A DNA stretch of 59,828 bases. Source: Pseudomonadota bacterium (GTDB taxonomy: Bacteria > Desulfobacterota > Desulfobulbia > Desulfobulbales > JAGXFP01). The stretch spans positions 1 through 59,828 of the forward strand of contig JAHJAA010000050.1 of assembly GCA_018814305.1 (NCBI GenBank), in the 5' to 3' direction. This document shows, piece after piece, positions 1 through 59,828 of the stretch. Each line of letters begins with the position of its first letter. Position 1 is the first letter of the stretch. Below the pieces are notes generated by a model that made no database searches, was not told where the DNA came from, and saw nothing but the letters and a program-made list of their open reading frames with translations. Both the position numbers and the translations under genes were made by a program.

Positions 1-76
1 ATCGGGTAGCCGGGGGTTTTTAGCCCCCAGCCCCCACACCACCCTGCGTGCGGCCCCGCACAGGGCGGTTCACTTG
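1..76 (-). repeat. Structured repeat, copy 1; resembles a group II intron 3' end (domains V-VI)
   Basis: This copy and the one at 2297-2371 start with the same 10 bases after ATCG and end at GTTCACTTG, in the same orientation, with no similarity outside those limits. Read on the minus strand there is a hairpin with CCCTGTGCGG pairing to CCGCACGCAGGG across a two-base bulge, then a second GC-rich hairpin, then CTACCCGAT. The bulged hairpin and an A seven bases before a terminal AT are what domains V and VI of group II introns show, so I infer a detached intron end. No reverse transcriptase gene is present. The window begins exactly at the repeat edge, which suggests an assembly boundary. Confidence 0.5.
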
Positions 77-258
77 GAATGATGAAGCTTGATCCATCCA
101 TCGCGTAACGCGTATAGCCCCTGAGTTTTGAGATAGGCATTGGATAACGCCTGCTGTATTCCCGGAGTTTTAGAGCTACGCCATGGGCCTTTGCTGGTAA
201 AACCACATGCAACTGATATGCCCCAAAGATTAACCTTAAGCAACCTCAAGGCTGTATC

Positions 259-287
259 TTGCGAAGTGTATCACTGGGTGCTATAGT
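259..287 (+). promoter_or_regulatory. Probable sigma-70 promoter of the higBA-like operon
   Basis: TTGCGA at 259-264 and TATAGT at 282-287 are separated by 17 bases. The predicted start of transcription falls near 294, so the toxin message would have almost no leader: it would be leaderless if translation starts at 294, or carry about 12 bases if it starts at 306. I see no ribosome binding site in front of either start codon. Confidence 0.45.
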
Positions 288-293
288 ATTTAT

Positions 294-660
294 ATGAATA
301 ATTTAATGACAAAACATTTTGCAAAGTGGGCGGCAAAGCAAAATATTCCGGTCAATGAACTATATCAGGCATTGGAGGAAGTCCACTCCGGGAAATATGA
401 AGCAAATCTCGGAGGCCATATTTATAAAAAGAGAATTCGTTTTGAAGGCAAAGGGAAAAGCGGCAGTGGCAGAACTATTGTCTGCTACCAAAAAGGAGAT
501 AAGGCAATTTTTGTCCATGGATGCAAAAAACGAAAAATCAAATTTATCAAACAAAGAGCTTATAGCTTTTAAAGAGTTTGCAAAAATCCTACTCGGGCTG
601 TCTGAAGAGCAAATTAAAACAGCCTTGCGGGTAGGAGATTTCACAGAGGTGCAACCATGA
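294..660 (+). pseudogene. higB: RelE/HigB-type mRNA interferase toxin, frameshifted
   Basis: The first frame (to 572) reads as the N-terminal three quarters of a RelE/HigB toxin of the type paired with XRE antitoxins: KHFAKWAAK, the ANLGGHIYKKRI segment and GKGKSGSGRTIV. It then runs out of family after FVHG. The expected C-terminal part, with KNEKSNLSNKEL and LLGLSEEQIKTALRVG, continues in the next frame to a stop at 658-660. The switch lies at or next to six A residues at 525-530. One missing or extra base class there would restore a toxin of about 120 residues. The gene is therefore broken, or read by frameshifting, or affected by a homopolymer error. The stop overlaps the start of higA by four bases (ATGA). 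Confidence 0.75.
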
Positions 661-962
661 GAGAATCAATGGTAAAATCAATAACAAGCACTATTAAAGA
701 TTTAAACAAAAGTGGAGTGGTTGACGAAATCACAATGAGGAACATTGAAAATCTTTGTATTCCAGATGTTCACGAATATACCCCCGAACAAATTATTTCT
801 ATTAGAAAAAAGTTTCGGCTTAGTCAGGCCGCTTTGGCTTCAATATTTAACATAAGCCCCTCAACTGTCCAGAAATGGGAGCAAGGGAACAAAAGACCCA
901 CTGGTGCTTCTCAAAAGTTGTTAGACATAATCGAGCGGAAGGGTCTGCAAGCACTCGTATAA
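657..962 (+). CDS. higA: HigA/NadS-type antitoxin, XRE-family helix-turn-helix protein
   Basis: This 101-residue protein has an N-terminal toxin-binding stretch and a C-terminal helix-turn-helix. The segment FRLSQAALASIFNISPSTVQ, followed by KWEQGNKRPTGASQKLL, is the classic XRE motif of HigA/NadS antitoxins. GAGGTG seven bases before the ATG at 657 supports this start, although an in-frame ATG at 669 is possible. The toxin-first order with an ATGA overlap is the normal higBA layout and implies translational coupling. It should bind the toxin and repress the shared promoter near 259-287. It appears intact while its partner is frameshifted. Confidence 0.85.
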   Translation: MRESMVKSITSTIKDLNKSGVVDEITMRNIENLCIPDVHEYTPEQIISIRKKFRLSQAALASIFNISPSTVQKWEQGNKRPTGASQKLLDIIERKGLQALV

Positions 963-991
963 ATTATAAAATCCTGGCATATCAATGTAAT

Positions 992-1052
992 TCAGCGGAT
1001 GGCGTGATCGTCAGCGGCGCTGACGCGGCAAGTTCATTGGCGCCACCGCTGA
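992..1052. repeat. Long imperfect inverted repeat downstream of higA
   Basis: TCAGCGGATGGCG at 992-1004 pairs with CGCCACCGCTGA at 1041-1052 as a 12-base-pair stem with a single unpaired A. Inside it lies a second perfect palindrome, GTCAGCGGCGCTGAC, at 1010-1024. No U-run follows, so it is not a standard terminator. The single extrahelical base recalls integron attC sites, but the core-site consensus is missing. Its role is unknown. The remainder of 963-1232 shows no gene. Confidence 0.6.
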
Positions 1053-1232
1053 CTAAAGACATTGAGCCTACAGAAAAACCCTAACTACTGGAATTATTGA
1101 CTAAAATACTGTAAAACCCGAGTGTTTATTGCATTAACACCGCTTAACCTCTGCACCGAATATTACAATAGCAAAATTCAAACCAAATGGTAGTCCCCCA
1201 GGGGATATTCTCCCCTTTTTTTCTCTCCCCAG

Positions 1233-1702
1233 ATTCAGAAAGGCACCTTTGATTAAACTCTGAACTATCTGGCTGATCACCCTTTGAATTTATCTGCTTT
1301 CATTTCCCGTTACAAAAACGATGAAACCCGGCCCCGCAATGCCCCGATGATTCTGTAAAAATCGTTCTTTTTGCTTACTCCAAGGGCATTATCCACAGCC
1401 GCAAGATTGCCAAGGCCTGTATCGAGAACAAGGTGTCAAGAGCACTGTCAACTGATACCCAACCCCACTTCACCACAAGCTCCAACTTTATCAGCAATAT
1501 GGATGCCGCAACTATCCGCCTCTTCCGCGATGTTCTTCTGTACTGTGATCAAATGGATTTAGTCGGGAAGGAGATGTTTGCCATGGATGGATGCAAACTG
1601 TCCAGCAATGCCTCCAAGGAAAGGAGTGGCACCGCTGATCATGGTTATGCCCCAAGAAATAATACTTTGAAGCACGTCATTAAGTACGGTATAATGTACT
1701 AA
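1233..1702 (+). pseudogene. IS1182-like DDE transposase remnant (N-terminal part)
   Basis: Pieces of a transposase N-terminus are readable in two frames. IQKGTFD at 1233-1253 is followed by a TAA stop, then TLNYLADHPLNLSAFISRYK and NDETRPRNAPMIL. A frame change near 1355 leads to KIVLFAYSKGIIHSRKIAKA, RALSTDTQPHFTT and MFAMDGCKLSSNASKERSGT. These match the order of the N-terminal and first catalytic segments of IS1182-type transposases. Similarity ends near 1650. The catalytic core beyond the first Asp is absent and no terminal inverted repeats are visible, so this is a dead fragment. Its DNA now leads into the promoter of the next toxin-antitoxin operon. Confidence 0.75.
1667..1700 (+). promoter_or_regulatory. 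Sigma-70 promoter with overlapping operator for the Phd/ParE operon
   Basis: TTGAAG at 1667-1672 and a consensus TATAAT at 1690-1695 are 17 bases apart. The inverted repeat AGTAC (1683-1687) / GTACT (1696-1700) brackets the -10 box. That placement suits autorepression by the antitoxin or the antitoxin-toxin complex, as known for Phd/YefM families. Confidence 0.65.
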
Positions 1703-1722
1703 ATTCCAACTTGAGGTGCATT

Positions 1723-2004
1723 ATGCAAAGAATGAGAATCGATCAAGACATCCATTCAATGTCCGAGTTCCGGACGGGAATTGCCACCTTTTTGAAACAA
1801 GTTCATGATACAAAAAGACCACTCGTAATAACACAGCATGGCAAAGGAGTTGCCGTTTTACTTGACGTTTCAGAATATGAGGCGATGCAAGAAAAAATTG
1901 AACTATTAGGAGATATACAAATTTCCATAGCTCAACTTGGTGCCGGGAAAGGAATTGAGCATAATTTGGCTAAAGATACTCTCCTTGATCGAATAACAAA
2001 ATGA
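1723..2004 (+). CDS. Phd/YefM-family antitoxin
   Basis: About 93 residues. The segment SMSEFRTGIATFLKQVHDTK, followed by PLVITQHGKGVAVLLDVSEY, is the Phd/YefM fold: an N-terminal DNA-binding dimer with a beta-strand ending in a D-V-x-x-Y-type motif. The ATG at 1723 has GAGG six bases upstream, and a TTG at 1711 would also be in frame but has no site. It overlaps the toxin start by four bases (ATGA). It should neutralise the ParE-type toxin downstream and repress the promoter at 1667-1695. Both genes look intact, so this is probably a live module. Confidence 0.85.
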   Translation: MQRMRIDQDIHSMSEFRTGIATFLKQVHDTKRPLVITQHGKGVAVLLDVSEYEAMQEKIELLGDIQISIAQLGAGKGIEHNLAKDTLLDRITK

Positions 2005-2297
2005 AAATAATCTGGTCACCCCTTTCACTCGAGAGAGCAGGAGAAATTGCCGACTATATCGCCCTTGACAAAACCACCGCAGCAATAGAATGGATTGAAA
2101 CATTATTTGATAAAGTCGAAATACTAAAATCTTCTCCCAAAATTGGCAGGATAGTTCCTGAATCATGCAGAGAGGATATTCGAGAGTTATTATTCGGCAA
2201 TTATCGAATCATTTATTTGGCAGACGAAAAGAAAATCTCGATACTGACAATTCGTCATGGTAAACAAATAATGCCCATTGATGAGCTGCAGGCATAA
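2001..2297 (+). CDS. parE: ParE/RelE-superfamily toxin
   Basis: This 98-residue protein starts with KIIWSPLSLERAGEIADYIA and continues through a helix pair to REDIRELLFGNYRIIYLADE and ISILTIRHGKQ. That is the ParE/RelE fold, with the conserved R-x-L-x-x-G-x-Y-R-I-x-Y strand. ParE members poison DNA gyrase and RelE members cleave mRNA; the sequence resembles ParE more, but the target cannot be decided here. The last A of its TAA stop is also the first base of the intron-like repeat at 2297, so the module abuts that repeat exactly. Confidence 0.85.
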   Translation: MKIIWSPLSLERAGEIADYIALDKTTAAIEWIETLFDKVEILKSSPKIGRIVPESCREDIRELLFGNYRIIYLADEKKISILTIRHGKQIMPIDELQA

Positions 2298-2371
2298 TCG
2301 GGTAGCCGGGGTTTTTCCACCCCGGCCCACCCACCACCCTGTATGCGGCTCCGCACAGGGCAGTTCACTTG
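2297..2371 (-). repeat. Structured repeat, copy 2; resembles a group II intron 3' end (domains V-VI)
   Basis: Direct repeat of 1-76 with compensating changes in the stems. On the minus strand CCCTGTGCGG pairs with CCGCATACAGGG, keeping the two-base bulge, and the second hairpin is GGGGTGGAAAAACCCC. It ends in CTACCCGAT. Base pairing is kept although the sequence has drifted, which supports selection on RNA structure at some time. Neighbouring DNA does not resemble the flank of copy 1. Confidence 0.5.
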
Positions 2372-2519
2372 ACCAGTAGTGCGTCAACAAAACAGAGGCC
2401 GTACTCAAGGGGCTATTAAGGATTTCCAGGAGCCCTCGGCGCGAAAGAGATTGGAACAGATGTTTTCATAAAATCGATCAAATTAGATTGAAATACGTGC
2501 AGACCAAAAGGAATAGCCC

Positions 2520-2741
2520 ATGCCGATTTTTGAATTTGAGTGTAGAGAGTGTAGTAACAAATTTGAAGAATTATCAAAGGTGCAAGAAAAAATCTGCTGT
2601 CCTCAATGCAAATCATGCAATCTCAAAAAACTAATCTCAGCCTTTGGTACAAACTCAAATACTAACAAATGCAACTGGGGTGACCCCAGCCTACCTAACA
2701 AGAAAGAGTTCGAGCGAATAAGATCCAAGGATTCTGAGTAA
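2520..2741 (+). CDS. FmdB-type zinc ribbon protein
   Basis: Small protein of 73 residues opening with MPIFEFECRECSNKFEEL. Two CxxC knuckles are visible, CREC near residue 9 and CPQC near residue 28, followed by a third Cys. This is the FmdB putative regulatory zinc-ribbon family. AAAGGAA precedes the ATG. FmdB proteins are widespread but poorly characterised; a regulatory or nucleic-acid-binding role is assumed from the fold. The tail after residue 45 is polar and probably disordered. The gene is AT-rich like the island to its left and may belong to it. Confidence 0.75.
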   Translation: MPIFEFECRECSNKFEELSKVQEKICCPQCKSCNLKKLISAFGTNSNTNKCNWGDPSLPNKKEFERIRSKDSE

Positions 2742-3030
2742 ACAAACCTTGCCAAAAGTTTAAGTAACCAAGGTGGCAACTAAAACTAATAATATCAAAA
2801 CATTCTACGCACATGACCGGAGCAAAATTGCCGGCTTTCAGTTTACAGGTGGATTAATCCAGAAGACAGCAACCATCAACCAGCCAGAAATCTTTTCATA
2901 TCCCCTCGTCACTCAATATGATTTCACCAATGTTATTCAAGGCGGAAACCTCTGCGCAGGTCAGTGAACTCGTCTGGAGGCGTTTCCCGTGGATCTGTAA
3001 CCAAACAAGATGAGCTCTTATCCGGTGAAT
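2742..3030. other. Intergenic stretch with one doubtful small ORF
   Basis: A 64-codon plus-strand frame with a GTG start spans 2773-2967. It has no good ribosome binding site and I recognise no motif, so I do not call it a gene. No terminator or promoter is clear here. The stretch marks the end of the AT-rich island before the minus-strand core block. Confidence 0.4.
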
Positions 3031-3864
3031 TCAGGTGTGCGGGATAATACCGAAAAGCAGCACTTCCAATTGTTGAACGGCTTGACGGGCAAAGGCCAGG
3101 ACATCTTCCAGAAGGATTGGTTGGAAATTATCGGGATCATTAACGTTGGCGATCACTGATAACCCGAGAACCCGCATCCCTGCATGGCGGGCAACGATCA
3201 CCTCGGGAACCGTCGACATGCCCACACTATCCGCCCCACAAGCTCGAAGATAACGGGTTTCAGCCGGGGTCTCGAGGCTAGGACCTGGAACGGCACAATA
3301 AACCCCTTCATGCAGGTTGGTTACACCTAAATCCCGAGCCACATTCTGAGTCCGAGCGATCAAGTCCGGATCATAGGCAGCAGACAAATCCAAGAAACGA
3401 GGCCCCCACTCCTCGATGTTTGGCCCACGCAAAGGATTATCCGGGATAAAGTTGAGATGATCACGGATTATCATCAGCGAACCCGGAGCAAAAGCGGGGT
3501 TCAGACCCCCGGCTGCATTGGTTACAATCAAAGAGGAAGCTCCAAGCAAGGCGAGAACCCGCAAAGGCAGGGTTAATTCCTGGGTGGAATATCCCTCGTA
3601 ATAATGGAGACGCCCCTGAAGGACCGCCAGGTGACGGCCGGCCAGGGTGCCGGTGACCAGATTACCGTCATGACCTGGACCAGTGGGCCAGGGAAATCCG
3701 GGAATGGCGGCGTAGGGCGTGATCACCGGATCAGTGATCTTCCCAGCCATAGCGCCGAGACCGGAGCCTAGAATAACTACGATTTCGGGGGCACAATCAA
3801 GGGCGTCATTGAGATAATGAACTGCCTCTTCAACCCGCTGCCGATACCTCTCCGAATCAATCAT
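3031..3864 (-). CDS. Purine nucleoside phosphorylase (inosine/guanosine type)
   Basis: About 277 residues, the usual length of the trimeric PNP class. VVILGSGLGAMAG forms the phosphate-binding loop near residue 30, and HYYEG, TNAAGGLNP and VGMSTVPEVIVARH are the purine and phosphate contact motifs of the family. It splits inosine or guanosine (deoxy forms too) with phosphate to base and ribose-1-phosphate in cytoplasmic purine salvage. The ATG at 3864 has GGGAGTGAGG just upstream and is preferred over the GTG at 3888, which overlaps the marC stop. It is the last gene of an overlapping group with marC and the diguanylate cyclase. Confidence 0.9.
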   Translation of the reverse strand: MIDSERYRQRVEEAVHYLNDALDCAPEIVVILGSGLGAMAGKITDPVITPYAAIPGFPWPTGPGHDGNLVTGTLAGRHLAVLQGRLHYYEGYSTQELTLPLRVLALLGASSLIVTNAAGGLNPAFAPGSLMIIRDHLNFIPDNPLRGPNIEEWGPRFLDLSAAYDPDLIARTQNVARDLGVTNLHEGVYCAVPGPSLETPAETRYLRACGADSVGMSTVPEVIVARHAGMRVLGLSVIANVNDPDNFQPILLEDVLAFARQAVQQLEVLLFGIIPHT

Positions 3865-3884
3865 ATCCTCACTCCCGCGACTGA

Positions 3885-4520
3885 TCACCCAGCCAGTACC
3901 GGAAATAGCTGACGCAGTCCGTTGGCGATAAACTCAACCCCCACCGCCGCCATCACTAGTCCCATCAACCGAGTCACCACATTGATCCCGGTCCGGCCGA
4001 GCAGGTCAGAAATAACCGGTGCCAATCGAAACAGGAACCAGGTCACCAATCCCAACACCGCAATTCCGCTCGCCAGAATCAAATAATGCGAAAGTGAGGA
4101 CTGCCGCTGGGCGTATAGGATCACGGTACTGATCGCTCCAGGGCCAGCCAGGAGCGGGGTGGCCAGAGGTACCACCGCCACGGATTCCCGTTCTTCGGAG
4201 TCCGCTGCCTCCTCCGCATTTTGCTTAACAGAACTCATCCGGGCATGGAGCATTGAAATGGACATGAGCAAAATCAGAATGCCGCCACCAACCCGAAACG
4301 AAGCGATGGAAATGCCGAAAAAAGCAAGAATCATCTCACCGGTAACCAAAACCACCAACAGAATAACGGTGGTCGCCATGGCGGAAACCATACTGGTCCT
4401 CTTTCGCGCAACAGCAGGTTGGCCACTGGTCAGATTTATAAAGACTGGCACGGCCCCAAGGGGATTGACAATCGCCATCATTGCAACAAAAAACTTGATA
4501 TACTCAGCCCAGCTTTCCAT
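3885..4520 (-). CDS. MarC-family integral membrane protein
   Basis: About 211 residues with six hydrophobic segments. The opening FVAMMAIVNPLGAVPVFINL and the central PLATPLLAGPGAISTVILYA are the two repeated MarC signature regions. The family was once linked to multiple antibiotic resistance, but that link was withdrawn and the transported substrate remains unknown. A charged, Glu-rich loop near residues 100-115 lies between the two halves. GGAAAGGG precedes the ATG at 4520, with in-frame ATGs at 4532-4538 as alternatives. The start overlaps the end of the diguanylate cyclase gene by about 17 bases, which implies coupled translation. Confidence 0.85.
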   Translation of the reverse strand: MESWAEYIKFFVAMMAIVNPLGAVPVFINLTSGQPAVARKRTSMVSAMATTVILLVVLVTGEMILAFFGISIASFRVGGGILILLMSISMLHARMSSVKQNAEEAADSEERESVAVVPLATPLLAGPGAISTVILYAQRQSSLSHYLILASGIAVLGLVTWFLFRLAPVISDLLGRTGINVVTRLMGLVMAAVGVEFIANGLRQLFPVLAG

Positions 4521-5367
4521 GACCCTTTCCATCATCATCCAGGGTAAGATGCTGAATTGAATTTTTGCCGCTTTTTTTCACTTCATACATTAGACGATCA
4601 GCCATATAGACGATTTGACTAATATCAATCGCTGCCCGAGTGGACGTTATCATACCGATACTGAAGGTCACCGGATATCCATGCTCACCCATGGCAGACA
4701 ATAGGGCCTGGCGAATTTTTTCCATGGCGCCAATGGCGGCAACCGCATCCGCTTCGGGAAAGAACAAGGTGAACTCATCACCACCGATTCGAGCCAGCAG
4801 ATCAAGTTTCCGACAATTCCGGCGGATCACCTCAACAATCAGCTGTAAGAGTTGATCCCCTTTGGCATGCCCAAAGGTGTCATTAACCGTTTTGAAGTTA
4901 TCCAAATCAATGTAGGCGAGGGTAACCGGATGATGAAAACGCCGGGCCCGTTCAAATTCATCGGCAATCCGTTCGAAAAAGGCTCGCCGGTTCATGGCTC
5001 CGGTCAAGACATCGGTATCGGCCGCCGCCTCCTCATCTTTAAGTTTCTGACGAAATCCTCCAACAAAATGAGCAATCAGCAAAAAGATCAACAAGCGGAC
5101 CCCGGAATTCCAAAAGAGAATCCAGGCGTGGGAATATTGACTTCCGGAGGTGACATCGGCATACCCCCAGGCCACGGCGGAAAGAAAGGAGATTACATAG
5201 GCCATCCTTCTCCCGCCATACCACGCTTCAAGGTAGATGGGGATAATATAAAAGATCGAGGTCGAAATTTCCGGCCCGACGGCAATATCCCCCAGACACA
5301 ACCCGGCAACCAGAATGGAGCAGATCAAGGAAATCTTGATTTTCGAAAGGTTCTCAAAGAAGGACAT
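4504..5367 (-). CDS. Membrane-bound diguanylate cyclase (GGDEF)
   Basis: About 287 residues. Four hydrophobic segments fill residues 8-105, then a short linker leads to a GGDEF domain with DVLTGAMNRRAFF, YIDLDNFKTVNDTFGHAKGD and the intact active-site motif in ARIGGDEFTLFF. RKLD lies five residues before GGDEF, so the RxxD inhibitory site for product feedback is present. It should make cyclic di-GMP from two GTP at the inner membrane, with the N-terminal membrane part as an unidentified sensor. The ATG at 5367 has GAGG nine bases upstream. It overlaps marC, which puts PNP, MarC and the cyclase in one transcript. Confidence 0.9.
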   Translation of the reverse strand: MSFFENLSKIKISLICSILVAGLCLGDIAVGPEISTSIFYIIPIYLEAWYGGRRMAYVISFLSAVAWGYADVTSGSQYSHAWILFWNSGVRLLIFLLIAHFVGGFRQKLKDEEAAADTDVLTGAMNRRAFFERIADEFERARRFHHPVTLAYIDLDNFKTVNDTFGHAKGDQLLQLIVEVIRRNCRKLDLLARIGGDEFTLFFPEADAVAAIGAMEKIRQALLSAMGEHGYPVTFSIGMITSTRAAIDISQIVYMADRLMYEVKKSGKNSIQHLTLDDDGKGHGKLG

Positions 5368-5457
5368 CAACAGCCTCAATCAAATACACTTAAATCATTC
5401 TCAATTTCCAGGGAGACCAACACTTCACTTGGTCACCCCACAAGATCCACAATTACC

Positions 5458-5600
5458 TAGTTTTCATCCAGAAACGGTCTTTTTCGAGAATCTCTGCGTC
5501 AAACCGCACAGTTGCTTGTGCGGCGTACCCATGTACGCCTCCGCGCAACTGTTTGTTTTCCTGGACCTTCTCGAAAAATCCTCGTTTATGAATTGAAAAC
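5458..5600 (+). repeat. Palindromic interspersed repeat, copy A (divergent core)
   Basis: Begins TAGTTTTCATCCAGAAACG and ends CGTTTATGAATTGAAAAC, decayed versions of the terminal inverted repeats seen in full at 12624-12769. The arms keep pairing inward: TTCGAGAA with TTCTCGAA and CAGTTGC with GCAACTG. At the apex is GTACCCATGTAC, nearly the GTACCCAAGTAC found in the other copies, while the arms between are unrelated in sequence. This shows a family that conserves ends, apex and foldability rather than sequence. Confidence 0.75.
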
Positions 5601-5612
5601 AACACGTTTCAT

Positions 5613-5641
5613 CATCCGTAAAGTCTGCGACTTTACGGATG
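5613..5641. repeat. Perfect 13-bp hairpin between two palindromic repeats
   Basis: CATCCGTAAAGTC pairs without mismatch with GACTTTACGGATG across the three-base loop TGC. The outer flanks GTTTCATCATCC and GGATGGGAACTA resemble the family ends TAGTTTCCATCC, so this may be a minimal or internally deleted member of the same repeat family. Confidence 0.7.
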
Positions 5642-5650
5642 GGAACTACC

Positions 5651-5801
5651 TAGTTTCCATCCAGAAACGAGGATTTTTGTTCGAGAGCAAGGCGCGAAGG
5701 CGACGAAAAAGCGGAGCGTACTTGGGTACGTGAGCATTTTTCGGCAACTGAGCAACGCAGCTATCGGACCAAAAGACCGTTTCGGGACGAGAACTACCTA
5801 G
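5651..5801 (-). repeat. Palindromic interspersed repeat, copy B
   Basis: Starts with TAGTTTCCATCCAGAAACG and contains the apex GTACTTGGGTAC. Its first 128 or so bases differ at about three positions from the reverse complement of 12624-12769. Its right end has decayed to CGTTTCGGGACGAGAACTA. It reaches into the downstream gene: the TAG stop and last Arg codon of the DUF502 protein lie within the repeat end. Confidence 0.85.
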
Positions 5802-6411
5802 CGGAATGGCCGGTGGTGGCCCCTGATTTTCTGTCCTCGATAATCCCGGCGCTCATCACAAAACGCATGGCTTGATCAAGGGGAAGGCTCAAGGGAACGA
5901 CAGAGGTCAAGGGAACAATCACCGTAAATCCACCCATCTGGTAACTCATGGGGATATAAACCGCCACTTGCTCAGAGTTAACTTCAGGGGTCTGAAGAAA
6001 ATCCAGATTTTTTCGAGTGAGAATTCCAACATGTCGAACCCCCTCGGTCAGGGTAACCAATACCACCTGCCGAGGCCCCTTACTCTCCCCCTGCACCAGA
6101 AAACCTAAAAAATCACGGGTAGCGCCGTAGATACTCTTGATCAAGGGAATTCGATATATCACCTTCTCCAGATAAGCGGCGATTCGCTTTATAATCAGGA
6201 CTTCAGTAAAAAAACCAACCAGAAAAACAAGGAGGATTCCCACCAGAACTCCGAGCCCGGGACGATAAAAGTCGTTGGGTAAAAAATGCTGCATCAACCC
6301 GCCCAGAAGGCTTTCCGCACCACCGATCAACCAGATCAGCAAATAAAGCGTCAGGGCTAACGGCAGCAGGGCCGCCAACCCGGTCAAAAATCTTTTTCTG
6401 AGAAGCTTCAC
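5794..6411 (-). CDS. DUF502-family inner-membrane protein
   Basis: About 205 residues. Two strong membrane segments near residues 10-30 and 55-80 (GLAALLPLALTLYLLIWLIG and GVLVGILLVFLVGFF) flank a periplasmic loop. A soluble part follows with the family stretch YRIPLIKSIYGATRDFLGF and PMSYQMGGFTVIVP. DUF502 proteins have no proven biochemical role. A GTG at 6411 preceded by GGGAGG is the likely start; an ATG 33 bases upstream lacks a site. The last codons and the stop come from palindromic repeat copy B, so the C-terminus may have been altered by its insertion. It lies 43 bases after the upstream secreted-protein gene, probably in one operon. Confidence 0.8.
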   Translation of the reverse strand: MKLLRKRFLTGLAALLPLALTLYLLIWLIGGAESLLGGLMQHFLPNDFYRPGLGVLVGILLVFLVGFFTEVLIIKRIAAYLEKVIYRIPLIKSIYGATRDFLGFLVQGESKGPRQVVLVTLTEGVRHVGILTRKNLDFLQTPEVNSEQVAVYIPMSYQMGGFTVIVPLTSVVPLSLPLDQAMRFVMSAGIIEDRKSGATTGHSAR

Positions 6412-6454
6412 CGAATCCCTCCCCCCGACACCATTACCCCACACCTATAGTAAT

Positions 6455-7099
6455 TCATCGCAGAATCATCCCGTTGACAAGTCGTTCAACGCCGTAGGCC
6501 GTGAGTTCTTCAACGGTTAACCATTTGAGTCCCTTTTTGAAAAATATGGGGGCGTCGACAATATTTTCCGAGAGCGCGGTCTGGGTTTTATCAAACCGTC
6601 CCGTCCAAAGGACATTACCGTCAGCAACCCGGATCAACAAGGCACTGAATGCCACCGAAGCAGGTTGATCAACAGACATAGAGCTACCAACCCGATCCTC
6701 ATAGCGCCAGACTGTACCCACCAGCACATGGCTTACCCCGGCCATCTGGCCGAAACCCATGGCAGCATCACGCAAGGTTGCATGCTCCGTCGGGACAAAC
6801 TCTTTAAACAGGGAATCGACCCTCTCTTGGGCGATAACTTTACCGCCCAATTTACCCGCAAGGTCCAGATAAAAATATTTGGTTACCTTCTCAGGGCCGG
6901 TATTTATATTCTCCCAGACACAGATTCCAATCAGCTCACAGGCAGCAATATCGTTACCGGTCAACTTCGGATGAATCGGCTGGAGAGCGTTGCCAAAGGG
7001 CATGATTGCCAGAGTATCAACCCCGATACCAGCGGGGTCGGCACCGGCCATGGCAAAAACCGGGAAAAGGCTAAAAAGAACCACTAGAATCCGAATCAC
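6455..7099 (-). CDS. Secreted protein of unknown function, possibly CsgG/LpoB-like
   Basis: About 214 residues from a GTG at 7099, which has GAGGTG upstream. The first 20 residues, VIRILVVLFSLFPVFAMAGA, form a signal peptide without a lipobox Cys, so it is likely periplasmic. The body has DTLAIMPFGNA, a conserved-looking SHVLVGTVWRYEDRVGSS and ALLIRVADGNVLWTGRFDKT, and the pattern of strands resembles the nucleotide-fold core shared by CsgG, LpoB and TolB N-terminal domains. Proteins of this look are common in Desulfobacterota but uncharacterised. Longer in-frame starts up to 7174 exist but would hide the signal peptide. Confidence 0.65.
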   Translation of the reverse strand: MIRILVVLFSLFPVFAMAGADPAGIGVDTLAIMPFGNALQPIHPKLTGNDIAACELIGICVWENINTGPEKVTKYFYLDLAGKLGGKVIAQERVDSLFKEFVPTEHATLRDAAMGFGQMAGVSHVLVGTVWRYEDRVGSSMSVDQPASVAFSALLIRVADGNVLWTGRFDKTQTALSENIVDAPIFFKKGLKWLTVEELTAYGVERLVNGMILR

Positions 7100-7400
7100 G
7101 TAAGACACCTCGTTTTGTTTCACCCAAAGCCGATCACGCCTGGGCTGTAATCCATGGAAGAGCCATGAAGACATATCGATCGCCGACCATCATCACCCAG
7201 TGACTCCAAGCGGTCTTGAAATAGAAGAGACCTATTGAAAACAAGTGTAGCGCGGGGCGGTCGAACTATAAAGAAAATATTTCATAACCTGTTAAGAGGA
7301 AACGGAGAGAAATGTATACTACTAACGAGAGATCCCCGAGGAGGGCCAAAGGAGGTAAGCCCTCATCTTCGACAAACGGAAAAGGATGAAAGAAGCAGAA
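7100..7400. other. Intergenic region, one weak hairpin
   Basis: No gene is supported. GAGGGC at 7341-7346 can pair with GCCCTC at 7359-7364, downstream of the histidine kinase gene on the minus strand, but no U-run follows, so I would not call it a terminator. I see nothing else. Confidence 0.4.
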
Positions 7401-8471
7401 TCAGACGTGCAAGGGAAGACTAAAGGAAAAAACCGTCCCACCACCATCCCTTGAGGCATAGCTTAGAAGCCCACCATGGAGGCGTTCAACCACATATTTA
7501 CATGAGGCGAGGCCAAGACCGTTTCCATTTTCCTTAGTGGTGAAATGGGTCTCAAAAATCCGGTCATGATACTCCTCGGGGATACCTGCCCCACGATCCA
7601 TAATCCGGACATTGGCGTACTGATCGTCATAATCCAGGGCCACATCGATCGATTGGTTGGCCGGACTGGCTTGGGCGGCATTAAGAATCAGATTGACCAG
7701 AACCCTATGAATCTCAAGAGAACAGAAATTAACCATCATCTCTTGATCGGATAGAGCAAAATCAACCTGACGATCTTTCAGGTCGGGATGGGCCATGACC
7801 TCAGACTCCATCACTTCATTAATCAATTCCCGCAGGGAGCCGCTGATGTAATGACGGGGATGACTCAACCGCTTCGCCAGGGCCAGGGCTTCGGCCATCA
7901 TCTCGGCCAGATTGTCCCGCCCCCCCTTCATCACCCGAATAAGCCGGAGCACCGACTCATCCTCGATCTTTTTTTCCAGGAGATCGAGAAAAAAGAAAGA
8001 GGCCATTTGATTCTTCATGTCGTGGATCAAAATATTGGCCTTCTCAAACTCCTCGGCAATGATCTCGGTATTTCGACGAATTCGATGACTCAAACTCCGC
8101 ATCAGGGAGACAAGAGACTCGGGTTGGGTGGAAAAATATTCCTGAAACTGCTCATTGGTAATGGTCAAAAGGGTCGAGGCGCTCACGGCATCAACGGTTG
8201 CCGAGCGAGGCTTCGACTCGATAATCGCCATCTCGCCAATGTAGTCCACCGGTTTGATATTGGTGATGAATTTTGTTTCCTTCTTAACATTTAATTCACC
8301 GGCAAGGAGAATGTACATTTCATTGCCGGGTTCTCCCTCATGGAACAGGATATGCCCGGCTGGGATCTCAAGTTCTGTAACGTTCCTGGCAAAACGCCAG
8401 ATCTCATCATTGCTGAAATGCTCAAACAGATCAATGGTCCTGAGATATTTGACCCTGTCTTCAGGTTTCAT
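7401..8471 (-). CDS. Cyclic-nucleotide-binding-domain histidine kinase
   Basis: 356 residues. Residues 10-130 form a cNMP-binding (CRP-like) domain with GHILFHEGEPGNEMYILLAG and the phosphate-cassette-like stretch YIGEMAIIESKPRSATVDA. A histidine-containing helix follows with HDMKNQ (His150), then an HATPase domain with the N-box RVLVNLILNAAQAS, the G1 box DRGAGIP, FETHFTTK and the G2 box GNGLGLA. There are no membrane segments, so it is a cytoplasmic sensor kinase that probably responds to a small ligand. HDxKN replaces the usual HExxR H-box, as in some HWE/HisKA variants. No response regulator lies next to it, so it is an orphan. Confidence 0.85.
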   Translation of the reverse strand: MKPEDRVKYLRTIDLFEHFSNDEIWRFARNVTELEIPAGHILFHEGEPGNEMYILLAGELNVKKETKFITNIKPVDYIGEMAIIESKPRSATVDAVSASTLLTITNEQFQEYFSTQPESLVSLMRSLSHRIRRNTEIIAEEFEKANILIHDMKNQMASFFFLDLLEKKIEDESVLRLIRVMKGGRDNLAEMMAEALALAKRLSHPRHYISGSLRELINEVMESEVMAHPDLKDRQVDFALSDQEMMVNFCSLEIHRVLVNLILNAAQASPANQSIDVALDYDDQYANVRIMDRGAGIPEEYHDRIFETHFTTKENGNGLGLASCKYVVERLHGGLLSYASRDGGGTVFSFSLPLHV

Positions 8472-8649
8472 TTTCCTTGACCTCGGTTACAAAAAATTCT
8501 TTCCAATCACCGCACCTTAATCAACTCGATTCATTCTCCTGAATTAAGGATAACTGACTAGTATTTCAGACATTTCTACTCTGCTTTCGACATCAATGCA
8601 ACCAGCCTGTCACTTTTCTCCGATAAAATCTGAAACCCAGGCGTGAAAA

Positions 8650-10035
8650 TCACACCCCGTTATTTTCAATATATTCCCTGATTACCCGGCTATCGGCGGG
8701 TAAAACGGAACAGCGACTGGGACGAGTTGCCAAGTCAACCAGGGCTTCCGGAAGTTCGGCCTGGGATCCGGTCGCCCTTTCCACAGCCGCACCAAACTTG
8801 GCCGGATGGGCCGTGGCAAGACAGACAATGGCGATCCCTTCTTCCTGGAAATCACGGGCAGCCCTCACTCCAACCGCAGTATGGGGGTCAAGAATATAGC
8901 GATCCTTGGCACAACGGGCAATCTCGGCCAGGGTCTCTTCCTCGGTCACACTTCGGGAACAAAAATCCTCACGGATCCTTTGGCGTTGCGACGCATCGAA
9001 TGCCATGAGGCCGGAGGAGGCGAATTGAGCCATAGACTCCCGGGTCCGGTTGGCATCACCCCCATGAAGATAATAGAGATAGCGTTCAAAATTACTGGCT
9101 ACCTGGATATCCATGGACGGGCTGCTGGTCTGCCGGACCTGCCCCACCGAATAATCACCGTGGTTGACAAAGCGGGTCAGGAGATCATTCTCATTGGTGG
9201 CGAGGATCAACCGACGGATCCGCCCAGGCATCATGAGCCTGGCCACATACCCCGCAAAGATATCACCGAAATTCCCGGTGGGTACTGAAAAATCAACCAT
9301 ACCCCCACCTTCTTGCCCCAACCGGAGGGTCGCCTGGATATAGTAAACCACCTGGGCCAGAATCCTCGCCCAGTTAATGGAATTCACCGCCCCCAGATGA
9401 TATTTCTCCTTGAACGGAATATCGTTGAAAATCTCTTTAACGATGGCCTGACCATCATCGAAGGTCCCCTGAACCGCAATATTGAAGACATTATCATCCA
9501 CCACCGTGGTCATCTGCAGTTCCTGCACCGGGCTGACCCTTTTATGGGGATGGAGAATAAATATCCGGATGTTCTCCTTGCCACGGACCCCATAAATTGC
9601 GGCACTACCGGTATCACCGGAGGTGGCCCCGAGGATGTTCATCTTTTCGCCCGACTTCTTCAGCAGATATTCAAAAACATTGCCGAGGAACTGCAGGGCC
9701 ACATCCTTGAAGGCCAGGGTCGGCCCGTGAAACAGCTCCATGATCCTCATCCCATCCACCGCGACCAACGGAGTGATCTCGGGATGACTGAAGGTTGCAT
9801 AAGAGCGGTTAATCAGATCCCGAAGATCCGGAGCCGGAATATCGTCAATGAACCGTGACATAACCTCGAAGGCCAGTTCCTGGTAAGAAAGCCCCTGCCA
9901 GGCCACAATGGTCTTGTCAGCCACCGGTTCAATTTTTTCGGGCAACAGCAACCCACCATCGGTGGCCAGTCCCATCATCACGGCTTCGCTGAATGGAATG
10001 GGGGTTATCCCCCCCCGAGTACTCAGGTATTTCAT
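8650..10035 (-). CDS. thrC: Threonine synthase
   Basis: 461 residues, typical of the longer fungal/proteobacterial form. It opens with MKYLSTRGGITPIPFSEAVM and has the PLP lysine in HGPTLAFKDVALQFLG (Lys110). GATSGDTGSAAIYGV is the phosphate-binding loop and SVPTGNFGDIFAGYVA lies in the large domain. It converts O-phosphohomoserine to threonine and phosphate, the last step of threonine synthesis, in the cytoplasm. Spacing to gpmI upstream (227 bases) and to the kinase downstream (178 bases) suggests it may be transcribed alone. No clear ribosome binding site precedes the ATG. Confidence 0.95.
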   Translation of the reverse strand: MKYLSTRGGITPIPFSEAVMMGLATDGGLLLPEKIEPVADKTIVAWQGLSYQELAFEVMSRFIDDIPAPDLRDLINRSYATFSHPEITPLVAVDGMRIMELFHGPTLAFKDVALQFLGNVFEYLLKKSGEKMNILGATSGDTGSAAIYGVRGKENIRIFILHPHKRVSPVQELQMTTVVDDNVFNIAVQGTFDDGQAIVKEIFNDIPFKEKYHLGAVNSINWARILAQVVYYIQATLRLGQEGGGMVDFSVPTGNFGDIFAGYVARLMMPGRIRRLILATNENDLLTRFVNHGDYSVGQVRQTSSPSMDIQVASNFERYLYYLHGGDANRTRESMAQFASSGLMAFDASQRQRIREDFCSRSVTEEETLAEIARCAKDRYILDPHTAVGVRAARDFQEEGIAIVCLATAHPAKFGAAVERATGSQAELPEALVDLATRPSRCSVLPADSRVIREYIENNGV

Positions 10036-10262
10036 AAGAGTGGTACCTAGCGTTGAAAGTTAAAAATGCCTGAATTGATGATGAAACCAACCCAGGCAAG
10101 AAAAAAATCTATCCTTATAACACTCTTCCCCTGCCACCATAACATCCCAGGATGGTCAACGACTTGATTGAGTATTGACATGGCCTGGAAGTGTTGGGCT
10201 AAAGAACCACGTCAGGGTGGGAAAGATTCCCGAATCGATCCACTTCCGGAACGAGAGTCACT

Positions 10263-11825
10263 TCAAACTTCAGGAACCTGTTCCAGCAAACTACCCCCCT
10301 CCATCTCCACGGGAACGTCGAGGCCAAGAAGATCAAGAATCGTCGGAGCGATGTCCTTCAAAGCACCGCCCTCGGCCAGTCGGCAGGAGCGGTGCTCCTC
10401 ATCAACCAGAATCAACGGAACGGGATTAGCGGTGTGGGCGGTGAACGGTTCACCCGTCTCCGGGTTGACCATCTGTTCGGCATTGCCGTGATCCGCGGTA
10501 ATGAGCAGCCCTCCCTGCTGGTCGAAAATCACCTCGGCCAGACGTCCAAGACAGGTATCAACCGCCTCAACGGCTCGAACCGCCGCTGGCAGGATCCCGC
10601 TGTGGCCAACCATATCACCATTGGCAAAATTCAAGACGATCAGATCGTACTTCTGGTCCCCAAGCCGTCGAATCAGCTCATCCGTGACCAGATACGCGCT
10701 CATCTCCGGTTTCAAATCATAGGTTGCAACTTCCTTAGGAGACGGGATCAACACCCGTTCTTCCCCTTCAAACGGCGCCTCCCTCCCCCCATTAAAGAAA
10801 AAAGTCACATGGGCGTACTTTTCCGTTTCGGCGATTCTGAGTTGGGTAAGACCATGTCGACCAATCTCTTCCCCCAGAATCCTGGTCAGTTTTACTGGAG
10901 GGAAGGCAACCGGAAGAGCAAAGTTTTTATCATAAGAGGTAAAGGTGACAAATCGGGCCAACTCCGGCCGCCCCTCCGGAACAAAGCCCTTAAAATCTTT
11001 TTCGGTGAAGGCCCGGGTCAATTGCCTGGCCCGATCGGCCCGGAAATTAAAAAAAAGCACCGTATCTCCTGAGGAAATCTGCCCCACCGGGGTGCCATCA
11101 TCCTGGGTCATCACAAGCGGTTTGACGAATTCATCCGCCTCCCCACGGTCATAAGCAGCCTGCAGGGCATTAACCGGATCGACTCCTTTAATCCCCTCGC
11201 CCTGGACCAGAGCCTCCCAGGCCAACGCCACCCGATCCCATCGATTATCCCGGTCCATGGCATAGTAGCGCCCACTGACTGTTGCCACCCGACCAAGCCC
11301 GATCCGAGCCAAGGCCTCCTGCAACCCCTGCAGATACCCCTTGCCGCTGTGGGGTGGGGTATCACGGCCGTCCAGAAAGGCATGGATCATGGGATCGGGC
11401 AGTCCATGACAGGCGGCCATTTCGACCAACGCCACCAGATGGTTCTGATGACTATGAACCCCGCCATCCGAGACCAACCCCATCAGATGTAGCCGCCCGG
11501 AACCGGCCTTGACCTCTGCCATGGTCCGGACCAGAACTTCATTCCGATAAAAATCTCCCGTGGCCAGGTCCTTATTGATCCGAGTCAGATCCTGATAGAC
11601 CACCCTCCCCGCCCCGATATTGAGATGCCCCACCTCGGAGTTGCCCATCTGCCCTTCGGGAAGGCCCACGGCCAGGCCATGGGCCTTCAGGGTGGTATGG
11701 GGATAATCACGAAACCAGGCATCCATATTGGGTGTGCGAGCCACGGTTATTGCGTTGGTTGCCGACGTCAAACCCATTCCCCATCCGTCAAGTATGGCCA
11801 AAAGCAATGGACCTTTTCTTGTCAT
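10263..11825 (-). CDS. gpmI: 2,3-bisphosphoglycerate-independent phosphoglycerate mutase
   Basis: About 520 residues, as usual for the dimanganese alkaline-phosphatase-fold enzyme. [10 protein letters not shown] (Asp13) and the phosphoserine motif [16 protein letters not shown] (Ser63) are intact. [10 protein letters not shown] and the C-terminal metal site [12 protein letters not shown] are also present. It interconverts 3- and 2-phosphoglycerate in glycolysis and gluconeogenesis. The ATG at 11825 fits the family N-terminus; the longer in-frame extension to 11873 would overlap rsfS. It follows rsfS by 44 bases and is probably co-transcribed with it. Confidence 0.95.
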
Positions 11826-11869
11826 GGTGTACCCTGTTTGGCAAAGAAAGAAATTGAAAAAGGCCTGGA

Positions 11870-12256
11870 TCAAACCACGGGCAGATTCTCGGGATCAAGC
11901 CGCGGTGCATCATGCCAGAGACCTTCAAGATCGTAGAAGGTCCGAGTTTCATGATAAAAAAGATGGACCACCACCTCACTATAATCAAGGAGGATCCATT
12001 GGCCATCGGTGTAACCCTCTGTGGAGGAAGACTTCATCCGCTTACTACCGATCTCCTGATCAATGGCCTGAGCCATACCTTGAACATGACGGGTGGAGGT
12101 TCCACTGGCAATCACAAAATAGTCGGCAAAATCGGAGATGGTCCGAACATCGAGAACCACCAGATCCTCCGCCTTTTTTTCTAAAGCAACCCGGCAAATG
12201 ACCGACAACTGCTCAAGCGAAGACATGTCTCTGTACTTCTGTTGAATTTTCTTCAT
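11870..12256 (-). CDS. rsfS: Ribosome silencing factor RsfS (YbeB/Iojap)
   Basis: 128 residues. The motif [19 protein letters not shown], followed by [10 protein letters not shown] and the late W-x-L-x-D-Y segment ending [11 protein letters not shown], defines the RsfS family. It binds ribosomal protein L14 on the 50S subunit and blocks subunit joining when nutrients are short. GAGGGTCA precedes the ATG. It usually neighbours nadD; here it leads into gpmI instead. Confidence 0.95.
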
Positions 12257-12623
12257 TGACCCTCAAAATCCTTCATAAAAGTAATACCCAGCCCCGTCAA
12301 TCTGACGGCTGTAGAACAAGAAAGCGAACCAACTGGGGATGAACACCTGATAGAACACCAAAAAAACAAGTGATGTACTATAAAAACCGTTTGCGGAGCA
12401 ACACGGAAAGTAGAGATATCGGACTTTTAGAACGCCATCATATATAATCTTCTTCCCAAATCTTAACAACCAGCTTCGTAAAATAACATCAAAACATCTG
12501 CATTTTCATTGATTTCCGAATCAAGGCCATTTAAGAGTCGGTTCTCAAATCCGAGAGATCTCCACGTTCACTTTGCCTTTATGAAAAATTCACCAGGGAC
12601 ACCATCAGCCCAATAATAGTAAA

Positions 12624-12769
12624 TAGTTTCCATCCAGAAACGGTCTTTTGGTCCGATAGCTGCGTTGCTCAGTTGCCGTAAAATGCTCACGTACCCAAGT
12701 ACGCTCCGCTTTTCCGTCGCCTTCGCGTCTTGCTCTCGAACAAAAATCCTCGTTTCTGGATGGAAACTA
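12624..12769 (+). repeat. Palindromic interspersed repeat, copy C (best preserved)
   Basis: 146 bases with perfect 19-base terminal inverted repeats, TAGTTTCCATCCAGAAACG and its complement at the right end. The interior is imperfectly self-complementary down to the apex GTACCCAAGTAC near 12697. It is a near-identical inverted copy of 5651-5801. It has no reading frame, and no target-site duplication is certain in the AT-rich flanks. Confidence 0.9.
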
Positions 12770-12866
12770 AATAATTAAGACAACCTAAATCAATCGATTC
12801 ATAGCAAAAAAAAACAACCGAGAGAGACTCTTATTGCAAGACTGGCAAACCTTCACGTTTTGCCCT

Positions 12867-12895
12867 TTGAAATAATCACGGCATTAGAGTATAAT
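12867..12895 (+). promoter_or_regulatory. Sigma-70 promoter of secDF
   Basis: TTGAAA at 12867-12872 and TATAAT at 12890-12895 are separated by 17 bases. Transcription should start near 12902, giving a leader of about 80 bases before secDF. Confidence 0.7.
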
Positions 12896-12983
12896 CCCGC
12901 ACCATTGTTTAAAATCGGTCTATGGCCCGCTTCCACCGTGCGTCCGGTGTCCAACTTTTCGCCCGAGTATAAGGAGAACTTTG

Positions 12984-15560
12984 ATGAACAAGTCCCTCAA
13001 ATGGAAAACAATCCTGCTACTTTTCTTGATTGTCTTTTCCGGTTTCACAATCCTGCCCTCATTCACCAAGAGCCTTCCGCAGTGGTGGACCAAGTACCTC
13101 GCCCCCGAAGGGCTTCGGCTTGGCCTCGACCTTCAGGGCGGCATGCATCTGGTCTTAAAGGTCGATCTGGAAAAGGCCATCGAGAACACCCTCGACCTGG
13201 CCGCCCAGGATCTCAAAGAAGAGTTGGCCGGGAAAAGCATCTCCCTGGTCCGCACCCCGTCCACCGACCCGAACCGGGTGCTCTTCACTCTGCCCAATAT
13301 CGGTTCGGTGGCCACTGTTCAAGAAATTGTTACCGGCGACTTTCCCAACCTTGAGATCGACGTAAAGGCAGAAGAGGGCTCCTTCCCCAGGATCGAAGTC
13401 CGTTTGGCCCCGGATCAAATTGAGTTCATCAATAAAAACGCGGTCAACCAATCCCTGGAAATCATCCGCAACCGGATAGACCAGTTCGGGGTTGCCGAAC
13501 CGGTTATCGTCCGTCAAGGCAAAGATGAAATCGTCGTCCAACTCCCCGGCGTCAAAGATCCGCAACGGGCCTTGGACCTGATTGGCAAAACGGCCCAACT
13601 CGAATTCAAACTGGTTTATGAGGAAGGCGGAGTTGACCTGAACGGTCTCATCAATGAAGCCCGATCAGCCGGAGAGTTTCTGGACGGCAAATATCAGGGA
13701 GATGATCGTCGCCGACTGAACAGCTTCCTCCAGAACCGATTGCCGGTCGGAACTGAGATCTACTTTGAAAAAAGGACAAACAACGAAACCAAGACCGAAT
13801 CGATAACCCCGCTCCTGATCAAGAGTCCGATCATGATGACCGGTGATATGGTCCAGGATGCGCAGCCCCAGATCGGCGGCACCTTTAACGAACCCTATGT
13901 CAGCCTCAACCTGACCGGCCGGGGTGGCAAGGTCTTTGGTGAAGTTACCGAAAAGCACGTTAACAAACGTTTCGCCATCATCCTGGACGACATCATCAAA
14001 TCCGCCCCGGTCATCCGGGAGCGAATCCTGGGCGGCCGCGCCCAGATTTCCGGCAGCTTCACCTATGAGGAGGCCTCGGACCTGTCCATTGTCCTGCGGG
14101 TCGGCGCCCTGCCGGCCCCGGTGAATATTATTCAGAACCTGACGGTCGGCGCATCATTGGGCCAGGACTCCATCAATAAAGGCCTGATGTCCGGACTTCT
14201 GGGGACCCTGTTGGTCATGTCCTTCATGATCTTTTACTACCGCCTTTCCGGAGTCATCGCCAACGGCGCCCTGGTCCTGAACATTCTCTTCCTGTTTGCC
14301 GGACTGGCCACCATGAATGCCACCCTGACCCTGCCGGGTATCGCCGGTATCATCCTCTCCATCGGGATGGCGGTGGACTCCAACGTTTTGATCTTTGAAC
14401 GAATGCGCGAGGAATTCGCCCTGGGCAAATCGATTAAATCAGGGATTGACGGCGGCTACGACAAGGCCTTTTGGACCATTGTCGACTCCCAGGTCACAAC
14501 CCTGATCACCTCGCTGGCCCTGTTCCTGTTCGGCACCGGCCCCATCAAGGGCTTTGCAGTCACCCTCTCCCTGGGTGTTTCCTTCAACCTGCTCTCCACC
14601 CTCTTCGGCACCCGGTTGATCTACGACATTCTCCATCAGAGAAAGGCCCTGAAAAAACTGACCTTCTTTGAGATCTTCAAGAAACCTTCCCTCGATTTCA
14701 TGAAGATCCGCAAGATCACCTTTGCCGTCTCCGGCATCCTGGTCTTGATCGGCCTGGTCGCCTTTGTCCAGATCCTTCGGGGCCATGCCAACCTTGGGGT
14801 AGACTTTGCCGGCGGCACCATGGTCCAGTACAAGGCTGAGACCCCCTTCCAACTGGATGAGGTCCGTAAACTCCTGCACCAAAGCGAGCTTGACGGCGCC
14901 GTGCCCCAGGAGGTTGAAAACGAAAACCGGTTGATCGTCAAATTGAAAAAGGACCAGAGTGTGGTGGGTGATATCAGTGAAACCATCACCCGGTTGTTGC
15001 AGGACAACATGCCCGATCAGCATTTTGAACTGGAAAGCCAGTCGGAAATCGGTTCATCGATCAGTTCCGTATTACGCGACAAGGCCATCGAGGCGATAAT
15101 CATTTCCCTCCTGGGGGTCATCTGCTATCTGGCCCTCCGCTTTGACCTGACCTTCGGTCTGGCCGCCACCATCGCCACCTTCCACGACGTGGTAGTGGTT
15201 TTGGGCATCTGTTATCTGCTGGATATCGAAATTACCCTGCTGATCGTCACAGCGCTCCTGACTCTGGCCGGCTACTCCTTGAACGATACGGTGGTGGTTT
15301 TTGACCGGATCAGAGAAAACTTGAAGAAATCAGGGGAAACCCTGAACATGATGGAGATCATTAACCTGAGCGTCAACGAAGTCATGAGCCGCTCCGTTGT
15401 GACCTCCTTCACCACGGCCTTGTCGCTGGTGGCCCTGCTGACTATCGGTGGCGTGGTGATCCATGACTTTTCGCTGGCCCTGCTGATCGGGATCATCGTA
15501 GGAACCTATTCGTCGGTCTTCATAGCCAGCCCTCTGCTCTATCTCTGGCGGAAGGCCTGA
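12984..15560 (+). CDS. secDF: Fused protein-export membrane protein SecDF
   Basis: About 858 residues with SecD (residues 1 to about 535) joined to SecF (about 545 to the end). SecD has the N-terminal membrane helix, GLRLGLDLQGGMHLVLKVDL, the large P1 region and the RND-type helices with GIILSIGMAVDSNVLIFERM. SecF has NLGVDFAGGTMVQYK and YSLNDTVVVFDRIRENLKK. It uses the proton gradient to pull secreted proteins through SecYEG. AAGGAG lies seven bases before the ATG at 12984. No yajC is beside it, and SecD and SecF are usually separate genes in related bacteria. It heads the plus-strand group that runs to tatC. Confidence 0.95.
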   Translation: MNKSLKWKTILLLFLIVFSGFTILPSFTKSLPQWWTKYLAPEGLRLGLDLQGGMHLVLKVDLEKAIENTLDLAAQDLKEELAGKSISLVRTPSTDPNRVLFTLPNIGSVATVQEIVTGDFPNLEIDVKAEEGSFPRIEVRLAPDQIEFINKNAVNQSLEIIRNRIDQFGVAEPVIVRQGKDEIVVQLPGVKDPQRALDLIGKTAQLEFKLVYEEGGVDLNGLINEARSAGEFLDGKYQGDDRRRLNSFLQNRLPVGTEIYFEKRTNNETKTESITPLLIKSPIMMTGDMVQDAQPQIGGTFNEPYVSLNLTGRGGKVFGEVTEKHVNKRFAIILDDIIKSAPVIRERILGGRAQISGSFTYEEASDLSIVLRVGALPAPVNIIQNLTVGASLGQDSINKGLMSGLLGTLLVMSFMIFYYRLSGVIANGALVLNILFLFAGLATMNATLTLPGIAGIILSIGMAVDSNVLIFERMREEFALGKSIKSGIDGGYDKAFWTIVDSQVTTLITSLALFLFGTGPIKGFAVTLSLGVSFNLLSTLFGTRLIYDILHQRKALKKLTFFEIFKKPSLDFMKIRKITFAVSGILVLIGLVAFVQILRGHANLGVDFAGGTMVQYKAETPFQLDEVRKLLHQSELDGAVPQEVENENRLIVKLKKDQSVVGDISETITRLLQDNMPDQHFELESQSEIGSSISSVLRDKAIEAIIISLLGVICYLALRFDLTFGLAATIATFHDVVVVLGICYLLDIEITLLIVTALLTLAGYSLNDTVVVFDRIRENLKKSGETLNMMEIINLSVNEVMSRSVVTSFTTALSLVALLTIGGVVIHDFSLALLIGIIVGTYSSVFIASPLLYLWRKA

Positions 15561-15579
15561 TCCAGATCGGGATACCTTG

Positions 15580-16314
15580 ATGAATCCCCCTCGGTCGAAC
15601 AATGTCCGCCGGCTGGACCGGAATGATCCGTTCCGGTTCAGATGCCATCCGGACGTGGCCTGCTTTACCGAATGCTGTCGCCGATTGGACTTAAGCCTTT
15701 CACCCTACGACGTCATCCAGCTCCGGCAGGCAACCAGATTGGGTTCCGCCGCATTTCTAGAGCGCTACGTCGAAATCGAAGGTCCCGACGCAGGTGCCTT
15801 CCCCCTGGTCTTTATGGCCATGGACGACACCGATGCTCACCGGTGTCCCTTGGTCACAGCAGAAGGGTGTTCCGTCTACTCGCACCGGCCCGGGGCCTGC
15901 CGGACCTACCCGGTCGGGCGGGCCGCCACCCTGGAGCCCAATGGCAAGGTGAGTGACTATCATGTCATTCTCCATGAGGACCACTGCCGAGGTTTTCGCG
16001 AAGAACGTGCTCTGACCGTTGGCCTCTGGATCGACGATCAGGGGATTGCTGATTACGACCATTGGAATGATCGATTATTGGTCCTGCTGCAGCATCAAAG
16101 ATTTCGAGATGGACACCGACTCGACCCCGTCCAACAGGAACGGTATCTTAACGTGCTCTACAATCTCGATGAATTTCGCAGGGAGCTTAAGGGGCGTTCC
16201 CAACTCCTCACCTCAATAAAAGAGCCCCCCCCAGAAATAGAGAACGCCGACGACCTGCAGCTCCTTGAGCTTGGAATCAATCTTTTATGCCATGAATTTT
16301 TCGGAGATGCATAG
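15580..16314 (+). CDS. YkgJ-family cysteine cluster protein
   Basis: About 244 residues. The N-terminal cluster FRCHPDVACFTECCRRLDLS and the later CPLVTAEGCSVYSHRPGACR carry the conserved cysteines of the YkgJ (zinc- or iron-sulfur-binding) family, with the R-P-x-x-C-R-x-Y-P signature. The rest, with LHEDHCRGF and a helical tail, shows no known catalytic site. The ATG at 15580 lies 20 bases after secDF, so the two are almost certainly co-transcribed. The molecular role of YkgJ proteins is unproven; a metal-dependent modification or chaperone role is speculation. Confidence 0.8.
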   Translation: MNPPRSNNVRRLDRNDPFRFRCHPDVACFTECCRRLDLSLSPYDVIQLRQATRLGSAAFLERYVEIEGPDAGAFPLVFMAMDDTDAHRCPLVTAEGCSVYSHRPGACRTYPVGRAATLEPNGKVSDYHVILHEDHCRGFREERALTVGLWIDDQGIADYDHWNDRLLVLLQHQRFRDGHRLDPVQQERYLNVLYNLDEFRRELKGRSQLLTSIKEPPPEIENADDLQLLELGINLLCHEFFGDA

Positions 16315-17029
16315 TTCATCGACTAAGGGGATCGGTCACCCCGGGGATCCCCCCTCGCTCCTTCCCTTGGGTGAAAAGCGAACCGCCCAACTACTCCGGG
16401 CCGCCGCCACCTTCAGTGAAACGACCGGCGGTTGCCACGGCACGGACCATGCTGATCGAGTCCATCAAACCGCGCTCTACATGGGCCGGGCCATGGAGGC
16501 CAGACTTGACATACTCAGTGCCGCAGCCCTGTTACATGATATTGGCCGGGCCGATGAATCGGCAAGCCGTGGGACAATCTGCCATGCCGCCCGAGGGGCT
16601 GAACTATCCCGCCCCCTGCTGGTAAAGCTGGATTTTACCGAGGCAGATGTGGAGGCAATCTGTCACTGTATCGCCACCCACCGGTTCCGCGATCGAGACA
16701 ACCCTCCCGAATCTATTGAGGCCAAAATACTCTTTGACGCGGACAAACTTGACTCCATCGGCGCCATCGGCATTGGCCGAGCCTTTCTCTTTGCCGGGCA
16801 GGTCGGAGCCCGACTGCATAATGCTGAAAACATTGACCTTGCAACAACCAACCCCTACACTGAAGAAGATACGGCCTGCCGGGAATTCAGGATAAAACTC
16901 AGTAAAATCCGCGATCTGCTGCTCACTGAGCTGGGCCGCGAAATGGCCCGGGACCGCCATCAATTCATGGAATTATTTTTTCACCGTCTTGAGACAGAAA
17001 TAAAGGGAGGATCGCATCATGATCTCTAG
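16292..17029 (+). CDS. HD-domain phosphohydrolase
   Basis: About 245 residues. HGTDHADRVHQTALYMG, AAALLHDIGRADES and FDADKLDSIGAIGIGRAFLF are the metal-binding H...HD...D set of the HD superfamily, closest in look to the YedJ/YpgQ group that act as nucleotide or phosphate-ester hydrolases. The start is uncertain: ATGs at 16292 and 16307 and a TTG at 16265 all overlap the previous gene, and none has a good ribosome binding site. It overlaps purQ by 11 bases. The substrate is unknown; the neighbour purQ makes a nucleotide-linked substrate reasonable but not shown. Confidence 0.8.
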   Translation: MNFSEMHSSSTKGIGHPGDPPSLLPLGEKRTAQLLRAAATFSETTGGCHGTDHADRVHQTALYMGRAMEARLDILSAAALLHDIGRADESASRGTICHAARGAELSRPLLVKLDFTEADVEAICHCIATHRFRDRDNPPESIEAKILFDADKLDSIGAIGIGRAFLFAGQVGARLHNAENIDLATTNPYTEEDTACREFRIKLSKIRDLLLTELGREMARDRHQFMELFFHRLETEIKGGSHHDL

Positions 17030-17843
17030 CGTCAAAGCCATCGTCATCACCGGTAACGGGACCAACTGTGAAATGGAGATGGCCCAGGCCTGCCGTTTGG
17101 GGGGGGCTGATCAGGTCGATATAGTCCATATGAGCCAGTTGATCCATGGCGAGTACACTTTGGATGATTACCATTTTTTGAATCTGCCGGGAGGATTCCT
17201 CGACGGTGACGACCTGGGTGCCGGGCAGGCAGGAGCCCACCGCCTGAAACATGTAGAGATCAAATCTTCCAAAGAAAAACTCATGGACCGATTGATCCGC
17301 TTCATTGGTGACGGTAAGCTGGTTCTTGGAGTCTGTAACGGTTTTCAACTGATGGTCAAGACCGGTCTCCTGCCTGGTTTTGACCATCAATACGATCGCC
17401 GTCAGGTCAGCCTGACCCATAATGATTCTGGCCGCTTTGAGGACCGCTGGGTCACCCTGAAGGTCGATGAGAAATCCCCCTGCATCTTCACCCAAGGACT
17501 TGAGAGCCTCTACTTTCCAATTCGGCACGGAGAAGGTAAGTTTGTCGCCATGGATGAGGGGGTGATGGCCAGGGTCGAGCAGGAAAAACTGGTAGCATTA
17601 CGCTATGCCGATCCCCTCACCGGTGAAGCGACCATGACCTATCCCTTAAACCCCAATGGCTCACCCAATGGGATCGCCGGGATCTGCGATCCCACCGGCC
17701 GCCTGTTCGGTCTAATGCCACACCCGGAAGCCTTTCTCCACCGGACCAACCACCCTCGCTGGACCCGGGAAGATCTCCCGGAAGAAGGCCAAGGGGTGAG
17801 TCTGTTCCGGAACGCCATCCGGTTCATCCGCGAAAATCTATGA
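17019..17843 (+). CDS. purQ: Phosphoribosylformylglycinamidine synthase, glutaminase subunit PurQ
   Basis: 274 residues, longer than the about 230 of Bacillus PurQ. It is a class I glutamine amidotransferase: GNGTNCEMEMAQACRLGGAD at the start, the nucleophile elbow LVLGVCNGFQLMVK (Cys near residue 107), and MPHPEAFLHRTNHP carrying the catalytic His and Glu. It supplies ammonia to PurL for FGAM formation in purine synthesis. GGGAGG precedes the ATG, which lies inside the end of the HD gene. No purL or purS is in the window. Confidence 0.9.
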   Translation: MISSVKAIVITGNGTNCEMEMAQACRLGGADQVDIVHMSQLIHGEYTLDDYHFLNLPGGFLDGDDLGAGQAGAHRLKHVEIKSSKEKLMDRLIRFIGDGKLVLGVCNGFQLMVKTGLLPGFDHQYDRRQVSLTHNDSGRFEDRWVTLKVDEKSPCIFTQGLESLYFPIRHGEGKFVAMDEGVMARVEQEKLVALRYADPLTGEATMTYPLNPNGSPNGIAGICDPTGRLFGLMPHPEAFLHRTNHPRWTREDLPEEGQGVSLFRNAIRFIRENL

Positions 17844-17938
17844 TGTTATCCATTTTTGATGTTCGTGAGATCCGTTGATCTCATCGGGCGACATGAGTCA
17901 GACTACTCCCCCCACAGCGAAGGTACCCTAACAGCCCC

Positions 17939-18667
17939 ATGATCAAAGTATCGGAGTTACCAGTGACGGAAGAGACCCCGGTCGCCACCAGATTCATCCA
18001 ATTCATCGACGGGCTCCGCCGTCACCTCCGCGCCCTGCTAGCGGCCTTGGTCCTGATCTCGACTCTGTACTATTTTCTCTCCCCCATCCTCCTGAGCTCT
18101 CTCCAGCACCATCTGGGGCAACGGCTCGCTTTTTTCTCAGTGGCGGAACCCTTTCTGGCCCATGCCAAACTGGCCCTGGCCAGCGCCATTTTCACCCTGA
18201 TTCCGGCCATCTCATACTGTATCTGGCAAGGATTGGCCAAACCCTTCGGGATAACCAACCACAGCCTAGGCTGGTTCGTCCTCTTCACCTGCTGCCTGTT
18301 CTATGCCGGGGCGACCTTCTGCTACACGATCACCCTGCCCTTCGGGATCAATTTCCTGCTGAACTTTCAATCGCATGATCTTAAACCGGTCATCTCGGTG
18401 GGAAAATTCATCTCCTTTGTCACCATCTTCATCCTGGCCTTCGGAGTGATCTTTGAATTGCCGATATTCATGATCTTCGCCGGACAAGCCGGTCTCGTCC
18501 CCCGAACCACCTTTGAAAAAAACCGCCGTTACGCTGTTCTTGCCATGAGTATCGTGGCCGCTCTCCTCACCCCCACGCCCGATGTGATCAATATGCTTCT
18601 GATGGGGATTCCACTCTACCTTCTGTATGAACTCGGCATTCTGGTCATGAGACTCATGCGGCTCTGA
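17939..18667 (+). CDS. tatC: Sec-independent translocase component TatC
   Basis: 242 residues with six hydrophobic segments. It shows the TatC order: an N-terminal cytoplasmic stretch with FIDGLRRHLRALLAALVLIS, a central Phe/Tyr-rich helix with GVIFELPIFMIFAG, and RRYAVLAMSIVAALLTPTPD before the last two helices. TatC binds the twin-arginine signal peptide and starts export of folded proteins. The usual TatC N-terminus (HLxELRxR) is replaced by a longer, diverged version. No tatA or tatB is nearby. It lies 95 bases after purQ and ends convergently with the DUF523 gene. Confidence 0.9.
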   Translation: MIKVSELPVTEETPVATRFIQFIDGLRRHLRALLAALVLISTLYYFLSPILLSSLQHHLGQRLAFFSVAEPFLAHAKLALASAIFTLIPAISYCIWQGLAKPFGITNHSLGWFVLFTCCLFYAGATFCYTITLPFGINFLLNFQSHDLKPVISVGKFISFVTIFILAFGVIFELPIFMIFAGQAGLVPRTTFEKNRRYAVLAMSIVAALLTPTPDVINMLLMGIPLYLLYELGILVMRLMRL

Positions 18668-18704
18668 TGACCTCACCGAAAAACTCGTTTTACAAAAAGC
18701 ACTC

Positions 18705-19112
18705 TCAAAATTCCTTAAGGATATATCCAGAGCTTTTCAGAAGCGCAGCAGTGACTCCAAGGACAACTCCACACCCGCATGAAGGGCTCCCGCCCTTCAT
18801 GAAGATAGCCGCAATTTTTTGGGCTCCGGCAAGGTCCAGGGTCTGGTAGGCGCCCCGGACAAAGACCTTGGTCACATCGACCCCGGATCGGGTCATGACC
18901 TGAGCCTGACCGGCCAGAACCGCATCACCGTCGCCACCCACCAGGTCGGCGGGTGGCCGTGGCGTTGGGAGTCCCCCGAGTTGCTCGGGACAAAAAGGAA
19001 TCCAAACTGCGCCGTGGAGAGCCTCCAGACAGGCGTCTGAAGGCTTCGTCCTCCCATCATACCGACAAAAAAGCCCCACCAGACAAGCGCTGACCAGAAT
19101 AATCGGCTTCAT
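18705..19112 (-). CDS. DUF523 protein (TudS-type desulfidase family)
   Basis: 135 residues. It has the family signature set ILVSACLVGLFCRYDG, FCPEQLGGLPTPRPP and MKGGSPSCGCG. The cysteines in these three motifs bind a [4Fe-4S] cluster in the DUF523 member TudS, which removes sulfur from thiouracil. The same activity here is inference from family membership. Transcribed alone from the minus strand, it faces tatC. Confidence 0.8.
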   Translation of the reverse strand: MKPIILVSACLVGLFCRYDGRTKPSDACLEALHGAVWIPFCPEQLGGLPTPRPPADLVGGDGDAVLAGQAQVMTRSGVDVTKVFVRGAYQTLDLAGAQKIAAIFMKGGSPSCGCGVVLGVTAALLKSSGYILKEF

Positions 19113-19161
19113 TCCATAACCCGCCTAAGATTAAAAAATCGAACGACAGATCTCACCTGCA

Positions 19162-19189
19162 TTGATTGCAGGAAATCCAGCGGTATGAT
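19162..19189 (+). promoter_or_regulatory. Sigma-70 promoter of the FtsB-like gene
   Basis: TTGATT at 19162-19167 and TATGAT at 19184-19189 with 16 bases between. The -35 box lies inside the inverted repeat CTGCA-TTGAT-TGCAG, a possible operator. Confidence 0.5.
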
Positions 19190-19248
19190 ACAAAGAAAGT
19201 CATTTCGTTTGGAGACTTTTATTTGTTTCATTTCGACCGCGGTGTCCC

Positions 19249-19566
19249 GTGCTGAACATATCAACCGCCCCCGGCAACACGCAAAAAGCCATTGGCATCA
19301 TCGTCCTCTTATCTCTGCTGGGCTGGCTCCTCTTCTCCCCGTGGGGATACCTGAAATTTCGCCAGATTCGGCAAGAGCTCACAGCACAACACAGAACAAA
19401 CCGAGAATTAATCGAAGAAAACCGAGCCTTACGAACCGCCATCGAACGGCTGCAAAACGATCCGGCCTATATCCGCGAGATCGCCCGAAAGGAACACGGA
19501 CTGATCAAGAAAAACGAGATGATCTTTCCCTTTCCTGAAAAGAAGGGGAAAGCCCCCAAGGAATAG
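19249..19566 (+). CDS. FtsB/DivIC-like septum formation protein
   Basis: 105 residues: a short cytoplasmic N-terminus, one membrane helix (residues 14-32, with IIVLLSLLGWLLFSP) and a coiled coil from about residue 36 to 66 ending in NDPAYIREIARKEHGLIKKN, the FtsB/DivIC signature. It would form the FtsQ-FtsB-FtsL bridge in the divisome. The GTG start at 19249 has only a weak binding site. The Lys-rich tail is likely disordered. Confidence 0.8.
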   Translation: MLNISTAPGNTQKAIGIIVLLSLLGWLLFSPWGYLKFRQIRQELTAQHRTNRELIEENRALRTAIERLQNDPAYIREIARKEHGLIKKNEMIFPFPEKKGKAPKE

Positions 19567-19646
19567 CCGCCTCAAGGAGTCGGCTGGACTTAGAAAATCG
19601 TTGAGATTTGCAGCAGATTCACGCTCAAGTCCACAAAGCTCGAGAA

Positions 19647-20237
19647 TCACCCCTTAGACTGTTCTATAATCCACTGGACCGCTGCCTGCAGATCTTCGGC
19701 AATGTATCGGGGCTGGACCTGCTGCCCTTTACCGACATAGTCAAGATCCCCTCGCCCATACCCGGTTAAAACCAGGATTCCCGTCGCCTTGATGGCTGCC
19801 GCCGCCTTCAGGTCGCTCCAGCGATCACCCACCACGAAGGAGGCCTCCAGATCAATCCCAAGCTCTGCTGCCGCCTGCACGAAAAGACCGGGCTTTGGTT
19901 TACGACAATCACAGGCCAAACGATACTGATCCTCCCGGGCCTCAGGATGGTGGGGGCAAACATAGATTCGGTCCACTCTGGCCCCCTCCTCGGCTAGCAG
20001 GGACTCCATCTTTTCATGAACCCGGGTCAACAGATCCGGCGAAAAATACCCACGGGCCAACCCAGATTGATTGGTCACCACAATCACCGGAATCCGATGC
20101 TCGTTCAACAATCGGATCGCCGCCGCCGCCCCAGGCAACAACTGAAACCTACTGAGATGGTTGATATACCCCATCTGTTCATTGATGGTCCCATCACGAT
20201 CCAGAAAGACCGCCGATCTTTTGGTTTGTTCGGTCAT
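19647..20237 (-). CDS. gmhB: D-glycero-beta-D-manno-heptose 1,7-bisphosphate 7-phosphatase
   Basis: 196 residues, a HAD-fold phosphatase. AVFLDRDGTINE carries the DxDxT nucleophile near residue 13, VTNQSGLARGYF the second motif, CPHHPEA and CDCRKPKPG the zinc loop typical of GmhB, and VVGDRWSDLKAA the last acidic motif. It removes the 7-phosphate on the way to ADP-heptose for the lipopolysaccharide inner core. It lies 37 bases after waaF in the same direction, a functional pair. Confidence 0.92.
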   Translation of the reverse strand: MTEQTKRSAVFLDRDGTINEQMGYINHLSRFQLLPGAAAAIRLLNEHRIPVIVVTNQSGLARGYFSPDLLTRVHEKMESLLAEEGARVDRIYVCPHHPEAREDQYRLACDCRKPKPGLFVQAAAELGIDLEASFVVGDRWSDLKAAAAIKATGILVLTGYGRGDLDYVGKGQQVQPRYIAEDLQAAVQWIIEQSKG

Positions 20238-20274
20238 ACTCCCTCCACCCGAGAAACTATACGCCTGAATCCTA

Positions 20275-21309
20275 TCAGGCCCCGGTCAGAATGTCTTTTG
20301 CGGCAGAGCTCACTTCGGTCACCGTGATTTCATTCATACACCGGAACCCGGATTTGCAATGGGTTTTAAAACAGGGCTGGCAATCCATCGCTTTCCGGAC
20401 AATCCGAACCCGCTCGGCAAAGGGGCCGGTGGCCACGGGATCGGTGGACCCAAAAATCGCGACGAGCGGGGTATCAAGAGCCGCTGCCACATGCATCAAT
20501 CCGGAGTCATTAGTAATGAACAGCTGACAGGCTCCGATGAGGGCCATGGCCTCGGCCAGGGAGGTCCGCCCGGTCAAATCAAGCACATGACCAGGGGCAT
20601 ATCCTTTGATAATAGCAGCCGTCGCCCGATCAGCCTCGGTCCCGAAAACCGGCATCACCGCATTGTACTCCAAGGCAAGTACAGCGGCCAACTCACCATA
20701 GCGCTCCACCGGCCAGCATTTTGCCGGACCATAGGCTGCCCCGGGATTCAAGCCAATCAACGGCCGACCGCAATATCCGGCGACCAACTCGGCGGCCCGA
20801 CTTTCCTGCTCGGGATCCAGCTGTAAAAAGAGCTGATCCGGTCCAGGCTCCAGCCCTAATGACCGGCATAACTCCTGATAATAATGAACCTGATGCCGAC
20901 GCCTGACCTCTGGTTTAATGACAACTGGGTGGGTCAAGAGCAACCGGCGACCATCCCGGCTGTATCCAGCGCGAATGGGAATTCCGGAAATTCGGGCCAG
21001 AAAGGCCGCTTCAAAGGCGTTCTGCAAAAGAATCGCCGCGTCAAAATGTAAGGCTCTCAACTGCCGACCCAAACGGAACAACCCGGCAAGGCCCTGATGT
21101 TCCTTTTTTTTATCAAAGAGAATCACTTCATCCACATGGGGACTGGACCGAAAGACATCTGCCACCCAGGGATTGGCCAGTATGGCAATAAATGCCTTGG
21201 GAAAATTCCTGCGAATGGTCCGAACCACCGGGGTGGTCATCACCGCGTCGCCAATCCAGTTGGTGGAGCGAATCAGAATACGGCGGGGTTTCAATTGTAC
21301 AAGATTCAT
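20275..21309 (-). CDS. waaF: Lipopolysaccharide heptosyltransferase II
   Basis: About 344 residues, a GT9 family glycosyltransferase. RILIRSTNWIGDAVMTTPVV at the N-terminus, GLNPGAAYGPAKCWPVERYG at the start of the second Rossmann half, and FITNDSGLMHVAAALDTPLV near the end are characteristic of WaaF/RfaF. It adds the second heptose to the lipopolysaccharide inner core on the cytoplasmic face of the membrane. The ATG at 21309 is preferred over a TTG 15 bases upstream. With gmhB it shows that this is a Gram-negative cell with heptose-containing lipopolysaccharide. Confidence 0.92.
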   Translation of the reverse strand: MNLVQLKPRRILIRSTNWIGDAVMTTPVVRTIRRNFPKAFIAILANPWVADVFRSSPHVDEVILFDKKKEHQGLAGLFRLGRQLRALHFDAAILLQNAFEAAFLARISGIPIRAGYSRDGRRLLLTHPVVIKPEVRRRHQVHYYQELCRSLGLEPGPDQLFLQLDPEQESRAAELVAGYCGRPLIGLNPGAAYGPAKCWPVERYGELAAVLALEYNAVMPVFGTEADRATAAIIKGYAPGHVLDLTGRTSLAEAMALIGACQLFITNDSGLMHVAAALDTPLVAIFGSTDPVATGPFAERVRIVRKAMDCQPCFKTHCKSGFRCMNEITVTEVSSAAKDILTGA

Positions 21310-21444
21310 GAGATTCTCTGACAATAATGGTTTTAGAGCGGGTCCACCCTATACCGGCGGCACCATTCAGCTGTCCGAAAGAATGCCATTCTAGTGGTTT
21401 ACCCGGCCTCGTCAAGGTTTTTATCCAAGCAGACCGCTTCACCC

Positions 21445-21473
21445 TTGCTAAAAACAAAATACGATGGTAATAA
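21445..21473 (+). promoter_or_regulatory. Possible promoter of the rpsB operon
   Basis: TTGCTA at 21445-21450 and a weak TAATAA at 21468-21473 with 17 bases between. The leader of about 115 bases that follows contains the palindrome GGCCCCAAGGGGCC near 21497 and ends with AGGAG before rpsB. An S2-binding autoregulatory leader is possible but I cannot match one. Confidence 0.35.
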
Positions 21474-21598
21474 GACGGGTTACAGCATAACCGACGGCCC
21501 CAAGGGGCCAAAACCCCAATTCACACATCCCACAAACCCCACTGGTGCCCGTAAGGGTTGGGAACGGGATGGAGGAACAACCAGAACAGGAGAAAAAA

Positions 21599-22375
21599 AT
21601 GTCACACATTGCCATGAGAGAAATGCTGGAGGCCGGGCTCCATTTTGGCCATCAGACCCATCGCTGGAATCCCAAGATGCGCCCCTACATTTACGGGGCT
21701 CGCAGCAAGATCTACATCATCAACTTAGACAAGACCCTGCCGCTGTTCAACAAGGCCTATGATTACGCCTGCGATACCATCGCCAAGGGCGGCACCATCC
21801 TCTTTGTCGGCACCAAGCGCCAGGCCCGTGATATCGTCGCGGATGAAGCCAGCCGTTGCGGTATGTATTACGTCAATAATCGATGGTTGGGCGGGATGCT
21901 GACCAATTTCCAGACCATCCGCAAGTCCATTGACCGCCTGAAGGCAATCAGCGCCATGAAGGAAGACGGTACCATCAATCATTACAAGAAGAAAGAAATC
22001 CTCCGCATGGAAAAGGAATTAACCAAACTTGAATTAAACCTTGGCGGAATCAAGGATATGAAGGGCCTGCCCACCGCCATCTTTGTGGTTGATCCGAAGA
22101 AGGAATCCATCGCCGTTGAAGAGGCCAATCGTTTGGGAATCCCCGTTATCGCCATGGCCGACACCAACTGTGACCCCGATGGTCTCCAGTACCCAATTCC
22201 GGGCAACGATGACGCCATCAAGTCCATCAAGTTAATCACCTCCCGCATCGCCAGCGCGGTCTTGGCCGGCAAGGAGCGTTCCATTGAGGGAACCGAGGCG
22301 GCCATCGCGGCGGCCAAGGAAACCCCGCCGGAACTGGCCCCAGTTGCTGAACCGGAGGCGGAGCAGACTTCCTGA
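21599..22375 (+). CDS. rpsB: 30S ribosomal protein S2
   Basis: 258 residues. [40 protein letters not shown], and [20 protein letters not shown] are standard S2 signatures. A C-terminal Ala/Glu-rich tail adds about 20 residues. AGGAG six bases before the ATG at 21599 fixes the start; the earlier in-frame GTG at 21545 is in the leader. It heads the highly conserved rpsB-tsf-pyrH-frr-uppS-cdsA-dxr-rseP order. Confidence 0.97.
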
Positions 22376-22399
22376 TCCATCCGAGAATAACGAGTTCCG

Positions 22400-22432
22400 G
22401 GGGCAGGGGTGAGAGGAATCGCCTTCTGCCCC
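22400..22432. other. Hairpin between rpsB and tsf
   Basis: GGGGCAG at 22400-22406 pairs with CTGCCCC at 22426-22432. No U-run follows. In other bacteria the rpsB-tsf gap holds an attenuator or processing site that lowers tsf relative to downstream genes; this hairpin could do the same. Confidence 0.4.
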
Positions 22433-22500
22433 GTCTTACATAAAGAAGTCCGCTACATCATTTTTGAAACATTCTCTTTAAAATAATAGGAGTATACGCT

Positions 22501-23094
22501 GTGAATATTACAAGCCAGATGGTTAAAGAACTACGAGACAAAACCAACGCCGGCATGATGGATTGCAAAAAAGCCCTGACCGAGACCAACGGCGACATGG
22601 AGAAGGCCATTGATTTTCTACGCCAGAAAGGCCTGGCCGTTGCCCAGAAACGGGCCAATCGGGCCACCAGCGAAGGGATCATCGAGACCTATATCCATGC
22701 CGGTGGCAAGCTCGGCGTCATGATCGAAGTAGGCTGTGAAACCGATTTTGTCGCCAAAGCCGATGTTTTCAAAAATTTTGCTAAAGATGTGGCCATGCAC
22801 ATAGCGGCCAGCAGCCCGGTAGCCATCACCCGCGAAGAGATCCCGGCTGATCTGGTTGCCAGGGAAAAAGATATATACGTCAACCAAGCCAATGATTCGG
22901 GAAAACCCGCCAATATCATTGAAAAAATCGTTGATGGCAAATTAGACAAGTTTTTTGCCGATGTCAGCCTGATGGAACAGAAATTCGTCAAGAATCCCGA
23001 CGTCACAATTCAGGATCTGCTTAATGAGTTGGTCGGTAAGCTTGGCGAAAATATCTCGGTCAAACGTTTCGCCCGTTTTCAGATCGGCGGTTGA
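22501..23094 (+). CDS. tsf: Translation elongation factor Ts
   Basis: 197 residues, the short EF-Ts form found in many non-enteric bacteria. MVKELRDKTNAGMMDCKKAL is the N-terminal UBA-like domain, and EVGCETDFVAKADVFKNFA is the core that contacts EF-Tu. It exchanges GDP for GTP on EF-Tu. The start is GTG at 22501 with TAGGAGT upstream. The C-terminal coiled-coil subdomain of the E. coli protein is missing, as expected for this size class. Confidence 0.95.
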   Translation: MNITSQMVKELRDKTNAGMMDCKKALTETNGDMEKAIDFLRQKGLAVAQKRANRATSEGIIETYIHAGGKLGVMIEVGCETDFVAKADVFKNFAKDVAMHIAASSPVAITREEIPADLVAREKDIYVNQANDSGKPANIIEKIVDGKLDKFFADVSLMEQKFVKNPDVTIQDLLNELVGKLGENISVKRFARFQIGG

Positions 23095-23118
23095 GCCAAA
23101 ACATCGAACGGACCAATT

Positions 23119-23838
23119 GTGGATTCAAAAAAATATCAGCGTGTCCTGTTAAAGCTCAGCGGTGAGGCCCTCATGGGCTCCGCCTCCTATGGAATTCATC
23201 CGGAGATGCTCGACTATGTCACCGATGAGGTCAAAGGACTGCTGGAGCTTGACGTCCAACTCGGTATAGTCATCGGGGCCGGCAACATCTTTCGCGGCGT
23301 AGCTGGTGCTTCTAAGGGGATGGACCGGAGTTCAGCCGACAATATGGGGATGCTGGCCACGTTGATCAACAGCCTTGCCCTCCGTGATGCCCTGGAGAAA
23401 AAAGACATGCCTTCCAGGGTACTCTCTGCCATCCCCATGCCGACGGTCTGTGAGTCCTATTCTTGCCGTGAAGCCTTACACCAGTTTAAAAAAGGGCGGG
23501 TGGTTATTTTTGGGGCCGGGACCGGCAACCCCTACTTCACCACCGATACAGCGGCAGTCCTGCGTGGGCTCGAAATTGGTGCCGAGGTGATCTGTAAAGC
23601 GACTCGAGTTGACGGCGTCTATGACAAGGACCCACTGCTCCACAAAGATGCCGTGAAATTCGATCAACTGACCTATTCCGAGGTCCTGGCCCGTCAACTC
23701 CGGGTCATGGACTCAGCCGCAATCTCTCTGGCCCGTGATAACAGCAAAACCATCCTGGTCTTTGATCTCAACAAACCGGGCAACATCCGAAAGGCGGTCT
23801 GTGGCGAGAACAGTGGAACCATCATCAAGGGTAACTGA
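23119..23838 (+). CDS. pyrH: UMP kinase
   Basis: 239 residues. RVLLKLSGEALMG starts the amino acid kinase fold, GIVIGAGNIFRG is the phosphate loop, and ATRVDGVYDKDPLLH and SAAISLARDNSKTILVFDL are family motifs. It phosphorylates UMP to UDP and is feedback-inhibited by UTP in this bacterial class. The start is GTG at 23119 with only a weak binding site, 24 bases after tsf. Confidence 0.95.
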   Translation: MDSKKYQRVLLKLSGEALMGSASYGIHPEMLDYVTDEVKGLLELDVQLGIVIGAGNIFRGVAGASKGMDRSSADNMGMLATLINSLALRDALEKKDMPSRVLSAIPMPTVCESYSCREALHQFKKGRVVIFGAGTGNPYFTTDTAAVLRGLEIGAEVICKATRVDGVYDKDPLLHKDAVKFDQLTYSEVLARQLRVMDSAAISLARDNSKTILVFDLNKPGNIRKAVCGENSGTIIKGN

Positions 23839-23856
23839 TCAGGGGAGGAAAATACT

Positions 23857-24411
23857 ATGAATGATGTCTTTACAGGTATGACTGAAAAAATGGATGGGGC
23901 TATTGAAGCCTATAAACGTGAACTGTCCAAGATCAGAACCGGACGGGCATCCCTTTCACTGATGGATGGGATCAAAGTAACCGCCTATGGCTCGGTCATG
24001 CCCCTCAACCAGGTGGCAACCCTGACCCTTCCGGAAAGTCGGATGATTCAGATTCAGGCCTGGGACAATCAGCTCCTCGGGGTTATCGAAAGGGCCATCC
24101 ATAAATCAGATCTCGGCCTCAATCCCGTCAATGACGGCAAACTCATCAGGATCATGGTTCCACAACTCACCGAAGAAAGGCGCAAGAATCTGGTCAAACA
24201 GGTGAAAAAGATTTCCGAGGAATACCGGGTGGCTATTCGCGGATCTCGCCGTGATGCCATTGACATCTTGAAAAAGCAGAAAACCGACAAGCTTATCACC
24301 GAGGATGATCTCTTTCGCCTCCAGGACGAGGCCCAGCAGACCACCGATGGATACATCAAACAGATCGATGGGATGATGGCAGAAAAAGATAAAGAGGTCA
24401 TGGAGGTATAA
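23857..24411 (+). CDS. frr: Ribosome recycling factor
   Basis: 184 residues, the standard length. ELSKIRTGRASLSLMDGIKV and VPQLTEERRKNLVKQVKKIS, then RRDAIDILKKQKTDKLITED, form the long three-helix bundle of RRF. It splits post-termination ribosomes with EF-G. GGGGAGG lies in front of the ATG, 18 bases after pyrH. Confidence 0.97.
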   Translation: MNDVFTGMTEKMDGAIEAYKRELSKIRTGRASLSLMDGIKVTAYGSVMPLNQVATLTLPESRMIQIQAWDNQLLGVIERAIHKSDLGLNPVNDGKLIRIMVPQLTEERRKNLVKQVKKISEEYRVAIRGSRRDAIDILKKQKTDKLITEDDLFRLQDEAQQTTDGYIKQIDGMMAEKDKEVMEV

Positions 24412-24446
24412 TCCGGCCCTCATTTTTTCCCCAACGGAAATCATTG

Positions 24447-25190
24447 ATGAACAATACCGCTGCACCCGACCCGGACAATATTCCCACCCATATTGCCATA
24501 ATCATGGACGGTAACGGTCGTTGGGCGAAGAAACGGGGACTGCCCAGGGTTATGGGGCATCGTCGGGGAGTCGAATCGGTCCAGGCAATTGTTCGTTCCG
24601 CTCGTGAACTGGGGGTTAAAGTCCTCACCCTGTACGCCTTTTCCACTGAAAACTGGAACCGCCCTCCCATTGAAGTTCAGGCCTTAATGGGTTTGTTGAA
24701 AAATTTCCTCAAAAGTGAACTGGCCGACCTGGTGGAAAACGATGTGTCACTAAGGGCCATCGGCCAACGGGAGCGACTCCCCCAGGAGGTCCGCGAAAGT
24801 CTGGAGGAGGTGGAACACCGAACCCGGAACAATGGCGGCCTCATTTTAAATCTTGCCTTGAGCTATGGGGGAAGAGCCGAACTGGTCCGCGCCGTCCGAA
24901 CAATTATTTCGGAATGCCAGGCAGGGTCCCTTTCCCCAGAGCAGGTCTCCGAGGAGACCATTGCCAACCATCTCTACACTGCCGGTCAACCCGATCCCGA
25001 TCTGATGATCAGAACCGGTGGGGAGTCGCGCCTCAGCAACTTCCTCCTCTGGCAGCTTTCTTACGCGGAAATCCATATCACCGAGACCCTGTGGCCGGAT
25101 TTTCGTCATAATGAATTTCTCGCCGCCCTGATGGATTACCAAAAGAGGCAGCGCCGGTTCGGCAGGGTCGTGGAATCAGGCTCGGCATAG
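24447..25190 (+). CDS. uppS: Undecaprenyl diphosphate synthase (cis-prenyltransferase)
   Basis: About 247 residues. IIMDGNGRWAKKRGLPRVMG holds the catalytic Asp21, LYAFSTENWNRPPIEV the substrate loop, and LMIRTGGESRLSNFLLWQLS and LWPDF the C-terminal signatures. It extends farnesyl diphosphate with isopentenyl units to the C55 carrier for peptidoglycan and O-antigen. An ATG at 24447 follows a TTG in frame; the ATG is preferred. Confidence 0.95.
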   Translation: MNNTAAPDPDNIPTHIAIIMDGNGRWAKKRGLPRVMGHRRGVESVQAIVRSARELGVKVLTLYAFSTENWNRPPIEVQALMGLLKNFLKSELADLVENDVSLRAIGQRERLPQEVRESLEEVEHRTRNNGGLILNLALSYGGRAELVRAVRTIISECQAGSLSPEQVSEETIANHLYTAGQPDPDLMIRTGGESRLSNFLLWQLSYAEIHITETLWPDFRHNEFLAALMDYQKRQRRFGRVVESGSA

Positions 25191-25309
25191 TTCCCTTGGC
25201 AGCATTATCCCACGGCCTCATTCCGGCCAAACGTGGGGGATCATCTGAGGAAGACTGTGGCCGAAATTTCGTCGAATAATCGGCAACGACAGGAAACAAC
25301 CTCACCACC

Positions 25310-26137
25310 ATGATCAAACACCAACGACTCGTTACCGGCCTCCTGGTTGCCGGCGGCTGGCTACTCCTGCTGGTCAAAGGCCCCTTCTGGCTGTTCTGGC
25401 TCGTCTTTGTCGGCCTTGGCACTCTGGCTTTGAATGAATACTTTGCCATGACCTTGGCCCGGCACAGCAAATACGACCGGGCCACCGGCACCCTACTGGG
25501 GCTCTTCCCCCTGCTTTCCGCCTACGAAGGAGATCCGGAAACCGTTTCCGCCGCCCTGTTTATCGCGCTCTTTTTCCTTATCGTTTACCTCTTGACCCGT
25601 TACCCGTCGCTGGCCAGGGCAGATAAGGGAATGAACGGATTTGAGATACTGATGCGACTCGGCTTCGGCATTTTCTATGTCGGATTCAGTTTTGCCCATT
25701 TCTCTCTGTTGTGGACCATGAACGGCGGTAAATACTGGCTTATCCTATTAACGGTGATTACTGTATTCTCCGATTCCGCCGCATACTACACCGGCCGTTA
25801 TCTGGGACGCCACAAACTGGCCCCGGCAATCAGCCCGGGAAAAACAATTGAGGGAATGCTCGGCGGACTGATCGGCAGTATCATCGCGGCTATCATCGTC
25901 CGTCTGATGTTTTTCCCCGGATTCAACATGATGACCATGGTAATTTTGACAGTTTTCCTGAGTATGGTCGGGGTCATGGGTGACTTGACCGAATCAGTGA
26001 TCAAACGGAGTATGAATGTCAAGGATTCAGGCAATATCCTCCCCGGTCACGGCGGCGTTCTGGACCGTCTGGATTCGCTGATGATCGCAACCCCCGTGCT
26101 CTTTTATATGATTCACTTCGGCATCCTCGGCTATTGA
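25310..26137 (+). CDS. cdsA: Phosphatidate cytidylyltransferase
   Basis: 275 residues with about eight membrane segments. The C-terminal signature VMGDLTESVIKRSMNVKDSG, followed by ILPGHGGVLDRLDSL, is the CDP-alcohol phosphatidyltransferase-type CdsA motif. It makes CDP-diacylglycerol from phosphatidic acid and CTP at the inner membrane. It lies 119 bases after uppS; the gap shows no clear terminator. Confidence 0.95.
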   Translation: MIKHQRLVTGLLVAGGWLLLLVKGPFWLFWLVFVGLGTLALNEYFAMTLARHSKYDRATGTLLGLFPLLSAYEGDPETVSAALFIALFFLIVYLLTRYPSLARADKGMNGFEILMRLGFGIFYVGFSFAHFSLLWTMNGGKYWLILLTVITVFSDSAAYYTGRYLGRHKLAPAISPGKTIEGMLGGLIGSIIAAIIVRLMFFPGFNMMTMVILTVFLSMVGVMGDLTESVIKRSMNVKDSGNILPGHGGVLDRLDSLMIATPVLFYMIHFGILGY

Positions 26138-26153
26138 GTGACCCCGGCAGATA

Positions 26154-27359
26154 ATGGCAAAAACTCTTTCTCTTCTCGGTTCCACCGGTTCCATCGGACG
26201 GAATGTCCTGGAAATTGTCCGACAGTTTCCAGGCCGATTCAGGGTCTTGGGGCTTGCGGCGGGCCGCAATATCGAACTCCTCAAGGAGCAGATCGATTCC
26301 TTTGACCCCCAACTGGTCTCGGTGGCCGATGAAGCGCTCTGCGGCGACCTGATCCAGAGTCTCCCCGCCAAATGGCGCGACCGGATCCGTCCCGGCCAGG
26401 AAGGCGCCGAAGCCGTTGCCACCATCCCCCAGGTTGATACGGTTGTATCCGCCATTGTCGGGGCTGCAGGTCTAACCCCGACCCTGGCCGCAATCCGGGC
26501 TGGAAAAAACATTGCCCTGGCCAACAAGGAAACGCTGGTGATGGCCGGTGAGCTGGTCATGACCGAGGTCCGAAGAAAACGGATTTCACTTCGTCCGGTG
26601 GACAGTGAGCACAGCGCCATTGATCAGGCCATGGATGCCGGAAGACGGGAAGATATTGCCAAGCTGATCCTCACTGCTTCGGGTGGCCCCTTTTTAAAAC
26701 TTGGCGCCCGGGAACTCTGGGAGGCAACTCCGGACCAAGCCCTGGCCCACCCCAACTGGAGCATGGGCGCCAAAATCTCCATCGACTCGGCAACCCTGAT
26801 GAACAAGGGCCTTGAGGTCCTTGAGGCCCACCATCTCTTCCGAGTACCACTTGAAAGCATTGAGGTTCTGATCCATCCCCAATCCATTGTCCATTCAATG
26901 GTTGAGTTTTTAGACGGAGCCCAGATCGCCCATCTGGGAATCCCGGATATGAAAATCCCTATTGCCTATGCCCTTTCCTACCCGGAACGGCTTAAGCTAC
27001 CGTTACCACGACTCAATTTAGCAAAGACGCCACCCTTGGAATTTTTCGTCCCTGACCTCCAGCGCTTCCCCTCCTTGAAACTTGCCTACCAGGTGGGGAA
27101 ACGAGGGGGAACCCTTCCGGCGGTCCTTAATGCAGCCAATGAAGTTGCCGTCGAGGCCTTCCTGAACAAGCGGATTCGTTTTCCAGAAATCGCCCTGGCC
27201 GTCGCCGAAACCGTCAACCGAATCCCCCGCGAGGAAGCCTCCGACCTGAAAAACATCCTGGCGGCGGACCTCTCCGCCCGCATGCAGGCGGAATCCATTA
27301 TCGAATCGTTGCACATAAAATTCGTCCAACGTTCACAAACTGAGCCACAGGTATCATGA
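26154..27359 (+). CDS. dxr: 1-deoxy-D-xylulose 5-phosphate reductoisomerase
   Basis: 401 residues. The NADPH loop LLGSTGSIGRNVLEIV is at the N-terminus, LANKETLVMAGELVM and PVDSEHSAIDQ are metal/substrate motifs, and TASGGPF and WSMGAKISIDSATLMNKGLE follow in normal order. It commits carbon to the MEP route to isoprenoids, supplying UppS upstream in the operon. Its end overlaps rseP by four bases (ATGA). Confidence 0.96.
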   Translation: MAKTLSLLGSTGSIGRNVLEIVRQFPGRFRVLGLAAGRNIELLKEQIDSFDPQLVSVADEALCGDLIQSLPAKWRDRIRPGQEGAEAVATIPQVDTVVSAIVGAAGLTPTLAAIRAGKNIALANKETLVMAGELVMTEVRRKRISLRPVDSEHSAIDQAMDAGRREDIAKLILTASGGPFLKLGARELWEATPDQALAHPNWSMGAKISIDSATLMNKGLEVLEAHHLFRVPLESIEVLIHPQSIVHSMVEFLDGAQIAHLGIPDMKIPIAYALSYPERLKLPLPRLNLAKTPPLEFFVPDLQRFPSLKLAYQVGKRGGTLPAVLNAANEVAVEAFLNKRIRFPEIALAVAETVNRIPREEASDLKNILAADLSARMQAESIIESLHIKFVQRSQTEPQVS

Positions 27360-28435
27360 CCTCTCTTTTCTCATTTATAATTGTCCTTGGCCTACTGATC
27401 TTCGTCCATGAATTCGGCCATTTTCTCTTTGCCAAACTGTTCCGGGTCAAGGTCCAGAAATTTTCTCTGGGGTTCGGCCCCAAGCTCATCGGACGGCAAC
27501 AGGGCGAAACCGAATATCTGATCAGCGCCTTTCCCCTGGGCGGTTATGTCAAGATGCTTGGCGAACAAGGAGATGATGAAATTCCTCAGGCAGAGGCCCA
27601 CCGTTCTTTTGCCGGTAAAAAGGTCTGGCAACGCTTTCTCATCGTGGCCGGCGGTCCAACCTTCAACCTGCTCTTTGCCGTCTTGCTGTTCTTTCTGGTT
27701 TTTCTCATCGCCGGTCTGCCCCAACCCGTCGACAATACCGTTATCGGTGGGGTCTCTCTGGATTCACCTGCCAACCAGGCAGGGCTAATCGCCGGAGACC
27801 GAATCCAAATGATAAATGGCCAGGCCGTAGACAAATGGGAGGAAGTTGCCAATCTCATCGGTGGGAGCAACGGTGAACCGGTCATTCTGATCATCGACCG
27901 CAACGGCGAGGAACTCAACATCACAGCCACCCCCAAACTCACCGAAGACCATAACCTCTTCGGTGAAACTGTGGGGCAACGGTACATGCTTGGCATCGCC
28001 AGAAGCGACGAAGTGGTCTATGAAAAGATTTCACCGGTCAGGGCCTTGCTGGCTGGGTTCAGTCAGACCTGGTCACTAATCACTTTGACCCTGATGGGGG
28101 TCTGGAAGATGATCCAGAGTGTGATCCCGGCCTCGGAACTGGGTGGGCCAATCCTCATCGCCCAACTTGCCGGCAAGCAAATGGAGGCGGGGTGGATCAA
28201 CCTGATCTATTTTATGGGCCTGATCAGTGTCAACCTGGGCATCCTGAACCTCTTCCCCATTCCGGTGCTGGACGGCGGCCATCTGATGTTCTTTACCTAT
28301 GAGGCCATTTTCCGGAAGCCCGTACCCAAGAAAGCCCAGGAGATCTCGCTCCAGGCCGGGTTGGTGATTCTGATCTCACTGATGGTCTTTGTTTTCTATA
28401 ACGATATTTCCAGACTGATTGCCGGGGCTCGCTAA
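27356..28435 (+). CDS. rseP: RIP site-2 metalloprotease RseP
   Basis: 359 residues. FVHEFGHFLFAK gives the HExxH zinc site in the first membrane helix (His18, Glu19, His22), and the third ligand is in NLFPIPVLDGGHL near residue 306. A single PDZ domain (about residues 120-200, with DSPANQAGLIAGDRIQMING) lies between; the E. coli enzyme has two. It cleaves anti-sigma factors and leftover signal peptides within the membrane. Confidence 0.95.
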   Translation: MTSLFSFIIVLGLLIFVHEFGHFLFAKLFRVKVQKFSLGFGPKLIGRQQGETEYLISAFPLGGYVKMLGEQGDDEIPQAEAHRSFAGKKVWQRFLIVAGGPTFNLLFAVLLFFLVFLIAGLPQPVDNTVIGGVSLDSPANQAGLIAGDRIQMINGQAVDKWEEVANLIGGSNGEPVILIIDRNGEELNITATPKLTEDHNLFGETVGQRYMLGIARSDEVVYEKISPVRALLAGFSQTWSLITLTLMGVWKMIQSVIPASELGGPILIAQLAGKQMEAGWINLIYFMGLISVNLGILNLFPIPVLDGGHLMFFTYEAIFRKPVPKKAQEISLQAGLVILISLMVFVFYNDISRLIAGAR

Positions 28436-29149
28436 ATGCCCGCCGCCGAAGTCAGTGGGCCGGTCATCCTGGCCATTGAAAGCGCCACCATGAGCGGTTC
28501 GGTGGCCGTGGTTACCCCCAACCGCTGCCTGGGCGAGTCAACTGTAACCGGTACAACCGGTCATTCTCGAAGGCTACCCATCCAGGTCCAACGATTACTG
28601 GATGATCTGGTCCTCCCTTGGGAGGCAATCGACGGCATCGCAGTCAGCCTGGGACCGGGCAGCTTTACCGGACTGAGGATCGGTTTGAGTCTTGCCAAGG
28701 GCTTTGCCCTGGCCACCGGCAAACCACTCTTGGGCATTCCAACCCTGGAAGGGCTTGCCGTCCAGGCCGCACAACACCCGGGTGATCGGATCTGCGCGGT
28801 GGTCGATGCGCGGAAAAATGAGATTTACTGCGGATTCTACCAGGTCATCGCCCCTGGAAAGTTAGAGAAGGCTGGCGACTTCCTGGCCATCCCCCCCAAA
28901 AATCTAGCTGACCACCTCGACCAACCAACCCTGATCGTGGGTGATTGCTCCCAGGTCTTTCTTGAACTGGCCGAAAAACTTTCCAAAGACCGGGCAACAG
29001 TCCTCCTCCGCCAGGACCTCTTCCCCCGGGCCGCCCCCATCGGCATGCTCGGGGTCAACAGGTATCTCCACCAAGAAATCAACGAAACGGATACACTGGT
29101 CCCCCTCTACGTCCGTCCATCAGAAGCCGAAATCAACGCCAGAAAATAA
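28436..29149 (+). CDS. tsaB: tRNA threonylcarbamoyladenosine synthesis protein TsaB
   Basis: 237 residues. ILAIESATMSGSVAVV, VSLGPGSFTGLRIGLSLAKG and VVDARKNEIYCGFY are the TsaB signatures of an inactive ASKHA-fold partner. It pairs with TsaD and TsaE to make the t6A base next to the anticodon of ANN-decoding tRNAs. Its ATG directly follows the rseP stop, so the two are coupled. It ends the plus-strand core operon. Confidence 0.92.
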   Translation: MPAAEVSGPVILAIESATMSGSVAVVTPNRCLGESTVTGTTGHSRRLPIQVQRLLDDLVLPWEAIDGIAVSLGPGSFTGLRIGLSLAKGFALATGKPLLGIPTLEGLAVQAAQHPGDRICAVVDARKNEIYCGFYQVIAPGKLEKAGDFLAIPPKNLADHLDQPTLIVGDCSQVFLELAEKLSKDRATVLLRQDLFPRAAPIGMLGVNRYLHQEINETDTLVPLYVRPSEAEINARK

Positions 29150-29198
29150 TACAGCTAACTCAGCGGATAATTCGGTGGAACGCTGCCCCGGAGTCATC

Positions 29199-30737
29199 CT
29201 ATCGACCATCTTTAAAAGTCACTCTCCGTCCGTAAGTCGCGAGGAGCTGCCCGAGTTCTCGCTCCAGGTCCTGATCAAAATCGTCTTCATTGGCTCGATA
29301 GCCCCAATTACCTTCCTCATGCCCTGGGACATTCATCCGCCCCTCCCCGCCAAGCCCCAAGAGATCTTGCAGGGGGAAGACGGCAAACCGGGCGACGGAT
29401 GAGATGCCCATCCGCAGAAAATCCCCCGGGAGCTCCAAGGCTGGTTTCCCCAGATAGTCGTTGATTTGTGCGATCTGCTCTTTACTGAGCTCTGAGGCCC
29501 AGTGACAGGTGGTATCATTGTCATGGGTTCCTGAATAAACCACACAGTTGTGAATATAGTTATGGGGAAGATAGGGATTCGATGCACCCTGGTCGTCAAA
29601 GGCAAACTGAAGGATCTTCATACCCGGGAAATTGAAGTCATCCCGAAGTTTTCCAACTCCATCGCTCATCAGGCCTAAATCCTCGGCCCAAATAGGCAAG
29701 TGACCCAATTCTCGTTCAAGAACCTTAAAAAACGAATTACCAGGCGATTTTAGCCACGTCCCATTAATGGCGGTGGTCTCTCCTTCGCCTACGGCCCAAT
29801 ACTCATCAAACCCTCGAAAGTGATCGACCCGCACAATATCAACCACTTCATTTAACCGCCGGAAACGCTCCACCCACCAGCTATAATTATCCCTGGCGAT
29901 ATTTTCCCAGTCATAACAGGGATTGCCCCATAACTGACCCGTGGTACTAAAATAATCGGGTGGTACCCCGGCCATTAACCGGGGCCGATGGGTGGTCAAA
30001 TCCAAGGCGAAATACTCCGGGTGGGTCCAGACATCGGCACTATCAAAGGCCACGTAGAAAGGTACATCTCCCACAATGCGGATCTGCCGCGCATTCGCGT
30101 AGGCTTTTAAAGCCAGCCACTGCCTATAAAACAGGTACTGCCCAATTTTCTGGATTTTTACGACCTCTTGGTTTTCCTGAACCCATATTTTTAAAGCTTG
30201 GGCATCTCGTGTCCTATAGGGGGTCTCCCACTCAGACCAATGAGCCCCAGCGTGTTTCTCCTTGAGTGCCATAAAGAGGGCAAAATCGTTAAGCCAGCCA
30301 GCCTGGTCGCCCAAAAATGCAAGAAAATCCGGGTAGAGAGGGTGATCGACCACCAATGCATCAGCTGCCGCCGCGATGTACTTCCGGCTTTGGATGGTCG
30401 CTCCGGCAAAATCCACCCGGGAGGCGCTATTCCCTGACTTCACTAAGTGGGGGGCGATGAGTCCATCCTGGACGAGTTGTTCCCCATCAAGGAGTTGGGT
30501 GTTCCCCGCCGTGGAAGAGAAGGTTGCATACGGTGAATGGGTCTCTCCGGTGGGACCCAAGGGCAGGACCTGCCAGATACCAAACCCGCTCCGGGCAAGA
30601 AAATCCACAAACCGGAACGCCTCTTTACCCAGGGTTCCGATGGGGCCGCTTCCTGGTAAGGATGACGGGTGCAGTAGAACCCCAGCAAATCGGTCCATTC
30701 CCTCGCTATTCGGGTCGAGATTGCTCTCTGTATTCAT
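29199..30737 (-). CDS. malQ: 4-alpha-glucanotransferase (amylomaltase)
   Basis: About 512 residues, GH77. It has FAGVLLHPSSLPGSGPIGTL near the start, RIVGDVPFYVAFDSADVWTH, VDIVRVDHFRGFDEYWAV with the nucleophile Asp, WAEDLGLM with the acid/base Glu, and VYSGTHDNDTT with the third acid. It transfers glucan chains between maltodextrins or glycogen branches. The ATG at 30737 has AAGGGGA upstream. No other glycogen gene is present, but the sucrose module starts 8 kb away. Confidence 0.95.
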   Translation of the reverse strand: MNTESNLDPNSEGMDRFAGVLLHPSSLPGSGPIGTLGKEAFRFVDFLARSGFGIWQVLPLGPTGETHSPYATFSSTAGNTQLLDGEQLVQDGLIAPHLVKSGNSASRVDFAGATIQSRKYIAAAADALVVDHPLYPDFLAFLGDQAGWLNDFALFMALKEKHAGAHWSEWETPYRTRDAQALKIWVQENQEVVKIQKIGQYLFYRQWLALKAYANARQIRIVGDVPFYVAFDSADVWTHPEYFALDLTTHRPRLMAGVPPDYFSTTGQLWGNPCYDWENIARDNYSWWVERFRRLNEVVDIVRVDHFRGFDEYWAVGEGETTAINGTWLKSPGNSFFKVLERELGHLPIWAEDLGLMSDGVGKLRDDFNFPGMKILQFAFDDQGASNPYLPHNYIHNCVVYSGTHDNDTTCHWASELSKEQIAQINDYLGKPALELPGDFLRMGISSVARFAVFPLQDLLGLGGEGRMNVPGHEEGNWGYRANEDDFDQDLERELGQLLATYGRRVTFKDGR

Positions 30738-30873
30738 CTTTTTCCCCTTGTTGATGATGGCTTCTAAAACAAAAGCCCTTGAATCAAGGATTACAAAACC
30801 GAGGACACGCTCCATTTAAATATACCGAACACTCGCCTCAGCCAACCGAAAAAAAACCTATAAAGACTATTTT

Positions 30874-32058
30874 TTATTCTTCTTGGCCCCAAACAAGGTC
30901 AATATTTTTAAGAATTTCACCGGCTGCCATGCTCTGTTCGGGAAAGTCCATGGCGTGCATTAACGCAGCGACAGAACCATCTTTATCCTCAAGTTTAATC
31001 AGACAATAGGCCAGCATGAGGTATGACTGACCATCACCAGGGTCAAGCTCGGCACTCTTCCTGAATGACTGACCGGCGTCATCATATACGCCCTTGTCGT
31101 AGAGAATTTTGCCCCGAAACAACCAAAGCTGGGCAGACGGGATCTCCGTCAAGGCCATTTCCAGAAACTCAAGGGCCTGGTCGGTCTCATGGGCGGTAAG
31201 ATAGGTAACCGCAAGCCTCTCGGCATTGGTGGTGTTCAACTGATCTTTACCCAGGTTCATGGAAGAACGGTAATACTCTGCCGCAGCCGAGGGTGCATTG
31301 ATTACATTGAACAGGTTGCCGACCAGCATGCTTTCCTCGGCATTCAGTTCCTTGCCGTAGGAGTAGATCAGCAGGGCCTGCAAGGCGGCGTCATAGTCTT
31401 TTATCTCAAGCAGAACCTGGGCGCTGAGCTTCCACAAATACGGCCGATTTTGACTGTTGTCTATCAAGTGCTCAATGGTCTCAAGGGCCTTTGGCAGCAT
31501 ATTGTTTCCCAGGTAGACAGTAATCAGGGTTTCGACCCAGCTCTGATCGGGATCAGGAAGAGCAGCCAACTCCTCCAGCAGTCCGATGGCAACTTGATCC
31601 TCTTCGGCAAGCATATAACATACTGCGGCCTGGTACCTGATCGTCTGGTTTTTCTGTTCACTGAACTCATACCCTTTCAACAGACATTCTGCCGCCCGGC
31701 CATATCGCCCTTCTTCATAGTACAGTTTTCCCAGATTCAACCACGCCCCTGAGAAACCGGGGTAAAGCGAGATCGAACGTTCGTACTGAACAATTGCCTC
31801 CTGATTGTCTCCCCTTTCGGCAACGATGTTTCCAAGCATGAAGCGAATCAGGTAGTGGTCGTTGACAAAATCCCTCAGGATCGCTTCCGCCTTTTCCGTC
31901 TCGCCCTTCGTATATTCATTCTGGGCCTCATTTATGGTGTACCGCCCATCGTGACCAAGCTCAGGTGCGATGGACGGTGCCTTACTGGACTGCTCCCCAG
32001 CCAGGCAAAGGCCAAAACTTACCAGAACAACGAGTATCACCATAACGACCCTGATCAT
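30874..32058 (-). CDS. TPR-repeat protein of the TonB cluster
   Basis: 394 residues with an N-terminal signal peptide (MIRVVMVILVVLVSFGLCLA) and no proper lipobox. The rest is a run of tetratricopeptide repeats, for example YERSISLYPGFSGAWLNLGK and SAELDPGDGQSYLMLAYCLI. It starts one base after the tonB stop. A TPR protein ends the TonB2 clusters of Vibrio and Shewanella in the same position and is needed there for some uptake. It is presumably periplasmic and may scaffold the complex. Confidence 0.8.
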   Translation of the reverse strand: MIRVVMVILVVLVSFGLCLAGEQSSKAPSIAPELGHDGRYTINEAQNEYTKGETEKAEAILRDFVNDHYLIRFMLGNIVAERGDNQEAIVQYERSISLYPGFSGAWLNLGKLYYEEGRYGRAAECLLKGYEFSEQKNQTIRYQAAVCYMLAEEDQVAIGLLEELAALPDPDQSWVETLITVYLGNNMLPKALETIEHLIDNSQNRPYLWKLSAQVLLEIKDYDAALQALLIYSYGKELNAEESMLVGNLFNVINAPSAAAEYYRSSMNLGKDQLNTTNAERLAVTYLTAHETDQALEFLEMALTEIPSAQLWLFRGKILYDKGVYDDAGQSFRKSAELDPGDGQSYLMLAYCLIKLEDKDGSVAALMHAMDFPEQSMAAGEILKNIDLVWGQEE

Positions 32059-32059
32059 G

Positions 32060-32731
32060 TCAGTCCAACTCGAATCGGATGGTGGTTGAAACCCAGGTCT
32101 TGACGTTTTTACCCTCCAGCTTGCCCGGCATGAACTTCCATTTTGTCAGAGCGGACCGGACACTATCCTCGAACACTCCTTCGGGCTCGGCATTGAGGAT
32201 CCTGACCTCAAGCACGTTGCCGTGTTGATCGACCAGAAACATGACACTCACCTTACCGGCGACATTCGAACGTTTGGCAGAATTGGGATACTCTGGCTTG
32301 AGCTGAAACAACGGTGAAGGTGGCTGATCCACATCCGCAATGCTGAAGGCTTGTGGTTGGGATCCAATGGCCTCAATTTTCTGCGGGGCTTGATCCGGGA
32401 CGGAGATTGGAACTCCTTTTGAGAGCACCGGGTTTATGTTGAACTGCATCCTGGGAAGACTGAGCTCCAGATCATGGCCCACCGGTTGAGGAACGATATC
32501 ATCACTCATCAGAGGCTCAGGTTTTAGTTCCTGCTTGATTTCAGGCACGATGGGTTCGTCAGGTTTCTGGGCAAGATGAAACATTTTTATCGGGATAAGC
32601 CGGTCGAGATCCTGCCCGGAAGACGTAATCCTGGAGATCATCGGCTGAAAAGAAAAAAGCGTGATATTTACCAGCATGGAAAGGAGAATCGCCAGGGGCA
32701 GGACTCTGATATCCCTGTTACCGGTCTTCAT
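32060..32731 (-). CDS. tonB: TonB energy transducer
   Basis: 223 residues. A single N-terminal helix (residues 12-30, PLAILLSMLVNITLFSF) anchors it. A short, only moderately proline-rich spacer follows, then the C-terminal TonB domain with PEYPNSAKRSNVAGKVSVMF, EVRILNAEPEGVFEDSV and ALTKWKFMPGK. The spacer is short and more acidic/proline-mixed than in E. coli TonB, like TonB2-type proteins. The start overlaps exbD by 14 bases. Confidence 0.88.
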   Translation of the reverse strand: MKTGNRDIRVLPLAILLSMLVNITLFSFQPMISRITSSGQDLDRLIPIKMFHLAQKPDEPIVPEIKQELKPEPLMSDDIVPQPVGHDLELSLPRMQFNINPVLSKGVPISVPDQAPQKIEAIGSQPQAFSIADVDQPPSPLFQLKPEYPNSAKRSNVAGKVSVMFLVDQHGNVLEVRILNAEPEGVFEDSVRSALTKWKFMPGKLEGKNVKTWVSTTIRFELD

Positions 32732-33140
32732 CTGCCAGTTCCGTTGCTATGCTGATGTCCGTTGCTCCCGCAAGCCGGCACCCGTCCATGATCATGATGA
32801 GCACTCCGGCCTGGGCCCGCTTGTCCGCCACCAGCACCACAGAGGAGCCCGGAGCCTCGGCCAGGGCTTTTTCAACATGATGCCTGACACTGCGGATATC
32901 GATCTTCTTCTTGTCAAAAAACACGCCTCCGTTTTCGTCGACCCCCACCAGAATACTTCCCTGGTCCTGCAGCACCGCTGTGGATGCCACCGGTCGCTGC
33001 ACCTCAATGCCCGTCTCCTTGACAAAGCTTGTGGTTACAACAAAGAAGATAAGGAGCAAAAAGACCATATCTATAAGGGGCGCCATATTAATGGCTACCG
33101 GGGTATCCCTGTTTCTCATTGTATCCCTGACACTGCGCAT
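32718..33140 (-). CDS. exbD: Biopolymer transport protein ExbD
   Basis: 140 residues. One N-terminal membrane helix carries the proton-path aspartate in APLIDMVFLLLIFFVVTTSF (Asp near residue 24). A periplasmic domain with ILVGVDENGGVFFDKKKID and VVLVADKRAQAG follows. ExbD works with ExbB to couple proton flow to TonB. The TAATG overlap with exbB shows tight coupling. Confidence 0.9.
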   Translation of the reverse strand: MRSVRDTMRNRDTPVAINMAPLIDMVFLLLIFFVVTTSFVKETGIEVQRPVASTAVLQDQGSILVGVDENGGVFFDKKKIDIRSVRHHVEKALAEAPGSSVVLVADKRAQAGVLIMIMDGCRLAGATDISIATELADEDR

Positions 33141-33730
33141 TAGCCCTCCATCCTCTTGATCAACCCTGCAAAATTATCAAGCCCGGCCTCAATCCTCTGG
33201 GCCATCCGACTGAGGAATGCACCCATGAACAGACCCGGGACCGCTACCAACAGTCCACTCTGGGTGGTTATGAGCGCAGTTGAAATCCCCCCGGCCATCG
33301 CCTTTGCATTGCCGGTTCCAAAAACAGATATCACATCGAAGGTGGCAACCATACCGACCACCGTCCCGAGCAATCCCAAAAGCGGGGCGATGGCGGCAAG
33401 GATATGGATGGTACTGAGATTTCTTCTCACCCTGTGTTTTTCCCTTTTCATGAGGATGTCGACCACCGATGGATCGGGCAAGCCGCCTTTGGAGGAATTC
33501 TGGGCGAGGTCATTGATGAACCTTTCCTCGATCGTTCTGACGGCTGAAATATTGTTCAAAATGGGCAGTCCATGACCGGTTCCATGGCCTACAGGTCTGT
33601 TCAGCCTCCAGAAAACCATTGACCGCTCAAATATCAAAATCCACATCCACAATGAGATCCCCACCAACGGAATCATGACCGGCCCTCCCCTTGCCAGGAA
33701 GTCATACAGTTCCATCGGCAAAAGGTTCAT
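33140..33730 (-). CDS. exbB: ExbB/TolQ-family proton channel protein
   Basis: 196 residues with three membrane segments. HILAAIAPLLGLLGTVVGMV and GGISTALITTQSGLLVAVPG are the MotA/TolQ/ExbB signature stretches in helices two and three. It is the short ExbB2-type partner of ExbD. It starts in an ATGA overlap with the long TtpC-like gene upstream. ATG at 33730 or 33715 could be used. Confidence 0.9.
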   Translation of the reverse strand: MNLLPMELYDFLARGGPVMIPLVGISLWMWILIFERSMVFWRLNRPVGHGTGHGLPILNNISAVRTIEERFINDLAQNSSKGGLPDPSVVDILMKREKHRVRRNLSTIHILAAIAPLLGLLGTVVGMVATFDVISVFGTGNAKAMAGGISTALITTQSGLLVAVPGLFMGAFLSRMAQRIEAGLDNFAGLIKRMEG

Positions 33731-35139
33731 CCTGCGATCCTTTCAGGAGATTCAGCTCTATCCTTAAGGATCATGTTCACCAAGGTGACCGCTTTTTCCT
33801 CAATATCATCGATGATATTGAAACCCCTTCTGGAGAGAAAATTATGAAAGAACATGATCGGTATAGCCACGGTGAGGCCGAGCATGGTTGTGATTAAAGC
33901 CTCTGATATTCCGCCGGCCATCATCCTGGGATCGCCTGTCCCATAGATGGTAATCGACTGAAACGTACTGATCATTCCGGTGACGGTTCCCAGAAGTCCA
34001 AGCAAGGGCGCAATGGCCCCGAGCACGCTGAGGGTCGGGAGGTACCGCTCAAAATATCGCCCCTCCCGAATGATGGCTTCGTGGACCAGGGTTTCGAGGG
34101 ACTCCTTGTCTTCGTTCCGGTTGAGAATGGCACCTAAGAGTACGCGATGAAGCTGCTTGTCAGCCTTGAGCATCTCTGCGGCGTGGTCCCAGCGGGCGTC
34201 GCCTGAAAGCTTCTCAATATTGACCATGGTCTTGTCAGAATCCGTATAGCCTTTCATAATCACCAGCAACCGTTCCAGTATCATCAAAAGGGCCACCAAG
34301 CCGATGGCAAGGATGGGCCAGACCAGGGGTCCGCCATCTCGGATTTTATCGGCCATCCCGCTCTTCTTCGCATATCTCGCAGTGGCAGCACCTCCCGAAA
34401 GATCGAGACTGACCACATCCGCAGCCCCGGAAGCCAATCCTTTCAAGGCGACTCCGGTGGCTCGATCAGGAAGGGAGGTGTAGGCAACCATCTGACCCGT
34501 GCTTTCAGATGGCCAGAGGAAACCAGCCTCATTGCCCGTAACGTAGGCGCTGAAAAATCTGCCAAGGGTAATAATGTTCCCCTGTGCCAAGGTTCCATCC
34601 CGCCCGACAAAGGCCCCGTCCTTCACCAGAGGTGTCGATTCGAGCTCAATCACCCTGAAGGCCAGGTCCGTCAAGGAGTTTATATCATTGATACCGGCAA
34701 CCTCTACCGATTGCCCCATCTCGTCCAGTCTGCTGAATTCATTACGGTAGATGGGATAAAGGCTTGACGTTTTGATCGCCTCGGTCAGGTCCTTTTGCAT
34801 AATCCGCACGATTACCGCCAAGTCGTTGGCGTCTTCTTTCACCCCTGTTTCAACCTTCTGAAGACTGCTCGCCTTCGCCATAAGCCCATCAAGCTCTGCT
34901 TGAAGTTTTGAGTTCTCGGCCTGAATGTGGATCAGGGTGGAGTCATGGTGCTTGAGTTGAGCCTTCAGCCTGTCGCGCTCAAGACCAATCCGGTAGAGGG
35001 TGTCCTGGTATTCTTCCAGGGCGGCCTTCCGATGCTGATCCGCATTCACCAAGGGAGTGTCCTGATCGGCAAGAACCATGACAGGCGAAATCATAAGGCA
35101 GGCAGCCAGAAAGACACATATGCTCAGTGCTTTATTCAT
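33727..35139 (-). CDS. ttpC: TtpC-type long ExbB-like protein
   Basis: 470 residues: a signal peptide (residues 1-24), a coiled-coil periplasmic region (about 30-115, rich in Lys/Glu/Leu with LERDRLKAQLKHHDS), a further periplasmic domain to about 285, then a C-terminal ExbB-like channel part with LGAIAPLLGLLGTVTGMIST and GGISEALITTMLGLTVAIPI. This architecture is TtpC, the fourth essential part of TonB2 systems in Vibrio. It begins directly at the DUF3450 stop codon. Confidence 0.88.
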   Translation of the reverse strand: MNKALSICVFLAACLMISPVMVLADQDTPLVNADQHRKAALEEYQDTLYRIGLERDRLKAQLKHHDSTLIHIQAENSKLQAELDGLMAKASSLQKVETGVKEDANDLAVIVRIMQKDLTEAIKTSSLYPIYRNEFSRLDEMGQSVEVAGINDINSLTDLAFRVIELESTPLVKDGAFVGRDGTLAQGNIITLGRFFSAYVTGNEAGFLWPSESTGQMVAYTSLPDRATGVALKGLASGAADVVSLDLSGGAATARYAKKSGMADKIRDGGPLVWPILAIGLVALLMILERLLVIMKGYTDSDKTMVNIEKLSGDARWDHAAEMLKADKQLHRVLLGAILNRNEDKESLETLVHEAIIREGRYFERYLPTLSVLGAIAPLLGLLGTVTGMISTFQSITIYGTGDPRMMAGGISEALITTMLGLTVAIPIMFFHNFLSRRGFNIIDDIEEKAVTLVNMILKDRAESPERIAG

Positions 35140-35907
35140 TTATCTCACCACCCTTCCCACCGGCAGATCGATGATCTCCGCCGCCCTCTGGTGCCGAGCT
35201 ACCTCCATCGCCCTACCGATGTCTGCAGCGAATTTTGCCGGAAGCGGTTCCCAGCCCCTGCCGGGTCCGGAATATCTTCCCACCTTCTGCCCGTCCGGGC
35301 TTTGATAAAAAAGGGCGGCGCTGCCAATGCGAAGAACGTTTGCCGTCAACCGATCTCCAGTAACCTCGATTGTTTGCTGATAGACCTCAACGGTCCTGGC
35401 GTATTCGACCTCAATCAACACCGCCTCCATGGTTCTTCTGTACTTCTCAGCGATTCCGATCTGGCTATCGTCCAATAATGCTCGCAGGAGCGCTATCCGC
35501 GCATTTCGTTCCTCCATAAGCATGGGTAGACCAGCGCTGCTGTGCGCCTCGATCCTATCAATCAGATTTCCCAAGAGCACTTCGATTTCATCCATGGGTT
35601 TATCTTGGGACTCGACCCTGGCTTTCTTTTCCAATTCTTCAATGGCCACCTTGGTCTTGGCAATCAAGGATTCAAGTTCAGCCTTGGTAGAAGTCATATC
35701 CTCCATATCGTTCAAAAGAATGTTTTTTTGTTTTACAAGTTCTGTCTTCTGCCGCGCCCATTGTTCCTTCTCAGTCTGGGTGCGCTTGTAGATTTCGATG
35801 GTGGTGGAGGTTGTATCAATCAGGGCGCCGGCGATTGATTCTGCGAAGCTATTTTCTACCGAATATAATGAGGCTAAAGCCCATACTGCCAGAATGAGTA
35901 ATCTCAT
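35140..35907 (-). CDS. DUF3450 periplasmic coiled-coil protein
   Basis: About 255 residues. After a signal peptide (MRLLILAVWALASLYSVENS) comes a long coiled coil (about 25-100, with MEDMTSTKAELESLIAKTKV). The C-terminal part, with RIGSAALFYQSPDGQKVGRY, is the DUF3450 signature. DUF3450 genes are a regular companion of ttpC-exbB-exbD-tonB clusters, and the coiled coil could partner that of TtpC. The ATG at 35907 has AAAGGA upstream; a TTG at 35925 is the only longer alternative. Confidence 0.85.
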   Translation of the reverse strand: MRLLILAVWALASLYSVENSFAESIAGALIDTTSTTIEIYKRTQTEKEQWARQKTELVKQKNILLNDMEDMTSTKAELESLIAKTKVAIEELEKKARVESQDKPMDEIEVLLGNLIDRIEAHSSAGLPMLMEERNARIALLRALLDDSQIGIAEKYRRTMEAVLIEVEYARTVEVYQQTIEVTGDRLTANVLRIGSAALFYQSPDGQKVGRYSGPGRGWEPLPAKFAADIGRAMEVARHQRAAEIIDLPVGRVVR

Positions 35908-35921
35908 GGTCCTATCCTTTC

Positions 35922-38159
35922 TCAAAACTCTGCCCTGACCCCAATAAACGGTATGATGGGCAGCCCGTACACGGGTTTTTTCTCGGAGTAGTCTTCATTA
36001 TATTCATAACTTTCTATATTTTTTCTAAAGTATGCGTTCATGATTTCAAAATAGAGATTCATTTTCCATTTTTTATAAAAATAGAGTCTCTCCGCCCTCA
36101 AGTCGAGGCTATGATAATCCGGAATCCGCTCGGAATTAAGCTTCCCTTCCACCGGTCTGACCGAGCCGTCCTCATAGGTGCCGTCGATACCGACCACCGG
36201 GGTATACGGGCTGCCGGAGTGATAGGTCCATTTGGCGCCGAAAGTCCACCTCGAGGTGAGTTTGTAATTTGCCACCAGTTTTATATCCACCGGCCGATCA
36301 TAATCGAAATCAAAGTACTCTCCCTGGCCCTGATCTTTTCTCTCTGCCTTTGAAAGCGTAAACCCCAACCAGCCGGAAAGCCGTTCGGTATGAGCCTTTC
36401 TCACCATGAAGTCTGCACCGTATGCCCGTCCGACTCCGTTATTTGCAAACGTGTTCACCGGATCCGAGGTGACAAGTTTATCAAAGCTCTTGTAAAATCC
36501 TTCGGTTTTTACCGACCAGCCCTGCCCGATTTTTTTCTCCGCACCGAGGACGTAATGGTCGGACTCCACCTTATCCAGGTGAGCGTTGCCGAGCTTTTCG
36601 CTAATATATTTGAATTCAGGCATCTGGTGGTATCTCCCAACACCAGCGGAGAGGGTCACATCATCTGCCAATCCCAATTCAGCACCGAGCCTTGGATCGG
36701 CGATCAGGATGTCGGTGAGATCGTCATGGGTCACTCGCATCCCCCCGATAAGGGTCAGATTGTCAGTTATGGTCCACCGATCCTTGGCAAACACGCTTGA
36801 AAAATTGACCTTCAGGTGATCATCGAACTGAATTCTGTCAGCGTCTTTATAAGAGCAGTCGGTGTCGAATTCCGTGCAGTTCGGAAATTTTGCGTCGAAG
36901 GTCAGGCCTATTGATGAGGTTACATACCCTGCGCCAACCGTTATTTCGTGGTCATCCCAGGGCCTCAAGGTCGCCTGTTCTTTCAGAAAATAATTTTCCT
37001 GTCCAACCTCAAAATCAAAGATCCGGGCGAGTTTAAAGGACATCGTGAGATCAAGCCGCCCCAATCCCAGTTTGTTCACTGTGCCGTTTTTTGATCGATA
37101 GGTCCAGACCACCCCTTGATTATGGTCTGCGATGTCATAAGCGCTGTCGCCCACCATTTCCGGATCCTTTTCCGCAATCTCGGAGTTCTCACCGATGGTG
37201 AACTCCACGGCATCCGAGGACCCGCTGAGCTGGAAGCTCAAGGTATTGGACCCATTGACAGTCCACAGGTATTTGCCTTGATAGTCATCGTACACCGGGA
37301 CCGTCATGGTAAAATCATCCTCTTCCGACACTATTTCCGAGAGGAACAGGTCGAAATAGCTCCTCCGAGCCCCGAAATAAAACGATTGGGTTTCGGTCAC
37401 CGGCCCTTCCACCAAAAAGTCTGACTCCAGAAAGCTGATATGGACTTTAAGGCCAAGTCGATCCTTTCTCGGCTCACGGAGTCGGACGTCGATGGCCGAT
37501 CCGATCACATCATCGGCAACATACAGTTCCGGCCCGAATGCGGACTTATAGAGATTGAAGTCTTCAACCAGGTCGCCGTTGATCGTACTGATGAGCCCTC
37601 CCATGTGGAACAGATGCCCGACGGGCAGAAAATCTACAATATAGATATTATCACCAGGCCTTGAGCCCCTGATTGCCGGCTCTCCAGAGTCGGAGGATAC
37701 CCCGGGCAGTGACGTCAGGGCCAAGAGAGGATCGCCCCGGCTTCCAGCCACCAGCCGCAGTTCCTCCCCTTCAATGATGGTCTTGCTCAGGTTATCCGGA
37801 TTCCGTTCAGCCTTGACTACAAAATCAGGGATGATCACTCCTGGCTCCAGATAAAGAATAATCGTACTGGCGTCAGTGGTCTCGACCTCAATGGGATTGG
37901 ACTTCTTAAACCCCAAGGCTGCGGCTCTTAAAGTATATCTCCCTGGACTTAGAACTGTTAGGGAAAATGACCCGTTTTCATCCGTAACGGCAAAAACGCC
38001 TGACTGCTGTTTTGCAGTTACAGTTATCCCTTCAAGGGGCTTTCGCGATCCCTTGACAAACACATTGCCCCTGAGTTCAAAGGCCCCTTCCTGGGCATGG
38101 ACCGGGATCAAGGTCAGAAGGAATATTGACAAACACAAGGCCGTAATTGACTTTTGCAT
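35922..38159 (-). CDS. TonB-dependent outer-membrane receptor with carboxypeptidase-regulatory-like N-domain
   Basis: About 745 residues. Signal peptide MQKSITALCLSIFLLTLIPV, then a CarboxypepD_reg-like beta domain (about 25-105, with GNVFVKGSRKPLEGITVTAK and SPGRYTLRAAALGF), a plug (about 120-230, with LTSLPGVSSDSGEPAIRGSR) and a 22-strand-type barrel ending in Phe (FIGVRAEF). It should take up a ligand across the outer membrane using the machinery encoded directly downstream. The ligand is unknown: no siderophore, cobalamin or sugar genes lie beside it, and I see no Fur box or cobalamin riboswitch upstream. The ATG at 38159 fits the signal peptide better than the extension to 38240. Confidence 0.88.
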   Translation of the reverse strand: MQKSITALCLSIFLLTLIPVHAQEGAFELRGNVFVKGSRKPLEGITVTAKQQSGVFAVTDENGSFSLTVLSPGRYTLRAAALGFKKSNPIEVETTDASTIILYLEPGVIIPDFVVKAERNPDNLSKTIIEGEELRLVAGSRGDPLLALTSLPGVSSDSGEPAIRGSRPGDNIYIVDFLPVGHLFHMGGLISTINGDLVEDFNLYKSAFGPELYVADDVIGSAIDVRLREPRKDRLGLKVHISFLESDFLVEGPVTETQSFYFGARRSYFDLFLSEIVSEEDDFTMTVPVYDDYQGKYLWTVNGSNTLSFQLSGSSDAVEFTIGENSEIAEKDPEMVGDSAYDIADHNQGVVWTYRSKNGTVNKLGLGRLDLTMSFKLARIFDFEVGQENYFLKEQATLRPWDDHEITVGAGYVTSSIGLTFDAKFPNCTEFDTDCSYKDADRIQFDDHLKVNFSSVFAKDRWTITDNLTLIGGMRVTHDDLTDILIADPRLGAELGLADDVTLSAGVGRYHQMPEFKYISEKLGNAHLDKVESDHYVLGAEKKIGQGWSVKTEGFYKSFDKLVTSDPVNTFANNGVGRAYGADFMVRKAHTERLSGWLGFTLSKAERKDQGQGEYFDFDYDRPVDIKLVANYKLTSRWTFGAKWTYHSGSPYTPVVGIDGTYEDGSVRPVEGKLNSERIPDYHSLDLRAERLYFYKKWKMNLYFEIMNAYFRKNIESYEYNEDYSEKKPVYGLPIIPFIGVRAEF

Positions 38160-38593
38160 ACCGTTCCGGGGATTTATCTCTCTTGGATGGAACTCATGAC
38201 ATGAATTGAAGATATAAGAAACCTGCCCTGTTTGATACACATCTTACTGAAGAAGATCGATATGTCATCAGCCATTTAAGCATTACTGGATTTTATTTCC
38301 TAGAAATTGGTCGTCTGGTCAGTTCATTATGGAGGGCTCGGGTTTCCTCGCAAGGCCCTCGAAACCACGGCACAGCAGCACTATTTCAAGGTTGGGGCCT
38401 CGCCGCGAGGACCGCGAGGGCTGGGAATGAAGAGACAGGACGAACCAAACGGCACACACCTTGTCGCCCACCCCAATATGAGAAAAATTGATTTTCCTTC
38501 CGTTTAACTCCAGTCTCTTGCTACACTAAAGGATCCTCAAGCACAAATTGGGGGGGCAAATGGGCCTTTTAATGTAATGATGATGTGACAATA
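38160..38593. other. Divergent intergenic region upstream of the receptor and sucrose-phosphate synthase genes
   Basis: About 430 bases without a gene. It must hold the promoters of both divergent units but no good -35/-10 pair stands out. The central part (38332-38421) is dense in inverted repeats and is listed separately. The sequence just before sucrose-phosphate synthase lacks an evident ribosome binding site. Confidence 0.5.
38332..38421 (+). repeat. Nested and interlocking inverted repeats, candidate structured RNA
   Basis: GAGGGC (38332-38337) can pair with GCCCTC (38355-38360), while GGTTTC (38341-38346) can pair with GAAACC (38361-38366), an interlocked pseudoknot-like order. In addition CCTCGC at 38346 and 38398 and GCGAGG at 38405 and 38414 allow two nested stems. 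Several pairings exclude each other, as in switching leaders, but they could also be degenerate repeat DNA. Confidence 0.45.
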
Positions 38594-40783
38594 ATGAATG
38601 ATAAGGGATTATATCTGCAGCTTTTTAGTATTCATGGGCTGATTCGCGGCACCTCCCCCGAGTTGGGTCGTGATGCCGATACCGGTGGCCAGATCAAATA
38701 CGTCCTGGAGCTGGCCAGGGCCCTGGCCGAAAGAGACGACGTGGCCCAGGTCGACCTGGTCACCCGCCTGATTGACGACAAGACGGTGGCCAAGGAATAC
38801 AGTCAGGTTATCGAACCACTTGCCGACAAGGCTCGCCTGGTGCGCATTGCCTGCGGTGGTCGCCGCTACATTCGCAAAGAACTGCTCTGGCCCCATCTCC
38901 AGGAGTTTGTCGACAACACCATCCGTTTTATCAGGAGCGAGAACAGAGTCCCCGATCTCTTTCACGGCCATTATGCCGACGGTGGTCTGGTGGCCATGGA
39001 GTTGGCTGCCGCCTTTGATGCGCCCTTTATCTTCACCGGTCATTCCATGGGCCGTAATAAGTTGGCCAAACTGTTGGCTGACGGGATGAACCAGATCGAC
39101 ATCGACAAACAGTACCATATGGATACCAGGATCCAGGTGGAAGAGGAGATCATCAGCCATTCCGATCAGATCATTACCTCCACCCAGCAGGAGATCGATA
39201 AACAGTACGGGCTTTACGATAATTTCAAGGAGGGTCACTTTGAGGTGATCCCTCCCGGCATTGATATGAGAAATTTCTATCCCTATTACGATTCCCAGCT
39301 CGATACCGGCCTGATGAGCCAGGAGGTCAAACAGACCAGGTTGATGCTACTGGCCGAGCTCCATAAGTTCTGGCTCCAGCCGGAAAAGCCATTCATTCTG
39401 GTACTCTGTCGGCCTGACCACCGTAAAAACATTACCGGTCTCATCGAGGCGTACGGGAACAATAAGGAGTTGCAGGCCCTGGCCAATCTTGCTGTCTTTG
39501 CCGGGATCCGCCAGAACATCACCACCATGGAGGAAAATGAGCAGGCGGTGCTCACCGATATGCTCCTGCAGATGGACCGTTTTGATCTCTACGGCAAAAT
39601 GGCCATTCCCAAGAAACATGATTTTGCCACCGAGGTTCCGGAACTCTACCGCCTCTGCGCCGAAGCCAAGGGGGTCTTTGTCAATCCCGCCCTGGTGGAA
39701 CCCTTTGGCCTCACCCTGATTGAGGCCTCGGCCTGCGGCCTGCCCATTGTCGCCACCGACGACGGCGGACCGGTGGATATTATCAGGAACTGTCAAAACG
39801 GCATTCTGGTCAATGCCACAGACCCGATGGCAATCGGCCGGGCCATCCAGACCATCCTGGTTGATTCCAAGCTCTGGGACACTTATTCAAATAACGGGAT
39901 CAATGGTGTACTCAGTTATTACTCCTGGCAAGCCCATTGCCAAAAGACCATGGATCAGCTCCAGAAGATCTTTCCCGAGGTTGTTGCTGCGGAAAGCAGG
40001 AAGGAGGACTCTCTGCCGATTGCGGCTCGCAGTCGACCCTCCTTTGGGAAGCGCCTGACCAGTCTTGATCACCTCTTTATCACCGATATCGACAACACCC
40101 TGATCGGCGACGATGAAAGCCTGCACCAGCTTCTGGCCATCCTTGAGGAGAATCATGACCGCATGGCCTGGGGGGTTGCCACCGGCCGCAGCATCGGCCT
40201 GACCATTGATGCCATGACCGAATACAATATTCCCATCCCGGATACCTTGATCTGTTCGGTGGGCACCGAGATCTATTATGGTCCTGATCTCCGTCAGGAT
40301 AAAGGCTGGCAACAGCATATCTCGCACCGCTGGCAGCCGGAAAGGATCAAAGAGGTCCTGGGTAAGGTGACCTTCCTCACCTTTCAGGAAGCCGAGGGCC
40401 AGCGCAGCCATAAGATCAGCTATTATATGGCCGATGATTATGACTACCTGGCCTGGATCCATCATGTCCTGGACGAGGCCAAACTTCAGTGCGAGATCAT
40501 CTACTCCCATGGGCGATTTCTTGATATCCTGCCCCTGCGGGCCTCCAAGGGCAAGGCCATTGACTATGTCATCCACAAGTTTGGCTTTCCGCCCCGCCAG
40601 GTCATGGTCTCAGGAGATTCAGGCAACGACGAGGATATGCTCCTTGGCCAGGCCCGCGGTCTGGTGGTGGGCAATTATTCCGAAGAACTGGAGAAGCTCA
40701 AAGGAAAACCCCGAGTCTACTTCAGTAAGGAGAACTATGCCGCCGGGATCATCGACGGTCTCCAGCATTTCGGGCTGGTCTGA
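38594..40783 (+). CDS. Sucrose-phosphate synthase with C-terminal HAD phosphatase domain
   Basis: About 729 residues. The GT4 part opens with LFSIHGLIRGTSPELGRDADTGGQIKY in pieces, with the HGHYADGG and FTGHSMGRNKLAKLL elements of sucrose-phosphate synthases, and EPFGLTLIEASACGLPIVAT is the GT4 donor site. From about residue 495 a HAD domain starts with ITDIDNTLIGDD (Asp near 498) and ends with VMVSGDSGNDEDML, as in sucrose-6-phosphate phosphatase. It may thus make sucrose-6-phosphate from UDP-glucose and fructose-6-phosphate and also dephosphorylate it. The start could be ATG 38594 or GTG 38585. Confidence 0.88.
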   Translation: MNDKGLYLQLFSIHGLIRGTSPELGRDADTGGQIKYVLELARALAERDDVAQVDLVTRLIDDKTVAKEYSQVIEPLADKARLVRIACGGRRYIRKELLWPHLQEFVDNTIRFIRSENRVPDLFHGHYADGGLVAMELAAAFDAPFIFTGHSMGRNKLAKLLADGMNQIDIDKQYHMDTRIQVEEEIISHSDQIITSTQQEIDKQYGLYDNFKEGHFEVIPPGIDMRNFYPYYDSQLDTGLMSQEVKQTRLMLLAELHKFWLQPEKPFILVLCRPDHRKNITGLIEAYGNNKELQALANLAVFAGIRQNITTMEENEQAVLTDMLLQMDRFDLYGKMAIPKKHDFATEVPELYRLCAEAKGVFVNPALVEPFGLTLIEASACGLPIVATDDGGPVDIIRNCQNGILVNATDPMAIGRAIQTILVDSKLWDTYSNNGINGVLSYYSWQAHCQKTMDQLQKIFPEVVAAESRKEDSLPIAARSRPSFGKRLTSLDHLFITDIDNTLIGDDESLHQLLAILEENHDRMAWGVATGRSIGLTIDAMTEYNIPIPDTLICSVGTEIYYGPDLRQDKGWQQHISHRWQPERIKEVLGKVTFLTFQEAEGQRSHKISYYMADDYDYLAWIHHVLDEAKLQCEIIYSHGRFLDILPLRASKGKAIDYVIHKFGFPPRQVMVSGDSGNDEDMLLGQARGLVVGNYSEELEKLKGKPRVYFSKENYAAGIIDGLQHFGLV

Positions 40784-40901
40784 AAAGACAGGAACCCGAA
40801 TTCAGAATTCAGTAGCAGCAAGCAGAAGTCAGAGCGGAATGAGCGCCAACAGAATAAGGTAGCAACGAATATCCGACAAGGAAGGCCAACGCCCCTCTTT
40901 C

Positions 40902-43298
40902 TTAAAAACTCTCACCACTCTTCTCAATCTTTGCGGCCAGGGGCCTGAACTGAAGGTGATAGAGCATCTCCAGGTAGCGGCTGGTTTCCTGGCGATCGAG
41001 GTTGGTGGCAAATTTCCAGAACCCGTAGATACAGGTCAGCGACAGCAGCCGCTTGGCGTAGCGTTTCCAGGTGTAATGACTCTGGACCCGATTGATGGCA
41101 CCCTCGGACAGGGCCTGCCAATGCTCCGGCTCCTGCTGACAACGGATAAAAAAATCAGCGATAATATCGGCAGCCTCGGCGCCGTGGTTGGGATTGATAT
41201 GAAAACCGGAGATGCCGTTTTCAATGATCTCCAGGGGGCCACCGTAGCTGGTGGCAAAGGTGGGCAACCCCGAGGCCATGGCCTCAATCACCGTCAAACC
41301 GAAGGCCTCAAAATAGGCCGGTTGGATAAAGGCGGAACGTTTGTCAGCCAGGTAACGGTAGAGCTCGCCGGTGAGGTTCTTATCCAGGCGTATACCCAGC
41401 CAGCGGACCTGGCCGTCCAGACCATGCTCATCAAAGAGGGCATGCATGCGGAGGATCTGGGCCCGCTCTTCGTTATCGGACGAATTATCCGGATTGACCG
41501 TGCCGCAGATAAGCAAGAGGTTGGTCTGCTCCCGCAAACGAGGGTTGCCGGCATACCACTCCACCAGGCCGGTGAGATTTTTGATGTGGTCCAGGCGAGC
41601 CATGGAAAAGATGAGCGGCTTATCCTGGTCGATAAGAACGCCGCGACTCTGGGCTCGACCGCCCCCAAAGACCAGCTCGTCAAGCTCAGCGTGCAGACCG
41701 CTCAGCCGTCTCTCCTTGTCGGAATACGGGAAATAGACCTCGGCATCGGCGCCGGGCGAGACGATATTGAACTTCGGGTCAAAGACATTGATCCCGCTCA
41801 CCACCCGTTGCAGGCCAGGCATGGTGAAGGAGGAGTAACTCTCATACTGACCCACCATATTATCGCTACCGGCAATCTCCTGGTAAGTACTGGTGATGAT
41901 AAAATCAGCGGCGTTCATGGCGATGAGATCGGCGGTGAACTGGCAGGAGAAATGATACTGCTCCTCCATCTCCTGCCAATAGAGGGCGGAGTAAAGGTAT
42001 TTGGTCTTTTCCAGGGCATGGGCAATGGTGCATTGGGTGACGCCCAGGCGCAGGGCCATGAGGGTGGCCACCAGGTTGCCGTCCGAGTAATTCCCGATGA
42101 TCAAATCGGGCCGCCGGCCCAGACGGGCCATGACTTCACGCTCCGCCTCCAGGGAATAGCGTTCCAGATAGGGCCAGACCTCAAAACGTGAGAGCCACTG
42201 GGGGATGACCGCGCCATCCTTGGAGCGAAAGGGAATCCGGACAATCTTGACATTTTGGGTGCCGTTAACCTTTTCCTCCGCCTGGTTGCATGTGGTGTCG
42301 CCGGCCTCGGGCAGCAGACGGGTGAGGATAATGATCTGCGGCTCAATATCCAGTCCCTGCTCATATATGCGAGATCGCATCTCCTTTTCCAGGGCCCGCA
42401 CCTGATCGAGAATATAGACCACCTGACCACCGGTATCAGGCAGACCCAGGACGTTTTCCTGACCGAAATAGCCGTGGGGTGAGAGGATGACTATGTTAAA
42501 GATCATGGGGATGCGGCTGAAAAATTGCTCCAGGGCGCCATGGTCCGGGGCCTCCAGGATGTCGGCCAGCAGGCTGAAGCTATCGACAATCCGATCAACC
42601 CGACGCCCCCACCCCGGCTCAAAGCCCATGGGTTGCAGGCGACTGCTGACCTCCTGCCAGGTGGCATCGTCTGCCTGGTCGGCCAGAAACTCCATGCCGG
42701 TACGCAGGGCCTGTTGCAGTCCAGCCATGTTCTTGATGGTATCATTGATCATAAAGGGCATGCCGCCATAACCATGGACCTTGAGAAAGGAGAGGATGAG
42801 CTCGTCACCCTTGGCAAGATCGTTGGCCAGACGGCTGGAAAAACGGCGATTGAGAAACTCGACCCCATGGCCAATGGAGCGGGTCTGGGTCATCTTGGGA
42901 AAGTGTCGCTCAAAGGGAGTAAGATCAATCTCCAGGATGCGAAAACCAGGGTCGCTGGTGACCAGTCCCTCTTTAAAGAAGAGAAACTGCGAGGCCGAAA
43001 CTTCTTCCATGGTCATGGCCTCAAAGTGAAAGCGCAGATACTGCCAATGGGCCACCCGGGGCCGGACATCGAGATAGAGCCAGGGTGAGACAATAGCAGC
43101 CTCCTGGGTATGGGCAATGGCCTCGGCCAGAGGAGAATCAAAGAGGCCGGGGTTTTCGGTTTCGGTGCAGTAGAGGGTGAATGCATCCCAGAGCTCAGTG
43201 CGCAGCATCAAGTTCTTTCCGGTTTCCTGAAAGCGACGAAACAGGCTATAGACAGCATCGCGGTTATCCTGAATGTACTGTATCAGGTTATCAATCAT
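40902..43298 (-). CDS. Sucrose synthase
   Basis: 798 residues, the full length of the plant and cyanobacterial enzymes. The long N-terminal regulatory part (to about 270) has [17 protein letters not shown]. The GT4 part has [54 protein letters not shown] and [20 protein letters not shown]. It reversibly cleaves sucrose with UDP or ADP into fructose and nucleotide-glucose. AAGGAG lies before the ATG at 43298. It converges with sucrose-phosphate synthase and diverges from the sugar kinase gene, 133 bases away. Confidence 0.93.
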
Positions 43299-43431
43299 AG
43301 GGTCTCCTTGACTTTTGGGGAGGGTGTCGAAAGGGCAAACAGGCCAGATTTTGCTATCTGGGGCCAGGTGATCTATACTGAGGGCATCTCTTTAACAGAG
43401 TATCAAAAAGTATCCAGCGAAGGTAGGTTTT

Positions 43432-44289
43432 ATGGCAAAAGATTTAATCATATCCATTGGCGAGATCGTCTGGGACCAATTTCCAAACCGCAGTGTTTTG
43501 GGCGGTGCCCCCCTGAACGTGGGCTACCACCTTCAAGCCCGAGATCTATCGGTGCTGGTTGCAAGCCGGATCGGAGCTGATGCCCAGGGCCGGAAAACTC
43601 TGGCCCGGCTTCATGATATCGGTCTGGCAGTTGACGCTATCCAGATTGATGACCACCTGCCCACCGGCAGGGTGCTCGTCAGCATGGACGGCAACAACGA
43701 ACCCCATTTTGAGATCGAAAAGCCGGCAGCCTGGGACCATATCCAGGCTGCTGGGGTGGAAAACGTTGTTGCCAACCAATCGTTTCACCTGGTCTGTGGG
43801 ACCCTGGCCCAACGAGACAAGGAGAGCCGACAGACAATCCGACGCCTCTGGCAACAGGCCACTACCATCTTTTATGACGTAAACCTGAGGCCCCCAGATA
43901 CCCCCTTGGATCATGTCCGGGCCTCTCTTATTGCAGCCCAGGTAGTGAAAGTGAACCGTGAGGAACTGGCCATCCTCAATCAGGCTCTGGTGGGCGCCGG
44001 GGGACGGGAAGAAGAGGTGGCAGCTGCATTGCTGGCGGCCTTTGACCTCAAGTTACTGGCTGTGACCCGTGGCAGCGAGGGCGCCTTGCTCATTAATTCT
44101 GATGGCTATCACACCCACCCTGGGTTCAAAATTATTGTTGCCGACACTGTGGGCAGTGGCGACGCCTTTTTTTCCGGTATCATTGCCGGCTATCTGACCG
44201 GGGCTGATTTAAAAAACTGCCTGGAAGAGGCCAACCGGCTCGGCGCCTATGTGGCCTCAAGATCGGGGGCGACACCCGACTATCCTTAA
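43432..44289 (+). CDS. PfkB-family sugar kinase, probable fructokinase
   Basis: 285 residues. It has the ribokinase-fold signatures IISIGEIVWDQFPN, GGAPLNVGYHLQARD near the N-terminus, and the C-terminal catalytic motif VADTVGSGDAFFSGIIAGYL with the base Asp. Placed beside sucrose synthase it most likely phosphorylates the fructose released from sucrose. Fructokinase specificity is inferred from context rather than from a residue pattern. No strong ribosome binding site is clear; GAAGG precedes the ATG by several bases. Confidence 0.85.
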   Translation: MAKDLIISIGEIVWDQFPNRSVLGGAPLNVGYHLQARDLSVLVASRIGADAQGRKTLARLHDIGLAVDAIQIDDHLPTGRVLVSMDGNNEPHFEIEKPAAWDHIQAAGVENVVANQSFHLVCGTLAQRDKESRQTIRRLWQQATTIFYDVNLRPPDTPLDHVRASLIAAQVVKVNREELAILNQALVGAGGREEEVAAALLAAFDLKLLAVTRGSEGALLINSDGYHTHPGFKIIVADTVGSGDAFFSGIIAGYLTGADLKNCLEEANRLGAYVASRSGATPDYP

Positions 44290-44409
44290 GACACCACCGG
44301 CTACAAAGGAGGTCTTTTTATACCTCGACCCGGCCCGGCACGTTTCTTCACCCGTTCGGCAAATACCGATCACATCATTACTGCTTCCGGCCCCTCTAAC
44401 AACAGGCTC

Positions 44410-45744
44410 CTAATGGTGTTGCCGCGTATGAGAGCGGAGGTCCACTCCAATCTTGGCGACCATCAGCAGCAACAAAGCAGGTAGCGAGCTGCCCAGCCCC
44501 ATGACCAAAAAACCACCAAGGATGATGGTGAGATGCATGATCATAATCCGGCTGTATGGCTCTGCCATCTGCTTCTGGACAGTAGTGGCGGTAAATTCCC
44601 GCCGCCCCAGGAAGTTAACCAGGAAGGAAAAGCCATGGCTCACCACCAGGGCCAGCAGGGCTGGCCAGAGAGCAATAAACCGTTCAACAACCTCGACCAC
44701 TGTGACACTCCCTTTGGCCTCCAACCCCTGAACGAAGAAGGTGAAAACAAACAACAGATGACCGGCCATGAAGGCGCCATAATGCCCGATAAAAAAGGGG
44801 CCGTAGAAAAGGGTCGACCAGCGCCCCACCACCACCATTTTCAGCAAGGTGAAAAAACCGATAATCCCGCTCTCTGCCCAATAAAGCAACATGATCTCGC
44901 CGATATCCCATCCCAGCAACCAGACTCCGGCCAGGGGTACCAGATTGGCCAGAATCAGCGCCTTGGTGGAGGAAGAGCTCAGACTCGCCCCCAAGCCAGA
45001 ATTGGCGGCAGTTTTTGCAGATCGATCCTTCGGAAGGAAGGGGTCCAGACCAGATTCAGTCCAGTCAGCCCGTTTATCCGATTCCGGGTTAATGGTAAGC
45101 GGTTGAGATGGAACCGAGAAGTCAGGCCCTCCATTGGAGAGGGCCAGCTTACTACGAACCAGATCCAGGATCTCCGAAGCCCGGGGCTCAACCACTGCGG
45201 AGCCAAACTCCACAGGAATAGAGTAATAGTCAAAAGCCAGGTGACTTCCGCGCCAGCTGCTCCCTTTTGCAGCATCGGGCAGGGCGGAACGTAAGTTACT
45301 TATACCCCAGGCCTCATACTCACCACCCACCCCGACTCCCAGAAGATCCAAACGGATCAACATTAAATCAGACCGAACCACCACCACTTCGCGGCCCACG
45401 AGTAAAACCAGAAAGAGCAAAACCAGCACCCCCACCCCCACCGACCACCCCAGCCCCCAGAATACATGGAACAGGGTGAAAACCAGCGAGAAGAGCGAGT
45501 CTCCCTTGGGACCGGGGCGCAGGGCCACACTCACCAGAGGCACTGAAAATATCACCAGTAAAATCCCGACAATCATGATCAGCAGCCAGTTGCGTCGGAA
45601 GGGCAAGACCAGCCGGAGACCACCAACCGGTGGCCATGGAGGGAGATAGCCAACCCGCAGCCTTGGTTTATGTGCTCCCAGGGCGCGAAGCCTGGAGATG
45701 TTTGATTGCAACCGGGTGGATGGTTCAGATGGTGGTGTATTCAT
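44410..45744 (-). CDS. DUF6498-like membrane protein
   Basis: 444 residues. Residues 45-125 hold two or three membrane helices (LLIMIVGILLVIFSVPLVSV and a very Val/Leu/Gly-rich segment), followed by a soluble stretch to about 250 that looks like a PH-type or disordered linker. The C-terminal half has about six helices with LYWAESGIIGFFTLLKMVVV and FFIGHYGAFMAGHLLFVFTF, the pattern of DUF6498 proteins. Function is unknown. It may be a fusion of a small membrane domain with a DUF6498 domain. Confidence 0.65.
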   Translation of the reverse strand: MNTPPSEPSTRLQSNISRLRALGAHKPRLRVGYLPPWPPVGGLRLVLPFRRNWLLIMIVGILLVIFSVPLVSVALRPGPKGDSLFSLVFTLFHVFWGLGWSVGVGVLVLLFLVLLVGREVVVVRSDLMLIRLDLLGVGVGGEYEAWGISNLRSALPDAAKGSSWRGSHLAFDYYSIPVEFGSAVVEPRASEILDLVRSKLALSNGGPDFSVPSQPLTINPESDKRADWTESGLDPFLPKDRSAKTAANSGLGASLSSSSTKALILANLVPLAGVWLLGWDIGEIMLLYWAESGIIGFFTLLKMVVVGRWSTLFYGPFFIGHYGAFMAGHLLFVFTFFVQGLEAKGSVTVVEVVERFIALWPALLALVVSHGFSFLVNFLGRREFTATTVQKQMAEPYSRIMIMHLTIILGGFLVMGLGSSLPALLLLMVAKIGVDLRSHTRQHH

Positions 45745-45850
45745 CAGAGTCTATAAGCAAATGGTCAGCAGAGGTTACGACATCACAATCATAAGGAGCA
45801 AGGACTATCCGGGGTGAAAATCAGTATTCTGTTCCGTGCCTGAATAGAGT

Positions 45851-46399
45851 TCAGTGATCACAACATGCCAGATTGAGCATAAAACCCATGGACTGGAGGG
45901 CAGAACCGGTAATCCGGTCTCCCGGGCTGCATTTTTCCAAGGCGTCTTCCACCCGGTTGGCCTGCCAGCCTATGGAAGATAGTTTGATGGAATGGGGACC
46001 ACTGCCTTTCACCGCTAGAGCGGTACTCATTTCCGGATAGAAGGAACCATTGGGACGCCAGGACAGGGAGTGATCGGCGGAATACCTCTGCAACTCGCCG
46101 TCAAGGGACACCGGGCCCCGGATAAGATCAATAATGGGGAAGATATTCAACAGGAAGGACACCACGAGAACGACGCCAATACCTTTGACCAGACCGAGGC
46201 GACCGAGCTCCGCCATTCGACCGCAGGAATAACCGGCCCAGACGCCGAGGAGAACGGCAAGGGCAACCCTGCCCCCCAGAATCACCCTCCAATTGCCCAC
46301 AGTATAATTGATAAAGGTCGAGACCACCGGGGCGGTGAAGAGAAACAGGACATAGGCACTGAGCCCGGCAATATTCCAGCCACTTTTCATAATGGTCAT
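45851..46399 (-). CDS. Membrane protein of unknown function
   Basis: About 182 residues from an ATG at 46399 (46390 also possible). Three hydrophobic segments (near 10-28, 35-55 and 65-90) are followed by a soluble C-terminal half with SADHSLSWRPNGSFYPEMST and CSPGDRITGSALQSMG. I do not recognise a family. It lies 106 bases upstream of the DUF6498-like gene on the same strand, so the two may be expressed together. Confidence 0.55.
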   Translation of the reverse strand: MTIMKSGWNIAGLSAYVLFLFTAPVVSTFINYTVGNWRVILGGRVALAVLLGVWAGYSCGRMAELGRLGLVKGIGVVLVVSFLLNIFPIIDLIRGPVSLDGELQRYSADHSLSWRPNGSFYPEMSTALAVKGSGPHSIKLSSIGWQANRVEDALEKCSPGDRITGSALQSMGFMLNLACCDH

Positions 46400-46468
46400 C
46401 GTATACCGGGGAGATGCGAAAAAGCAACTCCCCGCAGCTTGAAGAGACAATCATCCTGGGTTACGGGA

Positions 46469-48106
46469 CTATAGCTTCAGACGTTCATCCCGGCCCTGGA
46501 GGAGTTCCTCCCGTTGCCTGGCCACATCCGGATTTTCCAGATAGTCCTCAAAGGTACTCATCCGATCGATGATGCCGTTGGGATGCAATTCAATGATCCG
46601 GTTGGCAATGGTGGCAATGAACTGATGGTCATGGGAGGTGAACAGGACCACCTCGGGAAAGGCGATCAATCCATCGTTAAGCGCGGTTATTGATTCAAGA
46701 TCCAGATGGTTGGTGGGATCGTCAAGAATCAGGGCGTTGGCGTTGGAGAGCATCATCCGGGACAACATGCACCGGACCCGCTCACCCCCGGAGAGCACCG
46801 TGGTCATTTTCAGGGCCTCCTCGCCGGAGAAGAGCATTTTCCCGAGAAAGCCCCGGGAAAAACTCTCTCCCTCCTTGGGAGGGGTGTACTGGCCCAACCA
46901 TTGAACCAGGTTCAATTCCTTCTCAAAAAAGGCGCTGTTCTCCTTGGGAAAATAACTGGAGGTCATGGTTACCCCCCAGCGAAAGCTGCCACTGTCGGGA
47001 GGTACTTCCCCGGCCAGAATCTGAAACAGAATCGTCCGGGTCAGGCTGTCACCGAGAAAGACGATTTTCTCACCTTTATTGACCGTGAAGCTCAGATTAT
47101 GCAACAGCTGCACACCATCGACCGACTTACTCAGGTCCTTGACCTCAAGGATAACATCCCCACAAGGCCGCTCCGCTTTGAAAACCACAAAGGGATACTT
47201 CCGAGAGGAGATCGGCATATCATCAAAGGTTAATTTTTCCAGGAGTTTTTTTCGGGAGGTGGCCTGTTTGGCCTTGGAGGCGTTGGAACTGAAGCGCCGG
47301 ATAAACTCCTTGAGTTCGTCGGCCCGGGCGGTGGCCTTTTTGTTTTCCTGCTGTTTCTGGCGCAGAACAAGTTGGCTGGCCTGATACCAGAAATCGTAGT
47401 TACCCACGTAGACGGTGATCTTGCCGAAATCGATATCGGCCACATGGGTACAGACCTGATTGAGAAAGTGACGATCATGGGAAACGATGATCACGGTATT
47501 CTGAAAACGAGCCAGAAAGTCTTCCAACCAGTTGATGGAATTTAAATCGAGGTTATTGGTGGGCTCGTCCAAAAGTAGAATATCGGGGTTACCAAAGAGG
47601 GCCTGGGCCAAAAGAACCCGGACTTTGTCGCCGTCTTCCAACTCCCTCATCTTCTTCAAGCGCATATCTTCCGGGATGCCGAGACCGCTCAAAAGAGCCG
47701 ATGCTTCAGCTTCCACCTCGTATCCGTTCATTTCGCCGAACTCCACCTCCAGTTCACCGCTCCGAATCCCGTCTTCCTCACTGAAATCGGCCTTGGCGTA
47801 CAGAACTTCCCGTTCCTGCATTACCTCAAAAAGTCGTTGATGGCCCATGACCACTGTGTTGAATACCGATTCGTCATCAAAGGCAAACTGATCCTGGTTC
47901 AGGACGGCGATTCGTTCTCGAGCCCCCACCGCAACCTCACCCTTGTCAGGCTCCTTCAGTCCGGAAAGGATCTTCAGAAAAGTCGACTTGCCGGTACCGT
48001 TGGCACCGATCAGACCGTAGCAGTTACCTGCGGTAAACTTGATATTGACGTCCTTAAAGATAACCCGCTTGCCGTAAGCAAGACAGATATTGATGGCCTG
48101 GATCAT
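46469..48106 (-). CDS. ABC-F family ATPase with a degenerate second P-loop
   Basis: 545 residues, two ABC domains in tandem without membrane parts, the ABC-F (YbiT-like) layout. Domain 1 has an intact Walker A (GLIGANGTGKSTFLK), a diverged signature (LEDGDKVRVLLAQ) and LLLDEPTNNLD. Domain 2 has an intact signature (LSGGERVRCMLSR) but its Walker A reads GDSLTRTILF, without the GK[ST] lysine, and Walker B is ILDDPTNHLD with Asp in place of the catalytic Glu. ABC-F proteins act on the ribosome E site. Here only the composite site that uses the first P-loop may hydrolyse ATP normally. Confidence 0.88.
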   Translation of the reverse strand: MIQAINICLAYGKRVIFKDVNIKFTAGNCYGLIGANGTGKSTFLKILSGLKEPDKGEVAVGARERIAVLNQDQFAFDDESVFNTVVMGHQRLFEVMQEREVLYAKADFSEEDGIRSGELEVEFGEMNGYEVEAEASALLSGLGIPEDMRLKKMRELEDGDKVRVLLAQALFGNPDILLLDEPTNNLDLNSINWLEDFLARFQNTVIIVSHDRHFLNQVCTHVADIDFGKITVYVGNYDFWYQASQLVLRQKQQENKKATARADELKEFIRRFSSNASKAKQATSRKKLLEKLTFDDMPISSRKYPFVVFKAERPCGDVILEVKDLSKSVDGVQLLHNLSFTVNKGEKIVFLGDSLTRTILFQILAGEVPPDSGSFRWGVTMTSSYFPKENSAFFEKELNLVQWLGQYTPPKEGESFSRGFLGKMLFSGEEALKMTTVLSGGERVRCMLSRMMLSNANALILDDPTNHLDLESITALNDGLIAFPEVVLFTSHDHQFIATIANRIIELHPNGIIDRMSTFEDYLENPDVARQREELLQGRDERLKL

Positions 48107-48143
48107 AGGTGTTCCTCTCTTAAGTTCTTTCGGATGATTCTAT

Positions 48144-48182
48144 AAAAAAAAGAACCAGCGGGCGAAAGCGCCCCGTGGTTCT
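48144..48182 (-). terminator. Rho-independent terminator between hrpA and the ABC-F gene
   Basis: On the minus strand AGAACCA pairs with TGGTTCT around an internal loop and a GGGCG/CGCCC inner stem with a four-base loop, followed by a run of eight T. It lies 160 bases after the hrpA stop and 38 bases before the ABC-F start. It can end hrpA transcripts or act as a leader terminator for the ABC-F gene. Confidence 0.8.
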
Positions 48183-48193
48183 CGCAAGGTGAC

Positions 48194-48222
48194 GTTATAG
48201 ACTATTCAGAGGCAACCGGCAA
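48194..48222 (-). promoter_or_regulatory. Possible sigma-70 promoter upstream of the terminator and ABC-F gene
   Basis: On the minus strand TTGCCG and TATAAC lie 17 bases apart. Transcription would begin near 48187, so the terminator hairpin would form at the very start of the transcript. That arrangement is odd for ordinary expression of the ABC-F gene. Confidence 0.35.
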
Positions 48223-48344
48223 CGCTAATTTATCGTAAAACCGTCAAAACGTTGGGCTAAGCTGGTCATTTATTTCGACGGGGGAGGAGAAAATCCATGG
48301 GCAAATACCGTTCACCGCCACCATTTCTGACCGGGCGGCGGAAA

Positions 48345-51300
48345 TCAGCTCAAGGACGCCATAATCTCATGCCACTTCTTTTCCAAACGCTTCCCCGACA
48401 CAGGAAATGGCGTCTTGATCTCCTGGGCAAAGATCGAGACCCGGAATTCATCAAGCATTTCACAATATTCTTCAATCAGCCGAAGATGCCCTTCCCCGAC
48501 ACCCAGAGGTGTCTGAAAGTTCTTAAGCCGTTCGGCAAAAGGCCGAACCTGTTGGGCGCGAAGGAGATCCTTGGCCGGATCAGCATAGGCCCGCTCCACT
48601 CGAATCCGCAAGGCCTGGAGATAACGACCGGTGGCCTGCAGCCGCCGACGATCGAAAGTGGACAAAAAATCCACCGGCAACACGATCAACAGATGCTCCT
48701 GGAAGTCAAGGAACTGAAGCCTCCCTCGGCCCTGATCCATGGCCTCAAACCGATTAATCAAATCAAGGGTGGCCCGCCTTTTCCGCAGCACCGTCACCAC
48801 CATCTCAACCAGGGATCGGCCCAGGCGAAAAAGGCCTTCAGCTTTCACCTGATCGATGGTTGCTGAAAAACACTCCCGGTCAGGAATCCGACCGGATCGA
48901 GTGGCAAAGATCTCTTCGAGAACAAAACGGGCTAGTTGAACATTGAACTCAATTTTACTGCCCAGCCCCTCATAAAGGGCCCACAGGTCATTCCCCAAGG
49001 CAAAATCCTTGGCGACTCCCTTGAATTTGTTGAAAAAATTCCCGTAGAGCACCAAGAGCCCCTGCCGGGTCTGCTCATGACTCTCAGCTGCAGTTGAAAA
49101 TAATCTAACCTTCAGCGCCCCCTCACCGGTATCCATAAGTCCCGGCCAAAGAAAACCGGTGAGCAAACCGGTCCGGTCTTGGACGGGAATCCGCTCCGGC
49201 AGGTCAGCAAAGTCCCAGGAGGTTACTTGGTCTCGTTCCCATTGATTACGCAGTTCCGCCACCCGCTCATTCCCACTGGACTTGGACCGTGGCCCTCCCA
49301 GTAATTCGCCGAAGTCCCGGGACGATTTCAGAATATTTCCATCCCGACCGATCAGGCAGTGGCGCATCCGCAGGTGATGCGGCAGCTCGTCTTTTATCCA
49401 GTCTCCCCGCTCCACTACCACCTGATAGCGCCTGAAAATCAATTCCTGAAGACGGGCCAAAAACCCGCCCTGACCGAAGTCCAACTCGGCAGCCAACGCC
49501 CGGGCTGTTTCCGGAACGGGGACCAACTTTTTTCTAAGGGATTTGGGTAATCCCTTGATGAGAAACGTGACCTTTTCCACCAGCAGCCCAGGCACCAACC
49601 AGTCAAAAGCTGCCGGTTCGATGGAACTGATGAGGTCCACCGGTACCCTGACCGTTACCCCATCATCCTCTGCTCCTGGCTCAAAACGATACGAAACCGA
49701 AAATTCCATCCCCCCCAGGGTCAAACGCTCCGGAAAAACCTCAAGCTGGTCCGCTGCCGGTTTCTGCTGCAGGATATCCCCACGACGCATCCTTAAGAAA
49801 TCGTCGGACCCGGAACGGCGCACCGCTCTAATCAGACCGGGTTGGTCGCAAATTCCCGGGGAGAGCCGGTCATCGTAAAAGCGATACAGGGTGGCATCGT
49901 CCACCAGGATATCCCGCTGCCGGACCCGATCCTCCAGCCCCAACAGATTGGCCACTAAATCGAGATTATGCTGTAAAAAGGGATGACGTCCATTCAACTC
50001 GCCCTCCAACAACCCCTGCTGGATAAAAAGCATTCGGCACTCATCTGGATCAACCGGTCCGTAATTGACCTTCCGCTTTGCCACAATCAGGAGGCCGAAC
50101 AAGGTAACATTTTGATAGGCAACCACCTGCCCCCTCTTCTTCTCCCAATGGGGTTCAGCATAGGAGGAGCGGCAGAGATGGGTGGCCAACGGCTCGAGCC
50201 ATTCCGGATCAATAGTTGCCACGCAACGGGCAAAGAGCCGTGAGGTTTCAATAAGCTCAGCAGCCATAACCCACTTCCCGGCCTTATTGAACAGAGCGGA
50301 ACCGGGAAAGACCATCACTTCCTTGTCCAGGGTACCCTGATAGATGTTTTTGGCCTTGCGCAGGGCAATATTCCGAAGACTACCGCTTAACAGGGCCTGA
50401 TGGATAGCCACCGGGGAAGCCGGCTCGATGTTTAAAGGAAAGCCGCCTTCCCCCTTGAGTATCCGCATGATCTGTTCATGGATATCCTGCCACTCACGAA
50501 CCCGTTGAAACGAAAGGAAATTGCGCTTGCAAAACTTACGCAGCTGGCTGGTTGAATCAACCTTGATCATTTCTTCCCAGATCTTCAAAAACGCCAGAAA
50601 GTCGGAACCCCCGATTTCAAAAAGGGCATGGGCCTGGTCAGCAGCCGCCTCCTGATCGGTGGGGCGAATCCGGGGATCAGCGATACTCAAAGCAGCGGCA
50701 ATCACTACCACTTCTCGGAGCGCCAGCTTGTCCCGAGCTTCAATGATCATCCTGGAGATTCGCGGATCAAGAGGGAGCCGCGCCATGAGTCTCCCCTGAT
50801 CGGTCAACCTGGCATGGGCCCAATCACCCGACCGGCATTGAATGGCCTTCAGTTCCCAGAGCAGTTGATACCCGTCCCTGATCGATCGAGGGGTGGGCGG
50901 GTCAATAAAGGGAAAGCGATGGGGGTCACCGAGCCCCAGAAAGAGCATCCGGAGAATGACTTCAGACAGATCGGCCCGCTGAATCTCCGGCCTGGTGAAT
51001 TCATCACGCCCCAAAAATTCTTCTTCACTATACAAACGGATACAAATTCCCGGGCCGGTTCGCCCGCAACGACCCTTCCTTTGATCGGCACTGGCCCGTG
51101 AAATAGGCAGAATCGGTAATTTACTGGTCCGGGCCCTGGGATTATAGACTGAGATCCGGGCCAGCCCTGAATCAACCACGTAACGGATCCCGGGAACGGT
51201 AATCGAGGTTTCAGCAACATTGGTGGCAACCACGATCTTCCGCCCCGAAACCGACCGAAAGATCCGGTTCTGTTCCCGCTCCGACAAGCGACCGAAGAGG

Positions 51301-52085
51301 GGCATGACCACAACTGCCGATTTCACCTCAGTCGCTAGGACCAACGCCTTTTCCAGGGACTCAACGGTCTCCCGGATGTCTCGTTCAGTGGGCATGAAGA
51401 CGAGCACATCCCCTGCTTCTCCATGACGGCAGAGGTCCAAGACGGAGGTGACTGCAAGCTCAACCGGGCTCGTTTCTTCGGTATCGGCTGTAACCGGGGG
51501 GAGATAACGGGTCTCAACCGGGTACATCCTGCCACCAACCGTGATGATCGGGGCTCCGGCAAAGGCCTCAGCAAATTTTACAGTATCAATGGTCGCCGAG
51601 GTGATGATGACCTTCAGGTCTTTCCGGCGGTTCAGCAGACGACGCAGGATTCCGATCAAAAAATCAATATTCAGGCTTCGTTCATGGGCCTCATCAACGA
51701 TGATGGTGTCATAGGCGTTCAGAAAACGATCACGACGGGCCTCAGCCAAAAGAATCCCATCACTCATAAACTTCAGCCGGGTCGCCTTGGTGGTGCGATC
51801 ATTAAATCGAATCTTGCAGCCAACCAGATGGTGTCCGTCCGGCCCTAACTCCTCGGCGACCCGGGCCGCCACCGAAGTGGCAGCCAAACGCCGGGGCTGG
51901 GTACACCCGATCATTCGCCTGCGACCTCGCCCGGCTTCGAAACACATCTTAGGGAGTTGAGTCGATTTTCCGGAGCCGGTATCACCGGCAATGATAACTA
52001 CCTGATGATCACGGATAGCGGAGACAATTTCAAGACGAGCCTTGGAAACGGGAAGTTCTTCGGGATATCGGAGCTGATCGATCAT
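48345..52085 (-). CDS. hrpA: ATP-dependent RNA helicase HrpA
   Basis: About 1246 residues, close to E. coli HrpA. Walker A is GDTGSGKSTQLPK, the DEAH box lies in IIVDEAHERSLNIDFLIG, SAT and VATNVAETSITVPGIRYVVD follow, and QRKGRCGRTGPG is motif VI. After the helicase core come the winged-helix/ratchet part and a long HrpA-specific C-terminal region. HrpA rescues stalled or collided ribosomes by pulling on mRNA. The ATG at 52085 has CCGGA upstream and is preferred over a TTG at 52115. ABC-F and HrpA next to each other would both act on ribosomes, though they are separated by a terminator. Confidence 0.93.
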   Translation of the reverse strand: MIDQLRYPEELPVSKARLEIVSAIRDHQVVIIAGDTGSGKSTQLPKMCFEAGRGRRRMIGCTQPRRLAATSVAARVAEELGPDGHHLVGCKIRFNDRTTKATRLKFMSDGILLAEARRDRFLNAYDTIIVDEAHERSLNIDFLIGILRRLLNRRKDLKVIITSATIDTVKFAEAFAGAPIITVGGRMYPVETRYLPPVTADTEETSPVELAVTSVLDLCRHGEAGDVLVFMPTERDIRETVESLEKALVLATEVKSAVVVMPLFGRLSEREQNRIFRSVSGRKIVVATNVAETSITVPGIRYVVDSGLARISVYNPRARTSKLPILPISRASADQRKGRCGRTGPGICIRLYSEEEFLGRDEFTRPEIQRADLSEVILRMLFLGLGDPHRFPFIDPPTPRSIRDGYQLLWELKAIQCRSGDWAHARLTDQGRLMARLPLDPRISRMIIEARDKLALREVVVIAAALSIADPRIRPTDQEAAADQAHALFEIGGSDFLAFLKIWEEMIKVDSTSQLRKFCKRNFLSFQRVREWQDIHEQIMRILKGEGGFPLNIEPASPVAIHQALLSGSLRNIALRKAKNIYQGTLDKEVMVFPGSALFNKAGKWVMAAELIETSRLFARCVATIDPEWLEPLATHLCRSSYAEPHWEKKRGQVVAYQNVTLFGLLIVAKRKVNYGPVDPDECRMLFIQQGLLEGELNGRHPFLQHNLDLVANLLGLEDRVRQRDILVDDATLYRFYDDRLSPGICDQPGLIRAVRRSGSDDFLRMRRGDILQQKPAADQLEVFPERLTLGGMEFSVSYRFEPGAEDDGVTVRVPVDLISSIEPAAFDWLVPGLLVEKVTFLIKGLPKSLRKKLVPVPETARALAAELDFGQGGFLARLQELIFRRYQVVVERGDWIKDELPHHLRMRHCLIGRDGNILKSSRDFGELLGGPRSKSSGNERVAELRNQWERDQVTSWDFADLPERIPVQDRTGLLTGFLWPGLMDTGEGALKVRLFSTAAESHEQTRQGLLVLYGNFFNKFKGVAKDFALGNDLWALYEGLGSKIEFNVQLARFVLEEIFATRSGRIPDRECFSATIDQVKAEGLFRLGRSLVEMVVTVLRKRRATLDLINRFEAMDQGRGRLQFLDFQEHLLIVLPVDFLSTFDRRRLQATGRYLQALRIRVERAYADPAKDLLRAQQVRPFAERLKNFQTPLGVGEGHLRLIEEYCEMLDEFRVSIFAQEIKTPFPVSGKRLEKKWHEIMASLS

Positions 52086-52339
52086 TATTCCGGGTCTATT
52101 CTCACTTGAAGCCAAATAATAAGGTCGGGGTTAGCAAGACCGTCAAAAACCGAGCCACCATACCATAAAACTTGGCTCGGAGGGAATAATTGCGGCGTTT
52201 CATTTCCCGGGTGAACCTTTCATGGTGAAAAAAAGCGTCCATCTCAACTTTTTATACCGGTCAGGTCATGGCGATATGATAAATTTTCTCTATCCATTCA
52301 AGATCTGTCGTCCAGACATATTTTCACGTCACTTTTGGT

Positions 52340-52358
52340 GCTCAGAGTCACTCTGAGC
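52340..52358. promoter_or_regulatory. Perfect 8-bp inverted repeat upstream of glnN
   Basis: GCTCAGAG and CTCTGAGC are separated by TCA. The 19-base dyad sits six bases before the -24 element of the possible glnN promoter, a position that suits a regulator binding site. It does not match the NtrC consensus. Confidence 0.5.
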
Positions 52359-52363
52359 TCTGA

Positions 52364-52379
52364 TGGTAATTGGTATGCT
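52364..52379 (+). promoter_or_regulatory. Possible sigma-54 promoter of glnN
   Basis: TGGTAATTGGTATGCT has GG and GC separated by exactly 10 bases, the -24/-12 arrangement, with TGG-A at -24 and TGCT at -12. The match to TGGCAC-N5-TTGCA is partial. Nitrogen-regulated transcription of a glutamine synthetase from sigma-54 would be expected. The leader would be about 180 bases. Confidence 0.35.
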
Positions 52380-52569
52380 TGTTCTGTTGTCAATATTTAC
52401 AGATAACCCTTCCCCGTTACCTAAAAAAAAACAACTTCACGAATCAGATATCATAAAAAAAAATGCAGACAAACAGGACGTTATCTAGTATGAAGATCCG
52501 GATAACTTTTTCATTTTATCTTACAAAATTGTAATAGGCGTTTTGCTAATTTACCAAGGAGGAAATAAA

Positions 52570-54702
52570 ATGTGTACTGATTGCACAGGCGGCTATGGTG
52601 GTGAGATGATGAACCTGACCGAACTTTTCGGTTGCAACGTCTTTAATGACAAGGTCATGCGTGAACGGTTGCCCAAGGAAACCTACAAGGCCCTCAAGGA
52701 GACTATTGAGAAAAATGTCTCTCTGAAACCTGAAGTGGCCGCAGTGGTGGCCAATGCCATGAAGGACTGGGCCATTGAGCGCGGCGCCACCCACTATACC
52801 CATTGGTTCCAGCCGCTGACCGGTTCCACAGCCGAGAAGCATGATTCGTTCATCTCCCCCACCGATGAAGGCGGGGTTATCCTCGAATTTTCCGGCAAAC
52901 AGCTGATCCAGGGTGAACCTGACGCCTCCTCCTTCCCCAGCGGCGGCCTGCGGGTTACCTTTGAGGCCCGGGGCTACACCGCCTGGGACTGCACTTCTCC
53001 CGCCTTCCTCAAAGAAGACGCCGATGGAGACGTTACCCTCTGCATCCCCACCGCATTCTGCTCGTACAACGGCGAGGCCCTGGACAAGAAAACCCCGCTG
53101 CTCCGCTCCATGGATGCCGTTTCCAAACAGGCCATCAGGGTGCTGCGCGCCATGGGCAACACCACCTCTCACCGGGTCACCTCCACCGTTGGTCCAGAGC
53201 AGGAATACTTTTTGGTCGACAAGGAATATTACGTTCAGCGCCTGGACCTGATGACCGGCGGACGCACCCTGTTCGGCGCCCCCGCCCCTAAAGGCCAGGA
53301 GCTGGAAGACCAGTACTTCGGAGCCATCAAGGACCGGGTCGCCAGTTACATGAAAGATCTGGACATCGAACTCTGGAAGATGGGCATCACCTCCAAAACC
53401 AAGCACAATGAGGTCGCCCCAGCCCAGTACGAGATGGCTCCGGTCTTTGCCACCACCAACATCGCCGCCGACCATAACCAGCTGGTCATGGAAACCATGC
53501 AGAAAGTGGCCTTGCGCCACGATCTGGTCTGCCTGTTGCACGAAAAACCGTATGCCGGGGTAAACGGCTCCGGTAAGCACAACAACTGGTCATTGACCAC
53601 CAATGACGGCATCAATCTGATGGAACCGGGTTCCACCCCAGAGGAGAACGCCCAGTTTCTGCTCGTTCTAGCCGCAACCATGAAGGCTGTCGACGTCCAC
53701 GCCGATATCCTGCGCGGCACTTGCGCCAGTTCCGGCAATGACCATCGTTTGGGCGCCAATGAGGCCCCACCCGCCATCATATCAAGCTTCCTGGGTCAGG
53801 AACTGACCGATATCCTCAATGCCGTAGCCAAGGGTGAAAAATACTGCCGCAAGGGAAGCGCCTGTCAGTTCCTGAAGATCGGCGTCGATACCCTGCCGGA
53901 TCTGCCCAAGGACAACACCGACCGGAACCGAACCTCACCTTTTGCCTTCACCGGCAACAAGTTCGAGTTTCGGATGCTTGGTTCATCCCAGTCCATCTCC
54001 GGTCCCAACGTGGCCCTAAACACCATCGCAGCCGAGGTGCTGGACGAAGTGGCAACCCGACTTGAAAAGGCCAAGGACGTCAACACCGAGATCCAGGCCA
54101 TCATCAAGGAATTTATTACCAAACACGGTCGAATCATCTTCAATGGCAATAACTACTCCGATGAATGGCTCCAAGAGGCCGAGAAACGAGGCCTTGCCAA
54201 CACCAAGAACGCGGTGGACGCCATTAAATCATTCATTTCACCTAAGGCCATCAGGTTATTCGGGAAATACAAGGTATTGACCAAGGAGGAATTACACTCC
54301 AGATACGACATCTATGTGGAACAGTACTCCAAGCATATCAACATTGAAGCCCGGGCCTCCATGCAGATGGTTAAACGCCAGTTCATCCCGGCAGCAATCC
54401 GCTTCACCACCGAACTGGGGGCCTCAATTGCCGCAGTAGGCAAAGGCGCTACGGTCCAGAAGGCCCTTCTTGACGAGGTCTCCAAACTCCTTACCTCAGC
54501 CGGTAAGAACCTGACCAAACTGGAAGCCGAAACCGCCAAGGCCCAAGCCATCACCACGGTCGACAAACAGGCCGCCGCCTTCCGCGATAAGGTCTTCGCA
54601 GCCATGACCGCTCTCCGTCAGGATATCGATGCCCTGGAAGAGATTCTGCCGCGCGACCTCTGGCCGGTTCCCACCTATGACGACCTGCTTTTCAAGCTAT
54701 AA
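52570..54702 (+). CDS. glnN: Glutamine synthetase type III
   Basis: About 710 residues, the length of the GSIII dodecamer class rather than the 470 of GSI. It has [76 protein letters not shown] and [13 protein letters not shown], all family III markers. It makes glutamine from glutamate, ammonia and ATP. AAGGAGG precedes the ATG at 52570; an in-frame TTG at 52543 is unlikely. A strong terminator follows, so it is transcribed alone. Confidence 0.96.
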
Positions 54703-54723
54703 TTAGTATTGTAATCTCCAAAT

Positions 54724-54757
54724 AAAAAAGGGAACCCCGACCGGGGTTCCCTTTTTT
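54724..54757. terminator. Bidirectional rho-independent terminator
   Basis: AAAAAAGGGAACCCC and GGGGTTCCCTTTTTT form a perfect 15-base-pair stem with loop GACC. A-runs and T-runs on both sides let it stop glnN transcripts on the plus strand and the outer-membrane protein transcript on the minus strand, which converge here. Confidence 0.95.
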
Positions 54758-54798
54758 ATTTACGAAAGGACCGTCAGAACGACACGTTCAACGCGCCC

Positions 54799-55569
54799 TT
54801 AAAAATTCAGACCAAACTCAGCGAAAGGCCCAGAAAAATCGAGTTTTGCTTCAATATCCTTCTCTGAAATCTTTACATCTTCGACCCGCCAACCGGCGGC
54901 AACAAAGACCGGGCCGGTAATGGTATAACGCGCTCGAGCGATCAGGTCATAATAATGATTTCCGCTGTAGGCAAGGCCTCGAACCTCTACGGTAAAGGCC
55001 AAGGCCTCGATCGGAGTTACCTGTACGGCCAGATACCCCATGGGCAGGATAAAGGTCTCGGCAACTGAATCTTCTTTCCCGAGCGTATTCTGACTGACTT
55101 CCGCCTCGACCTTCAACAGACGGACGTTGATCCCGAAATCGACCCTTAAGGTATTGAGAGTTGCGGTTTCCAAAAGGGGTACCCCGTAATACAGCCCCAC
55201 ATCATAGTGATCAAGGACGATCTTGGAATCGAACGGCACTCCACCCCTAAAGGAGATATCACCAAAGGAAAAATCCAGATTTTTATTCCCGCGGCCACTG
55301 AATTCCATAGGGGTCGCCATCGCGACTACATTTGGAATAATCAACGGCATATCAATATTAACCCTGGCCATTAAGCGCAGCTCATTGTCATACCCGCTAT
55401 CTCCATCAAGATCAATGGAATCGTTAACTATCGCCGACTTATAGGCGATGCTGCCCCCGGGATTCTGCAGCCAGCAACCGACTGCGGCCTCAAGACCAAT
55501 AGCCTGGACCGAACTGATCCCACCAAGGACCAGACCGGAAGCAAGCAACCCAGTAAGTAAACTTTTCAT
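54799..55569 (-). CDS. TIGR04219-type outer-membrane beta-barrel protein
   Basis: 256 residues. Signal peptide MKSLLTGLLASGLVLGGISS, ending after VQA, then amphipathic strands alternating through the whole protein and a C-terminal Phe (FAEFGLNF), the mark of Bam-dependent barrels. LEAAVGCWLQNPGGSIAYKS and YYGVPLLETATLNTLRVDFG match the TIGR04219 family. Function is unknown. AAGGAGG precedes the ATG, and a perfect consensus promoter lies 45 bases upstream of the start, so it is probably abundant. Confidence 0.8.
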   Translation of the reverse strand: MKSLLTGLLASGLVLGGISSVQAIGLEAAVGCWLQNPGGSIAYKSAIVNDSIDLDGDSGYDNELRLMARVNIDMPLIIPNVVAMATPMEFSGRGNKNLDFSFGDISFRGGVPFDSKIVLDHYDVGLYYGVPLLETATLNTLRVDFGINVRLLKVEAEVSQNTLGKEDSVAETFILPMGYLAVQVTPIEALAFTVEVRGLAYSGNHYYDLIARARYTITGPVFVAAGWRVEDVKISEKDIEAKLDFSGPFAEFGLNF

Positions 55570-55620
55570 AATTATTCCTCCTTGGGAAAGACTCCCGAAA
55601 ATGATGAGTCAAAGCAAATG

Positions 55621-55649
55621 ATTATAGAACCGGCCTGCCCCGGTGTCAA
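55621..55649 (-). promoter_or_regulatory. Perfect consensus sigma-70 promoter of the outer-membrane protein gene
   Basis: On the minus strand TTGACA and TATAAT are separated by 17 bases, an exact consensus. Transcription should start near 55614, giving a 45-base leader with a strong AAGGAGG site. Confidence 0.85.
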
Positions 55650-55816
55650 ACGATTCAGTCCCGCTCGATAATATCTTCCGCAACCCCTTCCGCCTTACTT
55701 GCCTGAACTGCTTTCAGATGTTACCATGCAGATCATTTAAGACAATATGGGTATCCTGGTCAATCAGGAAATATAGTCCCCCATAATATCTGTTTGTTAC
55801 AAACCGGACGACCCCT

Positions 55817-58357
55817 ATGAAAGGTAAAGAGTTATTTATTCCAAATTGGTTGATCAGCTTGGTGTTGACCCTGGGCATTCTCGCGGCCATGCTCTTGAAC
55901 TACGAGGGACTCCAGACCTTTGACCTGAAAATTTACAACTTTCTTTCTGACCTAAGGCAAAGGGAGATTCCCAGCCCGGTGGTCGTGGTCGAGATTGACC
56001 AAAATTCAATCCAAGAGATCGGACCCTGGCCCTGGCCCCGGTCCTACCTTGCTGATGCAATCACGAAGGTCTCGGCTGATGGCGCCAAGGCCATCGGTAT
56101 TACCGTACTGAACTCAGCTCCTGAACTGAATCCAGGTCTGGATCAAATCCGGGCCATTCGGAAAAATCTGAAGGGAGATGATGCATACAGCGGCACCCCG
56201 GCCTTTGACCGTGCCGACTACCTGCTCAAGGCAGCTGAAAAAAAGATTGACCATGACACCATGCTGCTCGAGGCAATCAAACCAGCCACCGTGGTCTTAC
56301 CCTTCTTCCTAAGCAGCGAGAATAACCCTGGTGGCTCTACTGAAATCCCTGAATGGCTTATCAAAAACACCATCCCCGGGCTGGAAGAAAAAATGAACTT
56401 TCAGCAACTCCTGGCCGATTTCAAAAATCCTTTTCTGGCCTTCCTGAAATCCCCCCAGGCCTCCAATCTGATCACAACCACTTCTCTATTGGCCGCAGGT
56501 GCAGGCCGGATGGGAAACATTTCCTTTATCCCGGACCCAGACGGCGTTATCCGCAGAGAGCAACTTCTGCTTCCCTTTCAGGATGCGTTAATGCCTTCAT
56601 TATCGCTCCAAATGGCCTTGGCATTTAAGGATAAAAACATAACAGAACTTGCTATTCTACAAAGAAGGAACATCCGTCAGGGCCTTCGTCTCGCCGATAT
56701 TAAGATCCCTACTTCACCTGAACTCGAAATGCTGATCGATTTCGAGAACAACTTTATCATCAATCGCCATTCCTTCAGCGAGTTGATCAACGGCCGGATT
56801 CCTAAAGGAGCCCTTACCGATAAGCTGGTCCTCATCGGCCTGACCGCTCCCGACCTGACTCAATTTTTTGATTCACCCCTTCATGAAAAAGTAACATCCG
56901 TTGATATCTGCGCCAACACCCTCGAAAACATCGTCGATCGTAGCTTTGTCCACCGCGCTGGCTGGACCTGGTTCATGGAGAGTATTATCCTCCTTTATTT
57001 CGGTTTCATTATGTTTTTTCTCAGCAGCCGAGTCAAAACATCCATCACCTTTGTAATCCTTTTCACCTTTCTCGCAGCCTGGCACGGGTTCGCTTATTTC
57101 ATGTTTTTAAACAACGGCCTGTGGTTTTATGTTATCCCCCAAACCGTTCTGGTTTTTACCGGTTGCGCCGCCCTATTGCTGAGTCAATATCTGGCAGCGC
57201 CCCGGAAGAAGCGGGATGAGCACACTGAAACCAACAAGATGCTCGGCCTCTCCTTCCAGGGCCAGGGTCAATTGGACATGGCCTTCGACAGCTTCAGAAA
57301 ATGCTCCCTGACCGATCCATCGGTCAAAGAAGCGTTATATAACCTCGCTCTGGATTTTGAACGAAAGCGAATGTCCAACAAGGCTATCTCCGTCTACGAT
57401 TACCTCCTGAAGGGTGGTAAGTTTAAAGACGCCAATGATCGGATCTGGCGGCTGAAACGGGCCGAGGCCAAAAACCTGGGAGGGGGAATGGGAGCCCGAT
57501 CGGAAAATACCGTTCTCATGCAAAACTCCGAGACCCGACCAACCTTAGGGCGCTATGAAGTCATCAAGGAACTGGGCAAAGGGGCCATCGGCACGGTCTA
57601 TCTTGGCAGAGATCCGAAAATCAACCGAAAGGTGGCGATCAAGACCCTCCGATACGACGAGATCGACCCTGCTCAACTTTCGGAAATCAAGGAACGTTTT
57701 TTCAGAGAAGCCGAGGCTGCTGGCCGCTTAAGCCATCCCAACATTGTTACCATTTATGATGCCGGAGAGGATTACGACATCACCTATATGGCCATGGAAT
57801 ACCTCGACGGCCACGATCTAACCCGCTACTGCAAAAAAGAAAACCTTCTGGCTCCCAAGATGATCGTCAACATCATCATCCGAGTGGCCTTTGCTCTTGA
57901 TTATGCCCACAAACATAGCGTGGTCCACCGGGATATCAAACCCGCCAACATCATGCTGACCGACAAGGGGCACGTTAAGGTAACCGACTTCGGCATTGCC
58001 AGATTGACCACCTCAGACAGCACCCAGACCGGGGTTATCCTGGGGACTCCAAACTACATGTCTCCAGAGCAGGTCCTTGGTAAAAAGCTGGACGGCCGAA
58101 GCGATCTTTTCTCTTTGGGCTCCGTGTTCTTCGAGTTATTAACCGGAGAAAAACCTTTCAAGAGTGACAATATCGGCAACTTAATGCACAACATCGCCAA
58201 TGCGAAGTTTACCCCGATCCGTAACCTTCGCCCAGATGTTCCTCCATGCTGCGAGGCCATTGTCAACCGACTGATGACTCGGAGCCGTTCCAACCGTTAC
58301 ACCAATGCCGGCGAGGTCGTGATCGAGGCCCAGCAATGCCTCGAACAGTTGACTTAA
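55817..58357 (+). CDS. CHASE2-domain serine/threonine protein kinase
   Basis: 846 residues. An N-terminal membrane helix (12-28) leads to a periplasmic CHASE2 sensor (about 40-370, with VVVVEIDQNSIQEIGPWPWP and KGALTDKLVLIGLTAPDLTQ), then three membrane helices (about 380-455). A TPR-like helical stretch (about 475-555) links to an intact Hanks-type kinase (578-840): LGKGAIGTVYLG, Lys609 in VAIKTL, HRDIKPANIML (Asp706), DFGIARL (Asp724) and TPNYMSPEQVLG. It should sense an extracytoplasmic signal and phosphorylate Ser/Thr. The PP2C gene 52 bases downstream is its likely antagonist. Confidence 0.93.
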   Translation: MKGKELFIPNWLISLVLTLGILAAMLLNYEGLQTFDLKIYNFLSDLRQREIPSPVVVVEIDQNSIQEIGPWPWPRSYLADAITKVSADGAKAIGITVLNSAPELNPGLDQIRAIRKNLKGDDAYSGTPAFDRADYLLKAAEKKIDHDTMLLEAIKPATVVLPFFLSSENNPGGSTEIPEWLIKNTIPGLEEKMNFQQLLADFKNPFLAFLKSPQASNLITTTSLLAAGAGRMGNISFIPDPDGVIRREQLLLPFQDALMPSLSLQMALAFKDKNITELAILQRRNIRQGLRLADIKIPTSPELEMLIDFENNFIINRHSFSELINGRIPKGALTDKLVLIGLTAPDLTQFFDSPLHEKVTSVDICANTLENIVDRSFVHRAGWTWFMESIILLYFGFIMFFLSSRVKTSITFVILFTFLAAWHGFAYFMFLNNGLWFYVIPQTVLVFTGCAALLLSQYLAAPRKKRDEHTETNKMLGLSFQGQGQLDMAFDSFRKCSLTDPSVKEALYNLALDFERKRMSNKAISVYDYLLKGGKFKDANDRIWRLKRAEAKNLGGGMGARSENTVLMQNSETRPTLGRYEVIKELGKGAIGTVYLGRDPKINRKVAIKTLRYDEIDPAQLSEIKERFFREAEAAGRLSHPNIVTIYDAGEDYDITYMAMEYLDGHDLTRYCKKENLLAPKMIVNIIIRVAFALDYAHKHSVVHRDIKPANIMLTDKGHVKVTDFGIARLTTSDSTQTGVILGTPNYMSPEQVLGKKLDGRSDLFSLGSVFFELLTGEKPFKSDNIGNLMHNIANAKFTPIRNLRPDVPPCCEAIVNRLMTRSRSNRYTNAGEVVIEAQQCLEQLT

Positions 58358-58409
58358 TCATCTGCGCCGATGGAATTGAATAACTGAGCATATTGGAAAG
58401 AACAGGGGT

Positions 58410-59180
58410 ATGCCTTTGAATTTTAAAGTAAGCGGCTTAAGTGATGTTGGTATGAAACGCCGCGAAAATGAAGATAACTTTGCTGTTGACCGGAAAATCG
58501 GGCTGTTTTTGGTAGCCGATGGGATGGGTGGTCATGCCGCAGGTGAAGTTGCCAGCAAAATGGCCATCGACCTGGTGGTCGATTATCTGAGAAGAACCAG
58601 AGAAAGCGACGAGCCCTACCTGACCGGTTTTAACACCAAGTACTCCAGGGCCGGCAACCGATTGAACTCGGCAATTATCCTGGCCAACCAAATCATCTCC
58701 GACTCCGCCTGCAACCGGAAAGAATGGGATGGCATGGGCACGACTATTGTTGCTGCCTGGCTTCCAAATCCCTCAAGCCCAAAACTCACCATTGCCCATG
58801 TTGGCGACAGTCGGGCCTATCTCCTTCGGAGCGGCGATCTGATTCAGTTGACCCGCGACCACTCCGTGGTTGAGGAACAGCTCAGGGAAGGACTCATCTC
58901 CCGGGAAGAAGCCAGCACGTCGGCCATTCGGAACATGATCACCCGGGCCCTCGGCTATCGCAATAGGGTTGATGTTGAAATCACCGAACTGGATGTTGAA
59001 CCAGGCGACAAACTCCTGCTTTGTTCCGATGGGCTCAATACTATGCTCACCGATGAAGAAATCATGACCGTTATCCACATGACTCCAAACATTGAGCGAG
59101 CCTGTAAAAAACTTATCACCGAAGCAAATAGACAAGGTGGCAAGGACAACATCACCGTCATCATGGCCAGCTTTCTTTAA
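58410..59180 (+). CDS. PP2C-family serine/threonine phosphatase
   Basis: 256 residues, soluble, the size of bacterial PrpC/Stp1 enzymes. Metal motifs are complete: RRENEDNFAVD, LVADGMGGHAAGEVASKMAI, IAHVGDSRAYLLRSGDLIQL, LLLCSDGLNTMLTDEEI and QGGKDNITVIMASF. It should dephosphorylate the CHASE2 kinase and its targets. It probably shares a transcript with the kinase. Confidence 0.93.
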   Translation: MPLNFKVSGLSDVGMKRRENEDNFAVDRKIGLFLVADGMGGHAAGEVASKMAIDLVVDYLRRTRESDEPYLTGFNTKYSRAGNRLNSAIILANQIISDSACNRKEWDGMGTTIVAAWLPNPSSPKLTIAHVGDSRAYLLRSGDLIQLTRDHSVVEEQLREGLISREEASTSAIRNMITRALGYRNRVDVEITELDVEPGDKLLLCSDGLNTMLTDEEIMTVIHMTPNIERACKKLITEANRQGGKDNITVIMASFL

Positions 59181-59325
59181 GCTCTGCATGTTCAAAGCTC
59201 CGCCCGATACTCCTCCCTCCACGCAACAAATTAAATGCTGACTCATCAAGCATCATCTCTTGAAGCAAGAAAATCGTTTTTTATAATAATCACCCTAACC
59301 GCTTAACCATCAAAAACTGGAAATC

Positions 59326-59784
59326 ATGATCGAACGAACGCAAGACGAAGAAGCAATTCCCTATCAACACGGAACCTACCAAGGTGAATTAAAAGATGGT
59401 CTTCCCAACGGGATGGGAACGTATACCTGTGAACAATATACCTACAAAGGCTTTTTCTCCTATGGTTCAATGAACGGGATTGGCGAGATCATTGAAGCCA
59501 ACGGCAGCCGATACAAAGGTGGATTCCGTGCTAACCAGAAATATGGCCAGGGGACCTACACCCATCCAAATGGGGCCTATTATGTCGGTTCCTGGGAAAA
59601 GGGGGATCGACACGGCCAAGGAATATTTTATCTTCCCGATGGCAGCAAAAAAGAGGGCTTGTGGCTGGAAGACCGCTTTGTTATGGAAAACCGGCTCCTC
59701 AGCAGAATCTGTGGGTGGATTTTGGTTCCGGTAAATTGCCAAGTGCATGATACAAGGCGATTTTCAGCACATCAAATGACCTAA
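59326..59784 (+). CDS. MORN-repeat protein
   Basis: 152 residues. Four to five MORN repeats run from residue 14 to 110, for example YKGGFRANQKYGQGTYTHPN and YVGSWEKGDRHGQGIFYLPD. The last 40 residues lose the repeat and show a short hydrophobic stretch (ICGWILVPVN), which may be a genuine tail or decay. No signal peptide is seen. MORN repeats in bacteria often bind lipids or proteins; the role here is unknown. It lies 145 bases after the phosphatase and may belong to the same signalling group. Confidence 0.75.
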   Translation: MIERTQDEEAIPYQHGTYQGELKDGLPNGMGTYTCEQYTYKGFFSYGSMNGIGEIIEANGSRYKGGFRANQKYGQGTYTHPNGAYYVGSWEKGDRHGQGIFYLPDGSKKEGLWLEDRFVMENRLLSRICGWILVPVNCQVHDTRRFSAHQMT

Positions 59785-59828
59785 AACCATAGGATCTTTT
59801 TGTGACCACTTTTGCCTTGTTGTTCAAA

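Follow-up and report, generated by a model that had tools for sequence, protein, structure and literature searches.

Which ligand does a TonB-dependent receptor take up when it heads a complete set of energiser genes, and do these genes work for this receptor in particular? The question is raised by a 59,828-nucleotide stretch of a Pseudomonadota assembly (order Desulfobulbales in GTDB), referred to here as the window. Seven adjoining reading frames occupy positions 30874-38159 on its minus strand and encode the receptor, TtpB, TtpC, ExbB, ExbD, TonB, and a TPR protein. They are given with the upstream region in the order of the genes.

38160..38584, no strand: region upstream of the receptor, reaching the divergent sucrose-phosphate synthase gene (regulatory-motif scan)
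35922..38159, minus strand: TonB-dependent outer-membrane receptor, 745 aa (PF00593, PF13620, predicted model)
35140..35925, minus strand: ttpB-like gene, DUF3450, 261 aa from a TTG start, with an ATG 18 bp inside
33727..35139, minus strand: ttpC-like gene, N-terminal periplasmic DUF3450-related domain followed by an ExbB/TolQ channel domain
33140..33730, minus strand: exbB (Pfam)
32718..33140, minus strand: exbD (Pfam)
32060..32731, minus strand: tonB, N-terminal hydrophobic segment at residues 7-29 and TonB_C at 146-222
30874..32058, minus strand: ttpD-like gene for a TPR protein, N-terminal hydrophobic segment, probable signal peptide

The seven genes are as tightly coupled as an earlier note on this DNA had claimed, and its gene list is confirmed by coordinates, spacing, and Pfam matches. 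Receptor and ttpB overlap by 4 bp, ttpB and ttpC abut (gap 0), ttpC and exbB overlap by 4 bp, exbB and exbD by 1 bp, and exbD and tonB by 14 bp, while a single base separates tonB from the TPR gene. ExbB, ExbD, and TonB_C score 89.3, 103.6, and 65.7 bits, respectively, and the TPR gene product matches many TPR families. A second genome of the order carries the identical set in identical order, with 76% identity for the receptor, 70% for TtpB, and 75% for TtpC; since order and content are kept there, the arrangement does not reflect chance. Across the order, DUF3450 exceeds its cut-off in 29 of 257 genomes. We consider it likely (probability about 0.8) that the seven genes, presumably co-transcribed, constitute one self-contained outer-membrane uptake machine of the Ttp type (TonB2/TonB3-like) with the receptor at its head.

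The assignment to the Ttp type follows the published gene order ttpB-ttpC-exbB-exbD-tonB-ttpD, with TtpB as a DUF3450 protein, TtpC as an ExbB-like protein with a large N-terminal region, and TtpD as a TPR protein, all of which are found here. In the available text of PMC6957404, where the DUF3450 and TPR genes bear the names ttpB and ttpD, the Vibrio TonB2 and TonB3 operons contain the identical six energiser genes in identical order, and all six TonB2 parts, including TtpB2 and TtpD2, are reported as essential. The earlier note had presented the receptor-first layout as a contrast with Vibrio; this does not hold, as excerpted accounts place a receptor at the head of both V. vulnificus TonB3 and V. 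parahaemolyticus peuA-TonB2. The TonB3 operon of V. vulnificus is reported there as receptor, ttpB, ttpC, exbB, exbD, tonB, and ttpD, and this head position of the receptor is matched here by reading frames and Pfam domains; it is likened by gene order and is reported to be inactive in iron transport (PMC6957404). For V. parahaemolyticus, the part of the literature at hand describes peuA and VPA0151-0156 (the ttpC2-tonB2 genes) as one iron-repressible operon, in which TonB2 energises PeuA; PeuA-dependent growth was lost only in the tonB2 mutant. That operon resembles the present one in its head receptor; however, PeuA takes up ferric enterobactin, and the present locus lacks both the two-component genes of peuA-TonB2 and a Fur box above background. 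Moreover, the operon-head receptors of V. campbellii, Vibrio sp., and Photobacterium group with FhuA in our tree, unlike the present receptor. Excerpts on Teredinibacter turnerae list the identical six ttp/exb/ton genes in its TonB2/TonB3 clusters and report a tonB3 loss without iron or cellulose phenotype. The six-part engine and its layout are thus already known from Vibrio, but the receptor falls into a family of its own; Ttp-type systems, reported in vibrios and some marine bacteria, are extended to this order. As TonB3 function is called unknown in the consulted part of a 2023 paper, a head receptor whose relatives are numerous among culturable species offers a handle on it.

In such a machine, ExbB/ExbD, joined by the ExbB-like part of TtpC, would use the proton gradient to set TonB in motion. 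A periplasmic scaffold may surround TonB, built from the TPR protein TtpD and from the related, long-helix DUF3450 domains of TtpB and TtpC. TonB would then pull preferentially on the plug of the receptor encoded in the same operon, so that the ligand enters.

The scaffold idea draws on TtpB and TtpC themselves. TtpB matches DUF3450 with 195.5 bits, and TtpC combines a MotA_ExbB match (108.2 bits) with a DUF3450 match near its N-terminus that reaches 28.4 bits, under the 32.6 cut-off. Comparison of 34 aligned TtpB and 30 aligned TtpC homologues relates the periplasmic domain of TtpC to TtpB, a kinship added by the present analysis, which turns the need for both proteins into a testable pairing question. 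The long helices expected for the two proteins are borne out by this comparison and by the TtpB model, where a single helix spans residues 3-106 (its first ~25 residues are probably the signal peptide) and is followed by a helical part and a five-strand domain. The closest solved match to the TtpB model, at E 0.093, falls short of the E 0.001 threshold, and the best VIA-align Z of 7.8 is of a size that the tool rates as common for helical models. A literature search joining "DUF3450 domain-containing" with "TonB-dependent" returned nothing.

The receptor comprises, in this order, a signal peptide, a CarboxypepD_reg domain, a TonB-box-like motif DFVVKAE (picked by eye), a plug-like region, and the barrel; an alternative GTG start is possible at 38240. 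Pfam assigns the barrel (PF00593, 80.9 bits) and the anticipated carboxypeptidase-regulatory-like N-domain (PF13620, 48.5 bits), whereas PF07715 (Plug) stays under threshold on a region that is plug-like in the predicted model and the alignment. The model shows a barrel preceded by a folded domain and matches solved TonB-dependent transporters, which together with PF00593 identifies the protein as a member of this class. An initial genome scan with the single receptor sequence and a search of viral contigs found nothing.

The phylogeny against characterised ligand classes that the earlier note had called for places the receptor outside the E. coli siderophore and B12 clades: it does not group with FhuA, FepA, FecA, CirA, or BtuB, nor with the six other receptors of its genome or the three Vibrionaceae operon heads. 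All 51 family rows lie on one side of a branch with 100% SH-aLRT, with long branches flagged, after 22 of 73 rows had been left out (18 near-duplicates, 4 incomplete). Of 71 named relatives, 30 are linked to energiser parts, either through tonB and/or exbBD adjoining the receptor gene or through a TonB C-terminal domain within the receptor itself, a figure whose matched control is confined to the order and which includes weak tonB calls (L161, 29 bits; L162, 27 bits). The other 41 have no energiser gene nearby, 24 of them belonging to one Oceanospirillales group and several lying on short contigs; linkage is therefore not required for function. In 43 genomes of the order, a TonB_C gene lies within 6 kb of 4/4 family receptors, compared with at least 29/154 Plug receptors (Fisher p 0.0016, kinship uncorrected). 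Because at least 19% of ordinary Plug receptors are also near a tonB, this enrichment is moderate and rests on four family receptors. The fusion was detected in 13 members by our own profile, with weak scores for L146 (24 bits) and L127 (34 bits), and NCBIfam agreed for all four submitted. MxcH (NF038079) likewise carries a TonB C-terminal domain at the receptor N-terminus; family members match its model over the TonB part only. By its placement in the tree, the family is a separate group of TonB-dependent transporters, often with TonB-system genes adjoining. A far bolder and rather improbable proposal would make it an undescribed class that tends to a private energiser, reached in four ways (a lone tonB, the trio exbB-exbD-tonB, the six-gene Ttp set, or fusion with a TonB C-terminal domain), and imports a non-siderophore ligand, with TtpB and TtpC-N as a paralogous coiled-coil scaffold.

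The earlier description of the system as dedicated is weakened by the genome itself, which holds three TonB_C genes, two besides this tonB, and six other Plug receptors; the two additional TonBs could drive the present receptor, and the present TonB could drive other receptors. The six-gene set could instead serve several receptors, as Vibrio TonB2 does, with the head receptor as one client; we regard this as the strongest competitor, plausible yet not favoured. The excess of receptors over TonBs speaks for it, as do a Plug receptor on contig C35 that lacks a TonB_C or ExbD match on the same contig and, elsewhere in the order, sets preceded by different receptors or by none found. In contrast, five of the six other receptors share contigs C21 and C43 with their own tonB and exbD, and two of the order's families keep the present receptor joined to the six-gene set.

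For the uptake machine with its own head receptor, our best guess for the ligand, slightly favoured, is a non-siderophore organic compound. Iron or another metal complex is an appreciable but rather unlikely alternative. The nearest solved folds are all transporters of mixed ligand classes led by the ferric enterobactin receptor PfeA; however, transporters of PQQ, ferredoxin, zinc, copper, and cobalamin match at similar E-values, and pyoverdine and citrate transporters score alike. In the profile comparison, only the ferredoxin receptor FusA falls below E 0.01 (E 4.7e-4 over 51 plug residues), and the single sequence without profile gives no match. Against a metal further stand the separate receptor clade and the Fur-box scan, whose best match in 38101-38600 (11/19) equals background, because a score of at least 11 is found in 195 of the window's 238 half-kb stretches. 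No cobalamin riboswitch reaches the gathering score within the window, and no CRP-type palindrome occurs in 38160-38584; the absence of Fur-box and cobalamin signals stated in the earlier note is upheld.

Less likely still, an organic acid or hydrophobic ligand could be passed on to a TRAP importer, as suggested by genome G024, where receptor (34% identity), exbB, exbD, tonB, TAtT, DctP, DctQ, and DctM lie on one strand in an apparent operon of a distant relative. This is a single case: across the 71 named loci, a single-sequence search placed no TAtT/Dct protein close to the receptor. TAtT occurs widely in the order (112/257 genomes), and that of the window's genome sits on another contig (C10). 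A search for papers pairing TAtT with TonB receptors gave no result. Sugar uptake (maltodextrin or sucrose) is very unlikely. Ligand-specific neighbours had been denied, and malQ (29199-30815, same strand, 58 bp downstream) and upstream genes named from their sequences as sucrose-phosphate synthase, sucrose synthase, and fructokinase do flank the operon; yet the denial stands insofar as neither association recurs, which led us to reject these genes as a ligand clue. Sucrose synthase and/or fructokinase accompany sucrose-phosphate synthase in 18/20 relatives' loci, receptor-operon genes in 0/20, and malQ occurs in 0/20 of these and 0/74 family loci (two duplicates). Among 677 neighbouring reading frames, at least three of nine clades are reached by ExbB-like (5), ExbD (5), sensor kinase-like (3), and ABC ATPase (3) proteins, the last two being widespread domain types, with TonB reaching two by the same grouping, and no conserved ligand gene emerges around the family.

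Least probable, by analogy, is protein secretion instead of import, for which Oar of Myxococcus xanthus, sharing the PF13620 N-domain and a neighbouring Ton system (PMC6434023, available part), is the model, since no protein cargo gene is conserved around the family and, at the level of Pfam models, the barrel fits PF00593 (80.9 bits) but reaches only 15.7 bits (cut-off 30) with PF25183. The CarboxypepD_reg N-domain that marks the Oar subclass is nevertheless present here, with adjoining Ton genes as for Oar and Ton-Oar; Oar serves PopC secretion, and the excerpted account describes no TtpB, TtpC, or TtpD (PMC6434023). According to the same excerpt, Oar can apparently be energised even without the Ton system next to it (PMC6434023), which likewise weakens the description of the present system as dedicated.

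Seven genes on the minus strand, running from 38159 to 30874 and each overlapping or abutting the next, make up the predicted operon receptor-ttpB-ttpC-exbB-exbD-tonB-ttpD, and a Pfam domain search found on all seven the domains that had been listed for them from sequence alone. The receptor combines CarboxypepD_reg with the PF00593 barrel, and its score for the Plug domain PF07715 is below threshold; its structural model (mean pLDDT 86.4) aligns along the full length with solved structures of TonB-dependent transporters. The hydrophobic segments of the partner proteins agree with their expected places: TonB and the TPR protein (ttpD) each have a single N-terminal segment, and TtpC has a probable signal peptide plus three segments, with residues about 27–267 predicted to lie outside the membrane. 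At 0.515, the operon's GC content is close to the 0.523 of the window and shows no trace of recent transfer. The window corresponds to contig C12 in a draft genome of 4.15 Mb; the contig's very edge (1–70, minus strand) carries the end of a group II intron (Rfam RF00029, 44.7 bits).

Neither the gene set nor a receptor at its head is without precedent. The earlier note had taken the latter as a contrast to Vibrio, which does not hold: Vibrio parahaemolyticus peuA is described in one operon with TonB2 genes, likewise joining a receptor gene to Ttp-type energizer genes, and growth on enterobactin is reported to be abolished only in the tonB2 mutant (PMC4141801). Teredinibacter is described as having TonB2 and TonB3 clusters, the function of TonB3 being termed unknown there (PMC10734418).

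The family of the head receptor was detected in 4 of 96 relatives, in 7 of 395 genomes sampled from the whole phylum, and at 71 named loci, ranging over Geobacteraceae, Myxococcota, Oceanospirillales, Undibacterium, Elusimicrobia, and Campylobacterota. Compared by phylogeny, as the earlier note had proposed, this family is separated from all other receptors by a branch with 100% SH-aLRT in a quick tree with flagged long branches (51 family rows, 19 other receptors). Outside it fall Escherichia coli FhuA, FepA, FecA, CirA, and BtuB, the six other receptors of the window's genome, and receptors upstream of ttpB elsewhere; three Vibrionaceae operon heads group with FhuA.

Energizer parts lie at the receptor in 30 of the 71 loci: the six-gene set in 1, tonB alone in 5, exbBD, mostly plus tonB, in 11, and a TonB C-terminal domain within the receptor's own ORF in 13. 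These states require at least 10 changes on the receptor tree. Four fusions are confirmed by NCBIfam, one of them also by Pfam. In the fusions, mostly from Myxococcota, the TonB domain precedes the CarboxypepD and plug regions (loci L130, L134, L136, L137, L141, L142, L147, L148, L154, L156, and L160; weak in L127 and L146). Among the other 41 loci, 24 stem from one Oceanospirillales group and several lie on short contigs. Within the window's order, tonB is found within 6 kb of all four family receptors versus at least 29 of 154 Plug receptors. Linkage alone is no proof of exclusivity, since Myxococcus Oar reportedly seems functional without adjoining Ton genes. In the window's genome, TonB_C genes number three and ExbD genes four, and six Plug receptors occur besides the operon's own receptor.

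Regarding the ligand, we slightly favor a non-siderophore organic molecule. As the earlier note had stated, Fur and cobalamin signals are absent, with no Fur box above background at the window operon and no cobalamin riboswitch found in the window. Among family neighbor genes, no conserved ligand gene was found. In a single case (genome G024), receptor, exbB, exbD, tonB, TAtT, DctP, DctQ, and DctM share one strand. Near the operon, at 38585–44289, the genes for sucrose-phosphate synthase, sucrose synthase, and a fructokinase lie side by side; malQ and these sucrose genes were rejected as a ligand clue as the association was not found elsewhere. Of 20 loci fetched from relatives, 18 have the sucrose island again, none of them with the receptor operon. 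In Thalassolituus and relatives (L105 and neighboring loci of the Oceanospirillales group), the receptor comes after a gene run that is conserved and resembles a cluster for lipid modification (by eye, an FAD amine oxidase, a DUF1365-like gene, and a cyclopropane-synthase-like gene).

Of the order's 257 genomes, 29 have DUF3450, the TtpB domain, at a score above cut-off. Among 31 DUF3450 loci, including the window and three with less than 1 kb of upstream sequence, at least six have a receptor within 1.5 kb upstream of ttpB (window, G012, G084, G165, G234, and G022). Apart from the window and G012, these are other receptors: those of G084, G165, and G234 fall outside the family on the tree, and that of G022 has no family match.

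TtpB and TtpC align profile to profile over 205 columns (34 and 30 sequences; probability 98.5, E 3.8e-15, identity 10%). Some of this match is coiled coil and its score may therefore be inflated; the alignment extends past the coiled coil into a stretch shown as strands in the TtpB model (mean pLDDT 85.9, pTM 0.54; a helix to residue 106, three more helices, and a small strand domain). Window TtpC itself has an N-terminal DUF3450 match below cut-off (28.4 bits), and the corresponding match exceeds the cut-off in five further members of the order (G135, G132, G202, G084, and G110, the last over a partial stretch and a candidate TtpC only). DUF3450 on ExbB-type proteins has been remarked before (PMC12505986).

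TtpC of the window and G012 forms its own long branch among TtpC proteins of the order. A second Ttp-type set, whose TtpC forms a separate branch, occurs in L084 (G012:C8:49000-65500) and L085 (G001:C245:3000-19500) as ttpB-ttpC-exbB-exbD-tonB, with a beta-helix protein (PF13229, L084) or a similar lipoprotein-like gene ahead of it and a Plug-bearing ORF of ~1,100 aa after it.
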